From a virus: a stretch of 52,606 nucleotides of DNA. Shown here in pieces: positions 1 to 52,606 of this stretch (the stretch's first letter is position 1; each line of letters opens with the position of its first letter). The position numbers were made by a program, and so were the translations under genes. The DNA is taken from positions 1-52,606 of the IMG/VR virus record IMGVR_UViG_3300047322_000449; one strand, written 5' to 3'. The notes below the pieces were generated by a model. The model saw nothing but the letters and a program-made list of their open reading frames with translations. It made no database searches and had not been told where the DNA came from.

Positions 1-61
1 TCATCAGAAAGGGCTCAGTACCAGGGAAAACGTGGGCCCACAAGTCAAACGGATTCGTCAT
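1..61 (-). CDS. Partial leftward gene running off the left edge; possible start of the late operon
   Basis: An ATG on the minus strand at 61 opens a frame that stays open to the window edge (20 residues, beginning MTNPFDLWAHVFPG). A weak GGTGA lies about 8 bases upstream. The late genes read leftward and terminase and portal are absent from the window, so the first gene of the late operon could begin here. That identity is inference from layout; the fragment is too short to recognise a family. Confidence 0.4.
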   Translation of the reverse strand, partial: MTNPFDLWAHVFPGTEPFLM

Positions 62-581
62 CGGAATTCACCAGGCCGCCGGGCGGGGCGGGGCGGTACC
101 CTCAAGCGTACCCCAGCGGCCACGCCTCAGCCCCGCTACGGGCCAGCCCGCGCCGACCCAGCCTAGCTTACCCCCAAAGGCGTACACGCCACGCTACGGG
201 GTATAGCCCTTAGCCTATGAATACGTGGTGACATCTACCGACATTCCGTTAGCTTCCGGCCGGATTTGTAGGTAGGCTAGGGCTACGCCCCGCCGGTTAC
301 TTAGGCGGCGGCGGGTACGGGGCGGCTTTACCGGCGCCGGTTGCTAGTTAGGCGGATCTCCGATCTAGGCTACGCTTTTGAGCGTAACGACCGTTTCGGA
401 AACAATCGCGCCGGGGGCTAGGGGGAGATCCTAGCCGCGCGGGGGTACTACGCGCCTTCGGAGCTTCCGGCTAAGCCGGACCGTAGGCCCAACTACCCCG
501 ATCCGTAAGCCCTTAGCGGGTACCGTGCTAGGAACCGGATAAGCACGGGTCGGATAGGCGCAAGAAATCATAAGCCATAAA
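62..581. other. Non-coding divergent control region, hairpin-rich
   Basis: I see no convincing gene in this stretch, which lies between a leftward partial frame and the first rightward gene. It is rich in TAG, CTAG, TACG and CGCCGG words, unlike the coding DNA. It holds several perfect short inverted repeats: the 12-bp palindrome ACCGGCGCCGGT at 330-341, TACGCT/AGCGTA at 371-386, GGCTAGG/CCTAGCC at 416-436 and TCCGGC/GCCGGA at 466-480. Divergent promoters, operators, a packaging site or an origin are all possible. I could not identify clear -35/-10 pairs. Confidence 0.55.
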
Positions 582-687
582 CCTCCCTCCCAACGGTTAG
601 CAGCTGGGGCTTAGAGGCTGAACTACCCAAGCCTGTAAGCCCCCTGCTGGTAACCGCGGATAAGCCAAGGTGCCATAACCAGGGAGG
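582..687 (+). promoter_or_regulatory. Structured leader of the first early gene with internal anti-SD
   Basis: The leader has three parts. CCTCCCT at 582-588 is the exact complement of the AGGGAGG start motif at 681-687. Between them a long hairpin (594-656) pairs CGGTTA/TAACCG, CAGC/GCTG, GGGGCTTA/TAAGCCCC and AGGCT/AGCCT, about 23 bp with small internal loops. The start motif CCAGGGAGG (679-687) sits 8 bases before the ATG. GCCATAA occurs directly before both the complement (574-580) and the motif (672-678). The arrangement would allow the ribosome site to be masked by the upstream complement. Confidence 0.6.
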
Positions 688-695
688 AACCAAAA

Positions 696-953
696 ATGAC
701 CGTCGATACGACAACCGATAACGACACCATCACCGTCAAGGTCGGAACGAAGACCCTGAAGCTGAAGGTCACGGACGTCACGACTCTCACCGACGCGCTC
801 CTGGCCGCTCGCAAGGAGGCCTACGAGAACCTGCGCGTCGCCCGCGAGGCCACCAAGGCCGCGCAGAAGACCGAAAGGGAGGCTGCGAAGCGCGTCAAGC
901 TCGAGGAGCGCAAGGCTGCCCTCGAGGCGAAGCTCGCTGAGCTCGCAGCGTAG
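696..953 (+). CDS. Hypothetical protein with C-terminal coiled coil
   Basis: This is the first rightward gene, 85 residues. The start is fixed by the motif CCAGGGAGG 8 bases upstream. Residues 1-35 are rich in Thr and Val and look like short beta strands. Residues 40-85 are a charged Ala/Glu/Lys/Arg helix, probably a coiled coil. I do not recognise the family. Its place at the head of the early arm, behind the most elaborate leader, suggests it is made very early. Confidence 0.8.
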   Translation: MTVDTTTDNDTITVKVGTKTLKLKVTDVTTLTDALLAARKEAYENLRVAREATKAAQKTEREAAKRVKLEERKAALEAKLAELAA

Positions 954-1019
954 CGGGTAGGGCACCGAAAGGTGCCCCTCCCGGTGTGCTGAAGCATGCC
1001 AGAACACGAACCAGGGAGG
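954..1019 (+). promoter_or_regulatory. Double-hairpin start element
   Basis: Directly after the stop codon, CGGG (954-957) and GGGCACC pair with GGTGCCC and CCCG (80-83 of the 900s) across a GAAA loop. A second hairpin, GGTGTGC/GCATGCC with a TGAA loop, covers 983-1000. CCAGGGAGG follows at 1011-1019, 8 bases before the next ATG. No U-tract follows, so it is not a normal intrinsic terminator. Confidence 0.75.
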
Positions 1020-1027
1020 AACACAAG

Positions 1028-1288
1028 ATGGCAGCTCAGGGCAAGCCGTACAACGAGTACCATGGCAAGCCTGGAAAGCGGAATCGCGAGGTCTTCCGGA
1101 AGGTTCCCAAGACCGACCGGCTGCTGAAGCGGTACCGCGTGCTCTACTGGGACATCTGCGAGTTGCAGCTAATCAGCTGCGACAACCTGACGTCCGACAG
1201 CCAAGCAGCGATCGCACACGAGATCAACCTGCGTGAGATCGCGATGGCTCAGATCGTCGATCAGCTGGGATTCACTCCGGCTGCGTAG
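1028..1288 (+). CDS. Hypothetical small basic protein
   Basis: 86 residues. The ATG at 1028 is chosen over an upstream in-frame ATG because CCAGGGAGG lies 8 bases before it and the upstream ATG would lie inside the double hairpin. The first half is strongly basic (Lys/Arg), and residues 45-80 are predicted helical. No recognised domain. Its own start element makes it a separate translational unit. Confidence 0.8.
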   Translation: MAAQGKPYNEYHGKPGKRNREVFRKVPKTDRLLKRYRVLYWDICELQLISCDNLTSDSQAAIAHEINLREIAMAQIVDQLGFTPAA

Positions 1289-1350
1289 CGGGAGGGGCAG
1301 GAACTCAAACCTGCCCCGTCCCGGTGCGCTACTGCACCTAACCAGGGAGG
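1289..1350 (+). promoter_or_regulatory. Double-hairpin start element
   Basis: The first stem pairs CGGGA-GGGGCAGG with CCTGCCCC-GTCCCG across an 8-base loop. The second pairs GGTGC (1323-1327) with GCACC (1334-1338). CCAGGGAGG follows at 1342-1350, 9 bases before the ATG. Both stems differ in sequence from the preceding element while keeping the same order, clamp and pairing. Confidence 0.75.
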
Positions 1351-1359
1351 TACTACAGA

Positions 1360-1644
1360 ATGGCACTCGAAGCGTTCCGGGCACGTTGCCGTGAACTCCT
1401 CGCTGAAGGCGTGAAGCCTACGGCGACCGAGTTCGCAAAGCGCGGTTGGCCCAACGTAACTGTTGCCAACAACCGGCTGTACGCCGCGCAGGGCCGTCCT
1501 GCCTGCCCGGTGCCGGGGTCGGGTACGTGCTTCACATCCGGCCGCTACAACACGGCTCGCCGTGAGGAACTCCTCGCAGCGGGTTGGGTGTTCGTTCCCA
1601 ACAACGGCAGGTACGAAGGTGCCGGCGTTTGGGTGAAGCCGTGA
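1360..1644 (+). CDS. Hypothetical protein, possible HTH-like N-terminus
   Basis: 94 residues, start fixed by CCAGGGAGG 9 bases upstream. Residues 8-45 alternate helix, turn and helix (around KPTATEFAKRGWPNVTVANN) and could form a small DNA-binding fold; this is only a guess from pattern. The C-terminal half is rich in Gly, Trp and Tyr and ends in a probable beta hairpin. No family recognised. Confidence 0.78.
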   Translation: MALEAFRARCRELLAEGVKPTATEFAKRGWPNVTVANNRLYAAQGRPACPVPGSGTCFTSGRYNTARREELLAAGWVFVPNNGRYEGAGVWVKP

Positions 1645-1665
1645 TCGTACAACGGTTCTAGGTTG

Positions 1666-1726
1666 CGGGTGCGGTTCTTCGGAACCGTTCCCGGAGCACT
1701 ACGCTCCGTAACAAAACACAGGGAGG
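1666..1726 (+). promoter_or_regulatory. Double-hairpin start element with UUCG loop
   Basis: The first stem joins CGGG/CCCG and CGGTTC/GAACCG and is capped by TTCG closed by a C-G pair, the very stable UUCG type. The second stem is GGAGC (1693-1697) with GCTCC (1703-1707). A variant start motif, CACAGGGAGG, ends at 1726, and the ATG follows 5 bases later. Confidence 0.75.
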
Positions 1727-1731
1727 GCACA

Positions 1732-1986
1732 ATGCCTAAGTACGAGGATGGCAAGCTTCACATCAAGCCCGGCGACAGCTTCTGGGTCGTCGAGGAAGAT
1801 GTCGGAGAGTTCCTGTTCTCGGTACAGTTCGCAGACGGTGAGAGGAACGAGAACAACGACATTCCTCTCGAGATGATCGTGTACCCGATGCATCTGAACG
1901 ACATCGCAGCTAAGGACGACGACGTCACGGTGCTGCCTGTCACGGATGCTTCCGGTGTCAACGGCGCGAGGATCGTCTGCCACTGA
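1732..1986 (+). CDS. Hypothetical small acidic protein
   Basis: 84 residues. The ATG at 1732 is preferred to an upstream in-frame start because AGGGAGG lies just before it and the longer form would read through the hairpins. It is acidic and predicted mostly beta, with a short strand pattern around FWVVEEDVGEFLFSVQF. No recognised domain or membrane segment. Confidence 0.78.
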   Translation: MPKYEDGKLHIKPGDSFWVVEEDVGEFLFSVQFADGERNENNDIPLEMIVYPMHLNDIAAKDDDVTVLPVTDASGVNGARIVCH

Positions 1987-2084
1987 GCTAGGACTAAGTG
2001 CGAGTCCTGCGGGCGAGGCAGCAAAGTTGAAGCTGTCCGCATCGTGTGAGGTAACGCTCTGTTGCGCTATGCCAACATCTGGAG

Positions 2085-2142
2085 CGGGCACTCATCACGC
2101 TGCCTCTGCCCGGAGCATTCGCTCCGAACACAACCAGGGAGG
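2085..2142 (+). promoter_or_regulatory. Start element, weaker first hairpin
   Basis: CGGGCA (2085-2090) can pair with TGCCCG (2107-2112), and GGAGC (2112-2116) with GCTCC (2121-2125) across ATTC. CCAGGGAGG follows at 2134-2142, only 4 bases before the ATG. Upstream, AGGACT/AGTCCT (1990-2008) forms a further small hairpin. The first stem has a long loop and is less convincing than in sister elements. Confidence 0.6.
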
Positions 2143-2146
2143 AAGC

Positions 2147-2611
2147 ATGAAGCCAAGCGTGGCATCAGACCTCGACCGCATCGCGTATGCGGAGCAGAAG
2201 CTTTGCGATCTGCTCCAGGCGATGCGAGAGCTGAACCTGCATGCACCGTCGGCCACCGAAACGATCAGTGACGCGTTGGCCGACGCGAAGCTCTGCATCA
2301 AGACGCTGAGCGACGAGCTCGACGGCCGCAGCGTTCCCACGTTCAACCAAGAGCAGTGGGAAGCACTCAACCAGGCCGAGACGCGCATCTACAGGAACAC
2401 CGGCTCACCGACCTACGGCTGGACGGACGTCGTCGAGCCGGAGGACAGCGCCCCGATGTTCTGGATCTGGCAACAGTGCGAGTCCTACTTCGAGAACATG
2501 GACGAGGACTGGAACCGGCTCACCCAGAAGGAGCGGGATCGCAAGATCGCTCATCGTCTCGCTCGCATCAACGCGATGATGGTCTACGGACCCGAGTACC
2601 TGCTGATCTGA
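2147..2611 (+). CDS. Hypothetical alpha-helical protein
   Basis: 154 residues. The ATG at 2147 follows CCAGGGAGG. A longer in-frame reading would run through the hairpin element and is rejected. Residues 1-65 form a long amphipathic helix region, and the middle has aromatic clusters (around MFWIWQQCESYF). The last 40 residues are charged helix. No family recognised. Confidence 0.8.
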   Translation: MKPSVASDLDRIAYAEQKLCDLLQAMRELNLHAPSATETISDALADAKLCIKTLSDELDGRSVPTFNQEQWEALNQAETRIYRNTGSPTYGWTDVVEPEDSAPMFWIWQQCESYFENMDEDWNRLTQKERDRKIAHRLARINAMMVYGPEYLLI

Positions 2612-2616
2612 CACAG

Positions 2617-2692
2617 CGGGAGCGTACCCGAGAGGGTACGCTTCCCGGTGTGCCACTCAGGACGCCTACCACAGAACTACCAACCAGGGAGG
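2617..2692 (+). promoter_or_regulatory. Double-hairpin start element with GAGA loop
   Basis: CGGG/CCCG clamps a perfect 8-bp stem, GCGTACCC/GGGTACGC, capped by the GNRA-type loop GAGA. A weaker second stem (GGT...ACC, 2647-2670) follows, then CCAGGGAGG at 2684-2692 and the ATG 7 bases later. Confidence 0.78.
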
Positions 2693-2699
2693 AAAGGCA

Positions 2700-3695
2700 A
2701 TGACTGAGGACATTCTCAGGAAGGTCCGCGGACTCATCGCGAAGGCCAACAGCACTGATCACGAGGGCGAACGCCGCGTGTTCATGGCAAAGGCCGACGA
2801 GTTGATGGAGAAATATGCCATCGACCAAGCGATGCTCCGCATGGGCGAGAACAAGAACGCTCGTGTGGTCGTTCGCCGGGACATGGACATCAGCTGGTGG
2901 TCCGAACTCAGTGACATCGACTTCGAGGCTCGGAGCAACATCTGGTGGCTCTTCAAGCGGTGCGTTGACTTCTGCCGGTGCTACACGGCAGAGCGCGCGA
3001 TGAACTTCCGCCAGGGCAACTGCCCGGTGTACGGCATGGACAGCGATCTGTCATACCTTGACATGCTGTTCACGGATCTGCTCCTCCAGATGGTGGACCA
3101 CATCAAGCCGAAGTACGATCCGTCCCTAAGCATGGGACAGAATGTCATGCGCGCGAAGGAAGCGGGCATGAAGTACATCGACATCGCGGTGTGGCTCGGC
3201 CATCCGGAGTGGCGCGTCCCGAACGGGACCGGCGGATACAAGACTGCCGACAACGGCAAGATGCTGCGCGAGTACAAGCAGTACCTTCGCACGCTCGGCA
3301 AGCTTCCGTCCGACGTCGTCAGCATCCACCCGACCACGTGGCAGGTCAGCTACGTCGAAGGCTTCTGCGTCATGGTACGCACGAGGCTCAACGACATGAT
3401 CAAGCTGCGCGCGGGTGGCACCGGCGACGACAACAGCATGGCGTTGGTCGTACGCGACATCCGCGACCAGGCCATGGAGGCATTCAACGAGGCATTCCCG
3501 CCTCCTGTTCCGCCTCCGCCGCACCCCGACGACTGCAAGTGCGTCGCGTGCAAGGCGAAGAGGAAGCCTGTCAAGTATCGCCCTTCCAGGCAGTACAGTG
3601 ACAAGGCATACCTGTCGGGTGCCGACAAGGGACGCGATGCTCGGATCGTCACCAACGACCCGAAGCTTCGCACACCAGGCAGGCTGGGCGAGTGA
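2700..3695 (+). CDS. DUF2786-type protein
   Basis: 331 residues. The N-terminus (about 1-45, ILRKVRGLIAKANSTDHEGE followed by a second helix with MAKADELMEKYAID) matches the DUF2786 pattern seen in actinobacteria and their phages, whose function is unknown. The middle is mixed and contains three Trp-rich segments. Near the C-terminus a C-x-C-x2-C cluster (CKCVACK, about residues 279-284) could bind a metal, and the tail is basic. It has its own start element. A nucleic-acid role is only suggested by the basic, Cys-containing tail. Confidence 0.85.
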   Translation: MTEDILRKVRGLIAKANSTDHEGERRVFMAKADELMEKYAIDQAMLRMGENKNARVVVRRDMDISWWSELSDIDFEARSNIWWLFKRCVDFCRCYTAERAMNFRQGNCPVYGMDSDLSYLDMLFTDLLLQMVDHIKPKYDPSLSMGQNVMRAKEAGMKYIDIAVWLGHPEWRVPNGTGGYKTADNGKMLREYKQYLRTLGKLPSDVVSIHPTTWQVSYVEGFCVMVRTRLNDMIKLRAGGTGDDNSMALVVRDIRDQAMEAFNEAFPPPVPPPPHPDDCKCVACKAKRKPVKYRPSRQYSDKAYLSGADKGRDARIVTNDPKLRTPGRLGE

Positions 3696-3699
3696 CCTG

Positions 3700-3759
3700 C
3701 GGCTGAGGCTCTTCGGAGCCTTGGCCGGAGCTCACGCTCCACAAGCAACCACAGGGAGG
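3700..3759 (+). promoter_or_regulatory. Double-hairpin start element with a covarying clamp
   Basis: The clamp is CGGC/GCCG instead of the usual CGGG/CCCG, a compensated change. The stem AGGCTC/GAGCCT is capped by TTCG. The second stem is GGAGC/GCTCC (3727-3740). ACAGGGAGG follows at 3751-3759, with the ATG at 3765. Confidence 0.75.
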
Positions 3760-3764
3760 AGAAT

Positions 3765-4040
3765 ATGACAGTGATCATGACCGATGAAGAGATCGGCGCG
3801 ATTGCTGCGAAGCTGTGCGAAGCCGGATTCAACGGCAACGAGATCAGCTTTCAGCAGCGTGCCAATCGCGATCGTGTCGCGCTGGTCATGATGCATCTGG
3901 GCGCAAGGGTTCGTAAGAGCTCAACGCGCAACCAGAGCATCGACCCGCGCTACACGGTCGAGGGTCGCAACCTGCCCGACCTGGGCATGGGGAACGACCG
4001 CATCTTCACCAACCTGTACCACCTCGTCAGGACGCTCTGA
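3765..4040 (+). CDS. Hypothetical protein
   Basis: 91 residues. The ATG is placed just after AGGGAGG. Residues 5-50 form helices with the hydrophobic spacing of a small globular fold. The remainder is basic and contains a DPRYTVEGRNLPDLG stretch that looks like a turn-rich DNA- or RNA-contacting segment. Its stop codon overlaps the start of the next gene, so the four genes from here to 4742 are translationally coupled. Confidence 0.78.
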   Translation: MTVIMTDEEIGAIAAKLCEAGFNGNEISFQQRANRDRVALVMMHLGARVRKSSTRNQSIDPRYTVEGRNLPDLGMGNDRIFTNLYHLVRTL

Positions 4041-4186
4041 TGGCCAGGGACAGACTGCTCAAGGCTCGCTTCAAGATTGGCACCGAGACGCACACGTTCT
4101 ACGGAGCCACGATCAAGGAAGCGACCGCGAACGCGAACGCCTGGGCCAAGAAGCACGGCCTGACGGCCAAGCAGGTGAAGTCATGA
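4040..4186 (+). CDS. Small basic hypothetical protein (48 residues)
   Basis: TGATG overlap with the upstream stop marks the start. The protein is basic, with a pattern of beta strands then helix (FKIGTETHTFYGATIKEATA) similar to many small phage proteins of unknown role. Its own stop overlaps the next ATG (ATGA). No domain recognised. The coupling on both sides supports it as real despite its size. Confidence 0.7.
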   Translation: MARDRLLKARFKIGTETHTFYGATIKEATANANAWAKKHGLTAKQVKS

Positions 4187-4473
4187 GGCGACCAGAGGTT
4201 GACGAGATCCTGAGAGTTCTCGATCCTGAGGCACTGGGTCTCGGTCAGCACTCGGACGCAGTGCAGGTCATTGCGGTCTTCGGCAGCCTCGGGGAAGACT
4301 GGGGCATCTGGGGCGAGCACGCTTGGTCCCAGGCCGACCACGACACCGAGACTGGCCATATCGGCGATTGGTACGTCATCGCCGTTGAAGTTCGCCAGAA
4401 CGCAGAGGGCGAAACCGAAGTCGTACACGAGGGCGAGACATTCTCGCTCGCGAGCTACGAGGTCGGACAATGA
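4183..4473 (+). CDS. Hypothetical acidic protein
   Basis: 96 residues, starting in an ATGA overlap. It is acidic and Trp-rich in the middle (EDWGIWGEHAW), with probable beta strands in the second half. No membrane segment or metal motif. It belongs to the coupled set 3765-4742. Confidence 0.78.
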   Translation: MRRPEVDEILRVLDPEALGLGQHSDAVQVIAVFGSLGEDWGIWGEHAWSQADHDTETGHIGDWYVIAVEVRQNAEGETEVVHEGETFSLASYEVGQ

Positions 4474-4742
4474 GTGACGACTACACGCCGACGCTCAAAG
4501 AGCACATCAGCGTCGAGGGTGCCTGGAAGATCTTCTGGGACCCCGACCAGATGGGGCTGCTCACGTACACGATCATGGACAACGACAGCGGCATGCGCTA
4601 CACCGCTCGCCACGAGGACGGCAGATGGATCGCCGCCCACGAGGGGCACATGACCGTGGACCAGGAGCGCACCATTCCGGCAGACGACGAGGAGTTCCGA
4701 ACGTTGCTGGAGGCGCTCACAGAGGCACGAGCACAACGCTGA
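4470..4742 (+). CDS. Hypothetical acidic protein
   Basis: 90 residues, starting in an ATGA overlap with the upstream gene. The N-terminal 60 residues are beta-like with several Trp and Tyr; the last 25 are an acidic helix. Not recognised. It is the last gene of its unit and is followed at once by the next hairpin element. Confidence 0.78.
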   Translation: MSDDYTPTLKEHISVEGAWKIFWDPDQMGLLTYTIMDNDSGMRYTARHEDGRWIAAHEGHMTVDQERTIPADDEEFRTLLEALTEARAQR

Positions 4743-4746
4743 GTAG

Positions 4747-4807
4747 CGGGTTGCGTAGCATCAGCTACGCTTCCCGGTGTTCAGACAGAGCACCATGACC
4801 AGGGAGG
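4747..4807 (+). promoter_or_regulatory. Double-hairpin start element
   Basis: CGGG/CCCG clamps a perfect 7-bp stem, GCGTAGC/GCTACGC, with loop ATCA. The second hairpin begins GGTG and closes with CACC (4776-4794). CCAGGGAGG is at 4799-4807, with the ATG at 4813. Confidence 0.75.
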
Positions 4808-4812
4808 TGGCA

Positions 4813-5058
4813 ATGTACAGCATCATGATCAACGCTGGGCCACTGTCTTCCGACGACAACGAGATCTACTTCACGCAGATCCCGCCTGTCTTCATCGGCA
4901 AGACGGTGACGCACGCACCCGACGACAAGGGTGTGCAGAGGACCGACCACGAGACATGGGTCGAGATCCAGCCCAACAACGGTGCCTCGCACGTCCGCGG
5001 CAAGAAGATGCAGATCCCGCGCGAGCGCGTGGTCTTCATCACGGAGGACGCGTCATGA
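4813..5058 (+). CDS. Hypothetical protein
   Basis: 81 residues. The ATG at 4813 is chosen because CCAGGGAGG lies 5 bases upstream; in-frame ATGs further up lie inside the hairpin element. It is predicted mostly beta (MYSIMINAGPLSS, then EIYFTQIPPVFIG), with a short basic stretch near the end. Its stop overlaps the next start. Confidence 0.76.
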   Translation: MYSIMINAGPLSSDDNEIYFTQIPPVFIGKTVTHAPDDKGVQRTDHETWVEIQPNNGASHVRGKKMQIPRERVVFITEDAS

Positions 5059-5330
5059 CTCAGCGTCTCGAGCCGCGCAAGGACACGAAGAAGCGCGAGA
5101 AGGCAAGCAAGCTCGCTCGCGCCCAGATCGTCGAGGCTGCCACGAAGGGCAGGAAGACGGTGACGATCGAAGGTGTCGTCTTCAGCATCACGATCAAGAA
5201 GTCGTCGCCCAACGTCACGGTCGGCGGCGAGACCAAGAAGGTCCACGAGAAGTGGATCATCGCGCAACCCGCAGCTGGCGGTCTGCCGGTGTACAACCTG
5301 CACCACCCGACCAACACGAGCCGGGTCTGA
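5055..5330 (+). CDS. Hypothetical basic protein
   Basis: 91 residues, starting at ATGA overlapping the upstream stop. The first 35 residues are a Lys/Arg-rich helix. The rest is beta-like (TVTIEGVVFSITIKK). The charge suggests nucleic-acid binding, but no family is recognised. Confidence 0.76.
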   Translation: MTQRLEPRKDTKKREKASKLARAQIVEAATKGRKTVTIEGVVFSITIKKSSPNVTVGGETKKVHEKWIIAQPAAGGLPVYNLHHPTNTSRV

Positions 5331-5335
5331 CACAG

Positions 5336-5395
5336 CGGGTGGCGCTCTCAGGAGCGCTGCCCGGTATGCCAGACGGCGTACCATAACCAGGGAGG
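5336..5395 (+). promoter_or_regulatory. Double-hairpin start element
   Basis: CGGG/CCCG clamps GCGCTC/GAGCGC with loop TCAG. The second stem is the best of the set: GGTATGCC pairs with GGCGTACC over 8 bp (one G-U) around AGAC (5363-5382). CCAGGGAGG at 5387-5395 is 5 bases before the ATG. Confidence 0.78.
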
Positions 5396-5400
5396 TAGCT

Positions 5401-5634
5401 ATGGAAGGAGGATTCGTCATCGACACTCCGGAGGGCATTCGTGCCTTCGGACTCCTCAGCCTGTACCACAAGCTGAAGATGGAGGTCGACAATCCTCACG
5501 GCCCGACGTGGCGCGGTTCGCCGCGCATGCAGGCTCTTCAGGTCATGGGTCGGGCTGACAAGCCCGGCAAGAAGAAGACGCTCGCGCTCTACGTCGAGTG
5601 GTTGAAGGAGCGTGGCATCGATGTCAGCGTCTAG
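5401..5634 (+). CDS. Hypothetical protein
   Basis: 77 residues with a firm start behind CCAGGGAGG. It is largely helical with a basic middle (WRGSPRMQALQVMGRADKPG) and ends in a charged helix. Not recognised. The following gene starts inside its 3' end, so the two are probably coupled. Confidence 0.78.
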   Translation: MEGGFVIDTPEGIRAFGLLSLYHKLKMEVDNPHGPTWRGSPRMQALQVMGRADKPGKKKTLALYVEWLKERGIDVSV

Positions 5635-5902
5635 CGACGAGCCCCTGTTCGAGGTCGTCGGTGAAGCGGTGTACGATGCCGAGACCGACAGCCTCGCACC
5701 AGCACCGCACGACGTGTACGAGTGCTGGGTGTCCGGTCACACCGACGTGGGCATTGCCGGCGGGTTCACGAAGAGAACCGACATCGCCGACATCGCGCTC
5801 TGGGTGGCAGGAGTCCTGCCCCACCTGGGCAAGCACGCTCATGTTCACATCGTCAAGCACAGGAGCGACGAGTACGTTCCGGTGAACTCGGTGCGTGTCT
5901 GA
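5621..5902 (+). CDS. Hypothetical protein
   Basis: 93 residues. The ATG at 5621 is preferred to an in-frame GTG at 5612 because GGAG lies 10 bases before the ATG but only 1 base before the GTG. It is acidic and mixed alpha/beta, with a His-rich segment (HLGKHAHVHIVKH) near the end. It overlaps the genes on both sides. Confidence 0.75.
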   Translation: MSASSDEPLFEVVGEAVYDAETDSLAPAPHDVYECWVSGHTDVGIAGGFTKRTDIADIALWVAGVLPHLGKHAHVHIVKHRSDEYVPVNSVRV

Positions 5903-6105
5903 TGGACGACCTGAAGAGGATCGTTCTACGTTCTGTACAGACAGTCATCAGCGATCATCTTGAAGATCGCGTCAATGACTCTCACGACTCGATCACAGGA
6001 ATCGATCTCGAGATCAACGACCTGTCTCAGTCAGAAACAACCGTCAGGATCCACAGTCCGGGAGGACCTCGCTACTTCAAGGTGAAGGTCAGCGAGATGA
6101 TCTGA
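5902..6105 (+). CDS. Small hypothetical protein (67 residues)
   Basis: Starts in TGATG with the upstream stop. The N-terminal half is helical and the C-terminal half looks like three short beta strands (TVRIHSPGGPRYFKVKV). No recognised domain. It closes the coupled unit 5401-6105. Confidence 0.75.
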   Translation: MDDLKRIVLRSVQTVISDHLEDRVNDSHDSITGIDLEINDLSQSETTVRIHSPGGPRYFKVKVSEMI

Positions 6106-6109
6106 GTTG

Positions 6110-6174
6110 CGGGAATCGCTAGGAGACTAGCGATCTCCCGGAGCATCAGGTATGCTCCACTAGACCCAGGGAGG
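6110..6174 (+). promoter_or_regulatory. Double-hairpin start element with GAGA loop
   Basis: CGGG/CCCG clamps a perfect 8-bp stem, ATCGCTAG/CTAGCGAT, capped by GAGA. The second stem is GGAGCAT/ATGCTCC, 7 bp, around CAGGT (6140-6158). CCAGGGAGG is at 6166-6174, 5 bases before the ATG. Confidence 0.8.
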
Positions 6175-6179
6175 TGAAT

Positions 6180-6848
6180 ATGACTGTACAACGAGACGCG
6201 GTTCCTACGTGGGCCCAAGAGACAGAGCGGATGGCATCACAGTCGCAGTTGAACTACATCCGTGATCTCGCGGGCAAGAAGGACCTAAGCGGTCTCAGAG
6301 TGGACCAGCAGCTCTGGCTCACCCAGAACCTCGAGAACGAAGAGGTCTGGTTGGCGACAACAAGCAAGATCACGTTCGCCAAGGCCAGGATCATGCTGGA
6401 CAAGCTGATCCCGGCGAAGGACAAGCCACGCGCTGAACAGGAGCCGTATCTGAACCTGGGCTCGCTGGCCAAGCTGCCTCCTGGCAGATACGCCATCGAG
6501 AACGTTGACGGCGAGCTCAGGTTCTACCAGGTCTGGGAAAGCAGGGACAAGCGGGCACGACGCCTGTACGTCCAGCACTCAGACGAGACCAGTCGGCTGC
6601 CGATGCCTGCCCAGCAGGCGATCGCGCAGAAGATCCTGGACGCTGGTGTCCGCGAGTGTGCAATCCGGTACGGAATGGAGATCGGATCATGCTCGAACTG
6701 CGGACGCACGCTCACCAACGAGCTCAGTCGCCGCCTCGGCATCGGCCCTGTTTGTGGGGGCAGGATGTTCGGTGACGACGGCTGGCGCGATGAGGTCAAG
6801 ACCATGCGTCAGACCATCATCGACGAGGGTGGCGATCCCGGTGAGTAA
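6180..6848 (+). CDS. Zinc-finger protein, DUF6011-like C-terminus
   Basis: 222 residues. The ATG at 6180 follows CCAGGGAGG. The first 70 residues form helices with a Ser/Gln-rich start (MASQSQLNYIRDLAGKKDL), a pattern seen in phage proteins that carry a short DNA- or protein-binding helix bundle. Near residues 163-190 lies a Cys-x2-Cys motif (CSNCGRTL) followed by GIGPVCGGRM, the pattern of the DUF6011 zinc-binding module of unknown function. It overlaps the next gene by 8 bases. Confidence 0.8.
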   Translation: MTVQRDAVPTWAQETERMASQSQLNYIRDLAGKKDLSGLRVDQQLWLTQNLENEEVWLATTSKITFAKARIMLDKLIPAKDKPRAEQEPYLNLGSLAKLPPGRYAIENVDGELRFYQVWESRDKRARRLYVQHSDETSRLPMPAQQAIAQKILDAGVRECAIRYGMEIGSCSNCGRTLTNELSRRLGIGPVCGGRMFGDDGWRDEVKTMRQTIIDEGGDPGE

Positions 6849-7062
6849 GCGAGAAACGTACGAGCAGCTCGAGACGAGCCGCGCTCGCATCGCTCACGAG
6901 AACGGACATCTTCGCAAGAGCAACAAGTACCTGTACGACAGGCTTCGCCGCCTCGAGAACAAGGTACGGACTACCATCATCGTCGGCGAGCCGTTCAACA
7001 ACGATGGTCTGTACCAACTTCGACAGATGGTGCCGACGAAGCCAAGGCCGGTTCGGCGATGA
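6841..7062 (+). CDS. Small coiled-coil hypothetical protein
   Basis: 73 residues with a GTG start inside the 3' end of the upstream gene. It is almost wholly charged helix rich in Arg, Glu and Leu, probably a coiled coil, with a basic tail (PTKPRPVRR). Its stop overlaps the next ATG. Confidence 0.74.
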   Translation: MSKRETYEQLETSRARIAHENGHLRKSNKYLYDRLRRLENKVRTTIIVGEPFNNDGLYQLRQMVPTKPRPVRR

Positions 7063-7346
7063 AAGACACCTGCGAGATCTGCGGGTTCAAGACCAAGATG
7101 CCAGACACGTACATGCGCATCGTCACGATGCCTGGTTACAGGTCATGGCGGGGCATACCGCTCGAGGATCACACGGTGTGCTCACACTCGGCAGCCTGTC
7201 AACGTCGGCTGCTACGCAAGATGAAGTACGGCTCGTTCAGATTCATCCGGCACACAGACCTGGTGTACTTCGAACAGGTCCAGTACTGGATGAAGACCAA
7301 CGTCAACCGATGGCGCTCAAGGCACAGGACGAGCGCCCACGTGTAG
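7059..7346 (+). CDS. Small zinc-finger-like protein
   Basis: 95 residues, coupled by an ATGA overlap. It begins with CEIC (C-x2-C), and a second pair occurs near residues 46-52 (VCSHSAAC). Four Cys and nearby His residues are compatible with one zinc site. The C-terminus is basic and aromatic. No family recognised. Confidence 0.76.
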   Translation: MKDTCEICGFKTKMPDTYMRIVTMPGYRSWRGIPLEDHTVCSHSAACQRRLLRKMKYGSFRFIRHTDLVYFEQVQYWMKTNVNRWRSRHRTSAHV

Positions 7347-7350
7347 CTGA

Positions 7351-7397
7351 AGCTGAGGCTCACCGAGCCTCGGCTTGAACTACAACCACACGGGAGG
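7351..7397 (+). promoter_or_regulatory. Single-hairpin start element
   Basis: An 11-bp stem, AGCTGAGGCTC/GAGCCTCGGCT with one G-U pair, closes on ACC (7351-7375). The second hairpin of the sister elements is missing. The start motif is degenerate (CACGGGAGG, ending at 7397). Confidence 0.65.
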
Positions 7398-7401
7398 AAT
7401 G

Positions 7402-7656
7402 ATGGATATCGTATTCACAATCCTCTTCATCGTGGCCCTCTTGGCCCTCATCGGCAAGATCGTTCGCGACAGAGAGGACGAACGTGGCGAGCACGACCAG
7501 GTCCTGGTTCGGAAGTACAAGACGACTGCCTCGATGCAGCGGGATCTCAACAAGCTCACCAAGCTCGGCTGGACGGCAGACCAACAGACGGCTGCTGCTG
7601 GGTTCCTCACCGGAACCAGGAGCTACACCGTCACGTACATCAGACATCAGCTATAG
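7402..7656 (+). CDS. Small membrane-anchored hypothetical protein
   Basis: 84 residues. Two ATGs are adjacent (7399 and 7402); the second gives better spacing from GGGAGG. Residues 3-22 (IVFTILFIVALLALIGKIV) form one transmembrane helix at the extreme N-terminus, followed by a charged cytoplasmic-type domain. No cleavage site is obvious, so it is probably a membrane anchor. Function unknown. Confidence 0.78.
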   Translation: MDIVFTILFIVALLALIGKIVRDREDERGEHDQVLVRKYKTTASMQRDLNKLTKLGWTADQQTAAAGFLTGTRSYTVTYIRHQL

Positions 7657-7673
7657 TTGCATAGCAGCCCACA

Positions 7674-7739
7674 CCAGAGGCTGCTAAGTGCGCTCGGGTG
7701 TTCCTCCCTGGACCCTGGAGCGCACTTAGGAGCCTCTGG
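7674..7739 (+). ncRNA. Candidate regulatory RNA hairpin with anti-start-motif loop
   Basis: CCAGAGGCT pairs with AGCCTCTGG (9 bp), then CTAAGTGCGCTC with GAGCGCACTTAG (12 bp), then GGGT with ACCC (4 bp). The only interruptions are one G-G mismatch and a two-base bulge. The 12-base loop is GTTCCTCCCTGG (7700-7711). Its last ten bases, TCCTCCCTGG, are the exact complement of CCAGGGAGGA, the start motif before the genes at 696, 1028, 2147 and 2700; nine bases match five further genes. No reading frame explains the sequence and no U-tract follows. Whether it is an independent RNA or part of a longer transcript cannot be seen. Confidence 0.6.
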
Positions 7740-7743
7740 CTCT

Positions 7744-7793
7744 AGGGACTAGCCATACGGCTAGCAATCAGGTATCATTACCTGAGTAACCCT
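7744..7793 (+). ncRNA. Predicted three-way-junction RNA element
   Basis: AGGG/CCCT and ACT/AGT close a junction (7744-7750 with 7785-7793). It holds two hairpins, AGCC-ATAC-GGCT (7751-7762) and CAGGTA-TCAT-TACCTG (7769-7784). It lies between the anti-motif hairpin and the gene at 7833. It is too short and wrongly proportioned for a tRNA. It could be the 5' leader structure of the next gene or part of one larger RNA with the preceding hairpin. Confidence 0.45.
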
Positions 7794-7832
7794 GCTTCAC
7801 CGAGTAGACACTACCAACTGAAGGGAGCGAAC

Positions 7833-8363
7833 ATGGCACGTGAGGCAAAGATGGCGACTCCGTCGCAGATGACGAAGCTCGTCGCAGAGGTCAAGAAGAA
7901 CCCCGGTGAGTCCGAGCGGTACTACTCCGAGAAGTGCGGCATCGACATGGCACTGATCGGTCGCTCGCTCTGGGCAGCCGAGGTCCAGGCGGACCCCAGC
8001 CTGAAGATCGCCGCCACTCCGGCGTCGGTCGCCAAGGCCGCCGACAAGGGCACCCTGCGCTGGCCGCGGATCGCGGCTTACGCTGGCATCTCTGTCGGTC
8101 AGGCCAAGGCACTGTACGAGCAGCACACCGGCAAGGCGGCTCCGTCGAACCTGACGAGTCGCGGTCGGCAGTTCGACGGCGTCACGCCGCAGAAGCGCAC
8201 CGGCTCGTCCGGTCGGCGCGGAGCGGCGGCTGCCAAGCCGAGCGGGACCAGCGGTCGCCGGGGTGCGGCGAAGCCCACCACCGCCAAGCGCGGTGCGGCC
8301 AAGCCCGCAGCCGGCAAGCCCGCAGGTCGCCGGGGAACCCGCGCAGGCGCGGACCCCAAGTAA
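7833..8363 (+). CDS. Histone H1-like basic DNA-binding protein candidate
   Basis: 176 residues with ATG behind AAGGGAG. Residues 1-100 are predicted helical with turn spacings that could be one or two HTH folds (KLVAEVKKNPGESERYYSEK, later LRWPRIAAYAGISVGQAKAL). Residues 105-176 are a low-complexity Lys/Ala/Pro/Arg/Gly tail with repeats of the type RRGAA-KP, as in histone H1-like bacterial proteins. A role in coating or regulating DNA is likely from composition; the exact family is not recognised. Confidence 0.8.
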   Translation: MAREAKMATPSQMTKLVAEVKKNPGESERYYSEKCGIDMALIGRSLWAAEVQADPSLKIAATPASVAKAADKGTLRWPRIAAYAGISVGQAKALYEQHTGKAAPSNLTSRGRQFDGVTPQKRTGSSGRRGAAAAKPSGTSGRRGAAKPTTAKRGAAKPAAGKPAGRRGTRAGADPK

Positions 8364-8393
8364 GACAGGCGGTCGAAGAGGTCCTCAAGATCG

Positions 8394-8440
8394 GCGACCC
8401 ACGTGAGACTCAAGCACTCAACAGAGTCCTCGTGGGTCGC
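8394..8440 (+). promoter_or_regulatory. Hairpin covering a candidate start codon
   Basis: GCGACCCACG (8394-8403) and CGTGGGTCGC (8431-8440) are perfect 10-bp complements separated by 27 bases. The right arm contains the GTG at 8432 that is the likeliest start of the next gene, so the hairpin could hide it. Confidence 0.4.
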
Positions 8441-8686
8441 CGCATCTGGATTGAGAACTATGAGCAGAAGAATCTCGACCGTGAGACAGGGCGCGAGTAC
8501 GTTTTGCCCGCTCACACGTACGACTGCCGAGTTCTCTCAATCAAGCAACTGCTACCTGCCGATCGCAGCAAGGGCAGAGAGAAACATCTCATCCAGCTGT
8601 GGACGGACCCTGGTGGCATGAGGACGCTGTCTGTCGGCAGTATCCGGCTGAAGGACCCAGGCCGGCAACGTCGTACCACCGCATGA
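8432..8686 (+). CDS. Hypothetical protein, start uncertain
   Basis: The frame is open and protein-like up to the stop at 8686, but no ATG fits. The GTG at 8432 gives 84 residues beginning MGRRIWIENYEQKN and has no good ribosome site. Sequence just upstream in the same frame is also protein-like, so a non-standard start or a longer product is possible. The product is basic with probable beta strands around TYDCRVLSIKQLL. Not recognised. Confidence 0.55.
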   Translation: MGRRIWIENYEQKNLDRETGREYVLPAHTYDCRVLSIKQLLPADRSKGREKHLIQLWTDPGGMRTLSVGSIRLKDPGRQRRTTA

Positions 8687-8692
8687 ACGCTG

Positions 8693-8789
8693 TAGCTGTG
8701 GCCCCGATGGGCCACGGCTAGAGCGCTCGGCGCTCTACGTTGGGTAGACCATTACCCATCGTCTTACTAGGACAATACAACCAGGGAGG
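8693..8789 (+). promoter_or_regulatory. Triple-hairpin start element
   Basis: Three hairpins stand in a row: TAGCTGTGGCCC/GGGCCACGGCTA (8693-8720, one G-U), GAGCGC/GCGCTC (8721-8735) and TGGGTA/TACCCA (8741-8758). CCAGGGAGG is at 8781-8789, with the ATG at 8793. It is a variant of the left-arm double-hairpin element, without the CGGG clamp. Confidence 0.7.
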
Positions 8790-8792
8790 GCT

Positions 8793-9080
8793 ATGAAGAC
8801 CACTATCATCGACCCGAACCCCGAGGTCGAAGAGACAGCGGTCATCAGCAGCGAGGCGCGTGCTCCGCGTCTCCTGAAGATCGCGAAGAAGCCGATGGCT
8901 TCGACATTCAGTATCACGCACAAGCTGGCGAACGACACGAAGCGTGTCGGATTCGTCATGTGTGGCGGAACCGTCGAGCAGTTCAACGACGCCTGCGACA
9001 CGATGATCCGGAAGAATGCCAGGCTCGGCAACTCCAACGGCGTGTTCATTCACGCGATCGCCGGGGAGTACCGCTGGTGA
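8793..9080 (+). CDS. Hypothetical protein
   Basis: 95 residues with a start fixed by CCAGGGAGG. The N-terminal 30 residues are acidic and probably flexible. Residues 40-95 look alpha/beta with two Cys (VGFVMCGGTVEQFNDACDTM). Not recognised. It is coupled to the next gene through a GTGA overlap. Confidence 0.77.
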   Translation: MKTTIIDPNPEVEETAVISSEARAPRLLKIAKKPMASTFSITHKLANDTKRVGFVMCGGTVEQFNDACDTMIRKNARLGNSNGVFIHAIAGEYRW

Positions 9081-9325
9081 GCCCACACACGCTGCTCGTC
9101 GTCGGCATCGCCTGCGGCCTGGTCGCGCTGATCTTCGCGTTCTGGCTGATCAGCCAGTCGGGCACGTGGCGAGGCTCTGACGATCACGAGCTCAACCGCC
9201 TCGCAGCACGCGAGGTCGTGAACCTGCTCATCGTCGAAGCAACAGAGAGCGATGTGGCACCCTGGGTAGATCCCAGGTACCAGGCCGCTCTTGACTACAG
9301 CATCACGATGTACCGCTCCTGCTGA
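9077..9325 (+). CDS. Small membrane protein
   Basis: 82 residues with a GTG start overlapping the upstream stop (GTGA). Residues 5-26 (TLLVVGIACGLVALIFAFWL) form one transmembrane helix; the rest is a soluble acidic domain. Function unknown. Its start by coupling supports the call. Confidence 0.75.
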   Translation: MSPHTLLVVGIACGLVALIFAFWLISQSGTWRGSDDHELNRLAAREVVNLLIVEATESDVAPWVDPRYQAALDYSITMYRSC

Positions 9326-9336
9326 TTCCAGCGGCT

Positions 9337-9384
9337 GCCGCTCACTGAGCGGCGGTCGGTGCAATGAGCACCAGTGGAGGGAGG
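9337..9384 (+). promoter_or_regulatory. Double-hairpin start element, variant motif
   Basis: GCCGCTC/GAGCGGC (9337-9353) closes on ACT and GGTGC/GCACC (9358-9372) on AATGA. The start motif is GGAGGGAGG (9376-9384), 8 bases before the ATG. Confidence 0.68.
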
Positions 9385-9392
9385 TTGTCGCA

Positions 9393-9647
9393 ATGGCAAG
9401 AAAGCAGACGCAGGAGGAATATGTCAGTCAGCTTCCGCCCTTCAAGGTCACAGTCAGCAAGGATCATCCTGGCTGGCTGATCGTGGAGTGCGGTCGCGAG
9501 GACTGCGCAGATTTCTTCCTGGTCCGCAAGAGCCACTGGACTCGCAAGCTCGTTGTGAACGGGCATACCATCACGGGACGCTCGTGTCCATACTGCTTTC
9601 GGGCGGGACGAATGCCCACAAGCGGACGTCGTGCCGGTCAGGTATAA
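9393..9647 (+). CDS. Zinc-ribbon protein
   Basis: 84 residues. ATG behind GGAGGGAGG. It has C-x4-C (VECGREDCADF) and C-x2-C (SCPYCFRAG) about 30 residues apart, a zinc-ribbon pattern, between short beta strands. A role in nucleic-acid binding or as an adaptor is plausible but not shown. Confidence 0.78.
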   Translation: MARKQTQEEYVSQLPPFKVTVSKDHPGWLIVECGREDCADFFLVRKSHWTRKLVVNGHTITGRSCPYCFRAGRMPTSGRRAGQV

Positions 9648-9648
9648 T
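9643..9648 (+). promoter_or_regulatory. Candidate -10 box before the helicase operon
   Basis: A perfect TATAAT overlaps the stop codon of the upstream gene, 35 bases before the helicase start. No TTGACA-like box lies 16-18 bases upstream, so the promoter would be -10 driven or activator dependent. It could be chance, but it sits at the junction between the small-gene arm and the replication arm. Confidence 0.35.
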
Positions 9649-9682
9649 CGATCGGCTAAGACACTACCACACCGAGGAGACC

Positions 9683-11656
9683 ATGAACAAGGCATTTGCG
9701 GAACTAAGTGCCGCAGGTGACAAGATCGAAATCAGCTTCAGGTACGATGCCGATCTCGTATCGTGCATCAAGGAAGTACCGGGAGCACGGTTTGTCCCTG
9801 CGGGAGATGGCGGTCCCATGTGGACCGTACCTCTCACCTTGGACAGCGCCCGCATGCTCAACAAGTGGATGGGACCGAGTCTCGTCCTGGGCAGGGCGTT
9901 CAAGGTCTGGGGCAAGGAAGCGGTAGGGCGTGAGAAGATGCTTCATGATCTCTCAACCATCGACGATCTGCCGGTGGACAAGCTCAAGATCGCTCAGACC
10001 ATGCCCGATCTCGCCAACTGGCTGCGTGGTTACCAACGCGCGGATGTCCAGTTCCTGGCCGCTACGTCGGCTCTGAACCTGAACCAGCAGAGGCTGGGGA
10101 AGACACCAGAGACGATCGCGGCCATCTTCGAGTCGGGCGACGAAATCGCCAACGGACCGCATCTGGTCTGTGCACCGAAGACGTCGCTCAACACCGTCTG
10201 GCGCTTCGAGGTTGAACGCTGGACAGCGAAGCTGGAGAAGCCGCACGAGGTCATCACGTACTCGGGCGAGATGTCACAAGCCAGCCGTGCCGCTGCTATC
10301 GAGGAGTTCTGGAAGTGCATCGATGAGGAGTGGCCGGTCTGGTTCATCTGCACGTTCGCGACCGTTCGCGATGGCAACGAGCCCTTCATGGATCCGGCAG
10401 AGTTTCCGGACGGCTGGGCGTCGTTCACCATCGACGAGTTCCACAAGAGCGGTCTGCCGCGTGCATCGGGCAAGAAGGACATCAAGTCCAACAGCAAGTT
10501 CGCGCTGGCGGTCAAGGATGTTCCGGCTCAGCGACGCTACGCACTATCGGGCACTCCGATGGGCGGCAAGCCCATCAAGCTGTGGGGTGCGCTTCACTTC
10601 ATCTACCCCAGGCAATACACGTCGAAGTGGCAGTGGGCCAAGACGTGGCTTCAGGTCAACAACAACGGCTTCGGGAACGACGTCGGCGGCATTCAGCGTG
10701 GCCGCGAGGACGAGTTCTACAAGGCCATGGCCCCATACGTCGTGAGACGGCTGCGGTCTGAGGTTCTGCCTCAGCTGCCGCCAGCGCAGTGGATCGACGT
10801 GTGGTGTGACATGACCCCGAAGCAGGAGAAGCAGTACCGGGAGTTCGCTGCCCGTGCTGAAGCCACGATCGAGGGTCTACAGCTGAACGCTCTTGGCATC
10901 CTGGCGGAGTACACGCGGTTGAAGCAGTTCGCCGATGCGTACTGCGAGCAGATGGAAGAGCGTGAGGTGACGTGCAACGCATGTGGCGGTACCGGCAAGA
11001 TTGACATCGAGGGCGTAGAGCAACGCATCTGCCCTCGCTGCCTGGGTACCGGCAAGCGGAAGCATCAGCGCATCGTCCCCAGCACGGAGTCCGGCAAGCT
11101 GCCGGCGCTGATCGAGCGTCTGGCGGAGCAGGGCATCGTTGCTGGTACTGACAAGGACGATGACGCCGAGGGCGAATCGCTGGCGATCGTGGCCTCGCAG
11201 TTCAAGGAGGTCGCGGACATGGTTCACGCCTATCTGAACCACATCGGCATCAAGGCGGTGAAGATCACCGGCGACACGAAGGACGAAGAGCGGACGGTCA
11301 ACCAGATGCTCTTCCGTCAGGATGGCAAGAGAATGCCTGACGACCCGCGTGTCATCGTCATGACCACCACCGCCGGTGGAGTTGCCATCACCCTGGACAT
11401 GGTCGAGAACGTTCACATCCTCGACGAGACCTGGGTGCCGGATGACCAGGAGCAGTTGGCCGACCGGGCAGTCAACACCAGCCGTATGCATCAGATCGGC
11501 GTGTACGTGTACCGCAGCAAGAACACGGTCGAGCAGCAGATCGCCGAGCTCAACATCGAGAAGGGCAAGATCAACACCAACATCCTCGACATCCGTCGGC
11601 AGGGCTTCAGGGCCACGCTGGTGGAGGCCAAGGAGAAGGCTGGCGTTGGCGTATGA
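9683..11656 (+). CDS. SNF2-family helicase with DnaJ-type zinc insert
   Basis: 657 residues. ATG at 9683 behind GAGGAG. Residues 15-65 resemble a HARP-type DNA-binding module (FRYDADLVSCIKEVPGARF, then MWTVPL). Walker A is the shortened RLGKT (137-141), Walker B is DEFH (251-254), followed by SGTP (289-292). The second RecA lobe carries TTTAGGVAITL and QLADRAVNTSR, the motif VI region. Between the lobes, residues 431-458 hold CNACGGTGK and CPRCLGTGK, the paired CxxCxGxG units of the DnaJ zinc finger. ATP-driven remodelling of branched or protein-bound DNA is expected. It begins the replication operon; its stop overlaps the next ATG. Confidence 0.9.
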   Translation: MNKAFAELSAAGDKIEISFRYDADLVSCIKEVPGARFVPAGDGGPMWTVPLTLDSARMLNKWMGPSLVLGRAFKVWGKEAVGREKMLHDLSTIDDLPVDKLKIAQTMPDLANWLRGYQRADVQFLAATSALNLNQQRLGKTPETIAAIFESGDEIANGPHLVCAPKTSLNTVWRFEVERWTAKLEKPHEVITYSGEMSQASRAAAIEEFWKCIDEEWPVWFICTFATVRDGNEPFMDPAEFPDGWASFTIDEFHKSGLPRASGKKDIKSNSKFALAVKDVPAQRRYALSGTPMGGKPIKLWGALHFIYPRQYTSKWQWAKTWLQVNNNGFGNDVGGIQRGREDEFYKAMAPYVVRRLRSEVLPQLPPAQWIDVWCDMTPKQEKQYREFAARAEATIEGLQLNALGILAEYTRLKQFADAYCEQMEEREVTCNACGGTGKIDIEGVEQRICPRCLGTGKRKHQRIVPSTESGKLPALIERLAEQGIVAGTDKDDDAEGESLAIVASQFKEVADMVHAYLNHIGIKAVKITGDTKDEERTVNQMLFRQDGKRMPDDPRVIVMTTTAGGVAITLDMVENVHILDETWVPDDQEQLADRAVNTSRMHQIGVYVYRSKNTVEQQIAELNIEKGKINTNILDIRRQGFRATLVEAKEKAGVGV

Positions 11657-12141
11657 CCATCCTCGGTGAGAAGGAGGGCGTGGGCGTCCTGGAGGTCTCC
11701 AGGGCACCCATGCCTGACACCAAGTACGAGTGCGTGATCGTCGAACTCTGGCAGGGCGATCGCGAGGACATCGCTGTCGGCGTCGACCAGTACCTGGTCG
11801 TCTTTGATGCCGATAACGTGCCCGATGAACTGCTCATCTCCAACCGTGGTTATAGCGGTTGGGAGATCAAGCGTGAGCAGCGTGACTCCGTCGTCTTCTT
11901 CCAGATCATCAAGGAGGTCAAGGCGGCGGACAAGGACGCGATCGCTCACGCGAAGTCAGACGAGCAGTTGCTCGACCCGGAGAACCGACGGTACAGCTAT
12001 GGTGCCAACGCTCGCCGAGGAGAGCAGTACGAGCAGTTCCTTGCCGCCATCGATGCCCTCGGAGAGAACTACGAGGACCAGGAGGCATGGGCTGCCGTCG
12101 AAGCGTACCGAAGCGTCTTCGCGACGCTGCACGAGAAGTAG
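11653..12141 (+). CDS. Hypothetical protein downstream of helicase
   Basis: 162 residues, starting in an ATGA overlap with the helicase stop. The first half is beta-rich and acidic; residues 75-160 are helical and acidic with many Glu and Gln. Not recognised. Coupling to the helicase suggests a partner or accessory role. Confidence 0.8.
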   Translation: MTILGEKEGVGVLEVSRAPMPDTKYECVIVELWQGDREDIAVGVDQYLVVFDADNVPDELLISNRGYSGWEIKREQRDSVVFFQIIKEVKAADKDAIAHAKSDEQLLDPENRRYSYGANARRGEQYEQFLAAIDALGENYEDQEAWAAVEAYRSVFATLHEK

Positions 12142-12143
12142 GC

Positions 12144-12413
12144 ATGACTACAACCATACCATACGAAGGGAGTCCAGTGGCCATTGCGGCAGCAGAGCAG
12201 ATTCGCTGGCGCGAGACGCCTGAGTCCTCGAACGTAGCAGCCATCGGCTGGGACGGCGAGGAGCGCATGTACGTGCGCTTCCACCACGGAGGCGTGTACC
12301 TGTACGATGGCGTCGCACGTCAGAGAGCAGTGGCTTGTTGGCGTGCTCCGAGCGTTGGAGTCTACTTCAACAAGCACATCAAGCCGAACTACCACTGCGT
12401 CAAGGTGACGTAA
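12144..12413 (+). CDS. KTSC-domain protein
   Basis: 89 residues. Residues 25-88 match the KTSC pattern: SSNVAAIGWDGEERM, then a YVRFHHGGVYLYDGV strand pair, and finally VGVYFNKHIKPNY. KTSC domains are small and often found alone or fused in phage and bacterial proteins; their biochemical role is not established, though RNA or nucleotide binding has been suggested. The next gene starts in its stop codon (TAATG). Confidence 0.85.
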   Translation: MTTTIPYEGSPVAIAAAEQIRWRETPESSNVAAIGWDGEERMYVRFHHGGVYLYDGVARQRAVACWRAPSVGVYFNKHIKPNYHCVKVT

Positions 12414-12622
12414 TGCAGGTCGTGGTCTTCATACTGGCTGCTGTCATCTTCTGGCAGCTACTGAAGATCGTGAAGATCTGCTTCACAGGACTGGGCGACG
12501 AACCTGCCGCCCAGGGCGATCCGGAACCGGACGAAGCCAACCACAACGGGCATCCGCCCGCGAACGACAGCTGGTTCGGATTCGACGATCGCATGATGCA
12601 AGACGATGAGGATCCCGGCTAG
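12413..12622 (+). CDS. Small membrane-anchored acidic protein
   Basis: 69 residues, starting in TAATG. Residues 2-20 (VVVFILAAVIFWQLLKIVK) form an N-terminal membrane helix; the rest is acidic and disordered (many Asp, Glu, Pro and Gly). Its last codons form the left arm of the following terminator. Function unknown. Confidence 0.76.
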   Translation: MQVVVFILAAVIFWQLLKIVKICFTGLGDEPAAQGDPEPDEANHNGHPPANDSWFGFDDRMMQDDEDPG

Positions 12623-12643
12623 GGTAGTGCCGGGGTCCTCATC
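12605..12643 (+). terminator. Intrinsic terminator after the first replication block
   Basis: A 15-bp stem, GATGAGGATCCCGGC/GCCGGGGTCCTCATC with one G-U pair, closes on a 9-base loop and is followed by CCCTTTCTCTATTT. The tail is pyrimidine-rich rather than pure U, as is common in GC-rich actinobacteria. The stem overlaps the stop of the upstream gene. Confidence 0.75.
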
Positions 12644-12649
12644 CCCTTT

Positions 12650-12778
12650 CTCTATTTGCCTCCATTCCATCCTCCACCCCTACCTACCTCTCTCGCGCGC
12701 GACGACCCCGCGCGTGTACGCGCGTAAGGGGATTGACAAATAGAGTTTTGTTCGCGCGAGCGTGTACGCGCGGGGTCG
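12650..12778. repeat. Nested inverted repeats around an AT-rich core; possible origin or control site
   Basis: CTCTATTTG (12650-12658) is the exact complement of CAAATAGAG (12737-12745), and CGACCCCGCGCGT (12703-12715) of ACGCGCGGGGTCG (12766-12778). The two pairs interleave. Runs of alternating CG flank a short AT-rich core that contains TTGACA (12733-12738). There is no gene here. Such architecture fits a replication origin, an operator or a transposition scar. I cannot choose between them from sequence alone. Confidence 0.5.
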
Positions 12779-12892
12779 AGGGTCCGGCACCTAGAGGCTT
12801 AGAGCCGAGGACGATCGGACTAGCGCGGGGCGATGGGTTACGGTAGGGTTCCTAGCTCGGCGGTCTAGGACCGTCGTTAGGACACTACCTAC

Positions 12893-12899
12893 AGGGAGG
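12893..12899 (+). promoter_or_regulatory. Start motif deciding a TTG start
   Basis: ACAGGGAGG lies 8 bases before TTG at 12908. This is the last clear copy of the start-motif family in the early arm, and it is not preceded by the GCGGG-clamped hairpin. It fixes the unusual start of the nuclease gene. Confidence 0.65.
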
Positions 12900-12907
12900 T
12901 TTGTGAG

Positions 12908-13966
12908 TTGCCAGGCCGTCGTGGTTCATCGCCCGTTCCCCAAGTCCCGATGCTTCGGACAAGCGAGCGCACAACCGCCAAGAAGTGCGAGTGGTTGTGG
13001 GATCGCACATACAACGATCGGTTGAAGCCCTACACCGACGCGCCAGCGCTCCGCTTCGGTAGCCTCATACATCGTGCGCTCGCCGACTACTACATCGTCG
13101 GCTTGAAGCGTGGCGAGCATCCTGCCCTGGCGTTCGAGCGGCACTACGAGGCAGACATGGCCGCCAACGAAGAGATCTTTGGCATGAAGGTCGGCGACGA
13201 CGAGAAGTGGGAGAACGCCTACGATCTCGGCATCGCGATGATGACCAACTACGTGGACGAGTACGGCAAGGACGAGCGGTGGGAGGTCATCGCCACCGAG
13301 ATGCCGTTCCAGGTTCTGATCTACCACGAGGTGCTAGACAAGACCGCTGTCGGTGGCAGCCGCGTCGTGCCCTGGTTCTACTACGTCGGGGTCGTAGACG
13401 GCGTGTGGCGCGACCGCAACGACAAGAAGCTGTGGATCCCGGACCACAAGACCACGGGCGGGATCGGCGATAAGAACTGGAGCCACCTGGTCCTTGACGA
13501 CCAGGCAGGCTCGTACTGGTCGTGGGGTGTTGACTTCCTCTACGCCAGCGGCATCCTGAAGCCCAACCAGAAGCTGGCAGGGATGCTGTACAACATCATG
13601 CGCAAGGCGATGCCCGACGAGCGTCCGAGTAAGCTGATCAAGGGCAGGCGCACCTATCTGAACAAAGACGGCACGATCAGCCTGAAGCAGCCGTCACCGT
13701 ACTTCGCGCGTAAGCCCATCTTCAGAGACGAGTACGACCGCGAGCAGGTCAAGCAGCGCACGCTGGTGGACTACCGGAGGCTTGAGCTCTTCCGCAGTGG
13801 GGAGTTGGAGATCACGAAGAACCCTGGCATGTTCACCTGCCCGATGTGCAGCATGCGCGACGCCTGCGAGCTACACGAGACGGGTAGCGACTGGGTGGCG
13901 TTCATCAAGCAGACCACGAAGCCGTGGGACCCCTATGCCGAACACGAGATCTACGATGGAAGGTGA
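12908..13966 (+). CDS. Cas4/RecB-like PD-(D/E)XK nuclease with probable Fe-S cluster
   Basis: 352 residues with a TTG start. Family features in order: a conserved Cys at 27, GSLIHRAL (51-58), GVVDGVW with Asp164, the catalytic IPDHKTT with Asp179 and Lys181, and the downstream Gln199 in DDQAGSYWSWG. Near the C-terminus CPMCSMRDAC gives C-x2-C-x5-C. One N-terminal Cys plus this triplet is the 4Fe-4S arrangement of Cas4 and AddB-type nucleases. It probably degrades DNA ends during replication or recombination beside the Sak4-like ATPase. Its stop overlaps the next gene. Confidence 0.88.
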   Translation: MPGRRGSSPVPQVPMLRTSERTTAKKCEWLWDRTYNDRLKPYTDAPALRFGSLIHRALADYYIVGLKRGEHPALAFERHYEADMAANEEIFGMKVGDDEKWENAYDLGIAMMTNYVDEYGKDERWEVIATEMPFQVLIYHEVLDKTAVGGSRVVPWFYYVGVVDGVWRDRNDKKLWIPDHKTTGGIGDKNWSHLVLDDQAGSYWSWGVDFLYASGILKPNQKLAGMLYNIMRKAMPDERPSKLIKGRRTYLNKDGTISLKQPSPYFARKPIFRDEYDREQVKQRTLVDYRRLELFRSGELEITKNPGMFTCPMCSMRDACELHETGSDWVAFIKQTTKPWDPYAEHEIYDGR

Positions 13967-14159
13967 TCTCCGTCCTGGTCCCAAGGATCACGAGAACTTC
14001 CCGATCGGGAACTGTCCGTCGTGTGGCTTGCAGCTTACCAAAGCGGGGCACGAGAACCGTGGCGATATGCACACGGCTGGACGTTACACCTGTATGAACC
14101 GCCAGTGCTCAGACAGGCGCTGGTTCAACCGTACCGGCGAACCGAGGTTCGGTGGCTGA
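13956..14159 (+). CDS. Small zinc-ribbon protein
   Basis: 67 residues, starting inside the nuclease 3' end. CPSC (C-x2-C) and CMNRQC (C-x4-C) form a probable zinc ribbon around an HTAGRY segment. Function unknown. It overlaps the next gene by 8 bases. Confidence 0.76.
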   Translation: MEGDLRPGPKDHENFPIGNCPSCGLQLTKAGHENRGDMHTAGRYTCMNRQCSDRRWFNRTGEPRFGG

Positions 14160-14493
14160 CGTACCGCACTTCGACTTTGACCTGAGTGCAGGCCGCGTCT
14201 TGTGTAACTTCCACCCATTGCCGTGGAAGGAGACCTGGCTAGAGCCGGGCACGCAGGTCGTTGTCATCACCTTCATTCTTGAACTGTTCAACGCGCTGAT
14301 GGCGGATGCTGACTTTATCGCCAAGTGCACATTGCCAGGGGAGGATGGCGCGAGCACATCGATGGCGGCCAAGTTGATGCCGATCCCGCTTTGTTGCTGG
14401 GTCGCGGCCCACCACCCCGATGCTCTCGAGAAGGCATACAAGGACGCCGGAGTCACATCACCCGATGCCGGCGAAAGGGCGAGGAGGAACTGA
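14152..14493 (+). CDS. Hypothetical protein
   Basis: 113 residues with a GTG start overlapping the upstream gene. It is mixed alpha/beta with a hydrophobic middle helix (VVVITFILELFNALMADADF) that is probably buried rather than membrane-spanning, and it contains a Cys-Cys pair. Not recognised. The stop overlaps the next ATG (TGATG). Confidence 0.76.
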   Translation: MADVPHFDFDLSAGRVLCNFHPLPWKETWLEPGTQVVVITFILELFNALMADADFIAKCTLPGEDGASTSMAAKLMPIPLCCWVAAHHPDALEKAYKDAGVTSPDAGERARRN

Positions 14494-14675
14494 TGGACGA
14501 CCAGCAGTTGTCAGAGGTCGGCGAGCAGCTTCGGATGCTGGCGTCGATCGCTCTTGGGCGCAAGGTTCACGCCAGCGAGGATCTCATGGTCGTGAACGCC
14601 GAGTTGCGCCAGCAGTACGAGAAGCTGCCCGATCGGGGGCAGGGAATCGTTGACCGTCTAAGGATGGGGCTGTGA
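14493..14675 (+). CDS. Small helical hypothetical protein
   Basis: 60 residues in a TGATG overlap, almost all helix with an acidic start and a leucine-rich core (EQLRMLASIALGRKV). GAGGAGG lies 7-13 bases upstream and gives it a strong ribosome site. Not recognised. Confidence 0.74.
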   Translation: MDDQQLSEVGEQLRMLASIALGRKVHASEDLMVVNAELRQQYEKLPDRGQGIVDRLRMGL

Positions 14676-14905
14676 AGAAGCCACCATCACGGTCAGCACC
14701 GTGCCCGAAGTGTCGTGGGCGTTGGGACGAGACCAAGGACGTCTGTACCAAGTGCCTGGTCACCGGCGCTGTGGTCGTGGGCGGCAAGAGGGTCTACCGG
14801 CGCTGGCGTAAGCGTCGTGACAACTACCTACGCGCGAGCGCTGGCCGCCGGACGTTCAAGCACGGACGGAACAACGGGCCGAAGCGCCTGAGAGTCGAGG
14901 TTTGA
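14672..14905 (+). CDS. Small basic zinc-binding protein
   Basis: 77 residues with a GTG start in a GTGA overlap. CPKC and CTKC (two C-x2-C pairs 11 residues apart) form a compact zinc site; the remaining 45 residues are strongly basic (Arg/Lys), typical of a nucleic-acid-binding tail. The family is not recognised. Confidence 0.76.
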   Translation: MKKPPSRSAPCPKCRGRWDETKDVCTKCLVTGAVVVGGKRVYRRWRKRRDNYLRASAGRRTFKHGRNNGPKRLRVEV

Positions 14906-14908
14906 CGT

Positions 14909-14965
14909 ATGGTGATCTGGATTCGCAATTCTAGTTGCAGCGAAACGGGTTTCCATGCCGCGTAG
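14909..14965 (+). CDS. Possible 18-residue leader ORF before the Sak4-like gene
   Basis: ATGGTG at 14909 opens an 18-codon frame (MVIWIRNSSC...) that stops 11 bases inside the next gene. There is no clear ribosome site for the next gene, so coupling through this short frame could deliver ribosomes to it. Evidence is positional only. Confidence 0.25.
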   Translation: MVIWIRNSSCSETGFHAA

Positions 14966-15863
14966 ACGACAACCTCAAAACGTAGTGCACCTGAGCAACA
15001 GACCGCCGACCCTGTCAGTAGTGGCACCGGCGGGTCTCAACTTCGAGAGCGTTGACACCGCTCAGGACTGGATCAGGATGCTGATCTACTGCAATCCCGG
15101 CATCGGTAAGACGAGCCTGATCGCGCAACCGAACACGCTCATTATCCGCAGCAGCATGGACCTGATCCCGGCGCGAGCGTTGAACCGTGGCGCTCATACC
15201 ATCATCGCCGACACCCACGAGAAGCTGCTACAGATTCTCGAGTGGGCGCAGCACGTTGACCCGTTCCCGTACGAATGGGTCTGGTGGGACTGCATCAGCA
15301 TCGCCCAAGACGTTCTGCTCGATGACGTCTGGGAGGCCGCTTGGCACAACAAGCCTCAGCGCAACTGGGTGCTTGACTCCAACGGCAGACCTACCAGTAA
15401 GCCGAACATCTCCCCGACGGGCGGCAAGGACAAGCCCGAGTATGGGACGAACGCAGACAGGATTGCCCAGTGGGTGCGCCACATGATCGGGTGCCGCCGG
15501 TTCCACTTCGGGATCACGGCCCACCCGTTCGAGGGGCAGCATCCGACCAACGACGAGGGCGGCTTTGTTCTGAAGCCGTGGATCCAGGTGCGCCAGATGC
15601 CTGAGAAGATCTGCGGCTACATGAACATGGTCGGCTTCATGGAGGTCGTAGAGGGCACAGAGACTCGACGGATCACGTTCAAGGAGTCCGACAGGTTCTA
15701 TGCGAAGGATCAGTTCGATGCCTTCCTACCTGAAGGGATCGTTGACGACCCGTCGATCCCCGCCATTCAGGCGGCGGTTGAAGCAGCACGTTCCGGCAGC
15801 GCTGCGCCGCGCGGACAGCGCGGTCGGACAGCTGCACCCCGAGGAAGAAGAAGGGAGCAATAA
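14955..15863 (+). CDS. Sak4-like RecA-fold ATPase
   Basis: 302 residues. Walker A is NPGIGKTS near residue 48-55; WVWWDCISIAQD (about 112-123) is the Walker B strand; a HFGITAHPF segment is the expected third strand. The order and size match the phage AAA_24/Sak4 group, small RecA-fold single-strand annealing ATPases used in phage recombination. The last 30 residues are a disordered Arg/Gly/Ala tail that could contact DNA or the adjacent SSB-like protein, whose GTG lies immediately after its stop. Confidence 0.85.
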   Translation: MPRRRQPQNVVHLSNRPPTLSVVAPAGLNFESVDTAQDWIRMLIYCNPGIGKTSLIAQPNTLIIRSSMDLIPARALNRGAHTIIADTHEKLLQILEWAQHVDPFPYEWVWWDCISIAQDVLLDDVWEAAWHNKPQRNWVLDSNGRPTSKPNISPTGGKDKPEYGTNADRIAQWVRHMIGCRRFHFGITAHPFEGQHPTNDEGGFVLKPWIQVRQMPEKICGYMNMVGFMEVVEGTETRRITFKESDRFYAKDQFDAFLPEGIVDDPSIPAIQAAVEAARSGSAAPRGQRGRTAAPRGRRREQ

Positions 15864-16949
15864 GTGGCAAGGTTGATCGAGTACGACGTCACAGACGTAG
15901 AGGAATCTGGTGGCGGAACCGGCGTCAAGGTTCCCATCGGACTGCGGGTGGCCAAGATCGCTCTGTGCGAGCAGCGCGAGACCAAGGCCAACGGTCAGCC
16001 CGCGAACGACATCCGTCTCGGCCTGGACATGGGGCCGGAGTACGACTGGGTCTTCACCTACGTCGGCCTGGGACCCGAGTCCGACTGGAAGCTTGCGGAG
16101 TTCATCCGTGCGCTGAACCTGAAGGACAAGGGCAAGCTCGACCCGGCCAAGCAGGTCGGCAAGCTCATCCGTGTGAAGATCAACCACGGAGAGTACAACA
16201 ACGAGTACGCACCCGATGCCGGCAAGCTGATGGCACCGCAGGACGGCGACGAGGTCGGCGGTCTGTCTGCATCGGCTGCTGCTGCCGGCGAGAGCAACGC
16301 TATCGACGCTGCTGTAGCCAGCCCCACAGCCGACGATGGCGGGTTCGTTGCCTCTCGCGAGGACGATCCCGAGGTCGGCAGCTACGACGATTGGGAGGAA
16401 GACGATCTGGCCGCCGAGGTCGAGGATCGTGGACTCACCCTGCCCGGTGGTCGTGGCAACAAGAAGGACAAGCTGGTCAAGGCTCTGCGCGAGGACGACA
16501 ACGCAGCGTCCGATGCCGGCGACGCCGGTGGTGGTGGCGGCGACGACGCCTACGAGCCGGCATATGCGGATGGCTTCGAGCCGTCTCGCGAGAGCGACCC
16601 GGAAGTCGGCTCGTATGACGACTGGGAGGAAGACGACCTGAAGGCGGAGGTCACAGATCGTGGCCTGACCGTGCCGGGCGGTCGCGGTAGCAAGAAGGAC
16701 AAGCTCATCGTCCTGCTCCGCGAGGAGGATGTGCTCGCCGATGGTGGTGGCGGTGCGGCAGATGACGCGCCGGATGCCGACAGCGGCGACGACTACGACA
16801 ACTGGGAGCTCGATGCTCTCAAGAAGGAATGGGAGGAAAGGACGCTCGGCGACCTGCCCTCCTTCCGGGGCGGTGGAGCGGCTGATCGCGTGAAGGCTGC
16901 GATCGTGACTGCTCTTCGCGAAGACGACGGCGCCAACCCCTTCTCGTAG
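15864..16949 (+). CDS. Probable ssDNA-binding protein with three SAP modules
   Basis: 361 residues; GTG start behind AAGGGAG. Residues 1-130 form a beta-rich domain like phage proteins found beside Sak4-type ATPases and thought to bind single-stranded DNA (IGLRVAKIALCEQRE, then VGKLIRVKINHGEY). Three SAP-like helix-turn-helix units follow at about 174-211, 251-288 and 311-354, the first two nearly identical (SYDDWEEDDL, then LPGGRG or VPGGRG). Acidic Gly/Asp linkers separate them. SAP motifs bind DNA, so this is a tethered multi-site binder. The fold assignment of the N-terminus is inference. Confidence 0.75.
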   Translation: MARLIEYDVTDVEESGGGTGVKVPIGLRVAKIALCEQRETKANGQPANDIRLGLDMGPEYDWVFTYVGLGPESDWKLAEFIRALNLKDKGKLDPAKQVGKLIRVKINHGEYNNEYAPDAGKLMAPQDGDEVGGLSASAAAAGESNAIDAAVASPTADDGGFVASREDDPEVGSYDDWEEDDLAAEVEDRGLTLPGGRGNKKDKLVKALREDDNAASDAGDAGGGGGDDAYEPAYADGFEPSRESDPEVGSYDDWEEDDLKAEVTDRGLTVPGGRGSKKDKLIVLLREEDVLADGGGGAADDAPDADSGDDYDNWELDALKKEWEERTLGDLPSFRGGGAADRVKAAIVTALREDDGANPFS

Positions 16950-16953
16950 TCAC

Positions 16954-17253
16954 ATGGTTGAAGCAGGAGAGGCATTCGGAACTGACGATCTCGCTCTGGC
17001 GACAACACTCGCCTGCGCGGGGTTCAAGTATGAGCTGCGACGACTCAACAGTACCAAGGCCGCGTGGATGTTCTGTCCGCCGGAGCATCGCGAAGACGAG
17101 TTCTTCAATCTCATCACCAGCTACGAGAACCGTAGCTGCCAGGTTGAACCGTGGTCGTACACCATGGAGCTCAGCCGAGTGAAGAAGAGCCTGTTCGCGT
17201 TCCTTGATCGGTCGCATACTCGTCCGGATGCCTCTTCTGCGACAGCCGCATAG
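16954..17253 (+). CDS. DUF5659-like protein
   Basis: 99 residues. The pattern TDDLALATTLACAGFKYEL, then WMFCPPEH, and a C-terminal VEPWSYTMELSRVKKSLF resembles the DUF5659 family of small phage and bacterial proteins of unknown role. It lies between the SSB-like gene and the primase-helicase and is probably co-transcribed. No strong ribosome site is visible. Confidence 0.68.
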   Translation: MVEAGEAFGTDDLALATTLACAGFKYELRRLNSTKAAWMFCPPEHREDEFFNLITSYENRSCQVEPWSYTMELSRVKKSLFAFLDRSHTRPDASSATAA

Positions 17254-17256
17254 CTG

Positions 17257-20085
17257 ATGAGCAAAGTAACAACACGTCAGATCCAGATGCTTGCGCCCTT
17301 CCTAGAGGGCACAGAGCCTACGCACCGCAACGCTGATAACACGCGTGAGTGGAACCTGCGCTGCCCGATTCACGGTGACGAGCGCCGCTCAGCTAGCCTC
17401 AACGTTGATAAGGGTGTGTTCTATTGCTTCAAGTGCGGTGGGATGCCGATCACCGCTCTCATCAGGCGCAAGGACGAGTGGGTAGAGGCCGGGCACCCCA
17501 ACGGCAATGGCAAGGTCAACCTGGACGGTCAGCCGGTTGCTAAGCCTGTTCGCCCGATCAGCCAGGCGATGATTGACGGGTGGCACTCAGCCCTGATGAG
17601 TGCTCCTGGCGCATTGCAGTGGCTGAAGGAGAAGCGTGGGCTGACCGAGAAGACCGCCACGACATTCAAGATTGGCTACCAGGACGGTAGCAACTACACG
17701 ATCCCGGTGTACGACGAGAACGGTGAGCTAGTCAACATCCGTTACTACAATCCCAAGCCCACAGAGGGTCGGCGGAAGATCTGGGGCGAGACCGGCTACA
17801 ACGCACCACGGCTGTTCCCTATCAGCACCCTCACGTCCGGCGCGACCGAAGTCATCATCGCTGCCGGCGAGTGGGACGCGCTCTTGGCTATTCAGTACGG
17901 GTTCAACACGGTGACCCGCACGGCCGCAGAGAGCCAGTGGGACAACGCATGGGGTCCGTACTTCAAGGGCAAGCGGGTCTGGATATGCCAGGATGCCGAC
18001 GAGACAGGGCAGAAGGGCAACGACAAGATCGCACGTGCCCTGGAACCTGTGGCCGAAGAGATCTTGATCTGCAAGCTGCCCTACGAGATCGTCGCCAAGA
18101 ACGGTCCTGACATTACTAACCTGCTGCTTGACTTTGGGCCGACCAAGATGCAGGAGATGCTTGACTCGGCCCAGCCGTTCACCAAGGGACGACGCCGCGC
18201 GAAAGCAGAGACGAAGAGCGAGATAGAAACGGTCACCGTGCTAGACACGTTTGACTCTAAGCGCGTGGGAGAGCCCATGAAGGTGATCGTCACGATCAAG
18301 GGGCGCAAGGAGCCTGGCTACACCGTGCCCAGCAAGATCCACCTCGCATGCTCTCAGGACGCAGGGAACAAGTGCCAGGGCTGCCCGCTCAACGCGAACG
18401 AGGGCGACGCCATCATCGACGTCACTCCGGACAACCCTCTCGTGCTTGCTATGATCGGTGCCACCGCCCAGCAGCTTCAGCAGACGGTCAGCGAGGCCTA
18501 CGGAATCCCTGGTGGTAGGTGCGGGCGCATGCAGCAAATGTACGAGGAGCACCAGGCCGTTGAGATCCTGTTCGGGCGTCCTGCTCTTGACTACACGGAC
18601 GGTAGCGACACGACGCCGGACGCAGCGCAGTACAAGAGTATCACGGTGACGTCGGTAGGGCGGCACGATACCATGGCGAACAACACCGTCGCCGTGGTCG
18701 GTGCGCTTCACCCATCGCCGAAGGATCAGCGGAACGAGTTTCTCGCGCACGAACTGGAGTATTTGGAGACAGCCGTAGACCGCTTTGACATGGACGGCAA
18801 GATGGTGAAGCTGATGCAACGCTTCCAGGCCAAGGACGACCCGCTCAAGAAGATGGTGGAGATCAGCAAGGCGTTGAGCCAGCACGTGACCCGCATCCAC
18901 GGTAGGCCTGAGATGCATGCGCTAATGGACGTGACGTTCCACAGCGTGCTCAGCTTCAACTTCGCGGGAGAAATGGTGGCGCGTGGCTGGCTTGAGAGCC
19001 TAGTCGTCGGCGACACCAGAACCGGCAAGAGCCTGGCGGCTGAACGGTTGGTGAGACACTTCGGGGGAGGTGAACTCATCAGCTGCGAGGCCGCCAGCTT
19101 TGCCGGCGTGGTCGGAGGGCTTCAACAGATGGGTGGGAAGGACTGGGCGGTGACGTGGGGAGTCATCCCACTCAACGACCGGCGACTGGTTGTGCTAGAC
19201 GAGATCAGCGGTCTGACGCCTGAGGAGATTGGGCAGATGTCTGACATCCGTTCATCGGGGCAGGCCAAGCTCATCAAGATCCAGCAGGAGACAACGTGGG
19301 CGCGCACCCGGCTGCTGTGGCTAGGCAACCCGCGCAACGCGACCATGGCGAACTACACCTACGGCGTGGACGCAATCAAGCCTCTCATCGGCAACGCCGA
19401 GGACATAGCACGCTTCGACCTGGCGATGGCATGTACGCTCTTCGATGTGCCTGCCGAGACGATCAACCAACCGGCTGGTAGCGGTGAGCTACGGTACACG
19501 AGCGAAGCGTGCCACGCTATGCTGATGTGGTGCTGGACGCGCACGCCAGATCAGATACAGTTCTACAAGCAGGCGGAGCAGAAGGTGTTCGACCTAGCGA
19601 ACGAGATGGGTCGTCGGTACATTGAGGATCCGCCGCTGGTACAGGCTGCCAACATCAGGATCAAGCTGGCCCGTTTGGCGGCAGCGATAGCAGCCCGCAC
19701 GTTCTCGACGGACAAGGACTTCGAGAAGGTGATCGTGAAGCCTGAGCACGTCGGTGCTGCGGCCAGGCTGATGAATGTGCTCTACGGTATGCCTACGTTC
19801 GGGTACCGCGAGCGCAGCAAGGAGGTTCTAGCCGACAGGTACGCTGCCGAGCAGAACCGGGGCACGATGACGCAGTATCTGAAGGGTCGTCCGCTGCTGG
19901 CGAAGCACCTCAGGAGCCAGGGCAAGTTCCGCCGCCAGGATCTCGAGGAGCTACTCAGCATCAGCCGCGACGAGGCCAACGGCATCATCAACACCCTGTA
20001 CGAAAACCGCATGGTGCGCCGGTATCTAGGCGACATCTATGTAGAACCTACACTTCACGCTCTACTTAGGGAGGTCAAGATATGA
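17257..20085 (+). CDS. Primase fused to an MCM-like replicative helicase
   Basis: 942 residues. Order: CHC2 zinc finger (Cys36, His39, Cys57, Cys60); a TOPRIM domain with Glu205 in GEWDAL and the DAD motif at 246-248; a second Cys cluster (365, 373, 376, 422) in a beta-rich region like the zinc/OB domain of MCM; an AAA+ module with Walker A GDTRTGKS (585-592), Walker B VVLDEI (645-650), sensor 1 Asn in LWLGNPRN (687-694) and IARFDLA near 718-724; then a C-terminal winged-helix region. AAA+ features follow MCM (NP then RFDL), not the RecA-type DnaB/gp4 helicase. It should both prime and unwind at the fork. Confidence 0.88.
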   Translation: MSKVTTRQIQMLAPFLEGTEPTHRNADNTREWNLRCPIHGDERRSASLNVDKGVFYCFKCGGMPITALIRRKDEWVEAGHPNGNGKVNLDGQPVAKPVRPISQAMIDGWHSALMSAPGALQWLKEKRGLTEKTATTFKIGYQDGSNYTIPVYDENGELVNIRYYNPKPTEGRRKIWGETGYNAPRLFPISTLTSGATEVIIAAGEWDALLAIQYGFNTVTRTAAESQWDNAWGPYFKGKRVWICQDADETGQKGNDKIARALEPVAEEILICKLPYEIVAKNGPDITNLLLDFGPTKMQEMLDSAQPFTKGRRRAKAETKSEIETVTVLDTFDSKRVGEPMKVIVTIKGRKEPGYTVPSKIHLACSQDAGNKCQGCPLNANEGDAIIDVTPDNPLVLAMIGATAQQLQQTVSEAYGIPGGRCGRMQQMYEEHQAVEILFGRPALDYTDGSDTTPDAAQYKSITVTSVGRHDTMANNTVAVVGALHPSPKDQRNEFLAHELEYLETAVDRFDMDGKMVKLMQRFQAKDDPLKKMVEISKALSQHVTRIHGRPEMHALMDVTFHSVLSFNFAGEMVARGWLESLVVGDTRTGKSLAAERLVRHFGGGELISCEAASFAGVVGGLQQMGGKDWAVTWGVIPLNDRRLVVLDEISGLTPEEIGQMSDIRSSGQAKLIKIQQETTWARTRLLWLGNPRNATMANYTYGVDAIKPLIGNAEDIARFDLAMACTLFDVPAETINQPAGSGELRYTSEACHAMLMWCWTRTPDQIQFYKQAEQKVFDLANEMGRRYIEDPPLVQAANIRIKLARLAAAIAARTFSTDKDFEKVIVKPEHVGAAARLMNVLYGMPTFGYRERSKEVLADRYAAEQNRGTMTQYLKGRPLLAKHLRSQGKFRRQDLEELLSISRDEANGIINTLYENRMVRRYLGDIYVEPTLHALLREVKI

Positions 20086-20846
20086 GCAAAGTTGCGGTAC
20101 TCGGGTGTGGTCCGGCAGGTCTGCTGTGCGCACTCGCGGTCGAGGATTGCGGACACGACGTCACGATCCTCAGCAATAACGTGAAGTCAAACATCCCTGG
20201 CTCGGTCTACTTGCACGAGGCAGTACCGGGCGTGACCGGCGTGTACCCGGACAATCACGTACAGTACGTGCGCATGGGCACGCCGGAGGGATACGCTCGC
20301 AAGGTGTATGGTGACGCTGCCCGCAACACAGGGTGGCCGAACTTCCTGGCCGTGTATCCGTCCTGGAATGCACGCAAGGCGTACAACAAGCTGTGGATCA
20401 GGTTCGGCCCTCAAGTGCAGCACTGGCAGTACAACCACCGGACGTTTTTCGCCATCATCGCCCGGTACGACTACGTCATCAGCACACTTCCGGCGCACTC
20501 AATCTGCATCAATAACGCACACAGGTTCGACGGCGAGGAGTACTGGATCAAGACGCTGCCGACGCCGCCGATGGATGAGCGGCACGACATCGTTGTGTAC
20601 AACGGACTGGCTACCGATCTCTGGTACCGCTGGTCTGTGCTAGGTGGTACGTGCTCAATCGAGAGCACGTTCGACATCTGGCCCGACGACATGAACGTGA
20701 TCAAGGGCATCAAGGCACACAGCAGCAACTGCGACTGCTACCCGGAGGTTCACCGAGCGGGTAGATGGGCGGAGTGGCGGCATGGCGTGCTACTGAACGA
20801 TGCCTACAAGAAGACGATGAGCATTCTCGAAGGGAGCGCAACATGA
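20082..20846 (+). CDS. FAD/NAD(P)-binding oxidoreductase-like protein
   Basis: 254 residues, starting in an ATGA overlap with the primase-helicase. Residues 3-31 give the Rossmann dinucleotide motif GCGPAG with the following acidic/basic strand end (VTILSN). A second nucleotide-contact strand ends in YVISTLPAH around residue 130. The size is shorter than full flavoprotein oxidoreductases. The substrate is unknown; a role in nucleotide or cofactor metabolism or DNA modification would be inference from the neighbours. Confidence 0.72.
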   Translation: MSKVAVLGCGPAGLLCALAVEDCGHDVTILSNNVKSNIPGSVYLHEAVPGVTGVYPDNHVQYVRMGTPEGYARKVYGDAARNTGWPNFLAVYPSWNARKAYNKLWIRFGPQVQHWQYNHRTFFAIIARYDYVISTLPAHSICINNAHRFDGEEYWIKTLPTPPMDERHDIVVYNGLATDLWYRWSVLGGTCSIESTFDIWPDDMNVIKGIKAHSSNCDCYPEVHRAGRWAEWRHGVLLNDAYKKTMSILEGSAT

Positions 20847-21181
20847 GCGACGAAGACAGGCAGTCCGTCACGTTCCAGGGCGGCGACGGCATCATCACCA
20901 GGCATGACTTCCTGGCGTACTGGGATGTGCTCCAGGAAGCGTTCGCGATCCACATCGACCGCGAGGCCATCCGCCACGGTCTGTGGAAGGACTACCCTGC
21001 CGGTGACCAGGCGGGGCAGATCAAGACAAAGGTCGATCGCGTGCTGCGGAGTCTGGAGCTGATCGAGACCATGGACCCCGAGAGCGCAGAGTTCATCGCG
21101 CAGGTCACCAACGTCGCGTCCGAGATGCTGGACATCATCAACTACGCAGTCTTCACCGTTCGGAAGATGCGGGGCGAGTGA
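20843..21181 (+). CDS. Hypothetical alpha-helical protein
   Basis: 112 residues. The ATG follows AAGGGAGCGCAAC in the end of the upstream gene. It is mostly helix with two acidic runs; the last 45 residues could form a helical hairpin. Not recognised. Its stop overlaps the next ATG. Confidence 0.76.
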   Translation: MSDEDRQSVTFQGGDGIITRHDFLAYWDVLQEAFAIHIDREAIRHGLWKDYPAGDQAGQIKTKVDRVLRSLELIETMDPESAEFIAQVTNVASEMLDIINYAVFTVRKMRGE

Positions 21182-21420
21182 TGCCTGGTCGTAGACAGAC
21201 ACCAGGATCGAAGCACTTCTCTCGCGAGGAGATCGCCATCAACGGCTGGGACGAAGAGGATCTGCGTGTTGCGGAAGAGATCGTTGATGTCTCCGTGGCA
21301 TTCGGGACGGCGATGTTCGTGACGGTGAATGCCACCCTAGAGCAGAAGCCGATGGCCGATGAAGCCTGGAAGCAGTTCGGTCGTCGGTTGGTGGCTGCGA
21401 TGGAGGACGGCAAGCTCTAG
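21181..21420 (+). CDS. Hypothetical small acidic protein
   Basis: 79 residues, starting at the A of the upstream TGA. The start is basic (PGRRQTPGSKHF) and the rest is an acidic helix bundle. It ends at the GTG of the polymerase gene (TAGTG), suggesting coupled synthesis with the replicase. Confidence 0.76.
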   Translation: MPGRRQTPGSKHFSREEIAINGWDEEDLRVAEEIVDVSVAFGTAMFVTVNATLEQKPMADEAWKQFGRRLVAAMEDGKL

Positions 21421-24400
21421 TGGCCGACGAAGAACGCAAGAGCGTTAGCTCCGGTCACGGCGAGTGGATGACCGGCACGCCTAGCGATCGCAAGCTGATC
21501 GGGAAGGACGATCAGTTTGAGGCGCTGTCTGTTCGCGTGCCGGTGCACCGAGACGAGCACGCTCACGCCCCAATCATCATGCGGAAGGTGAAGCGGACGC
21601 GACGCCTGCCGCAGCGCACGAAGGAGATGACGTTTGCCTCGCTCCACCACCACACCACGTTCAGCTACGGGGACGGCTACGCATTGCCTAGTGCTCATTG
21701 CCGCCGGGCTGGAGAGATTGGTCTCACCGCCATGGCTGCTACAGAGCACGGGAATATCTCGTCCCATGTACAGATGGAGGCAGCTGCCAAGAAGAATGGC
21801 GTCAAGCCTCTCTTCGGCGTTGAGCTCTACACGGGAGAGCTAGGTGAGAACGCTACACAAAGGAAGAACCATCTCACCATCCTGGCCGAAGATGCCGAGG
21901 GATACCGGAACCTCCTACGGCTGGTCAGCGAGACCTACAGCGGCGGGTTCTACTACGAGCCGACGGCAGACGGCAAAATGCTTGCCAAGCACGGGGATGG
22001 ACTCATCGTCCTGTCCGGATGCCAAGGCTCTGCTCTCTTCACTGCTGCCGTCGGCGGGAAACATGTGGATGAGGGTGACGCTAGTTATGGAGCAGCCCGA
22101 CGGGTCGCAGGTCAGTTCAAGCGCCAGTTCGGCGACGCCTACTACATCGAAGTCCAGGCGTTCCCCGAGCTAGAGAAGACCAACCAGGCCAACCCCATGC
22201 TCGCTCGCATCGCGGAGGAACTCAGCATCCCCCTGGTCGTCACCTTTGACTGTCACTACACAGTGCCCGAGGAGAAGGAGATGCAGAAGATCCTCCACAA
22301 TCTCAGGCCGGGCGAGAAGCGTAGCCTGGAAGACATGGCGCGTGAGTGGGGCTACAGCAGCAACCTCTGCCCGCCATGGACGGATCAGATGATCGTCCGC
22401 AAGCTGGTCGCTACGGGTCTGTCCAAACAGCAGGCGATCAGGGCCATACTCAACTCGCGCGAGGTCGCGGAGCGTTGTACGGTTGAGCTACCATCGCTAG
22501 AGATGGTTCGGTTCCCGGTGCCCGCAGGCTTCGAGAACGCGCTGGCCGTCTGGCGGCAGTGGATCCTTGACGGCTGGCGGTACCGTGGACTGAACAAGCT
22601 ATCCGAGCCGCAGCTGTCCGAGTACAAGGCCAGGCTGAAGCACGAGATGGAAGTGATTGAGGGCAAGGACTTCATCGACTACTTCCTCGTCATCAGCGAC
22701 CTGGTACGGTGGGCGAAGGACTCCGACATCGCTGTCGGCCCAGCACGCGGCAGTTCGGCAGGCTCGCTGGTTTGCTGGCTGCTCCGTATCACCGAGGTTG
22801 ATCCGGTGAAGTATCCCGACCTGGTCTTTGAGCGGTTTATCGACGTCACACGAAAGGACCTGCCTGATATCGACATTGACTTCGCGTCGGACAGGCTAGA
22901 GGACGTGCGGATGTACGCTACCACCAAGTATGGTCCCGACCGGGTCAGCACCATCGGCACCTTCACGCGGTTCAAGGGCAAGAACAGCCTACTGGCCGCT
23001 GCTAGGGTCTTTCACGTACCCGAGTGGGAGATTCAGAAGATCAAGGACGTGCTCATCGAAAGGAGCTCAGGTGACCTACGTGCCAGCGCCACCATCGAAG
23101 ACACTGCGGAGCAGTTCCCGCAGGCTCGTGACGTATTTGAGCGATATCCAGATCTTGGAGCTGCGCTTGACCTTGAAGGTAACTACGCGGGATTTGGAGT
23201 CCACGCGGCTGGACTTGTCATCTCGACTGGGCCCATTACAGACGTTGCGGCGATCTACGAGAGAGTTGTCAAAGGCGAGACTCGGCAGGTCATCAGCATG
23301 GACAAGTACGATGCTGAAGCTAAGGGGCTACTCAAGATTGACGCTCTCGGTCTCTCAACAATCGAAGCTCTTGACCACATGCGAAAGGAAGTGGGGTGGA
23401 GCCTAGATGAATTGTACAACCTACCGCTGGAGGATGACGATGTCCTGCAAGGGTTCAAGGAGAACGACGTCACCGGGATCTTTCAGTTCGACGGTCGGGC
23501 CTGTCGTTACGTCAACGGCGCACTCCAACCTGATCATTTCAAACACGTATACGATGTCACGGCTCTCGGCCGACCAGGTCCGCTCCATAACGGGGCTGCG
23601 AATGCATACATTGACGCCAAGTGGGGAAGAATGGAACCAGAGAATCTTCACCCGGCGATGGGCGCCATCTGCGATAGCACCTATGGTCAGATCGTCTACC
23701 AGGAGCAGATCCTACGTCTGCTGGGGGCTATCTTCGATTTTGACTGGACCCACAGGGCCGAAGTCAGACGGATCATCAGCAAGAAGCTAGGCGACCAGGA
23801 GTTCAACCGCAAGTGGGAGCAGGCGCTCGCCGGTGCCATGAAGCTACACGGTAGTGACGAGATCATGACTGCCGAGTTGGCACGACTGATCTGGATGAAG
23901 CTCATCACCGCCGGGTCGTACGCATTCAACGCCAGTCACGCCGTCAGTTACGGTATGATTGGCTGGCACACGATGTGGTTCAAGCGGAAGTATCCTGAGG
24001 TCTTCTACAAGGCGCAGATGAACGTCACCGACGACACCGATAAGCAGAAGAGACTGTTGCGCGACACGCAGCGGTTTGGCCGACATCTCGTCATCCGTCC
24101 GCCGCACCCGAAGCACAGCATGATCGGCTGGGAGCGCGACGGCAAGGACCTGGTAGCTGGCTTCAGCCAGGTGCCCGGCATCGGCGTGAAGACCGGACTG
24201 AGCATTATCACGTACCGCGAGGAGCACGGCATCGAGGACTGGCCCGACATGCTCAACGTAAAGGGCATCGGCGTGAAGACCATGGAGTCAGTCAAGGAGT
24301 TCTCTGAGCGCGGGGATGATCCGTTCGGTGCGCTATGGCTTGACAAGGCTATCGCGGCGGTGAAGCGCGAGATCTACGAGGGAGACCTTCAGCAGCTTCC

Positions 24401-24800
24401 GCAGCCTACGCATGTCGCCCAGGATCTGCCCTACGAACAGGGGCAGGACATTGAAGTCATCTGGCTCGGCTGCATTTATACGCGGAACGAGCGCGACCTG
24501 TTTGAGTTCAACCAGGCCAAGGGTGCTGAGCTAGACATGAGCGACCCGAAGCACCCGATCTTGAACGGTAAGCCTATCAGGGATCCCCACCTAGACAAGT
24601 GGGTGGTGATGGTCGGCGACGATGAGAGCGACCAACTTGGTCTCCGAGTCGACCGTTGGCGGTACCCGCGACTGCGGGAGAAGGTCTGGGCCATGCGCCC
24701 AGGCAAAGACCTCGTCCTTGTACGAGGAGTCAAACCGGGATACATGCCCACGCGGCAGATCGCTATCTCGGAAATGTGGGTTATCGATCCGGAGGTGTAG
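21420..24800 (+). CDS. dnaE: DNA polymerase III alpha subunit (DnaE type)
   Basis: 1,126 residues from GTG at 21420. The PHP domain opens at about 71 with SLHHHTTFS and continues to TEHGN. The polymerase core carries GPARGSSAGSLV, the catalytic pair in LPDIDIDF, and the third Asp in KIDALGL. FQFDG and helix-hairpin-helix repeats (VPGIGVKTG, VKGIGVKTM) lie further down, with an OB-like C-terminus. The first 70 residues are an extension relative to usual DnaE; an ATG at 21627 would start at the normal place but has poor ribosome spacing. This is the phage replicase. No proofreading subunit gene or beta clamp is visible. Confidence 0.92.
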   Translation: MADEERKSVSSGHGEWMTGTPSDRKLIGKDDQFEALSVRVPVHRDEHAHAPIIMRKVKRTRRLPQRTKEMTFASLHHHTTFSYGDGYALPSAHCRRAGEIGLTAMAATEHGNISSHVQMEAAAKKNGVKPLFGVELYTGELGENATQRKNHLTILAEDAEGYRNLLRLVSETYSGGFYYEPTADGKMLAKHGDGLIVLSGCQGSALFTAAVGGKHVDEGDASYGAARRVAGQFKRQFGDAYYIEVQAFPELEKTNQANPMLARIAEELSIPLVVTFDCHYTVPEEKEMQKILHNLRPGEKRSLEDMAREWGYSSNLCPPWTDQMIVRKLVATGLSKQQAIRAILNSREVAERCTVELPSLEMVRFPVPAGFENALAVWRQWILDGWRYRGLNKLSEPQLSEYKARLKHEMEVIEGKDFIDYFLVISDLVRWAKDSDIAVGPARGSSAGSLVCWLLRITEVDPVKYPDLVFERFIDVTRKDLPDIDIDFASDRLEDVRMYATTKYGPDRVSTIGTFTRFKGKNSLLAAARVFHVPEWEIQKIKDVLIERSSGDLRASATIEDTAEQFPQARDVFERYPDLGAALDLEGNYAGFGVHAAGLVISTGPITDVAAIYERVVKGETRQVISMDKYDAEAKGLLKIDALGLSTIEALDHMRKEVGWSLDELYNLPLEDDDVLQGFKENDVTGIFQFDGRACRYVNGALQPDHFKHVYDVTALGRPGPLHNGAANAYIDAKWGRMEPENLHPAMGAICDSTYGQIVYQEQILRLLGAIFDFDWTHRAEVRRIISKKLGDQEFNRKWEQALAGAMKLHGSDEIMTAELARLIWMKLITAGSYAFNASHAVSYGMIGWHTMWFKRKYPEVFYKAQMNVTDDTDKQKRLLRDTQRFGRHLVIRPPHPKHSMIGWERDGKDLVAGFSQVPGIGVKTGLSIITYREEHGIEDWPDMLNVKGIGVKTMESVKEFSERGDDPFGALWLDKAIAAVKREIYEGDLQQLPQPTHVAQDLPYEQGQDIEVIWLGCIYTRNERDLFEFNQAKGAELDMSDPKHPILNGKPIRDPHLDKWVVMVGDDESDQLGLRVDRWRYPRLREKVWAMRPGKDLVLVRGVKPGYMPTRQIAISEMWVIDPEV

Positions 24801-24801
24801 A

Positions 24802-24891
24802 TTGAGCGATGCGTTCTATATCAAGGCATGTCTGACCATCTGCGCCGTCTGTCTCGTCGTCGGTGTCATTTGGGGCTGGAACCCGGTCTAG
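24802..24891 (+). CDS. 29-residue membrane peptide
   Basis: A TTG start at 24802 lies 6 bases after GGAGG, which sits at the end of the polymerase gene. The peptide (MSDAFYIKACLTICAVC...) is a single hydrophobic helix ending in WGWNPV. Size and strong ribosome site suggest a real small membrane protein. Function unknown. Confidence 0.55.
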   Translation: MSDAFYIKACLTICAVCLVVGVIWGWNPV

Positions 24892-24910
24892 TGAAGACCC
24901 AGGGTACACG

Positions 24911-25000
24911 GTGGGGACGGACGGCCCTGTTGACCGTGTGGCAGTTATGCGCAAGGGATGGGCGGCGCATGGGCGTGCAATCAACGATAGGAGATCATGA
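24911..25000 (+). CDS. Possible 29-residue basic ORF
   Basis: The frame is open between the membrane peptide and the secreted Rpf-like gene and ends at TGA overlapping the next ATG. It is rich in Arg, Gly and Ala (MRKGWAAHGRAINDRRS end). The GTG at 24911 has only a weak AGGG upstream. Reported because coupling with the next gene is possible. Confidence 0.3.
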   Translation: MGTDGPVDRVAVMRKGWAAHGRAINDRRS

Positions 25001-25323
25001 AGGTAGCTCTTGTCATAATGCTACTCCTACTGTTCTGCGGAGTAGCGCAGGCCGATCACTACCACGCAACATCACCGGCCGAAATCTGGGCGCAGTCCGG
25101 CTTCGCTCGCTGTGTACGAATGCGCGAGTCGACAGACGGAAGGGGTGCTCAGAATCTGTACCAGATCCAGGGTCCAAGAGCGCACGGCAACTTCGGAGAC
25201 TACGGCTGGTTGAACGGGGTGCCGCGCAAACAACAGAACCAGATCGCGTATCAGATGTTCAAGGCAAGAGGAGATCAACCGTGGAGGCCCTATGACCACT
25301 GCTACTGGGGCATGTCCTACTAA
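24997..25323 (+). CDS. Secreted Rpf/transglycosylase-like muramidase
   Basis: 108 residues; ATG behind AGGAGA. Residues 1-19 form a signal peptide (hydrophobic LVIMLLLLFCGV then AQA) with likely cleavage before Asp20. The mature part follows the Rpf-like transglycosylase plan: ARCVRMREST with catalytic-type Glu44, NLYQIQGP at 53-60, and a closing QPWRPYDHC, with Cys39 and Cys102 placed for a disulfide. It should act on peptidoglycan outside the membrane and could be a lysin or a host-envelope modifier. It lies in the early arm rather than by the holin-like genes. Confidence 0.78.
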   Translation: MKVALVIMLLLLFCGVAQADHYHATSPAEIWAQSGFARCVRMRESTDGRGAQNLYQIQGPRAHGNFGDYGWLNGVPRKQQNQIAYQMFKARGDQPWRPYDHCYWGMSY

Positions 25324-25344
25324 CGCAACAAGGAGGGAGCAGCA

Positions 25345-25740
25345 ATGGCACTGACCAAGCACGAGACCGCTGTCGAGATCGGTGAGATCTGCGGTCTCGG
25401 AACCACCACGATCAAGAACGTCCTGGACGCGCTGGCGCAGGTCGCCGCTGAGGAACTCGCCGCTGGCGAGGACTTCACGGTGCCCGGCATTGTCAAGGTC
25501 CGCTGGACGTACCGCAGTGCGCTGGCCAAGGGCGAGCGCTGGAAGAAGGGCGCAGAGGTTGTCGGGTTCGGCGGGATCGCATCCGTCAAGGACTCGGACA
25601 GCCCCGCTCGCAAGGCGTCCATCGGCATGCGTGCCTCGCTGGTCGGCACGGTGAACAAGCTCAAGCCCAAGAAGGCAGAGATGAGCACGTTCATGAAGAC
25701 GAAGACGGCCAAGGCCGTCGCGACCAGGGTCGGACGGTAG
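25345..25740 (+). CDS. HU-like DNA-binding protein
   Basis: 131 residues; ATG behind AAGGAGGGAG. Residues 1-90 follow the HU/IHF plan: an N-terminal helical pair (LTKHETAVEIGEICGL, then VLDALAQVAAEELAAGEDFTVPGIVKVRW) and a beta arm region. The C-terminal 40 residues are a Lys/Arg-rich tail (KKAEMSTFMKTKTAKAVATRVGR), longer than in classical HU (about 90). It is expected to bend or compact phage DNA, perhaps at the origin. Confidence 0.83.
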   Translation: MALTKHETAVEIGEICGLGTTTIKNVLDALAQVAAEELAAGEDFTVPGIVKVRWTYRSALAKGERWKKGAEVVGFGGIASVKDSDSPARKASIGMRASLVGTVNKLKPKKAEMSTFMKTKTAKAVATRVGR

Positions 25741-25744
25741 CGTC

Positions 25745-26803
25745 ATGGGCACGGACATCATGAAGTACGGCGACGCCGCGATGTTCGAAGCCCAGCCGAT
25801 CAAGCGCGAGGAGGGTCGCCGTGTTGTACCATCGGTGACCCTCCTCAGCGCCACCCCGGATCCTCTCGGGGCATTGGCTGCTGGGTTCCGCATGTACCGG
25901 GGAGACCCGGTGTACAACCTGGGCGAGATCGATGACGACACGCGCAAGTGGGCGTGGGAGGAGAGCCTGAAGACGCACCTCAAGGCTCCGTGGGAGTTCA
26001 TGGACTTCATGTTCATGATCGAGGCAGTGACACGCAGCTTCACGCACCAGATCGTGAGGCAGCGCACCGCCGTATACGCGCAGGAGAGCCTGCGGTTCGC
26101 GGTCAAGCGTGGCTTTGCTCAAGAGGCAGCGTTGCCGCCACACATCGTGGACTTCAGCGATTACGACGGCAGTCAGCCTCTTGGTGTGACGGAGCAGAAG
26201 CTGTTCGGCATTTACCAGGCGTGGATGGAGTCTCTCAGCATGATCGAAGAGGCATACAACTCCCTGGTCGACGCCGGCATCCCTGCCGAGGATGCACGGG
26301 GCATCCTTCCGCACTGCGTCACAACGCGCCTGATCTACAAGACCAACTTCCGAGGCCTGATCGAGCACGCGGGCAACCGCCTCTGCACACAGGCGCAGTT
26401 CGAGTGGCGGTCGGTTGAGATGGGCTTCATGAAGGCGATCCGCGAGGCCCAGGGCTACAACTACCGCAAGCCGGTGAGCTTTGGCAAGGAGAACACGTAC
26501 TCGTTCGCGCGGTCAGACTGGCAGTTCCAGCTGCTGGCGACACCCATCCCCCAGACGTTCGCTCCTGTCTGCTACAAGGCAGGGCACTGCGTCTTCATGG
26601 GCACGCTTGACCGGGGCTGCACTATTCGTGATCGCGTGCAGGCATTCTCGGCTGCTGGTGTTCCTCCCACCGAGTGGGCGCAGGGTCAGCCGGAGGACGA
26701 GGCCAACGGAAAGCAGTACATCGCCGGCATTCACGTCGAGGAGTGGATGGCGAATGCCAACGCCGGCATCACAACGAGCGACGAGGACCGCCCGCAGTCC
26801 TGA
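25745..26803 (+). CDS. thyX: Flavin-dependent thymidylate synthase (ThyX) with C-terminal extension
   Basis: 352 residues, compared with about 220-250 in most ThyX. The signature RHR-x7-S is present as RQR-x7-S at Arg105-Ser115, with Gln in place of the central His. The second conserved helix (NRLCTQAQFEWRSVEM) with the nucleotide/FAD-contact Arg and Gln follows at about 220. Extra residues beyond about 285 contain a Cys-rich cluster (CYKAGHC then C) that might bind metal. It methylates dUMP to dTMP with FAD and methylenetetrahydrofolate. The ATG at 25745 has a weak ribosome site; a second in-frame ATG lies 5 codons on. Confidence 0.85.
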   Translation: MGTDIMKYGDAAMFEAQPIKREEGRRVVPSVTLLSATPDPLGALAAGFRMYRGDPVYNLGEIDDDTRKWAWEESLKTHLKAPWEFMDFMFMIEAVTRSFTHQIVRQRTAVYAQESLRFAVKRGFAQEAALPPHIVDFSDYDGSQPLGVTEQKLFGIYQAWMESLSMIEEAYNSLVDAGIPAEDARGILPHCVTTRLIYKTNFRGLIEHAGNRLCTQAQFEWRSVEMGFMKAIREAQGYNYRKPVSFGKENTYSFARSDWQFQLLATPIPQTFAPVCYKAGHCVFMGTLDRGCTIRDRVQAFSAAGVPPTEWAQGQPEDEANGKQYIAGIHVEEWMANANAGITTSDEDRPQS

Positions 26804-27276
26804 TGCCGTACTTTGAACGGTCAGAGCGCGGGAAGCACACGGCCAGGTTGCACGCTCAGCGTGCTGAACGTCGCCTGGCTGATCTCAGGGAGGAGGTCGA
26901 GAAGGCAGAACGTATGTACAACGGTGGCGGGGAAGCAGAGGTGGTGATCGGCGTCACGCTGGCAAAAGTCCTGGTTGAATGGGAGGAGAAGTGGACCGCC
27001 CAGCGTGACGCCGAGACCGAGAACACCACAACCAATGGTGGAATGAGAGTGATGAGTGCTAAGGATTGGCTGAAGGAGATGACTGGCATTCACGCTCGCA
27101 GGATCTACGGTCTGATGAAGGCTGAGTTCAAGTTCGTCTCGCTCGCCCAGGCTGACCTGCTCTTGACTGTGATCGGCAGTACTGCCCTGCAAGACGGGAC
27201 GTTGCGAGTCATACCAAACCCGAACTGGTCACCAGAGAAGTGGCTAGCGTACATGGAGGAAAGGGGCTGCTTGTGA
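26803..27276 (+). CDS. HTH protein with N-terminal coiled coil
   Basis: 157 residues, starting in TGATG with thyX. Residues 1-40 are a charged coiled coil (SERGKHTARLHAQRAERRL). Residues 88-128 follow the helix-turn-helix plan of phage XRE-like proteins (DWLKEMTGIHARRIYGLMKA, then VSLAQADLLLTVIG). It may be a regulator of the late or early switch; the DNA target is unknown. The next gene starts in its stop codon. Confidence 0.7.
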   Translation: MPYFERSERGKHTARLHAQRAERRLADLREEVEKAERMYNGGGEAEVVIGVTLAKVLVEWEEKWTAQRDAETENTTTNGGMRVMSAKDWLKEMTGIHARRIYGLMKAEFKFVSLAQADLLLTVIGSTALQDGTLRVIPNPNWSPEKWLAYMEERGCL

Positions 27277-27572
27277 AACTGAACACCCAACACGTACTGG
27301 CACTATACCTCATCAACATCCGGATTGGGTTCGGTGCCGAGGTCACCGTGGATCTTCTGTCGCAGGATGAATACGGTGACATCCTTGCCGACATCAGCCA
27401 GGGAGGATTCGAGCCTCGCCGGATCAAGCTGCACGCGAAAGGCGGGTTCCAGGGCGAGTTGAAGCCGGAAACGACGATGGGTAACGACGTCTCCAGCGAA
27501 GAAGAGGACGAAGACATGGCTTTCGCTGGTCGCACCCGATCGACGATGGAGAAAGGCTCCTCCAATGGCTAG
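27273..27572 (+). CDS. Hypothetical acidic protein
   Basis: 99 residues with a GTG start in a GTGA overlap. The first 60 residues are alpha/beta; the last 40 are acidic and disordered with a run of Glu and Asp (DVSSEEEDEDM). Overlaps the next gene by 8 bases. Not recognised. Confidence 0.74.
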   Translation: MKLNTQHVLALYLINIRIGFGAEVTVDLLSQDEYGDILADISQGGFEPRRIKLHAKGGFQGELKPETTMGNDVSSEEEDEDMAFAGRTRSTMEKGSSNG

Positions 27573-28023
27573 CGCGTTCCTGGCCGGTTACTACGATCCT
27601 GGGGTCGAGCTTAGGGACGAGTCTCCAGAGGAGATGGAGCAGTTCGAAAGGGAACGCCTGTACGTGCTGTTCGCTGTTGCCTCAGCCGCCGGACAAATCC
27701 CCCGGCGAGTCGGCGGGGATGCAGACGGAGACGAGCTTCGGAACGACAAGAAGCGCTGCCGCCGAATCGCTCACGTGGCGGAGCAGTGCTTCAAGGCGTG
27801 GGGCGGTGTACCAGGCAAAGGCGTCGCCAAGGACATCAGCAAGGAGGCGGCGCAGGTCTTCTGGGACAAGTGGTGGGCTAACCACCAGGTGGTGCTGAAG
27901 AACCGTATCGCCTACATCGCGTCATACGGTCTTCAGCACGCCGAGCACGAGCGCTGGGCTAAGAAGTCAGTAGTAAGGCTAACGAACGAGCAATCATGGC
28001 TGTCGTATGCGTTGAGGGATTAG
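27565..28023 (+). CDS. Hypothetical protein at the end of the early arm
   Basis: 152 residues; ATG behind GAAAGGCTCC. Largely helical, with a Trp/Tyr-rich C-terminal half (VFWDKWWANHQVVLKNRIAY). No family recognised. It converges with the late operon and overlaps the last late gene by 65 bases, so transcription from the two arms collides here; no terminator hairpin is visible. Confidence 0.78.
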   Translation: MASAFLAGYYDPGVELRDESPEEMEQFERERLYVLFAVASAAGQIPRRVGGDADGDELRNDKKRCRRIAHVAEQCFKAWGGVPGKGVAKDISKEAAQVFWDKWWANHQVVLKNRIAYIASYGLQHAEHERWAKKSVVRLTNEQSWLSYALRD

Positions 28024-28447
28024 AGACGGGGGCGATCGGATTCTTGAGTGTGATCTTGGTGCAGTCCCTCGTGGGCGTGAGCGAGTTGATCAGCAGCACC
28101 GTGAACGCGCGGCTCTGCTTTAGCTGAGCAAGGCGTTCAGCCGACATGTTCGGCTTCGCCTCCTGGATCTTTAGCACACTGTCGAGAGCCGCGATGGTGT
28201 TTCTATTTCGCTTGTTCGTCTGCTCGCAGCTGGTGATCATGTTGTCCAGCCGCTCGGCCTGGATCTGATTCGACCTCTTGTGGTTCTCGTTGATAAGCCA
28301 CGCAGAAAGACCGGCGGTAACGACGACCACCAGAACCAGCGCTGCCGTGATTCTGTACAGCTTCTTCAGCGCAACCTGGAAGGTGTCGATGACCTCCTGA
28401 AGATCCTGCCAGGTTACGACGTCCGTATCAGCATGTCCGTTTCGCAT
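27959..28447 (-). CDS. Membrane-anchored coiled-coil protein, lysis-region candidate
   Basis: 162 residues; the ATG at 28447 lies behind GGAGGGAGCGCAAAG, a very strong ribosome site. Residues 33-53 (ITAALVLVVVVTAGLSAWLI) are a transmembrane helix after a basic segment, followed by a long polar coiled coil and a Pro/Thr-rich end. The topology fits a spanin-like or holin-partner role, but actinophages rarely need spanins, so this remains a guess. It is the last gene of the late operon and overlaps the convergent early arm. Confidence 0.75.
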   Translation of the reverse strand: MRNGHADTDVVTWQDLQEVIDTFQVALKKLYRITAALVLVVVVTAGLSAWLINENHKRSNQIQAERLDNMITSCEQTNKRNRNTIAALDSVLKIQEAKPNMSAERLAQLKQSRAFTVLLINSLTPTRDCTKITLKNPIAPVSNPSTHTTAMIARSLALLLTS

Positions 28448-28595
28448 CTTTGCGCTCCCTCCATAGGTTGACGATTGTCAAGACGAACATCGTCGCGGCG
28501 TACCAGGCCCAGAGATTCTTAGCCTGTTGATGGTTGAAGATCCCCAGGGTCAAATAACTGGACGCGATGATCGCCGCTAGCATCTGGAGTCTCAT
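28428..28595 (-). CDS. 55-residue membrane protein, holin candidate
   Basis: The frame starts MRLQMLAAIIASSYLTLGIF and contains a second hydrophobic segment around WYAATMFVLTIVNL, giving two probable membrane helices joined by a short polar turn. It ends with a basic tail. ATGA overlap with the upstream stop and a 20-base overlap with the next gene show it belongs to the operon. Two helices in about 55 residues is typical of small holins. Confidence 0.68.
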   Translation of the reverse strand: MRLQMLAAIIASSYLTLGIFNHQQAKNLWAWYAATMFVLTIVNLWRERKDAKRTC

Positions 28596-28816
28596 TTCTT
28601 CTCCTCGCTATGGTCACCCTCCTCGTGACCGTTGACTTTGCGCCGAACGCTGACGACCACGTTCTTGTACGCACCGAGCAGAATCAGCGACATCGCTGAT
28701 GAGACGAGGAGGACCGACTCCTTGCCGGTCACAGCCCAGAAGACGGCAGCTGCGATAAGCAGAACGATGCCGAGAACTTGAAGCAGCCAGGCAGGAATGA
28801 GACCCTCAGCCCTCAC
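28592..28816 (-). CDS. Small membrane protein, holin-like
   Basis: 74 residues with a GTG start in a GTGA overlap at 28816. Two hydrophobic segments (LLQVLGIVLLIAAAVFWAV and VLLVSSAMSLILLGAYKNVVV) are separated by a short charged loop, and the C-terminus is polar and charged (HEEGDHSEEKK). This fits a class II holin. It sits between the fibre genes and two other membrane proteins. Confidence 0.72.
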   Translation of the reverse strand: MRAEGLIPAWLLQVLGIVLLIAAAVFWAVTGKESVLLVSSAMSLILLGAYKNVVVSVRRKVNGHEEGDHSEEKK

Positions 28817-29589
28817 GAAAGGTACCCACCCTTGACTGCGAACGAGTAGTAGACGCCGACCCCCTGGGTGAAGCTGGTGTTCATGCCAGAGATGGTCTCC
28901 CACTTCGCCATCTCTACCGTCTCTCCGCCGTTGACGTTGACGATCGGGCCGAACTGATTGGGCGTGAACCCAGAGCCGTTCGCCCAGGTGTCAAACTCAC
29001 CGATACCGTCTATGTTCATAGCGAGATGGATGGTGTTGCCATCGCTCCCACCTTCCAGACGACCCGTAGAGCTGACACCCGCCTGCACCTTCATCTGGTA
29101 ATGCGTGGAGTCTGGGTTGCTCGGCAACGCTCTACCATACTTGCCTCCATAGGCAGACCAGATGTAGTCATAGGACCAGCGGTGATCGAAGTCAGGACCG
29201 ACAGTACGACCGCCTGCGTAGCCACCGTCGCCGTCTGATCCCTCCCATTCGTCGAACTGCATCACGCCGCTGGCGATGCCGTTGTTGCACGTGACGGCAC
29301 GGTTGATGGTCGTCTGGTTCCCTAGTCTGTCCGTGATGAGGGCAGAGTAGGTGTGGGCACCAACCGTGATCAGATGGCTGTCATGCGTCGTGGTATACGG
29401 TCCTGGGTTGCTGATCGGAGAGCCGACGTTGACCCCGTCGACCTTGAACTGAACGGTGGCAACCTTGTCGTTATCAGCCGCTGTAACCGTAAGGGTGACC
29501 GTGCCGTTGACATTGCCAGCCGCAGGGCTAGTGAAGGATCCCGTAGGAGGAACCCGATCAACGTACAATGCGCCCTTCAGCATGGTCAT
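28813..29589 (-). CDS. Probable tail fibre or receptor protein with Ig-like domain
   Basis: 258 residues. The start is the ATG at 29589, overlapping the upstream stop; a longer frame in the same phase would be antisense to the preceding gene and is rejected. Residues 15-80 form a bacterial Ig-like domain (SPAAGNVNGTVTLTVTAADN, later VQFKVDGVNVG). Residues 105-258 are a beta-rich domain with WEGSDGDGG and a series of Trp/Tyr-rich strands, resembling carbohydrate-binding or lyase-type jelly-rolls without clear catalytic residues. It is likely part of the tail tip for host recognition. Confidence 0.72.
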   Translation of the reverse strand: MTMLKGALYVDRVPPTGSFTSPAAGNVNGTVTLTVTAADNDKVATVQFKVDGVNVGSPISNPGPYTTTHDSHLITVGAHTYSALITDRLGNQTTINRAVTCNNGIASGVMQFDEWEGSDGDGGYAGGRTVGPDFDHRWSYDYIWSAYGGKYGRALPSNPDSTHYQMKVQAGVSSTGRLEGGSDGNTIHLAMNIDGIGEFDTWANGSGFTPNQFGPIVNVNGGETVEMAKWETISGMNTSFTQGVGVYYSFAVKGGYLS

Positions 29590-30137
29590 GGCGTGAGGTT
29601 CCCTGCCGCGTACCAGTCGTTCGCCGCACGCTTGAAGAGCGTCGCCACCGCATACTGCCCAGCAAGCTTCAGGTTGTTGTTGTAAGAACGGACGGTGACA
29701 CCGCCGGTCGCCACGATGGTCGTCTGACCAGCACCCAGCTGCACGATCGTGATGGACGTACCGATCGGGAAGTTGGTCGTGGCGTCGAGGGAGAGCGTGA
29801 TGTTGTTCGCGCTGGCCACGTTCATCTCGACGACCTTGTTGGCGTCGGAGAGCACCAGGGTGTAGCTGGCCGTCTGAGTGTTGTAGACCAGAAGCCCTGC
29901 GAGGTTCTGCCATGTGGCGCCATCGTCGTACCACATCGTGAGCGTGTCCGTGGTCCACCAGAAGCGACCACCGCCGGACTGATGCGCTGCCGCTAGGCGG
30001 GCAGCATCCGTTCCCTGGTTGTAGACAACGTCCACGTCCAGGGCGGCGATGACATTGCCAATGTGGGCAGCGATGTCGTCGCGGTCTGAGCGGTCCGGGT
30101 TGGGGTACGAAATCCCGCGTCTTGTAGAAGCTAGCAC
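29586..30137 (-). CDS. Tail fibre/tip protein
   Basis: 183 residues from GTG at 30137, chosen because GAGGAGGG lies 4-11 bases upstream; an in-frame ATG further up lies inside the preceding gene. Residues 1-60 are a helical adaptor-like region; from 60 onward short beta strands with Asn/Thr/Gly-rich turns (YTLVLSDANKVVEMNVAS, then NNITLSLDATTNF) suggest a trimeric fibre shaft or knob. It lies immediately after gpI, the usual site of tail fibre genes. Confidence 0.7.
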   Translation of the reverse strand: MLASTRRGISYPNPDRSDRDDIAAHIGNVIAALDVDVVYNQGTDAARLAAAHQSGGGRFWWTTDTLTMWYDDGATWQNLAGLLVYNTQTASYTLVLSDANKVVEMNVASANNITLSLDATTNFPIGTSITIVQLGAGQTTIVATGGVTVRSYNNNLKLAGQYAVATLFKRAANDWYAAGNLTP

Positions 30138-30153
30138 TCGCCCTCCTCTCTGA

Positions 30154-30783
30154 TCACGGGATGTCCCCGTAGGTTGTGAACGTGGTGTAGATATCGCTGT
30201 AGGCATTGTAGCCAGCGTACAGCGTTGCGTAAGTGCCGCCCGTCGGGGAACCTGCGATGATGTTCCAGAAGAGAACGAGGCCTGCTGGCTTCGCTGCCTG
30301 AAGAGCAGCGGCGGCAGCCGTGCGAATGGGTCCGACCGCAGGGCTCTCTGTGGAATACGTGTCTACCTCCAGGTGATATGGACCCGTATCCCTTTCCAGA
30401 ATCGTGATCGTCTTGGTGCCCGTGAGGTACGGTCGAATAGCAGCAGCAATAGCCGTTGGTCGGCCACGACCCCATCCGATCTTGTCTCTGATCTGCTGGC
30501 GCTGCTGCGACGGCGTGTTGCCAGGGCTAACACGAACACCGACGAACTGGCCAAGCCACGGAACTGCGTTGTCCGGGATCGCATCGAGATCGACCAGGTT
30601 GAACCAAACCGGAAGATTCTTACTTGGGGCGTGCGCCAGATAGTCCAGGTCCTGAAGGGTCTGTCCGATGGCGCCCAGGAAGATGAGGAGCGCCCATCCG
30701 GTCTGGGCCTCAGCATTCTGAAGAGGCGCCATCTGACCATACATGGCCTGCGCGAAGGAACCGGCATCAGTCGGAGCGGGCAT
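30154..30783 (-). CDS. Baseplate wedge protein, P2 gpI-like
   Basis: 209 residues. Size, position after gpJ and a conserved pattern in residues 45-120 (APSKNLPVWFNLVDLDAIPD, then VPWLGQFVGVRV and QQRQQIRDK) match the tail protein I family of contractile phages, which links the wedge to the fibres. The C-terminus is a beta-rich extension. It overlaps gpJ by one base. Confidence 0.8.
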   Translation of the reverse strand: MPAPTDAGSFAQAMYGQMAPLQNAEAQTGWALLIFLGAIGQTLQDLDYLAHAPSKNLPVWFNLVDLDAIPDNAVPWLGQFVGVRVSPGNTPSQQRQQIRDKIGWGRGRPTAIAAAIRPYLTGTKTITILERDTGPYHLEVDTYSTESPAVGPIRTAAAAALQAAKPAGLVLFWNIIAGSPTGGTYATLYAGYNAYSDIYTTFTTYGDIP

Positions 30784-32456
30784 CAGGTCGCCGTCACCGT
30801 GAGGTCTGCATCAACGGTGAACGGAACTGGTGCCACATCACCCATGGTGTAATCGGCAGCAGCCTGAGAGCCTCCGTGCGGCCCGAGGGTCAGCGTCGTG
30901 ATCTGATTGACGCCGGTAACTGCCTGGATGGCAGCGCCCAGGGCGAGACGGTTGATCGTCGGGGTGTTGTTCCACGTGATGGGGTCGTTCGGGTTGTCCG
31001 AAGTAGCAATGCCCCATGCCGCCGGGTTCAGGAACGCCTCGATGGCAAGCTTGATTCGAGCTGCGACGTCCGTTGTGCTGTATCCGACGATGGTGCTAAC
31101 CGCAACCGTAACGTCGATCTCGTGCTTGACCGGATCGGCTACGTTCACGATGAAGTTCACCTCGCGCAGTGACTGCAAGTAAGTGCTGATGGCTGTCTTC
31201 ACCGTGCCGCCAACAGGCGTACCAGTCGAGTCAAGTGCATACACAGCGACCATGCGCTGATTGCCGACGTCTACGGTGCCGCCCGGCACCCAGTCAGTTG
31301 TGTCACCACGGCGCAAAGATGCGTTGTCTACATAGTGAACCTCAGCATTTGCAGGAGTAGTAACCTGCGTCAAGATTCTGCACTTGACTGCCGTCGCTGG
31401 GGCAACAGCGGTACAGAACGCTTGCGTCCAGCCAGTAGTTGTGTCATTGACATTCGCGCCAAAAGTACCGCTAATGATCGCGTCGCCGGCATCGCGCCAC
31501 TGAATCCCTACATTGCAGACCCTCGGTGTTACCGCAGACCTGAAGGATGCGACAGCCGTGATGGTGTCTCCCGGTACAATCGTCTTGCTCGCGGCGTTGA
31601 TCATTGACATAGTCGCTGCTGATGCAGCAGTCATTTGGACAGACTTGGCCCCGTCCAAATGCTGGGCGGCAGTACTGGCGATGGTTGTGTTAGCCGAGTT
31701 CGTCCACCCCGAAGCGTCTGTTTCAGCGCTGGCCTCGTTCGCGGTGAGGAAGTTGTGGGCTGGGTTGTAGTTGTCCACGGCCACCGCTCGCTGCACACCG
31801 GCGACGTTCTGCGCGAGGATCGCGAAGTCAGCGGCCAGGATCGGCGTGGGAGAGAGCGTCTGAAGCTCGTTGCTAAGACGGCTGAGATACTCGTCGTCTG
31901 TCTCAGCGTCGACGCCACCTGTCGTACCAGCCACCTGCGTGATAGTGTTCACAAATGCCAAGGCGTCGATGAGCGCGATGCTCCCGCCAGGACTGCCGAT
32001 CGCGGAGGCAGCCGCACCTGCGGTGACAGCGCTGAGTGTGACGCCGCCGGCAGCAGTCGTGTTGCTTCCTCCTGGCACGATGACGTCGTATAGCACCTGG
32101 AAGGGCACGACGTTGCCGCTGGCGTCCGTGATGCTGACCTGTGTACCGGCAGGGATGGTATGCCCCACCGAGTCAACGAGGAGCCAGGTTGACGTACACG
32201 TGGCGCTCACGGCATCGATCGGTGTGATACCGAACAGCTTGGCGCCCAGATAGCGGAACACGCTCTTGGGCACTTCGGTGGCTAGCGTCTGGATGTCAGC
32301 GGCCTCATTGCCGAATGCTTCGATGAGCCAGACGTCCAGGTTGCCCTCGGCAGGCTGCCAGCCGGGGACCTTTGCCTGTAGGTAGCTGAACGCACGCTGC
32401 ATCAGATCGCGAGCATCGGCTGTGATCGGGAAGCTGATGTAGCCGGTGTTAGACAT
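30783..32456 (-). CDS. Baseplate wedge protein, P2 gpJ-like, with inserted beta domain
   Basis: 557 residues. Residues 1-230 follow the gpJ plan (WLIEAFGNEAADIQTLATEV, then TDDEYLSRL), and 388-557 resume it (GTPVGGTVKTAISTYLQSLR). Between them, about 234-388, an extra domain reads like a carbohydrate-binding jelly-roll (ASGWTNSANTT, paired strands with Cys residues, ending VHYVDNASLRRG). The insertion splits the conserved fold and would project from the baseplate. Overlaps the gene upstream by 8 bases. Confidence 0.82.
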   Translation of the reverse strand: MSNTGYISFPITADARDLMQRAFSYLQAKVPGWQPAEGNLDVWLIEAFGNEAADIQTLATEVPKSVFRYLGAKLFGITPIDAVSATCTSTWLLVDSVGHTIPAGTQVSITDASGNVVPFQVLYDVIVPGGSNTTAAGGVTLSAVTAGAAASAIGSPGGSIALIDALAFVNTITQVAGTTGGVDAETDDEYLSRLSNELQTLSPTPILAADFAILAQNVAGVQRAVAVDNYNPAHNFLTANEASAETDASGWTNSANTTIASTAAQHLDGAKSVQMTAASAATMSMINAASKTIVPGDTITAVASFRSAVTPRVCNVGIQWRDAGDAIISGTFGANVNDTTTGWTQAFCTAVAPATAVKCRILTQVTTPANAEVHYVDNASLRRGDTTDWVPGGTVDVGNQRMVAVYALDSTGTPVGGTVKTAISTYLQSLREVNFIVNVADPVKHEIDVTVAVSTIVGYSTTDVAARIKLAIEAFLNPAAWGIATSDNPNDPITWNNTPTINRLALGAAIQAVTGVNQITTLTLGPHGGSQAAADYTMGDVAPVPFTVDADLTVTAT

Positions 32457-33285
32457 TTGATACCTCCGCGGTGATGTTCACGACCATCTGATCAACAACG
32501 TCGGGCAAACTACGCAACACGGTATTCGCCCTGGGCTCGTTCTGCTCTATCTCCTGGCGCATTTGCTCCGTGCTTAGCGGCCTCACGGAGAAGGTTGGAT
32601 CGGTGATCCCGAACAGGGGGACGTACATGCGACTGCCCGCCTGGGTACGGACGATTGCCTCGACGCAGTTTGTCACGTCTTCGCCGCTATCCTGCTGTGA
32701 CACTGCCGCAGAGAGCAGGCCGGGAATGGTTACCGGAGATCCGATCGTGTCAATGTAGTCAGTCGCGACCGAACCCGTCTCGATCTGAACGGCATCAACG
32801 CCGAAGAAGTCTCCAGTTGCTGCGACGCCCTCAAGACCGATGAACAGCGCCAGAGCATTCGTGTTTACGGCTGTCCAAGAACAGGCGATTCGCTGCCAGC
32901 TTCCCGTCAGGACGATGGTGCTGAAGACAGTTGGTGTGACTCCGTCCCACGGACGAAGCGTGAGAGTCTTGCCAACCGTCTGTCCTGTCTCCGCTTTCAC
33001 ATAAGCCGAGGCTGTGTACGCCTGGCCGAGGACTTGGGCTGCGAAAACGTTGGGAGAGGTGATGATGCGAAGATAGTTACTGGGCGGAGAGCCTGGCGAC
33101 GAAACCTGGGCTGATGCGATGCCAAAGTTATGTTCTGACGTAACACGCGTGAGTGTGTTTGGCGCACCGTCGATTACCCAGCCGGTGAGGTCGACCTCGA
33201 AGCCTCCATTGAGAATGAAGTTCGTGCGCTGCTGCTTGCCGACAAACCGGAAGGGAAGGTCAAAGTGTGGGATGGTCGCTGTCAT
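32449..33285 (-). CDS. Baseplate wedge protein, gp25/gpW-like, with inserted carbohydrate-binding-like domain
   Basis: 278 residues. The first 18 residues (HFDLPFRF) are the start of the gp25 fold, which resumes at about 193 with VSQQDSGEDVTNCVEAI and VPLFGITDPTF. A domain of about 168 residues interrupts it (19-186): NFILNGGFEVDLTGW, then strands ending in FFGVDAVQIETGS, the typical end pattern of a CBM_4_9-type jelly-roll. The wedge protein would therefore display a sugar-binding-like domain. The gene overlaps both neighbours by a few bases. Confidence 0.82.
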   Translation of the reverse strand: MTATIPHFDLPFRFVGKQQRTNFILNGGFEVDLTGWVIDGAPNTLTRVTSEHNFGIASAQVSSPGSPPSNYLRIITSPNVFAAQVLGQAYTASAYVKAETGQTVGKTLTLRPWDGVTPTVFSTIVLTGSWQRIACSWTAVNTNALALFIGLEGVAATGDFFGVDAVQIETGSVATDYIDTIGSPVTIPGLLSAAVSQQDSGEDVTNCVEAIVRTQAGSRMYVPLFGITDPTFSVRPLSTEQMRQEIEQNEPRANTVLRSLPDVVDQMVVNITAEVSNV

Positions 33286-34262
33286 ACATACCTCGCTGTC
33301 AGGATCGGGGTCGTATAGTTGGCAGCATCAACGACTAGGTTTGTGCCACCGCTCCAGAGAACCTGGTATGTGTGATTTCCTGCTGACGGCGTGACCAGAG
33401 TGCGCAATGGAACTTCTACGATATTTGCGGCTCCCCCTCCTACCACGTAGAAGTAGTGTACATTCGTGATCGGAGAGCCGCTCTCTCCCCACCATAGCTG
33501 GCCCGTCTGCGCTGCCCCAGTGGAAGCTAGTCCGAGGGTCGCAAAAAGCTCTACCTGCTGACCGTTGTATGCAGCAGACGGCAAAGCACCAAGAACTTGG
33601 GGTCCGCTTCCACTGTAGGTGATTGTCCCGGTCAGCTGAGCTGATGCAATCAGACGAGGGAGCAGATCTGCACGAACCCACGAGGTCCACGCAAGAGCGG
33701 AGTTACGACTTCTGACGAACTGCTGGTTAGAGAAGTAGTCCCAGAGATTCTGTTTGATGTTTCCGCCGTACACGCTCGTTACGATTACGTGCCCGACTTG
33801 GTTTGCAGTCGTGGGTGTATTCGCCGTGGTGTTGGTGAATGCATACCAGCCCGAGGAGGTTGCGTTGTTGAGATCGTTGCCGGGAGGACTTCCAACATCA
33901 GCCTGGAGGTTGGAGGGCAGATCGGATTGCTGGATAAATGACCAAACAGCAGCGCCACCCACCGCCTTGATCCATTTACCCTCCGGGAAGACTGTTTGAT
34001 TCCACCAAGTGGTAACCCAGGGCGCACGACGATTATCGAACGAGACTATACAAGGATCTCCAATCACAGGTATCTCAACGATGTTGCGCGGCTGCCAGTA
34101 ACAGGGACCCCACTTGTGATCTAGGCTGATATCAGGGATGATGACGCTTACTCGGTCTGAGAGATTCGCTGGTGTACTCGCAATGATACCAGCCCAAGTG
34201 CCCTGAAGAACACCCTTACCATGCCTCTGCGCGTCGGGAATGAGGTCACTCAGAGTTGCCAT
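33282..34262 (-). CDS. Baseplate spike/central puncturing protein
   Basis: 326 residues from ATG at 34262, which overlaps the upstream stop by 13 bases; an in-frame ATG at 34298 lies further into the upstream gene. The N-terminus (QGTWAGIIASTPANLSDRVSV, then VIGDPCIVSFDNRRAPWVTTW) fits the OB-fold collar of gpV/gp5-type spikes. The remainder is beta-rich with Ser/Gly/Asn turns and probably forms a receptor-facing or carbohydrate-binding C-terminus. Position between hub and gp25 matches. Confidence 0.72.
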   Translation of the reverse strand: MATLSDLIPDAQRHGKGVLQGTWAGIIASTPANLSDRVSVIIPDISLDHKWGPCYWQPRNIVEIPVIGDPCIVSFDNRRAPWVTTWWNQTVFPEGKWIKAVGGAAVWSFIQQSDLPSNLQADVGSPPGNDLNNATSSGWYAFTNTTANTPTTANQVGHVIVTSVYGGNIKQNLWDYFSNQQFVRSRNSALAWTSWVRADLLPRLIASAQLTGTITYSGSGPQVLGALPSAAYNGQQVELFATLGLASTGAAQTGQLWWGESGSPITNVHYFYVVGGGAANIVEVPLRTLVTPSAGNHTYQVLWSGGTNLVVDAANYTTPILTARYV

Positions 34263-36256
34263 AGCCTCGCACCACCGAGATATGTCGGGTTGGTCCATCC
34301 CGTGAAGCCATTGTCGATCCTGACATTAGCCCCGGTGTGTGGAGCATCGATCATCTGGCCAGCCCCGATATAGATGCCGACGTGGTCGATGTGCTGAAGG
34401 TCGTCTCCGAAGAACACCAGGTCACCAGGCAGAAGTATAGCGGGTGGGAGGATGGGTGCTCCAGCGTCGTACTGGTCCTGGGCGACACGAGGGATACTGA
34501 TTCCTGCGGCGCTGTATGCAGCCTGCGCAAGACCAGAGCAGTCAAAGGCAACTCCGGGCACCTCTGCTCCCCAGCGGTACGGAACGCCAAGTTGCTGACG
34601 GACGTAGTTGACGATCTTCGTCTGCACAGGACCGGACGTCTCGCCCTGCCCTAGTGCGGCAGCGGGGAAGGCAGGCGTCGGGTCTATGGCATTTGCTGTG
34701 CCGCTTAGAACCTTAGAGGTAGAGTTGGAAGATGGCTCCGGGAGAACCGGCTGAGGCTTGATGGCCGTGATCGTAGCGATGTGATCGAATAGGCTACGCT
34801 CGATGGTATCAACGAGCCACTTACCGTCGGCGATCGTTCCCATGTCCTTCACGGTGATGGTGCTGCCCGGTGGGGCGCTCCACCTAGTCAGGTGCGCTGT
34901 GATGTTCAGCGTCGCTCTTCTCTTTCCTTCATCAAAGTCGTAGTCGATCGTGTCAATGCCATCCGAGTCCTCGCTAATCACCATGAAAGGCTTGCTGAGG
35001 AACAGGTCCTCGTCGCTGATGAAGTAGATGACACCGTTGACGCAGAATGCACGCCAGTTCACTTCTTGGGCAAGCCTCTGGATGCAGGCCCAGCTGTTCT
35101 CCTTCGTAAGCAGCGTCTCTCCTGCCGAATCAGTAGCGAGGGTTCCACGTGTGAAGAAGAATGCTGACAGGCTCGCATCCTTGATAGCGGGAGCAAGCAA
35201 CATGTTCTTGGCCGCCGTGTTTGCTGATGCAGCCGCACCGCTCGGACTGAGCTTGACGCCATAGGCATTCACGATCTCAGTAGCCTCAGACTGGAACGGA
35301 CCATAGGCAGAGGGTGTACCGCTATGCTGCACGCTCTGGCACAGATCATTCAGGTCCAGGTTCGGGAACTGTTTGTCTACCGTCATAGCCCGCTGGAAAT
35401 ACGCAGCAGCGTCGGTCGCTACGTTGCGTGTCGCAGGCCACCCCTGGCTCGCTCTCTGCTGGAACACACCTACACTGTCCAGGTCACCGCCCGGCAAGTT
35501 GATGATGTTGCTCTCATCGATAGCCGTCATGATGGAGCTAGTGATCACCTTGTAGTTGGCACCCATGGCCAGACCCACGGAGATGATTGTGTCTGCGTTA
35601 GTCAGTTGCTCACTCGTCGCCGTAGCACCACGAACCGTCAGACCAGGGAGTGCAGCGAGACCGTCAGCTCTCGCTGTGATCGCGAGGTTCGTCGTCGCCT
35701 TGTCCTGCTTCACGTTCACAAGAGGTGTTCCAGATGCAGTCACGAGAGCCTGGTTCGGCTGAACATCGCTGACCTTCTGCACCTTCTTGAGCTCTGGGAT
35801 GACCCAGTCCAGCGGTAGCTCCTTCACCTCGCGAATCATGCGCAGCACAAACTCGGCACGAGTGATCTTGCCACGATCCGCCTGAATGAATGTGTCGTAG
35901 TAACGTAGGGCATTGATCTCCCTGTCTTCAAACACGAGCGTGAGCTGACGACCACCCTTCTTCACCGCCACGAGGGTGAAGTAGAGACCGTCTACCTGAA
36001 CATCAACCTTGCGACCCAGGCGACCGCTCTTCTGAATCGTACGGTCAAGATCATCCTCTACGGCAACAGTCAACGTGCTCGCTCCCTCGATCGTTCTCGA
36101 GATCGTAGCAGAGCTGATCACGTTGGACAGGCTGATCCCCGCCTTGTTGCGCATCTCAAGTTGGAAGCCCTGGAGATCAACGTCTGCGTTGATTCCCTCC
36201 AGCTGATAGTTCGGCTTCAGCTGAGACTGCGAGAGGGTGTCTACTGCTGATGTCAT
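34250..36256 (-). CDS. Tail hub with muramidase-like and NlpC/P60 domains
   Basis: 668 residues. Residues 20-160 form the first hub domain. Residues 223-333 are a lysozyme-like domain of a type common in Actinobacteria: TAIDESN with Glu248, LDSVGVFQQRASQGW, and LCQSVQHSGTPSAY. Hub sequence resumes at about 365-500 (WRAFCVNGVIYFISDEDLFL, then VKDMGTIADGKWLVD). A linker leads to an NlpC/P60 peptidase at 543-668 with Cys573 in FDCSG, His625 in HVGIYIG and His640. One polypeptide could thus cut both glycan strands and peptide stems during DNA entry. Confidence 0.87.
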   Translation of the reverse strand: MTSAVDTLSQSQLKPNYQLEGINADVDLQGFQLEMRNKAGISLSNVISSATISRTIEGASTLTVAVEDDLDRTIQKSGRLGRKVDVQVDGLYFTLVAVKKGGRQLTLVFEDREINALRYYDTFIQADRGKITRAEFVLRMIREVKELPLDWVIPELKKVQKVSDVQPNQALVTASGTPLVNVKQDKATTNLAITARADGLAALPGLTVRGATATSEQLTNADTIISVGLAMGANYKVITSSIMTAIDESNIINLPGGDLDSVGVFQQRASQGWPATRNVATDAAAYFQRAMTVDKQFPNLDLNDLCQSVQHSGTPSAYGPFQSEATEIVNAYGVKLSPSGAAASANTAAKNMLLAPAIKDASLSAFFFTRGTLATDSAGETLLTKENSWACIQRLAQEVNWRAFCVNGVIYFISDEDLFLSKPFMVISEDSDGIDTIDYDFDEGKRRATLNITAHLTRWSAPPGSTITVKDMGTIADGKWLVDTIERSLFDHIATITAIKPQPVLPEPSSNSTSKVLSGTANAIDPTPAFPAAALGQGETSGPVQTKIVNYVRQQLGVPYRWGAEVPGVAFDCSGLAQAAYSAAGISIPRVAQDQYDAGAPILPPAILLPGDLVFFGDDLQHIDHVGIYIGAGQMIDAPHTGANVRIDNGFTGWTNPTYLGGARLWQL

Positions 36257-36927
36257 TTGCTGTTAGCCGGTGGGACGACGAAGGTGACACCGTTCGCGAT
36301 GCCTAGACGTTGGTCGATCGGCAGCCAAGGATTGGCCTCAAGGATCTTGGTGTACAGACCGGGATCACCGTACTCCTTCTGCGCCTCCTGCTTTGCAGTG
36401 AGACCTGAGCCTGTTTTGATCTTGGTGCCAACGGGACCGGCACCAGCCGCAATGGCAGGAGTAGGCTGCGTGATGATGACCTCCTCGTCCACGTACTCCA
36501 GGAGGCTGATGACAACGCTCTGCCTCAGCCGGACAAGGCTAGCGCCTTTACGCACCCATGTGACATTCTGGTTGTCCCACTTCATGTTCTCGATGACCCA
36601 CCAGTGCACGTGCGGCAGTGGCGTGGCTCCTACGACCAGCAACGTGGGCGGCTGCTTCAGATGCCCTACAGGCTCGGCCATCTTCACCAGGGCCGTGATG
36701 TGCTCCTCCTGGCTGACGTTGCCTCGGATGCCCTCGAAGATGACGGGTAGGTCCATGCGGTACGGGTCGCGACCGGCGAAGCGCGTGAGGCTTGTACGCT
36801 TCGGCCTCTGAATCACGTCCCACCCTCCATGCCCACCTGTGATCACGGCATTCTCTGCGTCCAGAAGAACTTGGATCTTGTGCCCTGCGGAGGAACTGAT
36901 AGTGACGTAATGATCTGGGTTTGTCAT
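36253..36927 (-). CDS. LysM-containing tail protein
   Basis: 224 residues. Residues 1-160 follow the plan of the hub-adjacent proteins found between tape measure and hub in contractile tails. Residues 170-222 form a LysM-like module (TAKQEAQKEYGDPGLYTKIL, later PWLPIDQRLGIANGVTFVVP), which normally binds peptidoglycan. It probably connects the tape measure to the hub. It overlaps both neighbours by 4 bases. Confidence 0.8.
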   Translation of the reverse strand: MTNPDHYVTISSSAGHKIQVLLDAENAVITGGHGGWDVIQRPKRTSLTRFAGRDPYRMDLPVIFEGIRGNVSQEEHITALVKMAEPVGHLKQPPTLLVVGATPLPHVHWWVIENMKWDNQNVTWVRKGASLVRLRQSVVISLLEYVDEEVIITQPTPAIAAGAGPVGTKIKTGSGLTAKQEAQKEYGDPGLYTKILEANPWLPIDQRLGIANGVTFVVPPANSK

Positions 36928-39035
36928 TGCCTCGCCTCTATGTCGGTAATGACCTGAGCCATCGCTAGACCGACCTGTCTGCTATCAAACACGATCGGCT
37001 GTGGCATCACCTTCACGTTCACGTTGAATCCCGATCCGACACCCGTCACGCTGCTCGGGGTGACCGAGGCTCCGGACGGCAGATTGAGCAACTCTGGCCC
37101 TCTCTCGCCTACCCAGGACAGGCCGCCACGACTGACAAGACCGCCACCAGCGAGGCCAGGGATCCCGAACACGCCACCAGCAAAACGTAGCGCACTCTCT
37201 GCTGTGCCCGTCCATCCTCCGCCACCGCCCTTTTTGCTTCCTGGCAGACCTGGCAAACCGAGATGTCCAAGGAACGCACCGGGCAGTCCTGTGAACGCTC
37301 CGATCAGGCTATGACCAGAGAACCAGTTGTACACAGACTTGGCGACCCTGAGAATGGCGTTCAGGAATCTGGTGATCATCACCGCTGCCAACCCGAACGG
37401 GCCGAAGAGGATCGGCGCTAGTAGCTGCCAATGCGTCTTGGCCCAGTTCAACGTGTCATCTACCAGGTGACGGAACGCAGCCCACCGAGTGTACAGGAGA
37501 TAGAACCCCGTTGCGGCTAGCGCGATCCATCCCAGGATTGGGATTGCAACATCCAAGGTGAGCCAGGCAGCAGCGAACCCGTCAACAGCGATGGTGGCTG
37601 CTGCGGTCGCCGTAGCGAAAAGTCCCATGGCGGCTTCCCAGATCCCAGTCAGGATGATCTGCCCCTTCATGGCGGCGGCGGCGATGAGTATGGCGGCGGT
37701 GGCTCGGTACTCGGCCAGAGCCAGGGCGATGCTAGCGAATGCTGCGCTCTCGGTAACAAGAGTATATGCTGTCGTAGCGACACTGGCCACTAGCATCACA
37801 GCTGCCTTGATCCGCATGGCGATGGTATGAATACCTTCGGCGATCGCGACAGCATACAGGCGAGACTTGTACAAAAGGAGTAGGGTCAGGTAGACGCCCA
37901 GGATGATACCGAGCGCTCTGAACTGCCACTTCAGACCGTCACCACCGATCATGAAGATACGAAGAGGGAACAGGATCGCGACGATTGCATACTTCAGGGC
38001 GAGCAGCGTCAATCCGACGCCCTGCATGACACCCTGTAGCAAGTAGAAGAAGTTGAGCACAATGCCTGTGTTCGGGGAGATCGCCTGATTGACCCCTTTG
38101 AAGAAGTCCTCCATCGTAAGGGTCTTGCCCCTCTTGACATAGCCCTTGTAGATGTAGTCGTCTACCTTCTTGAAGAATCCCTGGAGACCGAAGAACGTAC
38201 CGGCCGATCCTGAGGCGCTGGCCTGGCTGAGAAGGTCCTTGAATGTTGTGTATGTTCCGTGAAGGGTCTTGGTGGCCTGGTTGAACGCAGCATCCCTGAA
38301 CCCTGGCGCAGTCGCGGTGAACTTGTTGAGTGCCTCCAGCGTCTGAAGGACCGGGATGTTTGCGGCACCGATACGGTGCAGCTGGTCTCCTGTCACCCCT
38401 AGCTCTTTGTTGAGTACCGGAATGATCGGAATACCGTCTCTCGCCAGCTGGTTGACGGCATAACCAGTCAGCCTGCCAGAGTAAGCCATGTGCTGAAGAG
38501 CCAACGATGCGCGCTGAAGTGTGGACGGCGTCAGCTTACCGGCGTAGGACAGAGAGTCAACGATGCTCTTCACTGTCTTGTTCGCAAGGTCGAGAGGATT
38601 GTTCACTCCCGGCGCATACTTCAGCGCTGCGTAGAGCTGACGGAACGCGACGGTGACGTCCTTGAACTGGAAAGGTGTGAACGCTGAGTATCGGTACAGG
38701 TACTGAAGCTCTGTGTTCAACGCCTGAGTGCTCTTGAAGACCGGATGAAGTGCGACGTATGCCTGCTGAAGAGCAGACTGGTAGTTGAAGCCGAGCTTGA
38801 GAACGGCAGCCCCTGCCGCGAGTAGGGCCAGGGTGCCAGCGTATGTCACGCGACGAGCGGTGAAGAGAGCCTGCGTGTACAGGTTCGAGCGACGGGTGGC
38901 ATTGTCCATGCCCTTCGCGCTGAATCCGGCAGCGACTCCTAGCTCCTTCAGAGACGCAGCCTCGGCTTGCGCTCCCGCTACGAACTCTTGCCACCCTAGT
39001 AGGATGGACTCGATAATGACTGGCTCAGATGGCAC
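36924..39035 (-). CDS. Tape measure protein
   Basis: 703 residues with GTG start behind GGAGTCAGG; it begins 8 bases after the end of the frameshifted chaperone frame. It is long, helical and Ala-rich, with several hydrophobic segments in the middle (such as VTYAGTLALLAAGAAVLKLGF and ALGIILGVYLTLLLLY), and ends in Gly-rich sequence. If 1 residue spans about 0.15 nm, the tail would be near 105 nm. No hydrolase motif is seen inside it. Confidence 0.9.
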   Translation of the reverse strand: MPSEPVIIESILLGWQEFVAGAQAEAASLKELGVAAGFSAKGMDNATRRSNLYTQALFTARRVTYAGTLALLAAGAAVLKLGFNYQSALQQAYVALHPVFKSTQALNTELQYLYRYSAFTPFQFKDVTVAFRQLYAALKYAPGVNNPLDLANKTVKSIVDSLSYAGKLTPSTLQRASLALQHMAYSGRLTGYAVNQLARDGIPIIPVLNKELGVTGDQLHRIGAANIPVLQTLEALNKFTATAPGFRDAAFNQATKTLHGTYTTFKDLLSQASASGSAGTFFGLQGFFKKVDDYIYKGYVKRGKTLTMEDFFKGVNQAISPNTGIVLNFFYLLQGVMQGVGLTLLALKYAIVAILFPLRIFMIGGDGLKWQFRALGIILGVYLTLLLLYKSRLYAVAIAEGIHTIAMRIKAAVMLVASVATTAYTLVTESAAFASIALALAEYRATAAILIAAAAMKGQIILTGIWEAAMGLFATATAAATIAVDGFAAAWLTLDVAIPILGWIALAATGFYLLYTRWAAFRHLVDDTLNWAKTHWQLLAPILFGPFGLAAVMITRFLNAILRVAKSVYNWFSGHSLIGAFTGLPGAFLGHLGLPGLPGSKKGGGGGWTGTAESALRFAGGVFGIPGLAGGGLVSRGGLSWVGERGPELLNLPSGASVTPSSVTGVGSGFNVNVKVMPQPIVFDSRQVGLAMAQVITDIEARQ

Positions 39036-39043
39036 CCTGACTC

Positions 39044-39825
39044 CTACTTGAACATGCGGTTGAGAACTTGCGCGATCTCACTTGCATGCATGATGGCGCG
39101 ATTGCGATCGGCTTGCTGCTGTAGATCCCGCGTCGCCCACGCAACTGCCTGCATGACCCCTCGCCGCAGAGGATCTGTCTCCGCGAGGAATGCGATGGGG
39201 TCCATGCCGGCAAGGGCGACATATGCGGCAGCCTCGATCTCAACGCGCCCTAGAGGTTTCCCCCTGCCTCCAGGAACTCGGACGTAACGTCAATGGAGGT
39301 GTCGCCCATCCATCGTCCGAGAAGGAGGGTGTGCTGCTGGAGCGCGACCATGTTGCCGCCGAAGAGGGCGATGACAACGCTCCGAGCCGGACTGTTCAGG
39401 TCGACGGCATCCCCGAACTTGAGGGCGTCGGCCAACTCTTGACCGAAGTTGAGGAAGGGCAGATCGATCTTCTCCCCTTCCTTCTCGGCATAGAACCCTT
39501 CGCACGCAGCGATCATCGTGTCGATCGAAGCATACAGAACACGCTCGTACTGCTGATGCTTGCGGAACTCACGTTGAACCCGGACACCAATACGCCCGAG
39601 TTCCTCGCCACCGAGCAAGCGGTACTTGACGTACAGGCTCACCCCTGTCTTGGTTCCGTACCCCGGAACTGGGATGGCAACCTCGCGCTCAGTTGCAAGG
39701 GTGTCACGCTCCTCAGCAAGAGCGTCGAGCAGGCTGCCCGTATCTTCGGACAGCCCGCCCGCTGCTGCGAGAGAGGTCTCGCCCAAGTTCGGCGACGCCT
39801 CGTGGATCGGTTCTGCTTCTGACAT
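39044..39825 (-). CDS. Frameshifted long form of the tail assembly chaperone
   Basis: The zero-frame gene (39250-39825) ends shortly after the heptamer G-GGA-AAC at 39256-39262. A -1 slip there opens a clean 70-codon extension to the stop at 39044, giving about 260 residues. The extension (starting PLGRVEIEAAAYVALAGMD) is helical, continuous and ends 8 bases before the tape measure GTG. Gene order, heptamer type and length match the gpG/gpGT arrangement of phage lambda. Confidence 0.8.
39250..39825 (-). CDS. Tail assembly chaperone, short form
   Basis: 191 residues. The ATG at 39825 is chosen because AAGGAGGGAGC lies just upstream; a longer frame in the same phase lies antisense to real coding and is rejected. 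The product is acidic at the N-terminus and helical in the middle (GEELGRIGVRVQREFRKHQ, then FGQELADALKFG). It lies between tail tube and tape measure, the standard position. It carries the slippery site near its end. Confidence 0.83.
   Translation of the reverse strand: MSEAEPIHEASPNLGETSLAAAGGLSEDTGSLLDALAEERDTLATEREVAIPVPGYGTKTGVSLYVKYRLLGGEELGRIGVRVQREFRKHQQYERVLYASIDTMIAACEGFYAEKEGEKIDLPFLNFGQELADALKFGDAVDLNSPARSVVIALFGGNMVALQQHTLLLGRWMGDTSIDVTSEFLEAGGNL
39256..39262 (-). promoter_or_regulatory. Programmed -1 frameshift heptamer G-GGA-AAC
   Basis: Read on the minus strand in the zero frame, GGG GGA AAC CTC TAG contains the X-XXY-YYZ heptamer G-GGA-AAC two codons before the stop. Slippage gives the longer tail assembly chaperone. 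No other in-frame copy of this heptamer was noticed at the end of the gene. Confidence 0.82.
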
Positions 39826-39848
39826 TTCGCTCCCTCCTTGACGTTCTT

Positions 39849-40295
39849 CTAGGTCACCGACGGGGTGCCGGTGACGACGAACTCCAGCTCGACGATGGCG
39901 GCACCGCTCTGCGTAGAGTCCAGCGGCGGCGGAGTCACCTTCTTGAGCACGGCGTTGTACACCTGCGGCTTCCCGAAGACGTTGCCGTTGATGTCCAGGG
40001 GCTGCCTGGTCAGGATGGCCGCCGACTTGCCGGCAGCGTTGACCCATTCCTGGATGTGCTGGTGGTCGCGCTCCAGCCTGTACAGGCGGGAGATCGTGAC
40101 GTTGTCCGTCGTGGTACGACCACCGAGTGCAACTGGCGGGGCCATGCCGCCAGGGTAGTAGTTGGAGGAGTCGGAGTCGACCCCGCCACCGTCCCACTTG
40201 TCCCAGATGCCGTACTTGACCATCTTGCCGGTCGCCTGGTTCACAACGGAGACGGTGATCCGATGGGTGTCTTGACGAGTAGGTCCGCCGGTCAT
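39849..40295 (-). CDS. Tail tube protein
   Basis: 148 residues, directly after the sheath gene. Beta-rich pattern of the T4 gp19 type (HRITVSVVNQATG, then DNVTISRLYRL, and VELEFVVTG near the end). Tube protein normally lies next to the sheath, as here. Overlap with the sheath is nil, with the ATG just after the sheath stop. Confidence 0.87.
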   Translation of the reverse strand: MTGGPTRQDTHRITVSVVNQATGKMVKYGIWDKWDGGGVDSDSSNYYPGGMAPPVALGGRTTTDNVTISRLYRLERDHQHIQEWVNAAGKSAAILTRQPLDINGNVFGKPQVYNAVLKKVTPPPLDSTQSGAAIVELEFVVTGTPSVT

Positions 40296-41741
40296 CTAGC
40301 TCACCACCTGAGTGATCGGGGTGTTGACGATGAGGATCGTGACCAGCTCAGCCATCGGCGATGGCCTCACCGACACGTTGGCACGAAGCTCGTTGTTCGC
40401 GATCACCGTCGGCGTGTTGACCGACGGTCCCGTATCCACGTTGAACGCCGTCTCCGGCACATCACCGAAGATCTGTCCTGCGGCCCAGTCGGCCTGGCAG
40501 AGAGACGCGAGGTCTGCCCCGTAGTCGGCCTGCGTGTTCCCGGTGCCGTCGATCTGCGAGAAGACGTACCGCTCGCCGACAGCCTGGCAACGAGAGACGA
40601 GGCTCATCAGATACCGGACATTGCCGAAGTCCAGCCACGAGGGAAGCGTGACCGGATTCGCCAGTGAGCGATACCCGTAGTTCCTGAAGCCGCCCAGCAT
40701 GTTCCGGATCACGTTGACACCGGAGTTGTTGAGCGTCTGGCGGTTCGCGTCCGTGAAGTTCTGCTGCGACGCGTTGATCACCGTTCTGAACTGCCCCTGC
40801 TCGCCGGCAGCCGGTGTGTTGGGGTTCGACAGCGCGTCGTTGCGGGCGATCAGCCCTGCCATCGCCGCCGACGGCGGCACCGTCCTGACCGTCCCGGCTG
40901 TGATGCCCGGGATGACGAGCCACGGCGTGAACGCCGCTGCGTACTGGCCGTTGCCGTTCGCGGCGGCAGCAGCTGCTCCTGACTGGAGCGTTGCAAGCGT
41001 CGCTGTGTCGGCCAGGTCCACGAGCGCCACGCGGTTGTTCGCTGCCGCATGCGCGGTCAGCTGCTGCGTGCCGGCTGTCGTCGTGCGACCGGGAACGAGA
41101 ACCTGACCAGGCCCCAAGTCCGGCGTGAACGTGTTGAGCGCCGTCAGCCACTGAGCGTCCACGATGTTGGCGCGGTCGTCTGCACCGCCCGCGAGAGAAA
41201 CAGCCGCCACGTTCGCAGGAACGTTGGTGCTGGACCCAAGCGTGATGGTGAGGTACTGGCTGTACTGCGTCGCCCATGCGATCGCGTCCGCCTGTGTCGC
41301 CAGGTCGTACGAGGTCTCGAGGACGTTGGCGCTTGCGTCGGTGACCTGAACTGCGTAGCCACTGACCTGCCCGGCGATGATGGCAACCTTGATGCCGTTG
41401 CCCCACAGACCGGGGGAGTTCGCGTTCACGATCAGCGACGCTACTGCGCCACCGTCGTTGAACGTGTGGGTCGCGATCGCAGCCGCTGGTCCCACAACAC
41501 GACCGATGTAGACAGCGTTGCCGCCCTCGCGGAAGAAAACGTCCACGCAGTCGTAGAGGCTGCTGTACGTGACGCGCCCTCCGCAGAGCGAGTTGAACTG
41601 GTCCAGGTTCTGAACCAGGGTTGCCCTTGTGGTCGAACCCCGGTCGCAGAGACCGGCCATGAACGCAACGCCGGCATCGGTCGGAAGTGAGCGTGGCGGA
41701 ACTGACGTCGCGACAGAGACCTGAACGCCAGGACGCGTCAT
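40296..41741 (-). CDS. Tail sheath protein
   Basis: 481 residues. The N-terminal PGVQVSVATSVPPRSLPTD and the FMAGLCDRG segment follow the contractile sheath family. The middle contains an AAA-like beta domain typical of sheath insertion domains, and the last 100 residues (SLVSRCQAVGERYVFSQIDG, then ELVTILIVNTPITQV) match the C-terminal sheath core. This is the main evidence that the phage has a contractile tail. Confidence 0.92.
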   Translation of the reverse strand: MTRPGVQVSVATSVPPRSLPTDAGVAFMAGLCDRGSTTRATLVQNLDQFNSLCGGRVTYSSLYDCVDVFFREGGNAVYIGRVVGPAAAIATHTFNDGGAVASLIVNANSPGLWGNGIKVAIIAGQVSGYAVQVTDASANVLETSYDLATQADAIAWATQYSQYLTITLGSSTNVPANVAAVSLAGGADDRANIVDAQWLTALNTFTPDLGPGQVLVPGRTTTAGTQQLTAHAAANNRVALVDLADTATLATLQSGAAAAAANGNGQYAAAFTPWLVIPGITAGTVRTVPPSAAMAGLIARNDALSNPNTPAAGEQGQFRTVINASQQNFTDANRQTLNNSGVNVIRNMLGGFRNYGYRSLANPVTLPSWLDFGNVRYLMSLVSRCQAVGERYVFSQIDGTGNTQADYGADLASLCQADWAAGQIFGDVPETAFNVDTGPSVNTPTVIANNELRANVSVRPSPMAELVTILIVNTPITQVVS

Positions 41742-41959
41742 TCGCTATCTCCTTCCGTCTTCTTGGCGGTGTGGGCCGTGGTCTTCTTGGCCTCCGCCTG
41801 CTCTGAGGGCACGAGAAGCCCCTCTTCGATCAGCCGAGCGTTGTGAGGATCCTTGAGGTCCTCGTCATCCAGCTCGACGAACTCACCGATGGCGAGCATG
41901 CGGCCGTCGGCGAGGTCTTGCACGTGGGTTCCCACCCACCTGTGTTCCGTCTTTGCCAT
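41738..41959 (-). CDS. Hypothetical structural-region protein
   Basis: 73 residues from the ATG at 41959, chosen because AGAGGAG lies 4-10 bases upstream; the longer in-frame ATG at 42010 would sit inside the upstream gene. The N-terminus is neutral; the C-terminus is acidic/basic and disordered (EQAEAKKTTAHTAKK). Such proteins often precede the sheath in contractile phages, but the role is unknown. Confidence 0.72.
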   Translation of the reverse strand: MAKTEHRWVGTHVQDLADGRMLAIGEFVELDDEDLKDPHNARLIEEGLLVPSEQAEAKKTTAHTAKKTEGDSE

Positions 41960-41961
41960 CT

Positions 41962-42588
41962 TCACTCCTCTGGTAGTACGGTGGCGGTAACGGTTTCGGC
42001 CAACGGCCAATCGGAGCCAGGTTGCGTCGGCTCCGGATCGACGGTCTTGGGACCGCCGAACCTGTTCACGAGACCAGCTACTTCGATCTCGAATACTACC
42101 TGACCTGCACTGATGGTCAGATCGTCGGGGAACGGGAAGTTGTCATCGTAGCTCTCATCGAGCCATTCAGACCCGTCTGCGAAATCCCCGAGGGACTGCT
42201 GCTGTAGAAGGATGGTCCGGATGATGGCCGTGTACACCCGAACGAGCTTCATCGTGTCCTGCCTATTCCCGGCAGAGACAAACACGCCCACGCCGATGCT
42301 GAAGAAGACGCGGAACGAACCGTCCCCTTCCTGCTTGGGCTTGTTGCGAGAGCTCAGCCCAGGGCTGATGACCACGATGCTCGGCAGCTGGTCTGCCGCC
42401 TCCCGGTCGATCTGATTGGCCTTGAGATAACTTCTCGGCTGAGGATGAACAGGAGGGTCTATGTTGGTGGCGATGAGTCCAGCCTGCAACTCATACTCCA
42501 CCAGGTATGTGTAGAACCACTTTTCGATCGTGTCAAGAACTGCCTGCTCAAGCTGGTCGGCAACGGTGATGTTGTCGAAGATTGTCAT
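41962..42588 (-). CDS. Tail terminator/neck protein candidate
   Basis: 208 residues. Mixed alpha/beta with the N-terminal helix LEQAVLDTIEKWF and a beta-rich middle (GSFRVFFSIGVGVFVSA). Size and position between the gpG-like gene and the sheath fit a tail terminator or neck protein. I do not see a decisive motif. Confidence 0.7.
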   Translation of the reverse strand: MTIFDNITVADQLEQAVLDTIEKWFYTYLVEYELQAGLIATNIDPPVHPQPRSYLKANQIDREAADQLPSIVVISPGLSSRNKPKQEGDGSFRVFFSIGVGVFVSAGNRQDTMKLVRVYTAIIRTILLQQQSLGDFADGSEWLDESYDDNFPFPDDLTISAGQVVFEIEVAGLVNRFGGPKTVDPEPTQPGSDWPLAETVTATVLPEE

Positions 42589-43037
42589 TCGCCGAACCTC
42601 CAGGCGTTCACGAGGTGATCAGTAACTACCTGACTCATCTCTAGACGATCTCTCATAGTGAACCTGATGAATGGCCTGTGCGCCTGCTGCGTTGCCGCGT
42701 AGGGCAGGTCAGATTCGATCGTGACATTGTGTCTACCGATCTCGAGGATCTGGTGCGGTGCGCCAGGCGTACCGAATGCTTCAACCAATCTGTGCCATGC
42801 GAACCCGATGCGCGGATCGAGACCAAGACGCTGCTTGCGCAGGAGCCACTCAGTAGACAGCTGCGCCCAGGAGCCTCCGCCACGCCGACCCTGACTCTCG
42901 AACGTCGCCTTGATGATGCCCATCATCAGACCCGCGATCGTCTCCATCGCCGGACGAGTATCTATGGCGGCATCCGCCATCCTCTCGAACTTGGCCACGG
43001 CACGATCAACGTTATGGGTCTTGATGTAGTAGCGCAC
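42585..43037 (-). CDS. Virion morphogenesis/tail completion protein (Mu gpG-like)
   Basis: 150 residues with GTG start at 43037. The pattern FESQGRRGGGSWAQLSTEWL followed by IESDLPYAATQQAHRPFIRF and a last helix matches the phage virion morphogenesis family (Mu gpG/P2 gpS type), which completes heads or tails at the neck. Overlaps the downstream gene by 4 bases. Confidence 0.8.
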   Translation of the reverse strand: MRYYIKTHNVDRAVAKFERMADAAIDTRPAMETIAGLMMGIIKATFESQGRRGGGSWAQLSTEWLLRKQRLGLDPRIGFAWHRLVEAFGTPGAPHQILEIGRHNVTIESDLPYAATQQAHRPFIRFTMRDRLEMSQVVTDHLVNAWRFGE

Positions 43038-43771
43038 TAGAACCTCTTGGTCATCAGATCGTCGGTGACAACTGGAAATGAGTAGGTCGGGGCGAGGGCT
43101 GCTGAGGGATTGACCGGATCGGTGCCTCCGCCCGCCAGGATGGAGGAGATCTGCTTGCCGACAATGTTCACCTGGCGCTCGTACTCCTTCTCCAGCTGCG
43201 GGTATATGCTGCGGCCAGTGTTGACTTGGTCCGAGAAGTATGACATCTCGATGTCCATCGCCGCTCGCAGGGCGATCAGGTTAGATACGTCGTCGTACAT
43301 CCCGGCTGGAATCGTGTCACCGATGGAGTCGGCTACCTCCATCCCCGCTTGGTTGATGATTCCAAGTACGTCGGCGCTGCTTGGCTGCGTATCTGCGTTG
43401 AAGGTGCCGACCTGGTTGCCATACTTGTCTCGTGTACGCGAGAGAATCTTCAGCCCCACATCTCTCGGCGTCGGCAGGAAGCCTGCCTCTCCAGAGGCGA
43501 TGGCTTGCACAGGAGCGACCGGACCAAGACCACCAGCATTGTCCTTGAATGTGATCCTGTACCAACCTTGCTGAAGCGTAGCGTGCGTCGTCGTGAAGCT
43601 ACGACCGGCAGGCTCAGAGGGATCGGCATCAACATCGATGGCGAGGTTTGCCTCGATAATGGTGTACGTTCCGTCTACTGTCGCGGCCTCTTCGATCTGA
43701 ACCTTCGTCCAGCTGACGTTGTCAAACCTGGGCTCGGGTGTGAAGTCCTCGAAGCTGACTACAAAGGTCAT
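43037..43771 (-). CDS. Head-tail adaptor protein
   Basis: 244 residues. Residues 1-80 look like a fibronectin III or Ig-like beta domain (SWTKVQIEEAATVDGTYT), and 100-220 form a helical adaptor core (DVLGIINQAGMEVADSI, then VSNLIALRAAMDIEMSYF) as in head-tail connector proteins of siphoviruses and myoviruses. Position after the capsid block supports this. Confidence 0.75.
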   Translation of the reverse strand: MTFVVSFEDFTPEPRFDNVSWTKVQIEEAATVDGTYTIIEANLAIDVDADPSEPAGRSFTTTHATLQQGWYRITFKDNAGGLGPVAPVQAIASGEAGFLPTPRDVGLKILSRTRDKYGNQVGTFNADTQPSSADVLGIINQAGMEVADSIGDTIPAGMYDDVSNLIALRAAMDIEMSYFSDQVNTGRSIYPQLEKEYERQVNIVGKQISSILAGGGTDPVNPSAALAPTYSFPVVTDDLMTKRF

Positions 43772-46700
43772 GATGCCCTCCCAGGCCTGCCCGACGAGAC
43801 GCGGCCTCTGCTGTTGGTGCTGACTCTTCCCAGAGGAATGCTTGGCGTACCGATGTTACCGATGCTACTTTCGCTGGTCTTGCCTAGCGGAATGTTTGTA
43901 ACAACACGCCCAGTGATGATCTCGCTGAACTGAGACCGTCTTCCTACAGATCCGAAGACAAGAGTGGTGCAGAGAATGACGCCGGGAACAACGAAGATGA
44001 GCCTAGAGAGTCTAACGCTCACCGTTGACTGTCCTGTGATGACCCCTCCGACGATTCCTCTCTTGACGATGATCGTGGCGATCACGACGGTGTGCGAGTT
44101 GATCTGAGCTGCGACGAGAACGCGCTGCATCACAACGTGACCTGACACCGTCGTATTACAGTTGATGACCGCACCACCGACCCTGCGCAATGCAGTTACG
44201 TTGGCCGCTAGAGAAGAGGTGCACGTTACATTAGCAGAACGCACAGCCCGTAGAACCCTCAGGTTTCCGCTCAGTGTGCTAGCGCAGTTGATCGCTCCGC
44301 CGGTAAGCGGCTTATGTCCCGCCGTGTTGATGAATGCACTTACCGTCGTCGCACAGTTGATGGTTGCAGGTACGAGTCTGATCTGCCTAACGATCCTGCC
44401 GCTCAACGTCGAGGTGCAAGTGATCTGAGAAGGAAGGATTCCACGCTGCATGTGCAGCGCTCCGCTGAGCGTGCTAACGGCGTTGATCTGGGAAGGCTTG
44501 ATCAGTTTCAGCGCTCTGACGCTGCCCGACGTAGTCATCGCGCAGTTGATCGCGCCCGAGATACTCGCCAGCTTGTTGGTGCGACCAGACAGCGTGCTGG
44601 TGCAGGTCACCGTGGCGGTCGGCAGCTTGAAGACTCTGCTGACATATCCGCCGACCGTCATGAGACAGTTGATAGCGCCGCTGATCTGCCTCTTCGGGCG
44701 GACGAGGTCGCCGGTCACCGTCATCAAGCAGTTGATCTGAGATGTGACGATTGCATGCTTCCCAGAGATGTTGCCGCTGAGGGTGGACGTGCAGTTGATG
44801 CTTACGGTCGGAAGCTTGAAGATCTTCCCCACAGACCCACTGACCGTCAGGAGGCAGTTGATCTGCGCGGGTCGTACCACACGAAGCGCCCTGATGTTGG
44901 CGCTCAACGTGGAGACGCAGTTGATTGCGCCGGTGATCTTGGTTAGCTTCGCAACGGTGCCGCTGACGGTCAAGACCGCATTGATGGCGCCGCTGATCCT
45001 CGCTAGCTTGTTCACCCGGCCAGAGGCCGAGGAGACGGCGTTGATCGTTGCCGGCAATAGCAAGAACTTCTTCGCTACGCTGCCGCTCGCGGAGAGGAGG
45101 CAGTTGATCTGCGCGGGCAGTATCGCTCTCAGGGCAGAGAGGCGTGTGATAGACAAGGACGAGACGGCGTTGATAGCCCCAGAGCGTATTGCTCTTAGGG
45201 CTTTGACTGATGCCGCAACGGTAGATACTGCATTGATGTTGGCTGGCTTTAGGAGGAACTGCTTTGCAACAGATCCGCTCATCGTGCTGGTGGCTGCGAT
45301 GTTGCCGCCCTTGACGAGCTTGTTGGCCGTGACATTGGCAGACACCGTAGAGACCGCAGAAACGCTCGCGGATCTTATCGCGCGAAGAGCGGTAAGGCTG
45401 GTCACGCTCACAGCGCCTAGAGCATTGATTGTGGCCGGCACGATTAGCTTGACAACAATACCCTTGTACGTTGCAATCACAGCGGCGAACCCGGAACCAT
45501 TCGGCGTGAAGGACATGAACTCTTCTTGAGCTGCCACAGACTGGATGATCTGATAGGCGTACATCGTCACCTTGGCGCTCGAATCATTCTCAATCATCGG
45601 GTCTGATGGGAACGCGATATATGTGCCCACGGTGCCAGACTGATTGTGAGCATATGTATCAGCGGCATTGTAGAGCGTGATCAGCGCGGTGATGGCTAGC
45701 TCAGGCACCTTCGAGATCGTCGCCGTAGCCCCGGTATCACCAGAGGTCACAAGGGTGGGAGAACTATCGGTCGCTGTCTTGTCAAGAGGGCTGCTGATGA
45801 GACCCGCGAACTCCTCGAGAGCACCCATACGTGCACCCGTCGGTACAACGTCGAATGTGATGGTGACCACGTCGCCACTCTGCAATGTCCCGACGTCCTG
45901 CTTGGTGCTGAGAATAGCGACGCCACGGTTGGTGTCCCATTTCAACACGTCGAGATGCCATGTGTTGCCACGCGAGTCAGCGGCTGACCAGGACGTCGTC
46001 GAGGAGGCGATACGTGCACCAACGATTGCAAAGATCGTGTTACCAGCCGTGCAGTTAGCGTTGACTGTGATCGCCAGCGTACTGGAAACAGTGTCGGTGG
46101 TTTCAGTCAAGCCGCGCTCAGCGATAAACTTGATCAGCAGCTTTGACAGAATACCAGTGGTCGCGCTCACGCAATTGATCGTGGCTGGCTTGATCAACTT
46201 TAGAGCAGCAACGATTCCGCCCAGGGTGCTGTTGGCCAATATCGCCCCGCCTACCCTGGCTAGTTTGCTCACCCTGCCCGACAGGGAGGAGACAGCGTTG
46301 ATGTTTCCGCCCTTGACTAGCTTCTGTGCAGCCACCGAGGCGGCGACAGTAGACGTTGCTGCGATCGAAGTGGCTGGCGTTATGTTCTTAGGAGCCTTGA
46401 TCACTCCGCCGCTCAGCGTTGATGTTCCGTTGATCGTCGCGGGAACAATCGGCTTCGTAACAACGCTGGTTCCGCCGCCATAGTTGTCCATGTCGTTGTT
46501 CTGTGCAAATCCCGTGTACCCTGCCCCTGAGTAGGTCGTGTCAGTCACCGACCCAATCGGCACACCATTCTTGTAAGCAGTGAGCTTACCGCCGGTCTCG
46601 AGCAGAAGACCGACGACATCATTCTGTGCGAATGTGACGCTCAGAGACAGCAGCGTCGTTGGTGTGCCCGAGTCAATGCGAGAGAGCGTGAGGGTGTTGC

Positions 46701-47826
46701 TACCGGCGTATGATGCTTTGTACCCATTGCCTGTCGCTGCGGCAGTAGACATTCCTGTGAATAGGGTGTAGGTGAATCCACTCACGGCTAGGATCGTGAT
46801 GTAGTTCTCAATCGGCCTAGCGAACGAATGATTCCACATTGCAACAACGCCAGTGGAACCTGTCACCTTTGCTCCGTCGGAAGCAGGGTTCGGAGGGGAA
46901 GCTGACACCCAGTCGCCGCCGTGAGAGACAGGAGCCTCAACAGCGTTGAAGTTATCGAGCACTGGCGTCGTCGGGAAAGCAGGTGCCCGAGCGACAGTAC
47001 CGCTGACTGAACAAGAAGCAGAAATGTTCGTAGTCGGCGTGACGTTCTTCGGCGGCTTGGTTATCGCCGCACTAACGGTCGAGGCCGCATTTATCGCCCC
47101 TGTGATATTTGCCAACTTCGCAACAGAACCACTTAGCGATCCTGAGCAGTTGATGTTGGCAGTCGGGGTGATAACCGCAATGGGAAGCAGAAAGGTTGCA
47201 ATGACAGCTGAACCATTGGTCTGACTGGCACTTGAGGTTGTCCCCGCAGTATTCTGCGTGGGTGATGCCTTTCCTGTAGTGATACCATACGCAAATCTGT
47301 AGTGAGAGGTCGTACTAGTGGCGTCGTTGCTGAGATTTCCCGTCGGCGTCGCACCGTTGTTGTACGTGTCCGAGGTTGTCTTGGTTCCCGCCATCGACAA
47401 GAACCAAAGTTCAGCCGACAGAAGAAGCTCGCCAGCATTCGCGTCAGCACTTGCAGCAGCAGCAACATTGGACGTAGCGGTGGTGACCGTACTCCCGCGC
47501 GTCTGATCTGCAAGTGTGGACTTGCTCGCTCCCGTGAACTCAGCGAAGGCAGCAGCCATGAAGGTGGCGCTAGTCGACGAGAACGTTGGACTTGTCTCGG
47601 TCGCTCCACAGTTCGGCTTGAACCAAATCTCGACATCAGTGCTCGACACAGCCTGGCTCACAGCCTTGATCCATGTACCGTCGTTACACGTGACAGCGTT
47701 GGCACCTTCCTTGGCCACCCAGGCCACCAGAAGGTTTCCAGCTGCCGTGGCCGCCGAGAAGGCAGGATGAACGCTAGTCGTGCCCGTGGTAACTGTGCCG
47801 ATCGAACCGCGAATAGCGACCGCCAT
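43768..47826 (-). CDS. Giant repetitive virion protein with LamG-like domain
   Basis: 1,352 residues. About 500 C-terminal residues consist of a near-regular 21-residue unit of the form INC-x-STLSG-x-V-x2-L-x2-I, and two shorter repeat blocks lie near residues 215-290 and 455-565. Three globular domains alternate with the repeats: an N-terminal beta domain (15-215), a LamG/concanavalin-like domain (about 285-455, with LETGGKLTAYKNGVPIGSV), and a domain at about 565-790 that resembles the first. The fold is probably a long beta-helical fibre. Its place between methyltransferase and adaptor makes a head fibre, decoration or exported adhesin possible. Confidence 0.83.
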   Translation of the reverse strand: MAVAIRGSIGTVTTGTTSVHPAFSAATAAGNLLVAWVAKEGANAVTCNDGTWIKAVSQAVSSTDVEIWFKPNCGATETSPTFSSTSATFMAAAFAEFTGASKSTLADQTRGSTVTTATSNVAAAASADANAGELLLSAELWFLSMAGTKTTSDTYNNGATPTGNLSNDATSTTSHYRFAYGITTGKASPTQNTAGTTSSASQTNGSAVIATFLLPIAVITPTANINCSGSLSGSVAKLANITGAINAASTVSAAITKPPKNVTPTTNISASCSVSGTVARAPAFPTTPVLDNFNAVEAPVSHGGDWVSASPPNPASDGAKVTGSTGVVAMWNHSFARPIENYITILAVSGFTYTLFTGMSTAAATGNGYKASYAGSNTLTLSRIDSGTPTTLLSLSVTFAQNDVVGLLLETGGKLTAYKNGVPIGSVTDTTYSGAGYTGFAQNNDMDNYGGGTSVVTKPIVPATINGTSTLSGGVIKAPKNITPATSIAATSTVAASVAAQKLVKGGNINAVSSLSGRVSKLARVGGAILANSTLGGIVAALKLIKPATINCVSATTGILSKLLIKFIAERGLTETTDTVSSTLAITVNANCTAGNTIFAIVGARIASSTTSWSAADSRGNTWHLDVLKWDTNRGVAILSTKQDVGTLQSGDVVTITFDVVPTGARMGALEEFAGLISSPLDKTATDSSPTLVTSGDTGATATISKVPELAITALITLYNAADTYAHNQSGTVGTYIAFPSDPMIENDSSAKVTMYAYQIIQSVAAQEEFMSFTPNGSGFAAVIATYKGIVVKLIVPATINALGAVSVTSLTALRAIRSASVSAVSTVSANVTANKLVKGGNIAATSTMSGSVAKQFLLKPANINAVSTVAASVKALRAIRSGAINAVSSLSITRLSALRAILPAQINCLLSASGSVAKKFLLLPATINAVSSASGRVNKLARISGAINAVLTVSGTVAKLTKITGAINCVSTLSANIRALRVVRPAQINCLLTVSGSVGKIFKLPTVSINCTSTLSGNISGKHAIVTSQINCLMTVTGDLVRPKRQISGAINCLMTVGGYVSRVFKLPTATVTCTSTLSGRTNKLASISGAINCAMTTSGSVRALKLIKPSQINAVSTLSGALHMQRGILPSQITCTSTLSGRIVRQIRLVPATINCATTVSAFINTAGHKPLTGGAINCASTLSGNLRVLRAVRSANVTCTSSLAANVTALRRVGGAVINCNTTVSGHVVMQRVLVAAQINSHTVVIATIIVKRGIVGGVITGQSTVSVRLSRLIFVVPGVILCTTLVFGSVGRRSQFSEIITGRVVTNIPLGKTSESSIGNIGTPSIPLGRVSTNSRGRVSSGRPGRAS
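43945..45450. repeat. Block of about 24 tandem 63-base coding repeats
   Basis: The region encodes successive 21-residue units of the giant protein. The repeat is clear at protein level (INC or INA, TLSG or TVSG, then a basic segment) and strongly diverged at DNA level, so the array is old rather than freshly duplicated. Two units lacking Cys alternate irregularly with those containing it. Confidence 0.75.
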
Positions 47827-48335
47827 TACTCAATCACTCCCACGACACCGTCCACGTAGCGAACGCCTATCGGCTTGTTGGCTCCAGGCGTAATGAGCAC
47901 CGTACCAGGTGCAGCGTTGGCAACGATGTGCGCTTCAGCCTCGCGCTCCTTGGTCTCGGTACGACACGGATGGCAAAGTAGGATGACATCCGCATCAAAG
48001 TCTGTTGTGTCAAAAAGGTCGACGGTAGCCAGCGTTGCCTCTGGCACGATCCGCTGGGCGACATCGATGTACTGCTGCACCCGATCGATGCCGCGAACCT
48101 CGTAGCCCATGACGTGCATCATCGCTAGCACAGTACCGATGCCACAGCCAACGTCCAGGAACCGCTTACCACGCGCGACGGTCTCAGCCGTGTTGATCGC
48201 TGAGAACAAGATCTCACACGGCAGCAACGAGTATCCGTAGAAGATCTCGTCGTCAGAAAGGGACGGCACCCAGGACAACTCGAGACGAGAGAACGTCTGG
48301 TGCAATGCTTCGAGTTGTCCTGGGGTGATGTCCAC
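47826..48335 (-). CDS. Class I SAM-dependent methyltransferase
   Basis: 169 residues, GTG start at 48335. Motif I LDVGCGIGTVL (about 59-69) is followed by the acidic strand end YEVRGIDR and by DADVILLCHP, the position of motif IV. It is short for DNA methyltransferases and lacks a clear DPPY. It lies inside the virion operon and could modify a virion protein, a nucleotide or a small molecule. The substrate is unknown. Confidence 0.8.
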   Translation of the reverse strand: MDITPGQLEALHQTFSRLELSWVPSLSDDEIFYGYSLLPCEILFSAINTAETVARGKRFLDVGCGIGTVLAMMHVMGYEVRGIDRVQQYIDVAQRIVPEATLATVDLFDTTDFDADVILLCHPCRTETKEREAEAHIVANAAPGTVLITPGANKPIGVRYVDGVVGVIE

Positions 48336-48336
48336 G

Positions 48337-48942
48337 TCAGTCCTGAACCAGCGTGACCGCGTTCTGGGCCAGCTGCGGGGTGTCCCCGTTGTTGATCGTC
48401 GTCGACGTCACCGAGCACCAGGCATATCCCTTGTCGCCAGACGTGCCGGCGTTTCCGTTCAGGATGCCCAGGTAGGTGATCGTGTTGTTGGTGCCGGTGC
48501 CGGTGCTCGTCGCAAACGACTTGGTGGCATCCGACGGGAACGTCTTCGTGTAGGTAGTGGTGCCCGACCCCGCAGCGAAGATCGTTGTGTTGTTCGTCAG
48601 ACCGAGGCGAGCGTAGCTCGTGTATGCCGATTCCGAGCCGGTGTTACCGGCGAGGGTGTCGTCGAGCGCTGCCGCCCACAGGCCGTGGTACAGCGTCGTA
48701 TTGGTCAGGCCGAACGCCGTCGCCCCGAAAGGCAGATCGATCAGAGCCTTGCTGAGCGTGAACGCCATCGACCCTGACATCAGAACCGCGATGCGATCCT
48801 TGAGCGGCAGACCGAGCAGCTTGCCAAAGTAGTCCTTCAGCTTGCTCGGCCACTGCGGGAACAACTCCTCGATCGCGGGGCACGGAACCCATGGGCTCGT
48901 CCGCACGATCATCTTGGTGCTGCCGGCGGTTGCGAGATTCAT
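48337..48942 (-). CDS. Gp80-like virion protein
   Basis: 201 residues. Residues 85-201 match the pattern of phage structural proteins of the Gp80 type: SYARLGLTNNTTIF, a threonine-rich strand series, then TTINNGDTPQLAQNAVTLVQD at the end. The first 80 residues are less conserved. Probably a small surface or fibre component of the particle; the fold is expected to be beta. Confidence 0.7.
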   Translation of the reverse strand: MNLATAGSTKMIVRTSPWVPCPAIEELFPQWPSKLKDYFGKLLGLPLKDRIAVLMSGSMAFTLSKALIDLPFGATAFGLTNTTLYHGLWAAALDDTLAGNTGSESAYTSYARLGLTNNTTIFAAGSGTTTYTKTFPSDATKSFATSTGTGTNNTITYLGILNGNAGTSGDKGYAWCSVTSTTINNGDTPQLAQNAVTLVQD

Positions 48943-49382
48943 GAGCTGTATGCCTCCGTGTGAGAGGTCTCCATGGACGCGATCGCGTCAGGGATGAGAA
49001 CGGTCTTGGTCTTGTTCGGAGCGTCCTCGTCGTAGTGCGGGTCGTTGGGCATCGGGTAGACGTGGTGCGGGTCACCCTCGTACACCAGGTTGCCCTCCCC
49101 GTCGTACAAGGGCCCAGACGTCCCGCTGATCTGGTGAGCGATTCCGGAATGGTGCCGCTCGTTGTGCGACTCCTCTCCAGGAAGCAACTCAACGAAACCA
49201 CCGAGGTCCTGATCCCACGTGCACTCGACCATGCCAGGGATGAGCTCGTCAGTGCCCTGCCCGTCCTCGGCTCTGAGGTGTAGGTTCACAGCAGGCTCGC
49301 CTGTGTCACCGTCGATCGGGTGGATGAAGAGCCTGCCCGTACCGTCGGTGACGAGGCGACCATTGAGAAGTGTCTTGGTCAT
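48939..49382 (-). CDS. Hypothetical head-region protein
   Basis: 147 residues, ATG behind AGAGGAA. Acidic, Gly/Asp/His-rich and probably partly disordered in the middle (HNERHHSGIAHQISGTSG). No family recognised. Position between capsid and Gp80-like gene suggests a minor virion protein. Confidence 0.73.
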   Translation of the reverse strand: MTKTLLNGRLVTDGTGRLFIHPIDGDTGEPAVNLHLRAEDGQGTDELIPGMVECTWDQDLGGFVELLPGEESHNERHHSGIAHQISGTSGPLYDGEGNLVYEGDPHHVYPMPNDPHYDEDAPNKTKTVLIPDAIASMETSHTEAYSS

Positions 49383-49404
49383 GTTTCCTCTCTTGAGTCA
49401 GGAG

Positions 49405-49430
49405 GGATGGGGAGGTTGCCCTCCCCACCC
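49405..49430 (-). promoter_or_regulatory. Intercistronic hairpin between two head genes
   Basis: TGGGGAGG/CCTCCCCA pairs over 8 bp around TTGC, with two further pairs beyond a mismatch. It lies between the stop of one gene and the start of the next on the minus strand. No U-tract follows, so it is unlikely to terminate; it might protect or process the late mRNA. Confidence 0.5.
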
Positions 49431-49440
49431 CACGCGACGG

Positions 49441-49959
49441 TCAGGACTGGGTCGTCGCCGACAGCTTCGCTTCGAGGCGGTCGGTGACTCCCTTGCGCGG
49501 CTCGTTCTCCGTCGCAAGGTTCTCTGCGTCGAGCACCTTCTCGATCGAGTCGACATCGTCGCCGGCAAGCGCGACGGTCTGATCGACGTTGAGACGGTTC
49601 TCCTTGATGTACTCCGCCAGCTGCTCGGCGTCGAGGGCAGCAACGTCCACTCCCTCGTCGTCCATGGGCTGAATGACGCGCTGGGCAGGAGCCGACTGTC
49701 CCGCCATCGCGTTGCGGTGGAAGTACAGCGCCTCGGCGTCCGAGCCGTTGTACGTTCCCTTGCGGATCGCCTCCGCCTCCTTGTCCGTATAGAAGGCGTC
49801 CAACTCCTCGCCACGCTTGACGTAGTCCGGGTTGGTGATGTCCGCCTCCTCGCCCATGCGCGCGATGCGCTCGGTGAGCACCTCGCCGCCACTGGGATCG
49901 ACCGGGTTCGCTGTCCTCTCGAACCAGGTGAAGAGGCGATGCTTGATGATCTTCTTCAT
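49441..49959 (-). CDS. Hypothetical head-region protein
   Basis: 172 residues, ATG behind AAGGAGG. Acidic and helical, with a segment MAGQSAPAQRVIQPMDDEG and a final part resembling small alpha-helical bundles. It directly follows the major capsid gene; a head-to-tail or capsid-accessory role is possible but not shown. Confidence 0.74.
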   Translation of the reverse strand: MKKIIKHRLFTWFERTANPVDPSGGEVLTERIARMGEEADITNPDYVKRGEELDAFYTDKEAEAIRKGTYNGSDAEALYFHRNAMAGQSAPAQRVIQPMDDEGVDVAALDAEQLAEYIKENRLNVDQTVALAGDDVDSIEKVLDAENLATENEPRKGVTDRLEAKLSATTQS

Positions 49960-49972
49960 TGTCGCCTCCTTC

Positions 49973-51061
49973 CTACGTCAGACCTGTCGCCTTGAGAACG
50001 GCGAAGGCGTTGTTGGCGTACATGAGCGGCCGGACGCTGGACTGGACCCAGGTCTGCTGCTTCCCGTTCGGATCGCGCCACGTCTCCGTGGTGAGCGGCT
50101 GCTCGACCCGCATCTCGCCGACGTTGCCCTCTGCGATGGCATACGCCTGGCCGGCAGTCTGCCGGTTGGTGACGAAGATGTCGATGTCGTAGCTGTCGAG
50201 CAGCGCGGCGAGCTTGTCGCCGTAGATGCCCTCCAGGTTGAACATCTCGGTGGGGTTGAGCACCCACAGGTTGTAGTCCATGTCCATCTCGTCCTGCTCG
50301 GCGATGAGATCCGCCTTGGCGAAATCCCTTGCCGGGAACAGGGGCCAGTTGGACCCCGAGGCATACGTCGTGTTGACGCTGCCCCAGCTGACGCCGGTGA
50401 ACGTGCGCGAGTTGGCCGTGATGAAGGCCTCCAGGATCTGGATGCCCCTCTGGTTGATCTTGCGCACGATCGTGTTCGACAGCTGACGCATTGCCTTGGT
50501 GAACTCCGAGACCTGGTTGCGGTCCCTTGCCTCGTCGAGGAAGTAGAACTTGCCGCCCCACTTCTCGACGACAGCCGCTGCCGGTGCGCGGCGGCTGAAC
50601 GACACGATCGGGAACTCCGACCCCGGCTCGACACGCTGAACGTCGCGGTCGGCGTAGTAGTCGGGCGTCACCACGATGTCGTAGATGACAGCGCCGCCGG
50701 TGACTCCGCCTGCCGACTGGAACACGCGGTCCACGAAGAACCGCTGCCGAGTCAGGTCGAGAACCATCGGCGTCAGAACCCGCGTGGGATTCTGAAGAGC
50801 GATGTCGATCTGGAACACCGTGCCGCTGAACGTCGGTGCCGCCAGCGGGTTGACGACCGCGCCGGGATACGGAGCGGCGGCAACAGCGGGAGGTCCCTCG
50901 AAGCGAGCAGCGACGAAGTCACTGGCCGCCTTGAAGCGTGCACGCTCGAACTCCGGATCCATGCGGCCTGCGATGACCAGGTCGGAGACCGTCGGGTCGT
51001 CGACATAGACGCGCGGGCCGTGATCGATCTGAAGAACACGTGCTGGCATGTTGTTGCGCAT
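49973..51061 (-). CDS. Major capsid protein (HK97-like fold)
   Basis: 362 residues, ATG behind GGGAGG. Features: an N-terminal helical arm (DPEFERARFKAASDFVAARF), an E-loop-like stretch, a long spine-helix region (KAMRQLSNTIVRKINQRGIQ) and a P-domain with LWVLNPTEMFNLE. The length and gene order (scaffold, decoration, capsid) fit HK97-fold capsids of actinophages. No maturation cleavage site is apparent. Confidence 0.87.
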   Translation of the reverse strand: MRNNMPARVLQIDHGPRVYVDDPTVSDLVIAGRMDPEFERARFKAASDFVAARFEGPPAVAAAPYPGAVVNPLAAPTFSGTVFQIDIALQNPTRVLTPMVLDLTRQRFFVDRVFQSAGGVTGGAVIYDIVVTPDYYADRDVQRVEPGSEFPIVSFSRRAPAAAVVEKWGGKFYFLDEARDRNQVSEFTKAMRQLSNTIVRKINQRGIQILEAFITANSRTFTGVSWGSVNTTYASGSNWPLFPARDFAKADLIAEQDEMDMDYNLWVLNPTEMFNLEGIYGDKLAALLDSYDIDIFVTNRQTAGQAYAIAEGNVGEMRVEQPLTTETWRDPNGKQQTWVQSSVRPLMYANNAFAVLKATGLT

Positions 51062-51079
51062 TTTTCACCTCCCTCTGGG

Positions 51080-51541
51080 TTAGGGTGACAGGACCTGGGT
51101 GGCCGTGGCAGCAAGCTCGACGATCACGTCGAGACCGGAACTGCCGACGGTGGAATGAGCGTACCCGACGATGACGCTGCCGGTCGTTGCCAGCAGAACG
51201 CGACCCTGGGTGTCGACCTTCAGAGCCTGTCCTGCCGTCACTGCGGCACCCGACGTCACGGGCACGAATGTGCCCGCTCCGCGGATGATGGGACACTTGC
51301 CGTTGATGGCGACGTCCCAGCCAGCGACGCCGGAGACAGCGCCACCAGCCGTCGGAGCAGCGGCGGCGATGAGGTTGCCACCGTCGTTGGCCGCCAGAGG
51401 ATCGTTGGCAAGACCAGGACCCTGCGACTGGTAGGTCGTCAGCGGCCCCACGAACGTCTTGCCGGTGATGGCGTATGCCGCATGCACCGTGATCTTCTGG
51501 GTGTACGCAGCCTCGAAGTATGAGATGCACTCGTTGTTCAT
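51080..51541 (-). CDS. Capsid decoration/cement protein (DUF2190-like)
   Basis: 153 residues, ATG behind GGAGG. Beta-rich with alternating Ala/Gly/Thr strands (TAGQALKVDTQGRVLLATTG) as in DUF2190 capsid stabilisation proteins, which sit on the capsid surface and resemble lambda gpD in role. It lies immediately upstream of the major capsid gene. Confidence 0.8.
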   Translation of the reverse strand: MNNECISYFEAAYTQKITVHAAYAITGKTFVGPLTTYQSQGPGLANDPLAANDGGNLIAAAAPTAGGAVSGVAGWDVAINGKCPIIRGAGTFVPVTSGAAVTAGQALKVDTQGRVLLATTGSVIVGYAHSTVGSSGLDVIVELAATATQVLSP

Positions 51542-51543
51542 CT

Positions 51544-52590
51544 CTACCTCCGATAGCTGGCGTCGGCCTGGACACGAGAGCGACGCGACATCGCGTTGCC
51601 AGCGGCAACCATCGCATCGTGCTCGCGCTGAGCACGAACCTCCGGGAACAGAGCCGACGACCAGTCGCCGACCAGTTCCGCGGTGATGCCGTCCCCGCCC
51701 TCGCCGCTGGCCGCCACGTCGCCGTGCGCCCTCAGCTCGACAGGGATCAGACCGGGCTTGAGAGACGCCAGGGTGGCCTCGCCGTTCCGGTCCACCTTGA
51801 GCAACTCGAGCCAGTCGCCCTTGCTTGCGGGAGAGATGCGGCCGTCCGCGATGGCTGCGGCCACGACGCCCTCCCGCTCCTTCTCGCGCTGCTTGGTGAT
51901 GAAGTCCGAAGACTCCTTCGTCGCAGCGACGAGTCCTTCGTACTGCGTCTTGTCCACCAGGACTGTGCCCGGCGGAAGCGCACCGCTCGCCGCCACAGCA
52001 GCAGGCTGCTCGGCAACGGGAGCGGACTCCGGCGGAGCGTCTGCCGCAGGTGCCTCGCCAGCGGGAGGAGTGGCAGCCGTGCCCACTTCGACCTCTGGCG
52101 TGACGCCAACTGCGGCGTTCAGCTCGCGGAGGGTCTCCTGAAGCTGCTCGTCGGACGCGTCCTCCGGCAGTCCCAGGCGCTCACGGATCTGCTTGGGATC
52201 CATCGAACCTCCTGTTTCGGGTTGAGGAAGGACGCTGTCCTCCCGGTTGTCCCAGCTTGCGGCAACTGTCCTGCCGATTGCCAGGGTTGCCGCGACGAAC
52301 GATGCCGCAGCCTTGTTGGCTTCCAGTGTGTCTGGAATGTAATCGATGCGAACAGGCTGCGGGTCGCCGAAGCTGACCGCTCCCTCTGCATCCGACGCGA
52401 AGGACAGCTTGAAGAGCTGACCCGACTCGTCGTCTTCCACCACGAGCTCGTTTGGGTCGACAAGGATGGCCTGGATCCACCACCAGTTCGCATCGTTGTT
52501 CGACGCCACGTAGTCCTGGTAGAAGCTTCTGCGCACGTCGTCGAGGTTCGCCGACGCGGCAGTTCCGCTCTTCTTGAACGGCATCTTCAC
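51544..52590 (-). CDS. Scaffold/prohead-protease-like protein
   Basis: 348 residues; GTG at 52590, chosen because GGAGGTGAT, the anti-SD complement, lies 6 bases upstream. Residues 30-85 (WWIQAILVDPNELVVEDDES) resemble phage proteins preceding capsids. Residues 130-150 (DPKQIRERLGLPEDASDEQL) resemble the C-terminal part of Mu gpI-type protease/scaffold proteins. An acidic Ala/Pro linker and a charged helical end (TKQREKEREGVVAAAIADGR) follow. Protease activity is not demonstrated by a visible Ser-His pair, so scaffold is the safer call. Confidence 0.7.
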   Translation of the reverse strand: MKMPFKKSGTAASANLDDVRRSFYQDYVASNNDANWWWIQAILVDPNELVVEDDESGQLFKLSFASDAEGAVSFGDPQPVRIDYIPDTLEANKAAASFVAATLAIGRTVAASWDNREDSVLPQPETGGSMDPKQIRERLGLPEDASDEQLQETLRELNAAVGVTPEVEVGTAATPPAGEAPAADAPPESAPVAEQPAAVAASGALPPGTVLVDKTQYEGLVAATKESSDFITKQREKEREGVVAAAIADGRISPASKGDWLELLKVDRNGEATLASLKPGLIPVELRAHGDVAASGEGGDGITAELVGDWSSALFPEVRAQREHDAMVAAGNAMSRRSRVQADASYRR

Positions 52591-52606
52591 CTCTGGATCA
52601 CCTCCG

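Follow-up and report, generated by a model that had tools for sequence, protein, structure and literature searches.

The early genes of a 52.6-kb virus record, which was analyzed at its full length and is called the window here, share a start motif, CCAGGGAGG, whose complement is displayed in the loop of one strong hairpin at positions 7674 to 7739. The sequence holds the hairpin itself, an exact complementarity between loop and motif, a loop that is unique in the window and conserved over replaced stems, and a recurrence of the same arrangement in an unrelated group of phages. Pairing between loop and motif is well supported by these sequence features. Our reading, to which we give slightly better than even chances, is that the hairpin belongs to a phage regulatory RNA whose loop would pair with the motif of the early regulon, cover the ribosome sites, and lower translation.

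The window belongs to an uncultured phage with a contractile tail. Its right side encodes, on the minus strand, a sheath, a baseplate wedge, a head protease, and the major head protein, and genes for a helicase, exonuclease, primase, and DNA polymerase lie on the plus strand. No near relative was found at the DNA level among 50,697 phage records, and a helicase scan of GTDB genomes gave no relatives. Because the nearest proteins in cultured phages come mostly from actinophages (about 30-45% identity), the host is likely to be actinobacterial. Relatives from IMG/VR were gathered by a stem pattern scan, helicase scans, and scans with the neighboring gene family, and they form seven groups (L005/L016; L007/L012; L023; L024; L025; L056 with near-identical copies; L064). 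A scan with the pattern of the first hairpin of the element (H1) for further lineages returned 80 stretches, among which the anti-motif occurred only in those already known. The element and its surroundings in the window comprise the following features.

7402..7656, plus strand: upstream gene; the hairpin lies 3' of its stop codon, in 3' UTR position
7663..7685, plus strand: H1, AGCAGCC/GGCTGCT, an alternative hairpin that overlaps the 5' arm of extended H2
7674..7739, plus strand: long hairpin, the extended form of H2, defined by its arms and fold energy
7686-7695/7718-7727, plus strand: core stem of H2, common to the relatives
7698..7711, plus strand: anti-motif loop GTGTTCCTCCCTGG, conserved in relatives, with the core CTCCCTG at 7704-7710
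7729..7743, plus strand: H3, a small hairpin, GGAGCC/GGCTCT, alternative to the 3' arm of extended H2
7750..7778, plus strand: promoter-like TAGCCA-17-TATCAT, between the hairpin and gene 7833
7833..8363, plus strand: downstream gene, without a start motif of this kind; the same family lies directly downstream in every lineage

The hairpin described in an earlier note on this DNA proved to be real and strong: its arms (7674-7695/7718-7739) are complementary at 95%, and the predicted fold of the 86-nt RNA has an energy of -54.9 kcal/mol, where shuffled sequences average -33.1 (z -6.1) and 0 of 200 shuffles do as well. The long stem reported there is present, but its length of about 25 bp came down to 21 bp in the minimum-energy fold, in which the loop is partly closed by weak inner pairing. 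Ten loop bases, TCCTCCCTGG at 7702-7711, are the perfect complement of CCAGGGAGGA, just as that note had stated, and the match extends to 14 nt at the site at 1011. When all hairpins with stems of 8 bp or more and loops between 6 and 22 nt were collected across the window (141 on the plus strand, 105 on the minus strand), this loop matched 9 nt of the anti-motif and the runner-up matched 5. The window type allows a further fold, in which the H1 and H3 arms pair mutually to give the 21-bp extended stem; this stem beats the three-hairpin form by 10 kcal/mol, and this mutual pairing may account for a conserved G.G mismatch. An Rfam search of the window returned nothing at the gathering threshold, the top sub-threshold match being an irrelevant microRNA model. 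A reading of the hairpin on the minus strand as a gene leader was rejected, since the ORF context gives it no support.

The motif CCAGGGAGG stands upstream of nine early genes in the window. The exact form CCAGGGAGGA occurs at 679, 1011, 2134, and 2684, ahead of the starts of four of them, and CCAGGGAGG[T/G], with a different last base, occurs at 1342, 4799, 5387, 6166, and 8781, ahead of five more, so that a listing of the sites upheld both of the counts given earlier.

679..688, plus strand: start motif CCAGGGAGGA, before ATG 696
1011..1024, plus strand: start motif CCAGGGAGGAACAC, complement of the loop GTGTTCCTCCCTGG (7698-7711) over 14 nt
1342..1351, plus strand: start motif CCAGGGAGGT, before ATG 1360
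1718..1727, plus strand: variant start motif ACAGGGAGGG, of the ACAGGGAGG type, preceding a start
2134..2143, plus strand: start motif CCAGGGAGGA, from the site listing
2684..2693, plus strand: start motif CCAGGGAGGA, before ATG 2700
3751..3760, plus strand: variant start motif ACAGGGAGGA, of the ACAGGGAGG type, before ATG 3765
4799..4808, plus strand: start motif CCAGGGAGGT, from the site listing
5387..5396, plus strand: start motif CCAGGGAGGT, from the site listing
6166..6175, plus strand: start motif CCAGGGAGGT, from the site listing
8781..8790, plus strand: start motif CCAGGGAGGG, before ATG 8793, downstream of the hairpin

The motif is uniform and asymmetric, and it is found in one orientation a few nucleotides before many start codons of the early, non-structural region. 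Pairing with the 16S rRNA tail had been thought to explain GGAGG alone; the tail in fact accounts for (A)GGGAGG if one G-U pair is allowed, and for some T variants it reaches into the following bases too, so that what lies beyond 16S complementarity, as had been claimed of the front of the motif, is only the CC (or AC) ahead of AGGGAGG at nearly all sites. Duplexes between loop and motif are predicted at about -15 to -22 kcal/mol, and those of the 16S tail with the same sites at about -12. A fifth exact copy of CCAGGGAGGA lies at 27398-27407, within an ORF and away from any start codon. Most early genes between 930 and 6150 are also preceded by a strong hairpin of their own, which ends about 25 nt ahead of the motif and has a shared GCGGG...CCCGG base with a variable top; L024 and L025 have similar ones, and some of these hairpins carry CCTCCC, which could pair in cis with the GGGAGG of the motif.

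In the window and in all seven groups of relatives, the hairpin sits between the upstream gene, whose stop codon it follows, and a downstream gene that is always of one and the same family. Every group has the loop core CTCCCTG, and the stems of more distant groups are mostly unrelated in sequence, their replacement having proceeded largely by compensatory changes. The elements follow a common plan, H1-H2-H3, with the anti-motif in the H2 loop, and the counterpart of H1, GCAG..CTGC, covaries in five other lineages. Because the window-type stems could not be aligned to the rest with MAFFT, pair counting was restricted to five other sequences (L023, L024, L025, L056, and L064, the last shifted by a two-base insertion in their alignment). 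Both sides had changed in 12 of 19 pairs, and 96.8% of the cells were paired, compared with at most 56% in slid controls that are only partly independent, because the structure was drawn from the same five sequences. The covariation score was reached by none of 500 shuffles of these non-window sequences. A covariance model built without the window placed the window element first of 25 matches in positions 1-30000 with filters off, as a weak hit (E 0.076). The stem is conserved as a structure and the loop is complementary to the ribosome site, as expected at the sequence level of a loop-antisense RNA against ribosome sites. Weak second matches to an H1-H2 model were seen in L023 (1351-1443, E 0.0015) and L056 (8855-8936, E 0.11), shortly before the next motif-bearing gene and with loops that are not obviously anti-motif.

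Loop and motif also changed together once. The window clade, L023, and L064 have the motif CCAGGGAGG and loops ending in CTGG; L024 and L025 have the motif ACAGGGAGG at 15 of 16 sites and the loops CTCCCTGT, so that the change from CCA to ACA in the motif is matched by a change from CTGG to CTGT in the loop. The L024/L025 loop reads ACTCCCTGT rather than CCTCCCTG. Predicted duplex energies follow the same division, as the L024/L025 loops on average favor ACA-type sites and the CCA-type loops favor CCA-type sites. L056 is the exception, with the ACA-type motif ACAGGGAGG and yet a CTGG loop, CTCCCTGG being kept. Since L024 and L025 agree and L056 does not, this position offers one matched change and one unmatched state. 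L060-L063, which share the neighboring gene and have plain AAGGAGGGT sites, carry no such hairpin at the syntenic place, and as an outgroup they amount to one contrast rather than several. Three of them (L061, L062, and L063) have a motif that closely resembles the 16S complement, GAAAGGAGGGTAC, at as many as a dozen or so sites, without the hairpin. The expectation that loop and motif would be conserved together is borne out by the loop core kept over rebuilt stems and by the matched change, but not by L056 or by the K3 and K6 phages described next.

Many non-structural genes of Cluster K mycobacteriophages have a short asymmetric motif (SAS/ESAS) at their ribosome sites; SAS is conserved past the 16S tail, has inverted repeats upstream of many sites, and occurs in one antisense copy per K1 genome (PMC3203893, PMC11373665). 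In our analysis, the single antisense SAS of Adephagia (K1), which has one mismatch to the 13-mer, proved, as predicted, to occupy a long hairpin's loop, and the K1 loop CCTCCTATCC was invariant in eight divergent members, with largely compensating stem changes. This hairpin sits in the intergenic gap between genes 92 and 93, where RNA-seq places the apparent beginning of late transcription (Freeman et al. 2024; PMC11373665), which suggests that the antisense loop may be carried by the late-transcript leader. The same gap (28300-28900 of L029, Adephagia genes 92-93) holds a few hundred nucleotides that Cluster K phages share as a conserved block. Ahead of the anti-SAS hairpin, this block has a TTTTAGACT box, then GCACAACTGTGC and a hairpin, GGCCCCG..CGGGGCC; it resembles a structured late-transcript leader and gave no credible Rfam match. 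Elsewhere in the cluster, no anti-SAS loop was found in K3 (Pixie, Keshu) or in the right arm of TM4 (K2), and only a degenerate one in K6 (Ekdilam), though SAS is unchanged in all of them. The Microbacterium phage AnnaSerena (EF) also has SAS (PMC7302621), and there the out-of-sample prediction failed, the antisense copy being absent. Because K2 and K3 phages retain the motif without such a loop, the coupling of motif and loop is not obligatory, and L056 together with K3/K6 counts against a simple lock-and-key rule. The window motif resembles SAS in being short, asymmetric, present at many ribosome sites, and conserved past the 16S complement. The GCGGG...CCCGG hairpins that stand some 25 nt ahead of most sites may correspond to the inverted repeats of ESAS, which contain promoters. 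The Cluster K consensus is GGGATAGGAGCCC, however, and the window motif is AACCAGGGAGG, which makes it an analogue rather than a family member.

The surroundings of the hairpin bear on where its RNA would come from. An early-gene stop precedes it and a promoter-like sequence follows, so the transcript with most of the motifs probably has it at its 3' end. No promoter was found directly upstream of it, no intrinsic terminator was found at 7400-7900 in a scan covering loops of 3-8 only, and the hairpin is not followed by a T-run. Counterparts of the promoter-like sequence are present in other lineages, hairpin-less ones included; because it separates the hairpin from gene 7833, the earlier suggestion of an action in cis is weakened as far as the downstream gene is concerned. 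The product of that gene is modeled as a six-helix N-terminal domain with a basic, disordered GRRG/RGR-rich tail; the window member had no Pfam match, and although its helical domain was predicted with high confidence, a structure search gave no confident fold match. Its family is also encoded by phages that lack motif and hairpin (L060-L063).

A position after an early-gene stop and before a separate promoter-like sequence would suit a role in which the hairpin, instead of repressing translation, bridges a 3' UTR to 5' UTRs or serves as a sponge, by protecting mRNA, by linking transcripts, or through its own titration by the motifs. All of the pairing evidence fits this equally well, yet repression is the simpler prediction for a pairing that would cover the ribosome site, and the K1 hairpin lies in the late-start gap rather than at the end of the SAS operon; we consider such a role fairly unlikely. 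It is unlikely, too, that the element, with its C-rich loop, serves as an operon terminator or in the processing or stability of RNA, its complementarity stemming from some other constraint on the loop or from a gene leader that was copied in inverted orientation long ago. The location between an operon end and the next promoter, the strong hairpins in other early intergenic gaps, and the ordinary hairpin in the same slot of L061 and L063 would all agree with this, but the stem sequence is free to vary while the loop is fixed, the loop tracks the motif in L024/L025, a T tract was not found, and the arrangement recurs in Cluster K1 with a different sequence. Very improbable is a phage protein that reads the motif as RNA or DNA and has the inverted copy in the hairpin as its control site (autoregulation by the neighboring protein, or an origin or operator), for although the same basic, disordered-tailed protein is encoded beside the element in every lineage and double-stranded DNA would present an inverted copy of the motif as an identical site, the promoter for the protein's gene seems to be placed 3' of the hairpin, the family persists where motif and hairpin are absent, a DNA site needs no compensated stem, and the structure search yielded no confident fold.

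Translational repression by a loop-antisense RNA would proceed as follows. The hairpin, as the pairing end of the regulatory RNA, is probably transcribed with the early operon that precedes it, to form a 3' UTR or a processed RNA; being upstream of the promoter-like sequence of gene 7833 and having no promoter of its own that we could find, it would most likely be produced as the 3' end of early transcripts and so constitute a feedback brake. It would act on other mRNAs or on other parts of the same mRNA, its loop base-pairing with the CCAGGGAGG start motif of about ten early genes. Because the loop-motif duplex is predicted to be stronger than pairing with the 16S tail, hairpin RNA in excess could shut out ribosomes, and the effect of covering these sites would presumably be a fall in the translation of early genes, most likely as early transcripts build up or as infection advances. 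The idea, put forward in the earlier note, of an RNA that pairs with many early ribosome sites gains from the sequence support for pairing and from the recurrence in K1, and loses from the unmatched L056 and K3/K6. More tentatively, as a possibility we are inclined to doubt, the start motif could mark the early regulon in a genome-wide RNA address code, in which one complementary-loop hairpin RNA controls translation, for example in an early-to-late switch, and which would have had separate origins in two or more unrelated groups of actinophages.

Antisense loops against ribosome sites are already known. The c4 antisense RNA of P1 and P7 blocks a ribosome binding site, with the complementary sequences probably in loops (PMC12197685), and it is similar to the window element in its arrangement of a phage RNA, a complementary loop, and a ribosome binding site; c4, however, has one mRNA target (ant), whereas the window loop matches the motif of about ten genes. 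The mycobacterial sRNA 6C/B11 has C-rich hairpin loops able to pair with G-rich 5' UTR sequence in several targets, and 6C is reported, by a paper cited in that account, to work without RNA chaperones (PMC10470900). It shares with our hairpin the C-rich loops, the G-rich 5' UTR targets, and their multiplicity, but it is host-encoded, its loops are runs of C, and its targets have no uniform dedicated motif. What is new with respect to the open-access literature is one hairpin paired with the uniform start motif of a phage gene block, in two unrelated groups, and with it a possible reason why Cluster K1 genomes carry an antisense SAS. The function of SAS has been open since 2011 and its role was still given as not known in 2024 (Freeman et al. 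2024; PMC11373665); the antisense loop offers it a concrete partner, and Adephagia in M. smegmatis is a tractable laboratory phage for a sharp test of this idea. Because the window relatives and unrelated Mycobacterium phages share the arrangement, a single phage RNA may control a whole early gene set at its ribosome sites, and if this is true, one small RNA would coordinate the translation of an entire phage gene block, where the phage antisense RNAs considered here, such as c4, act on one target.
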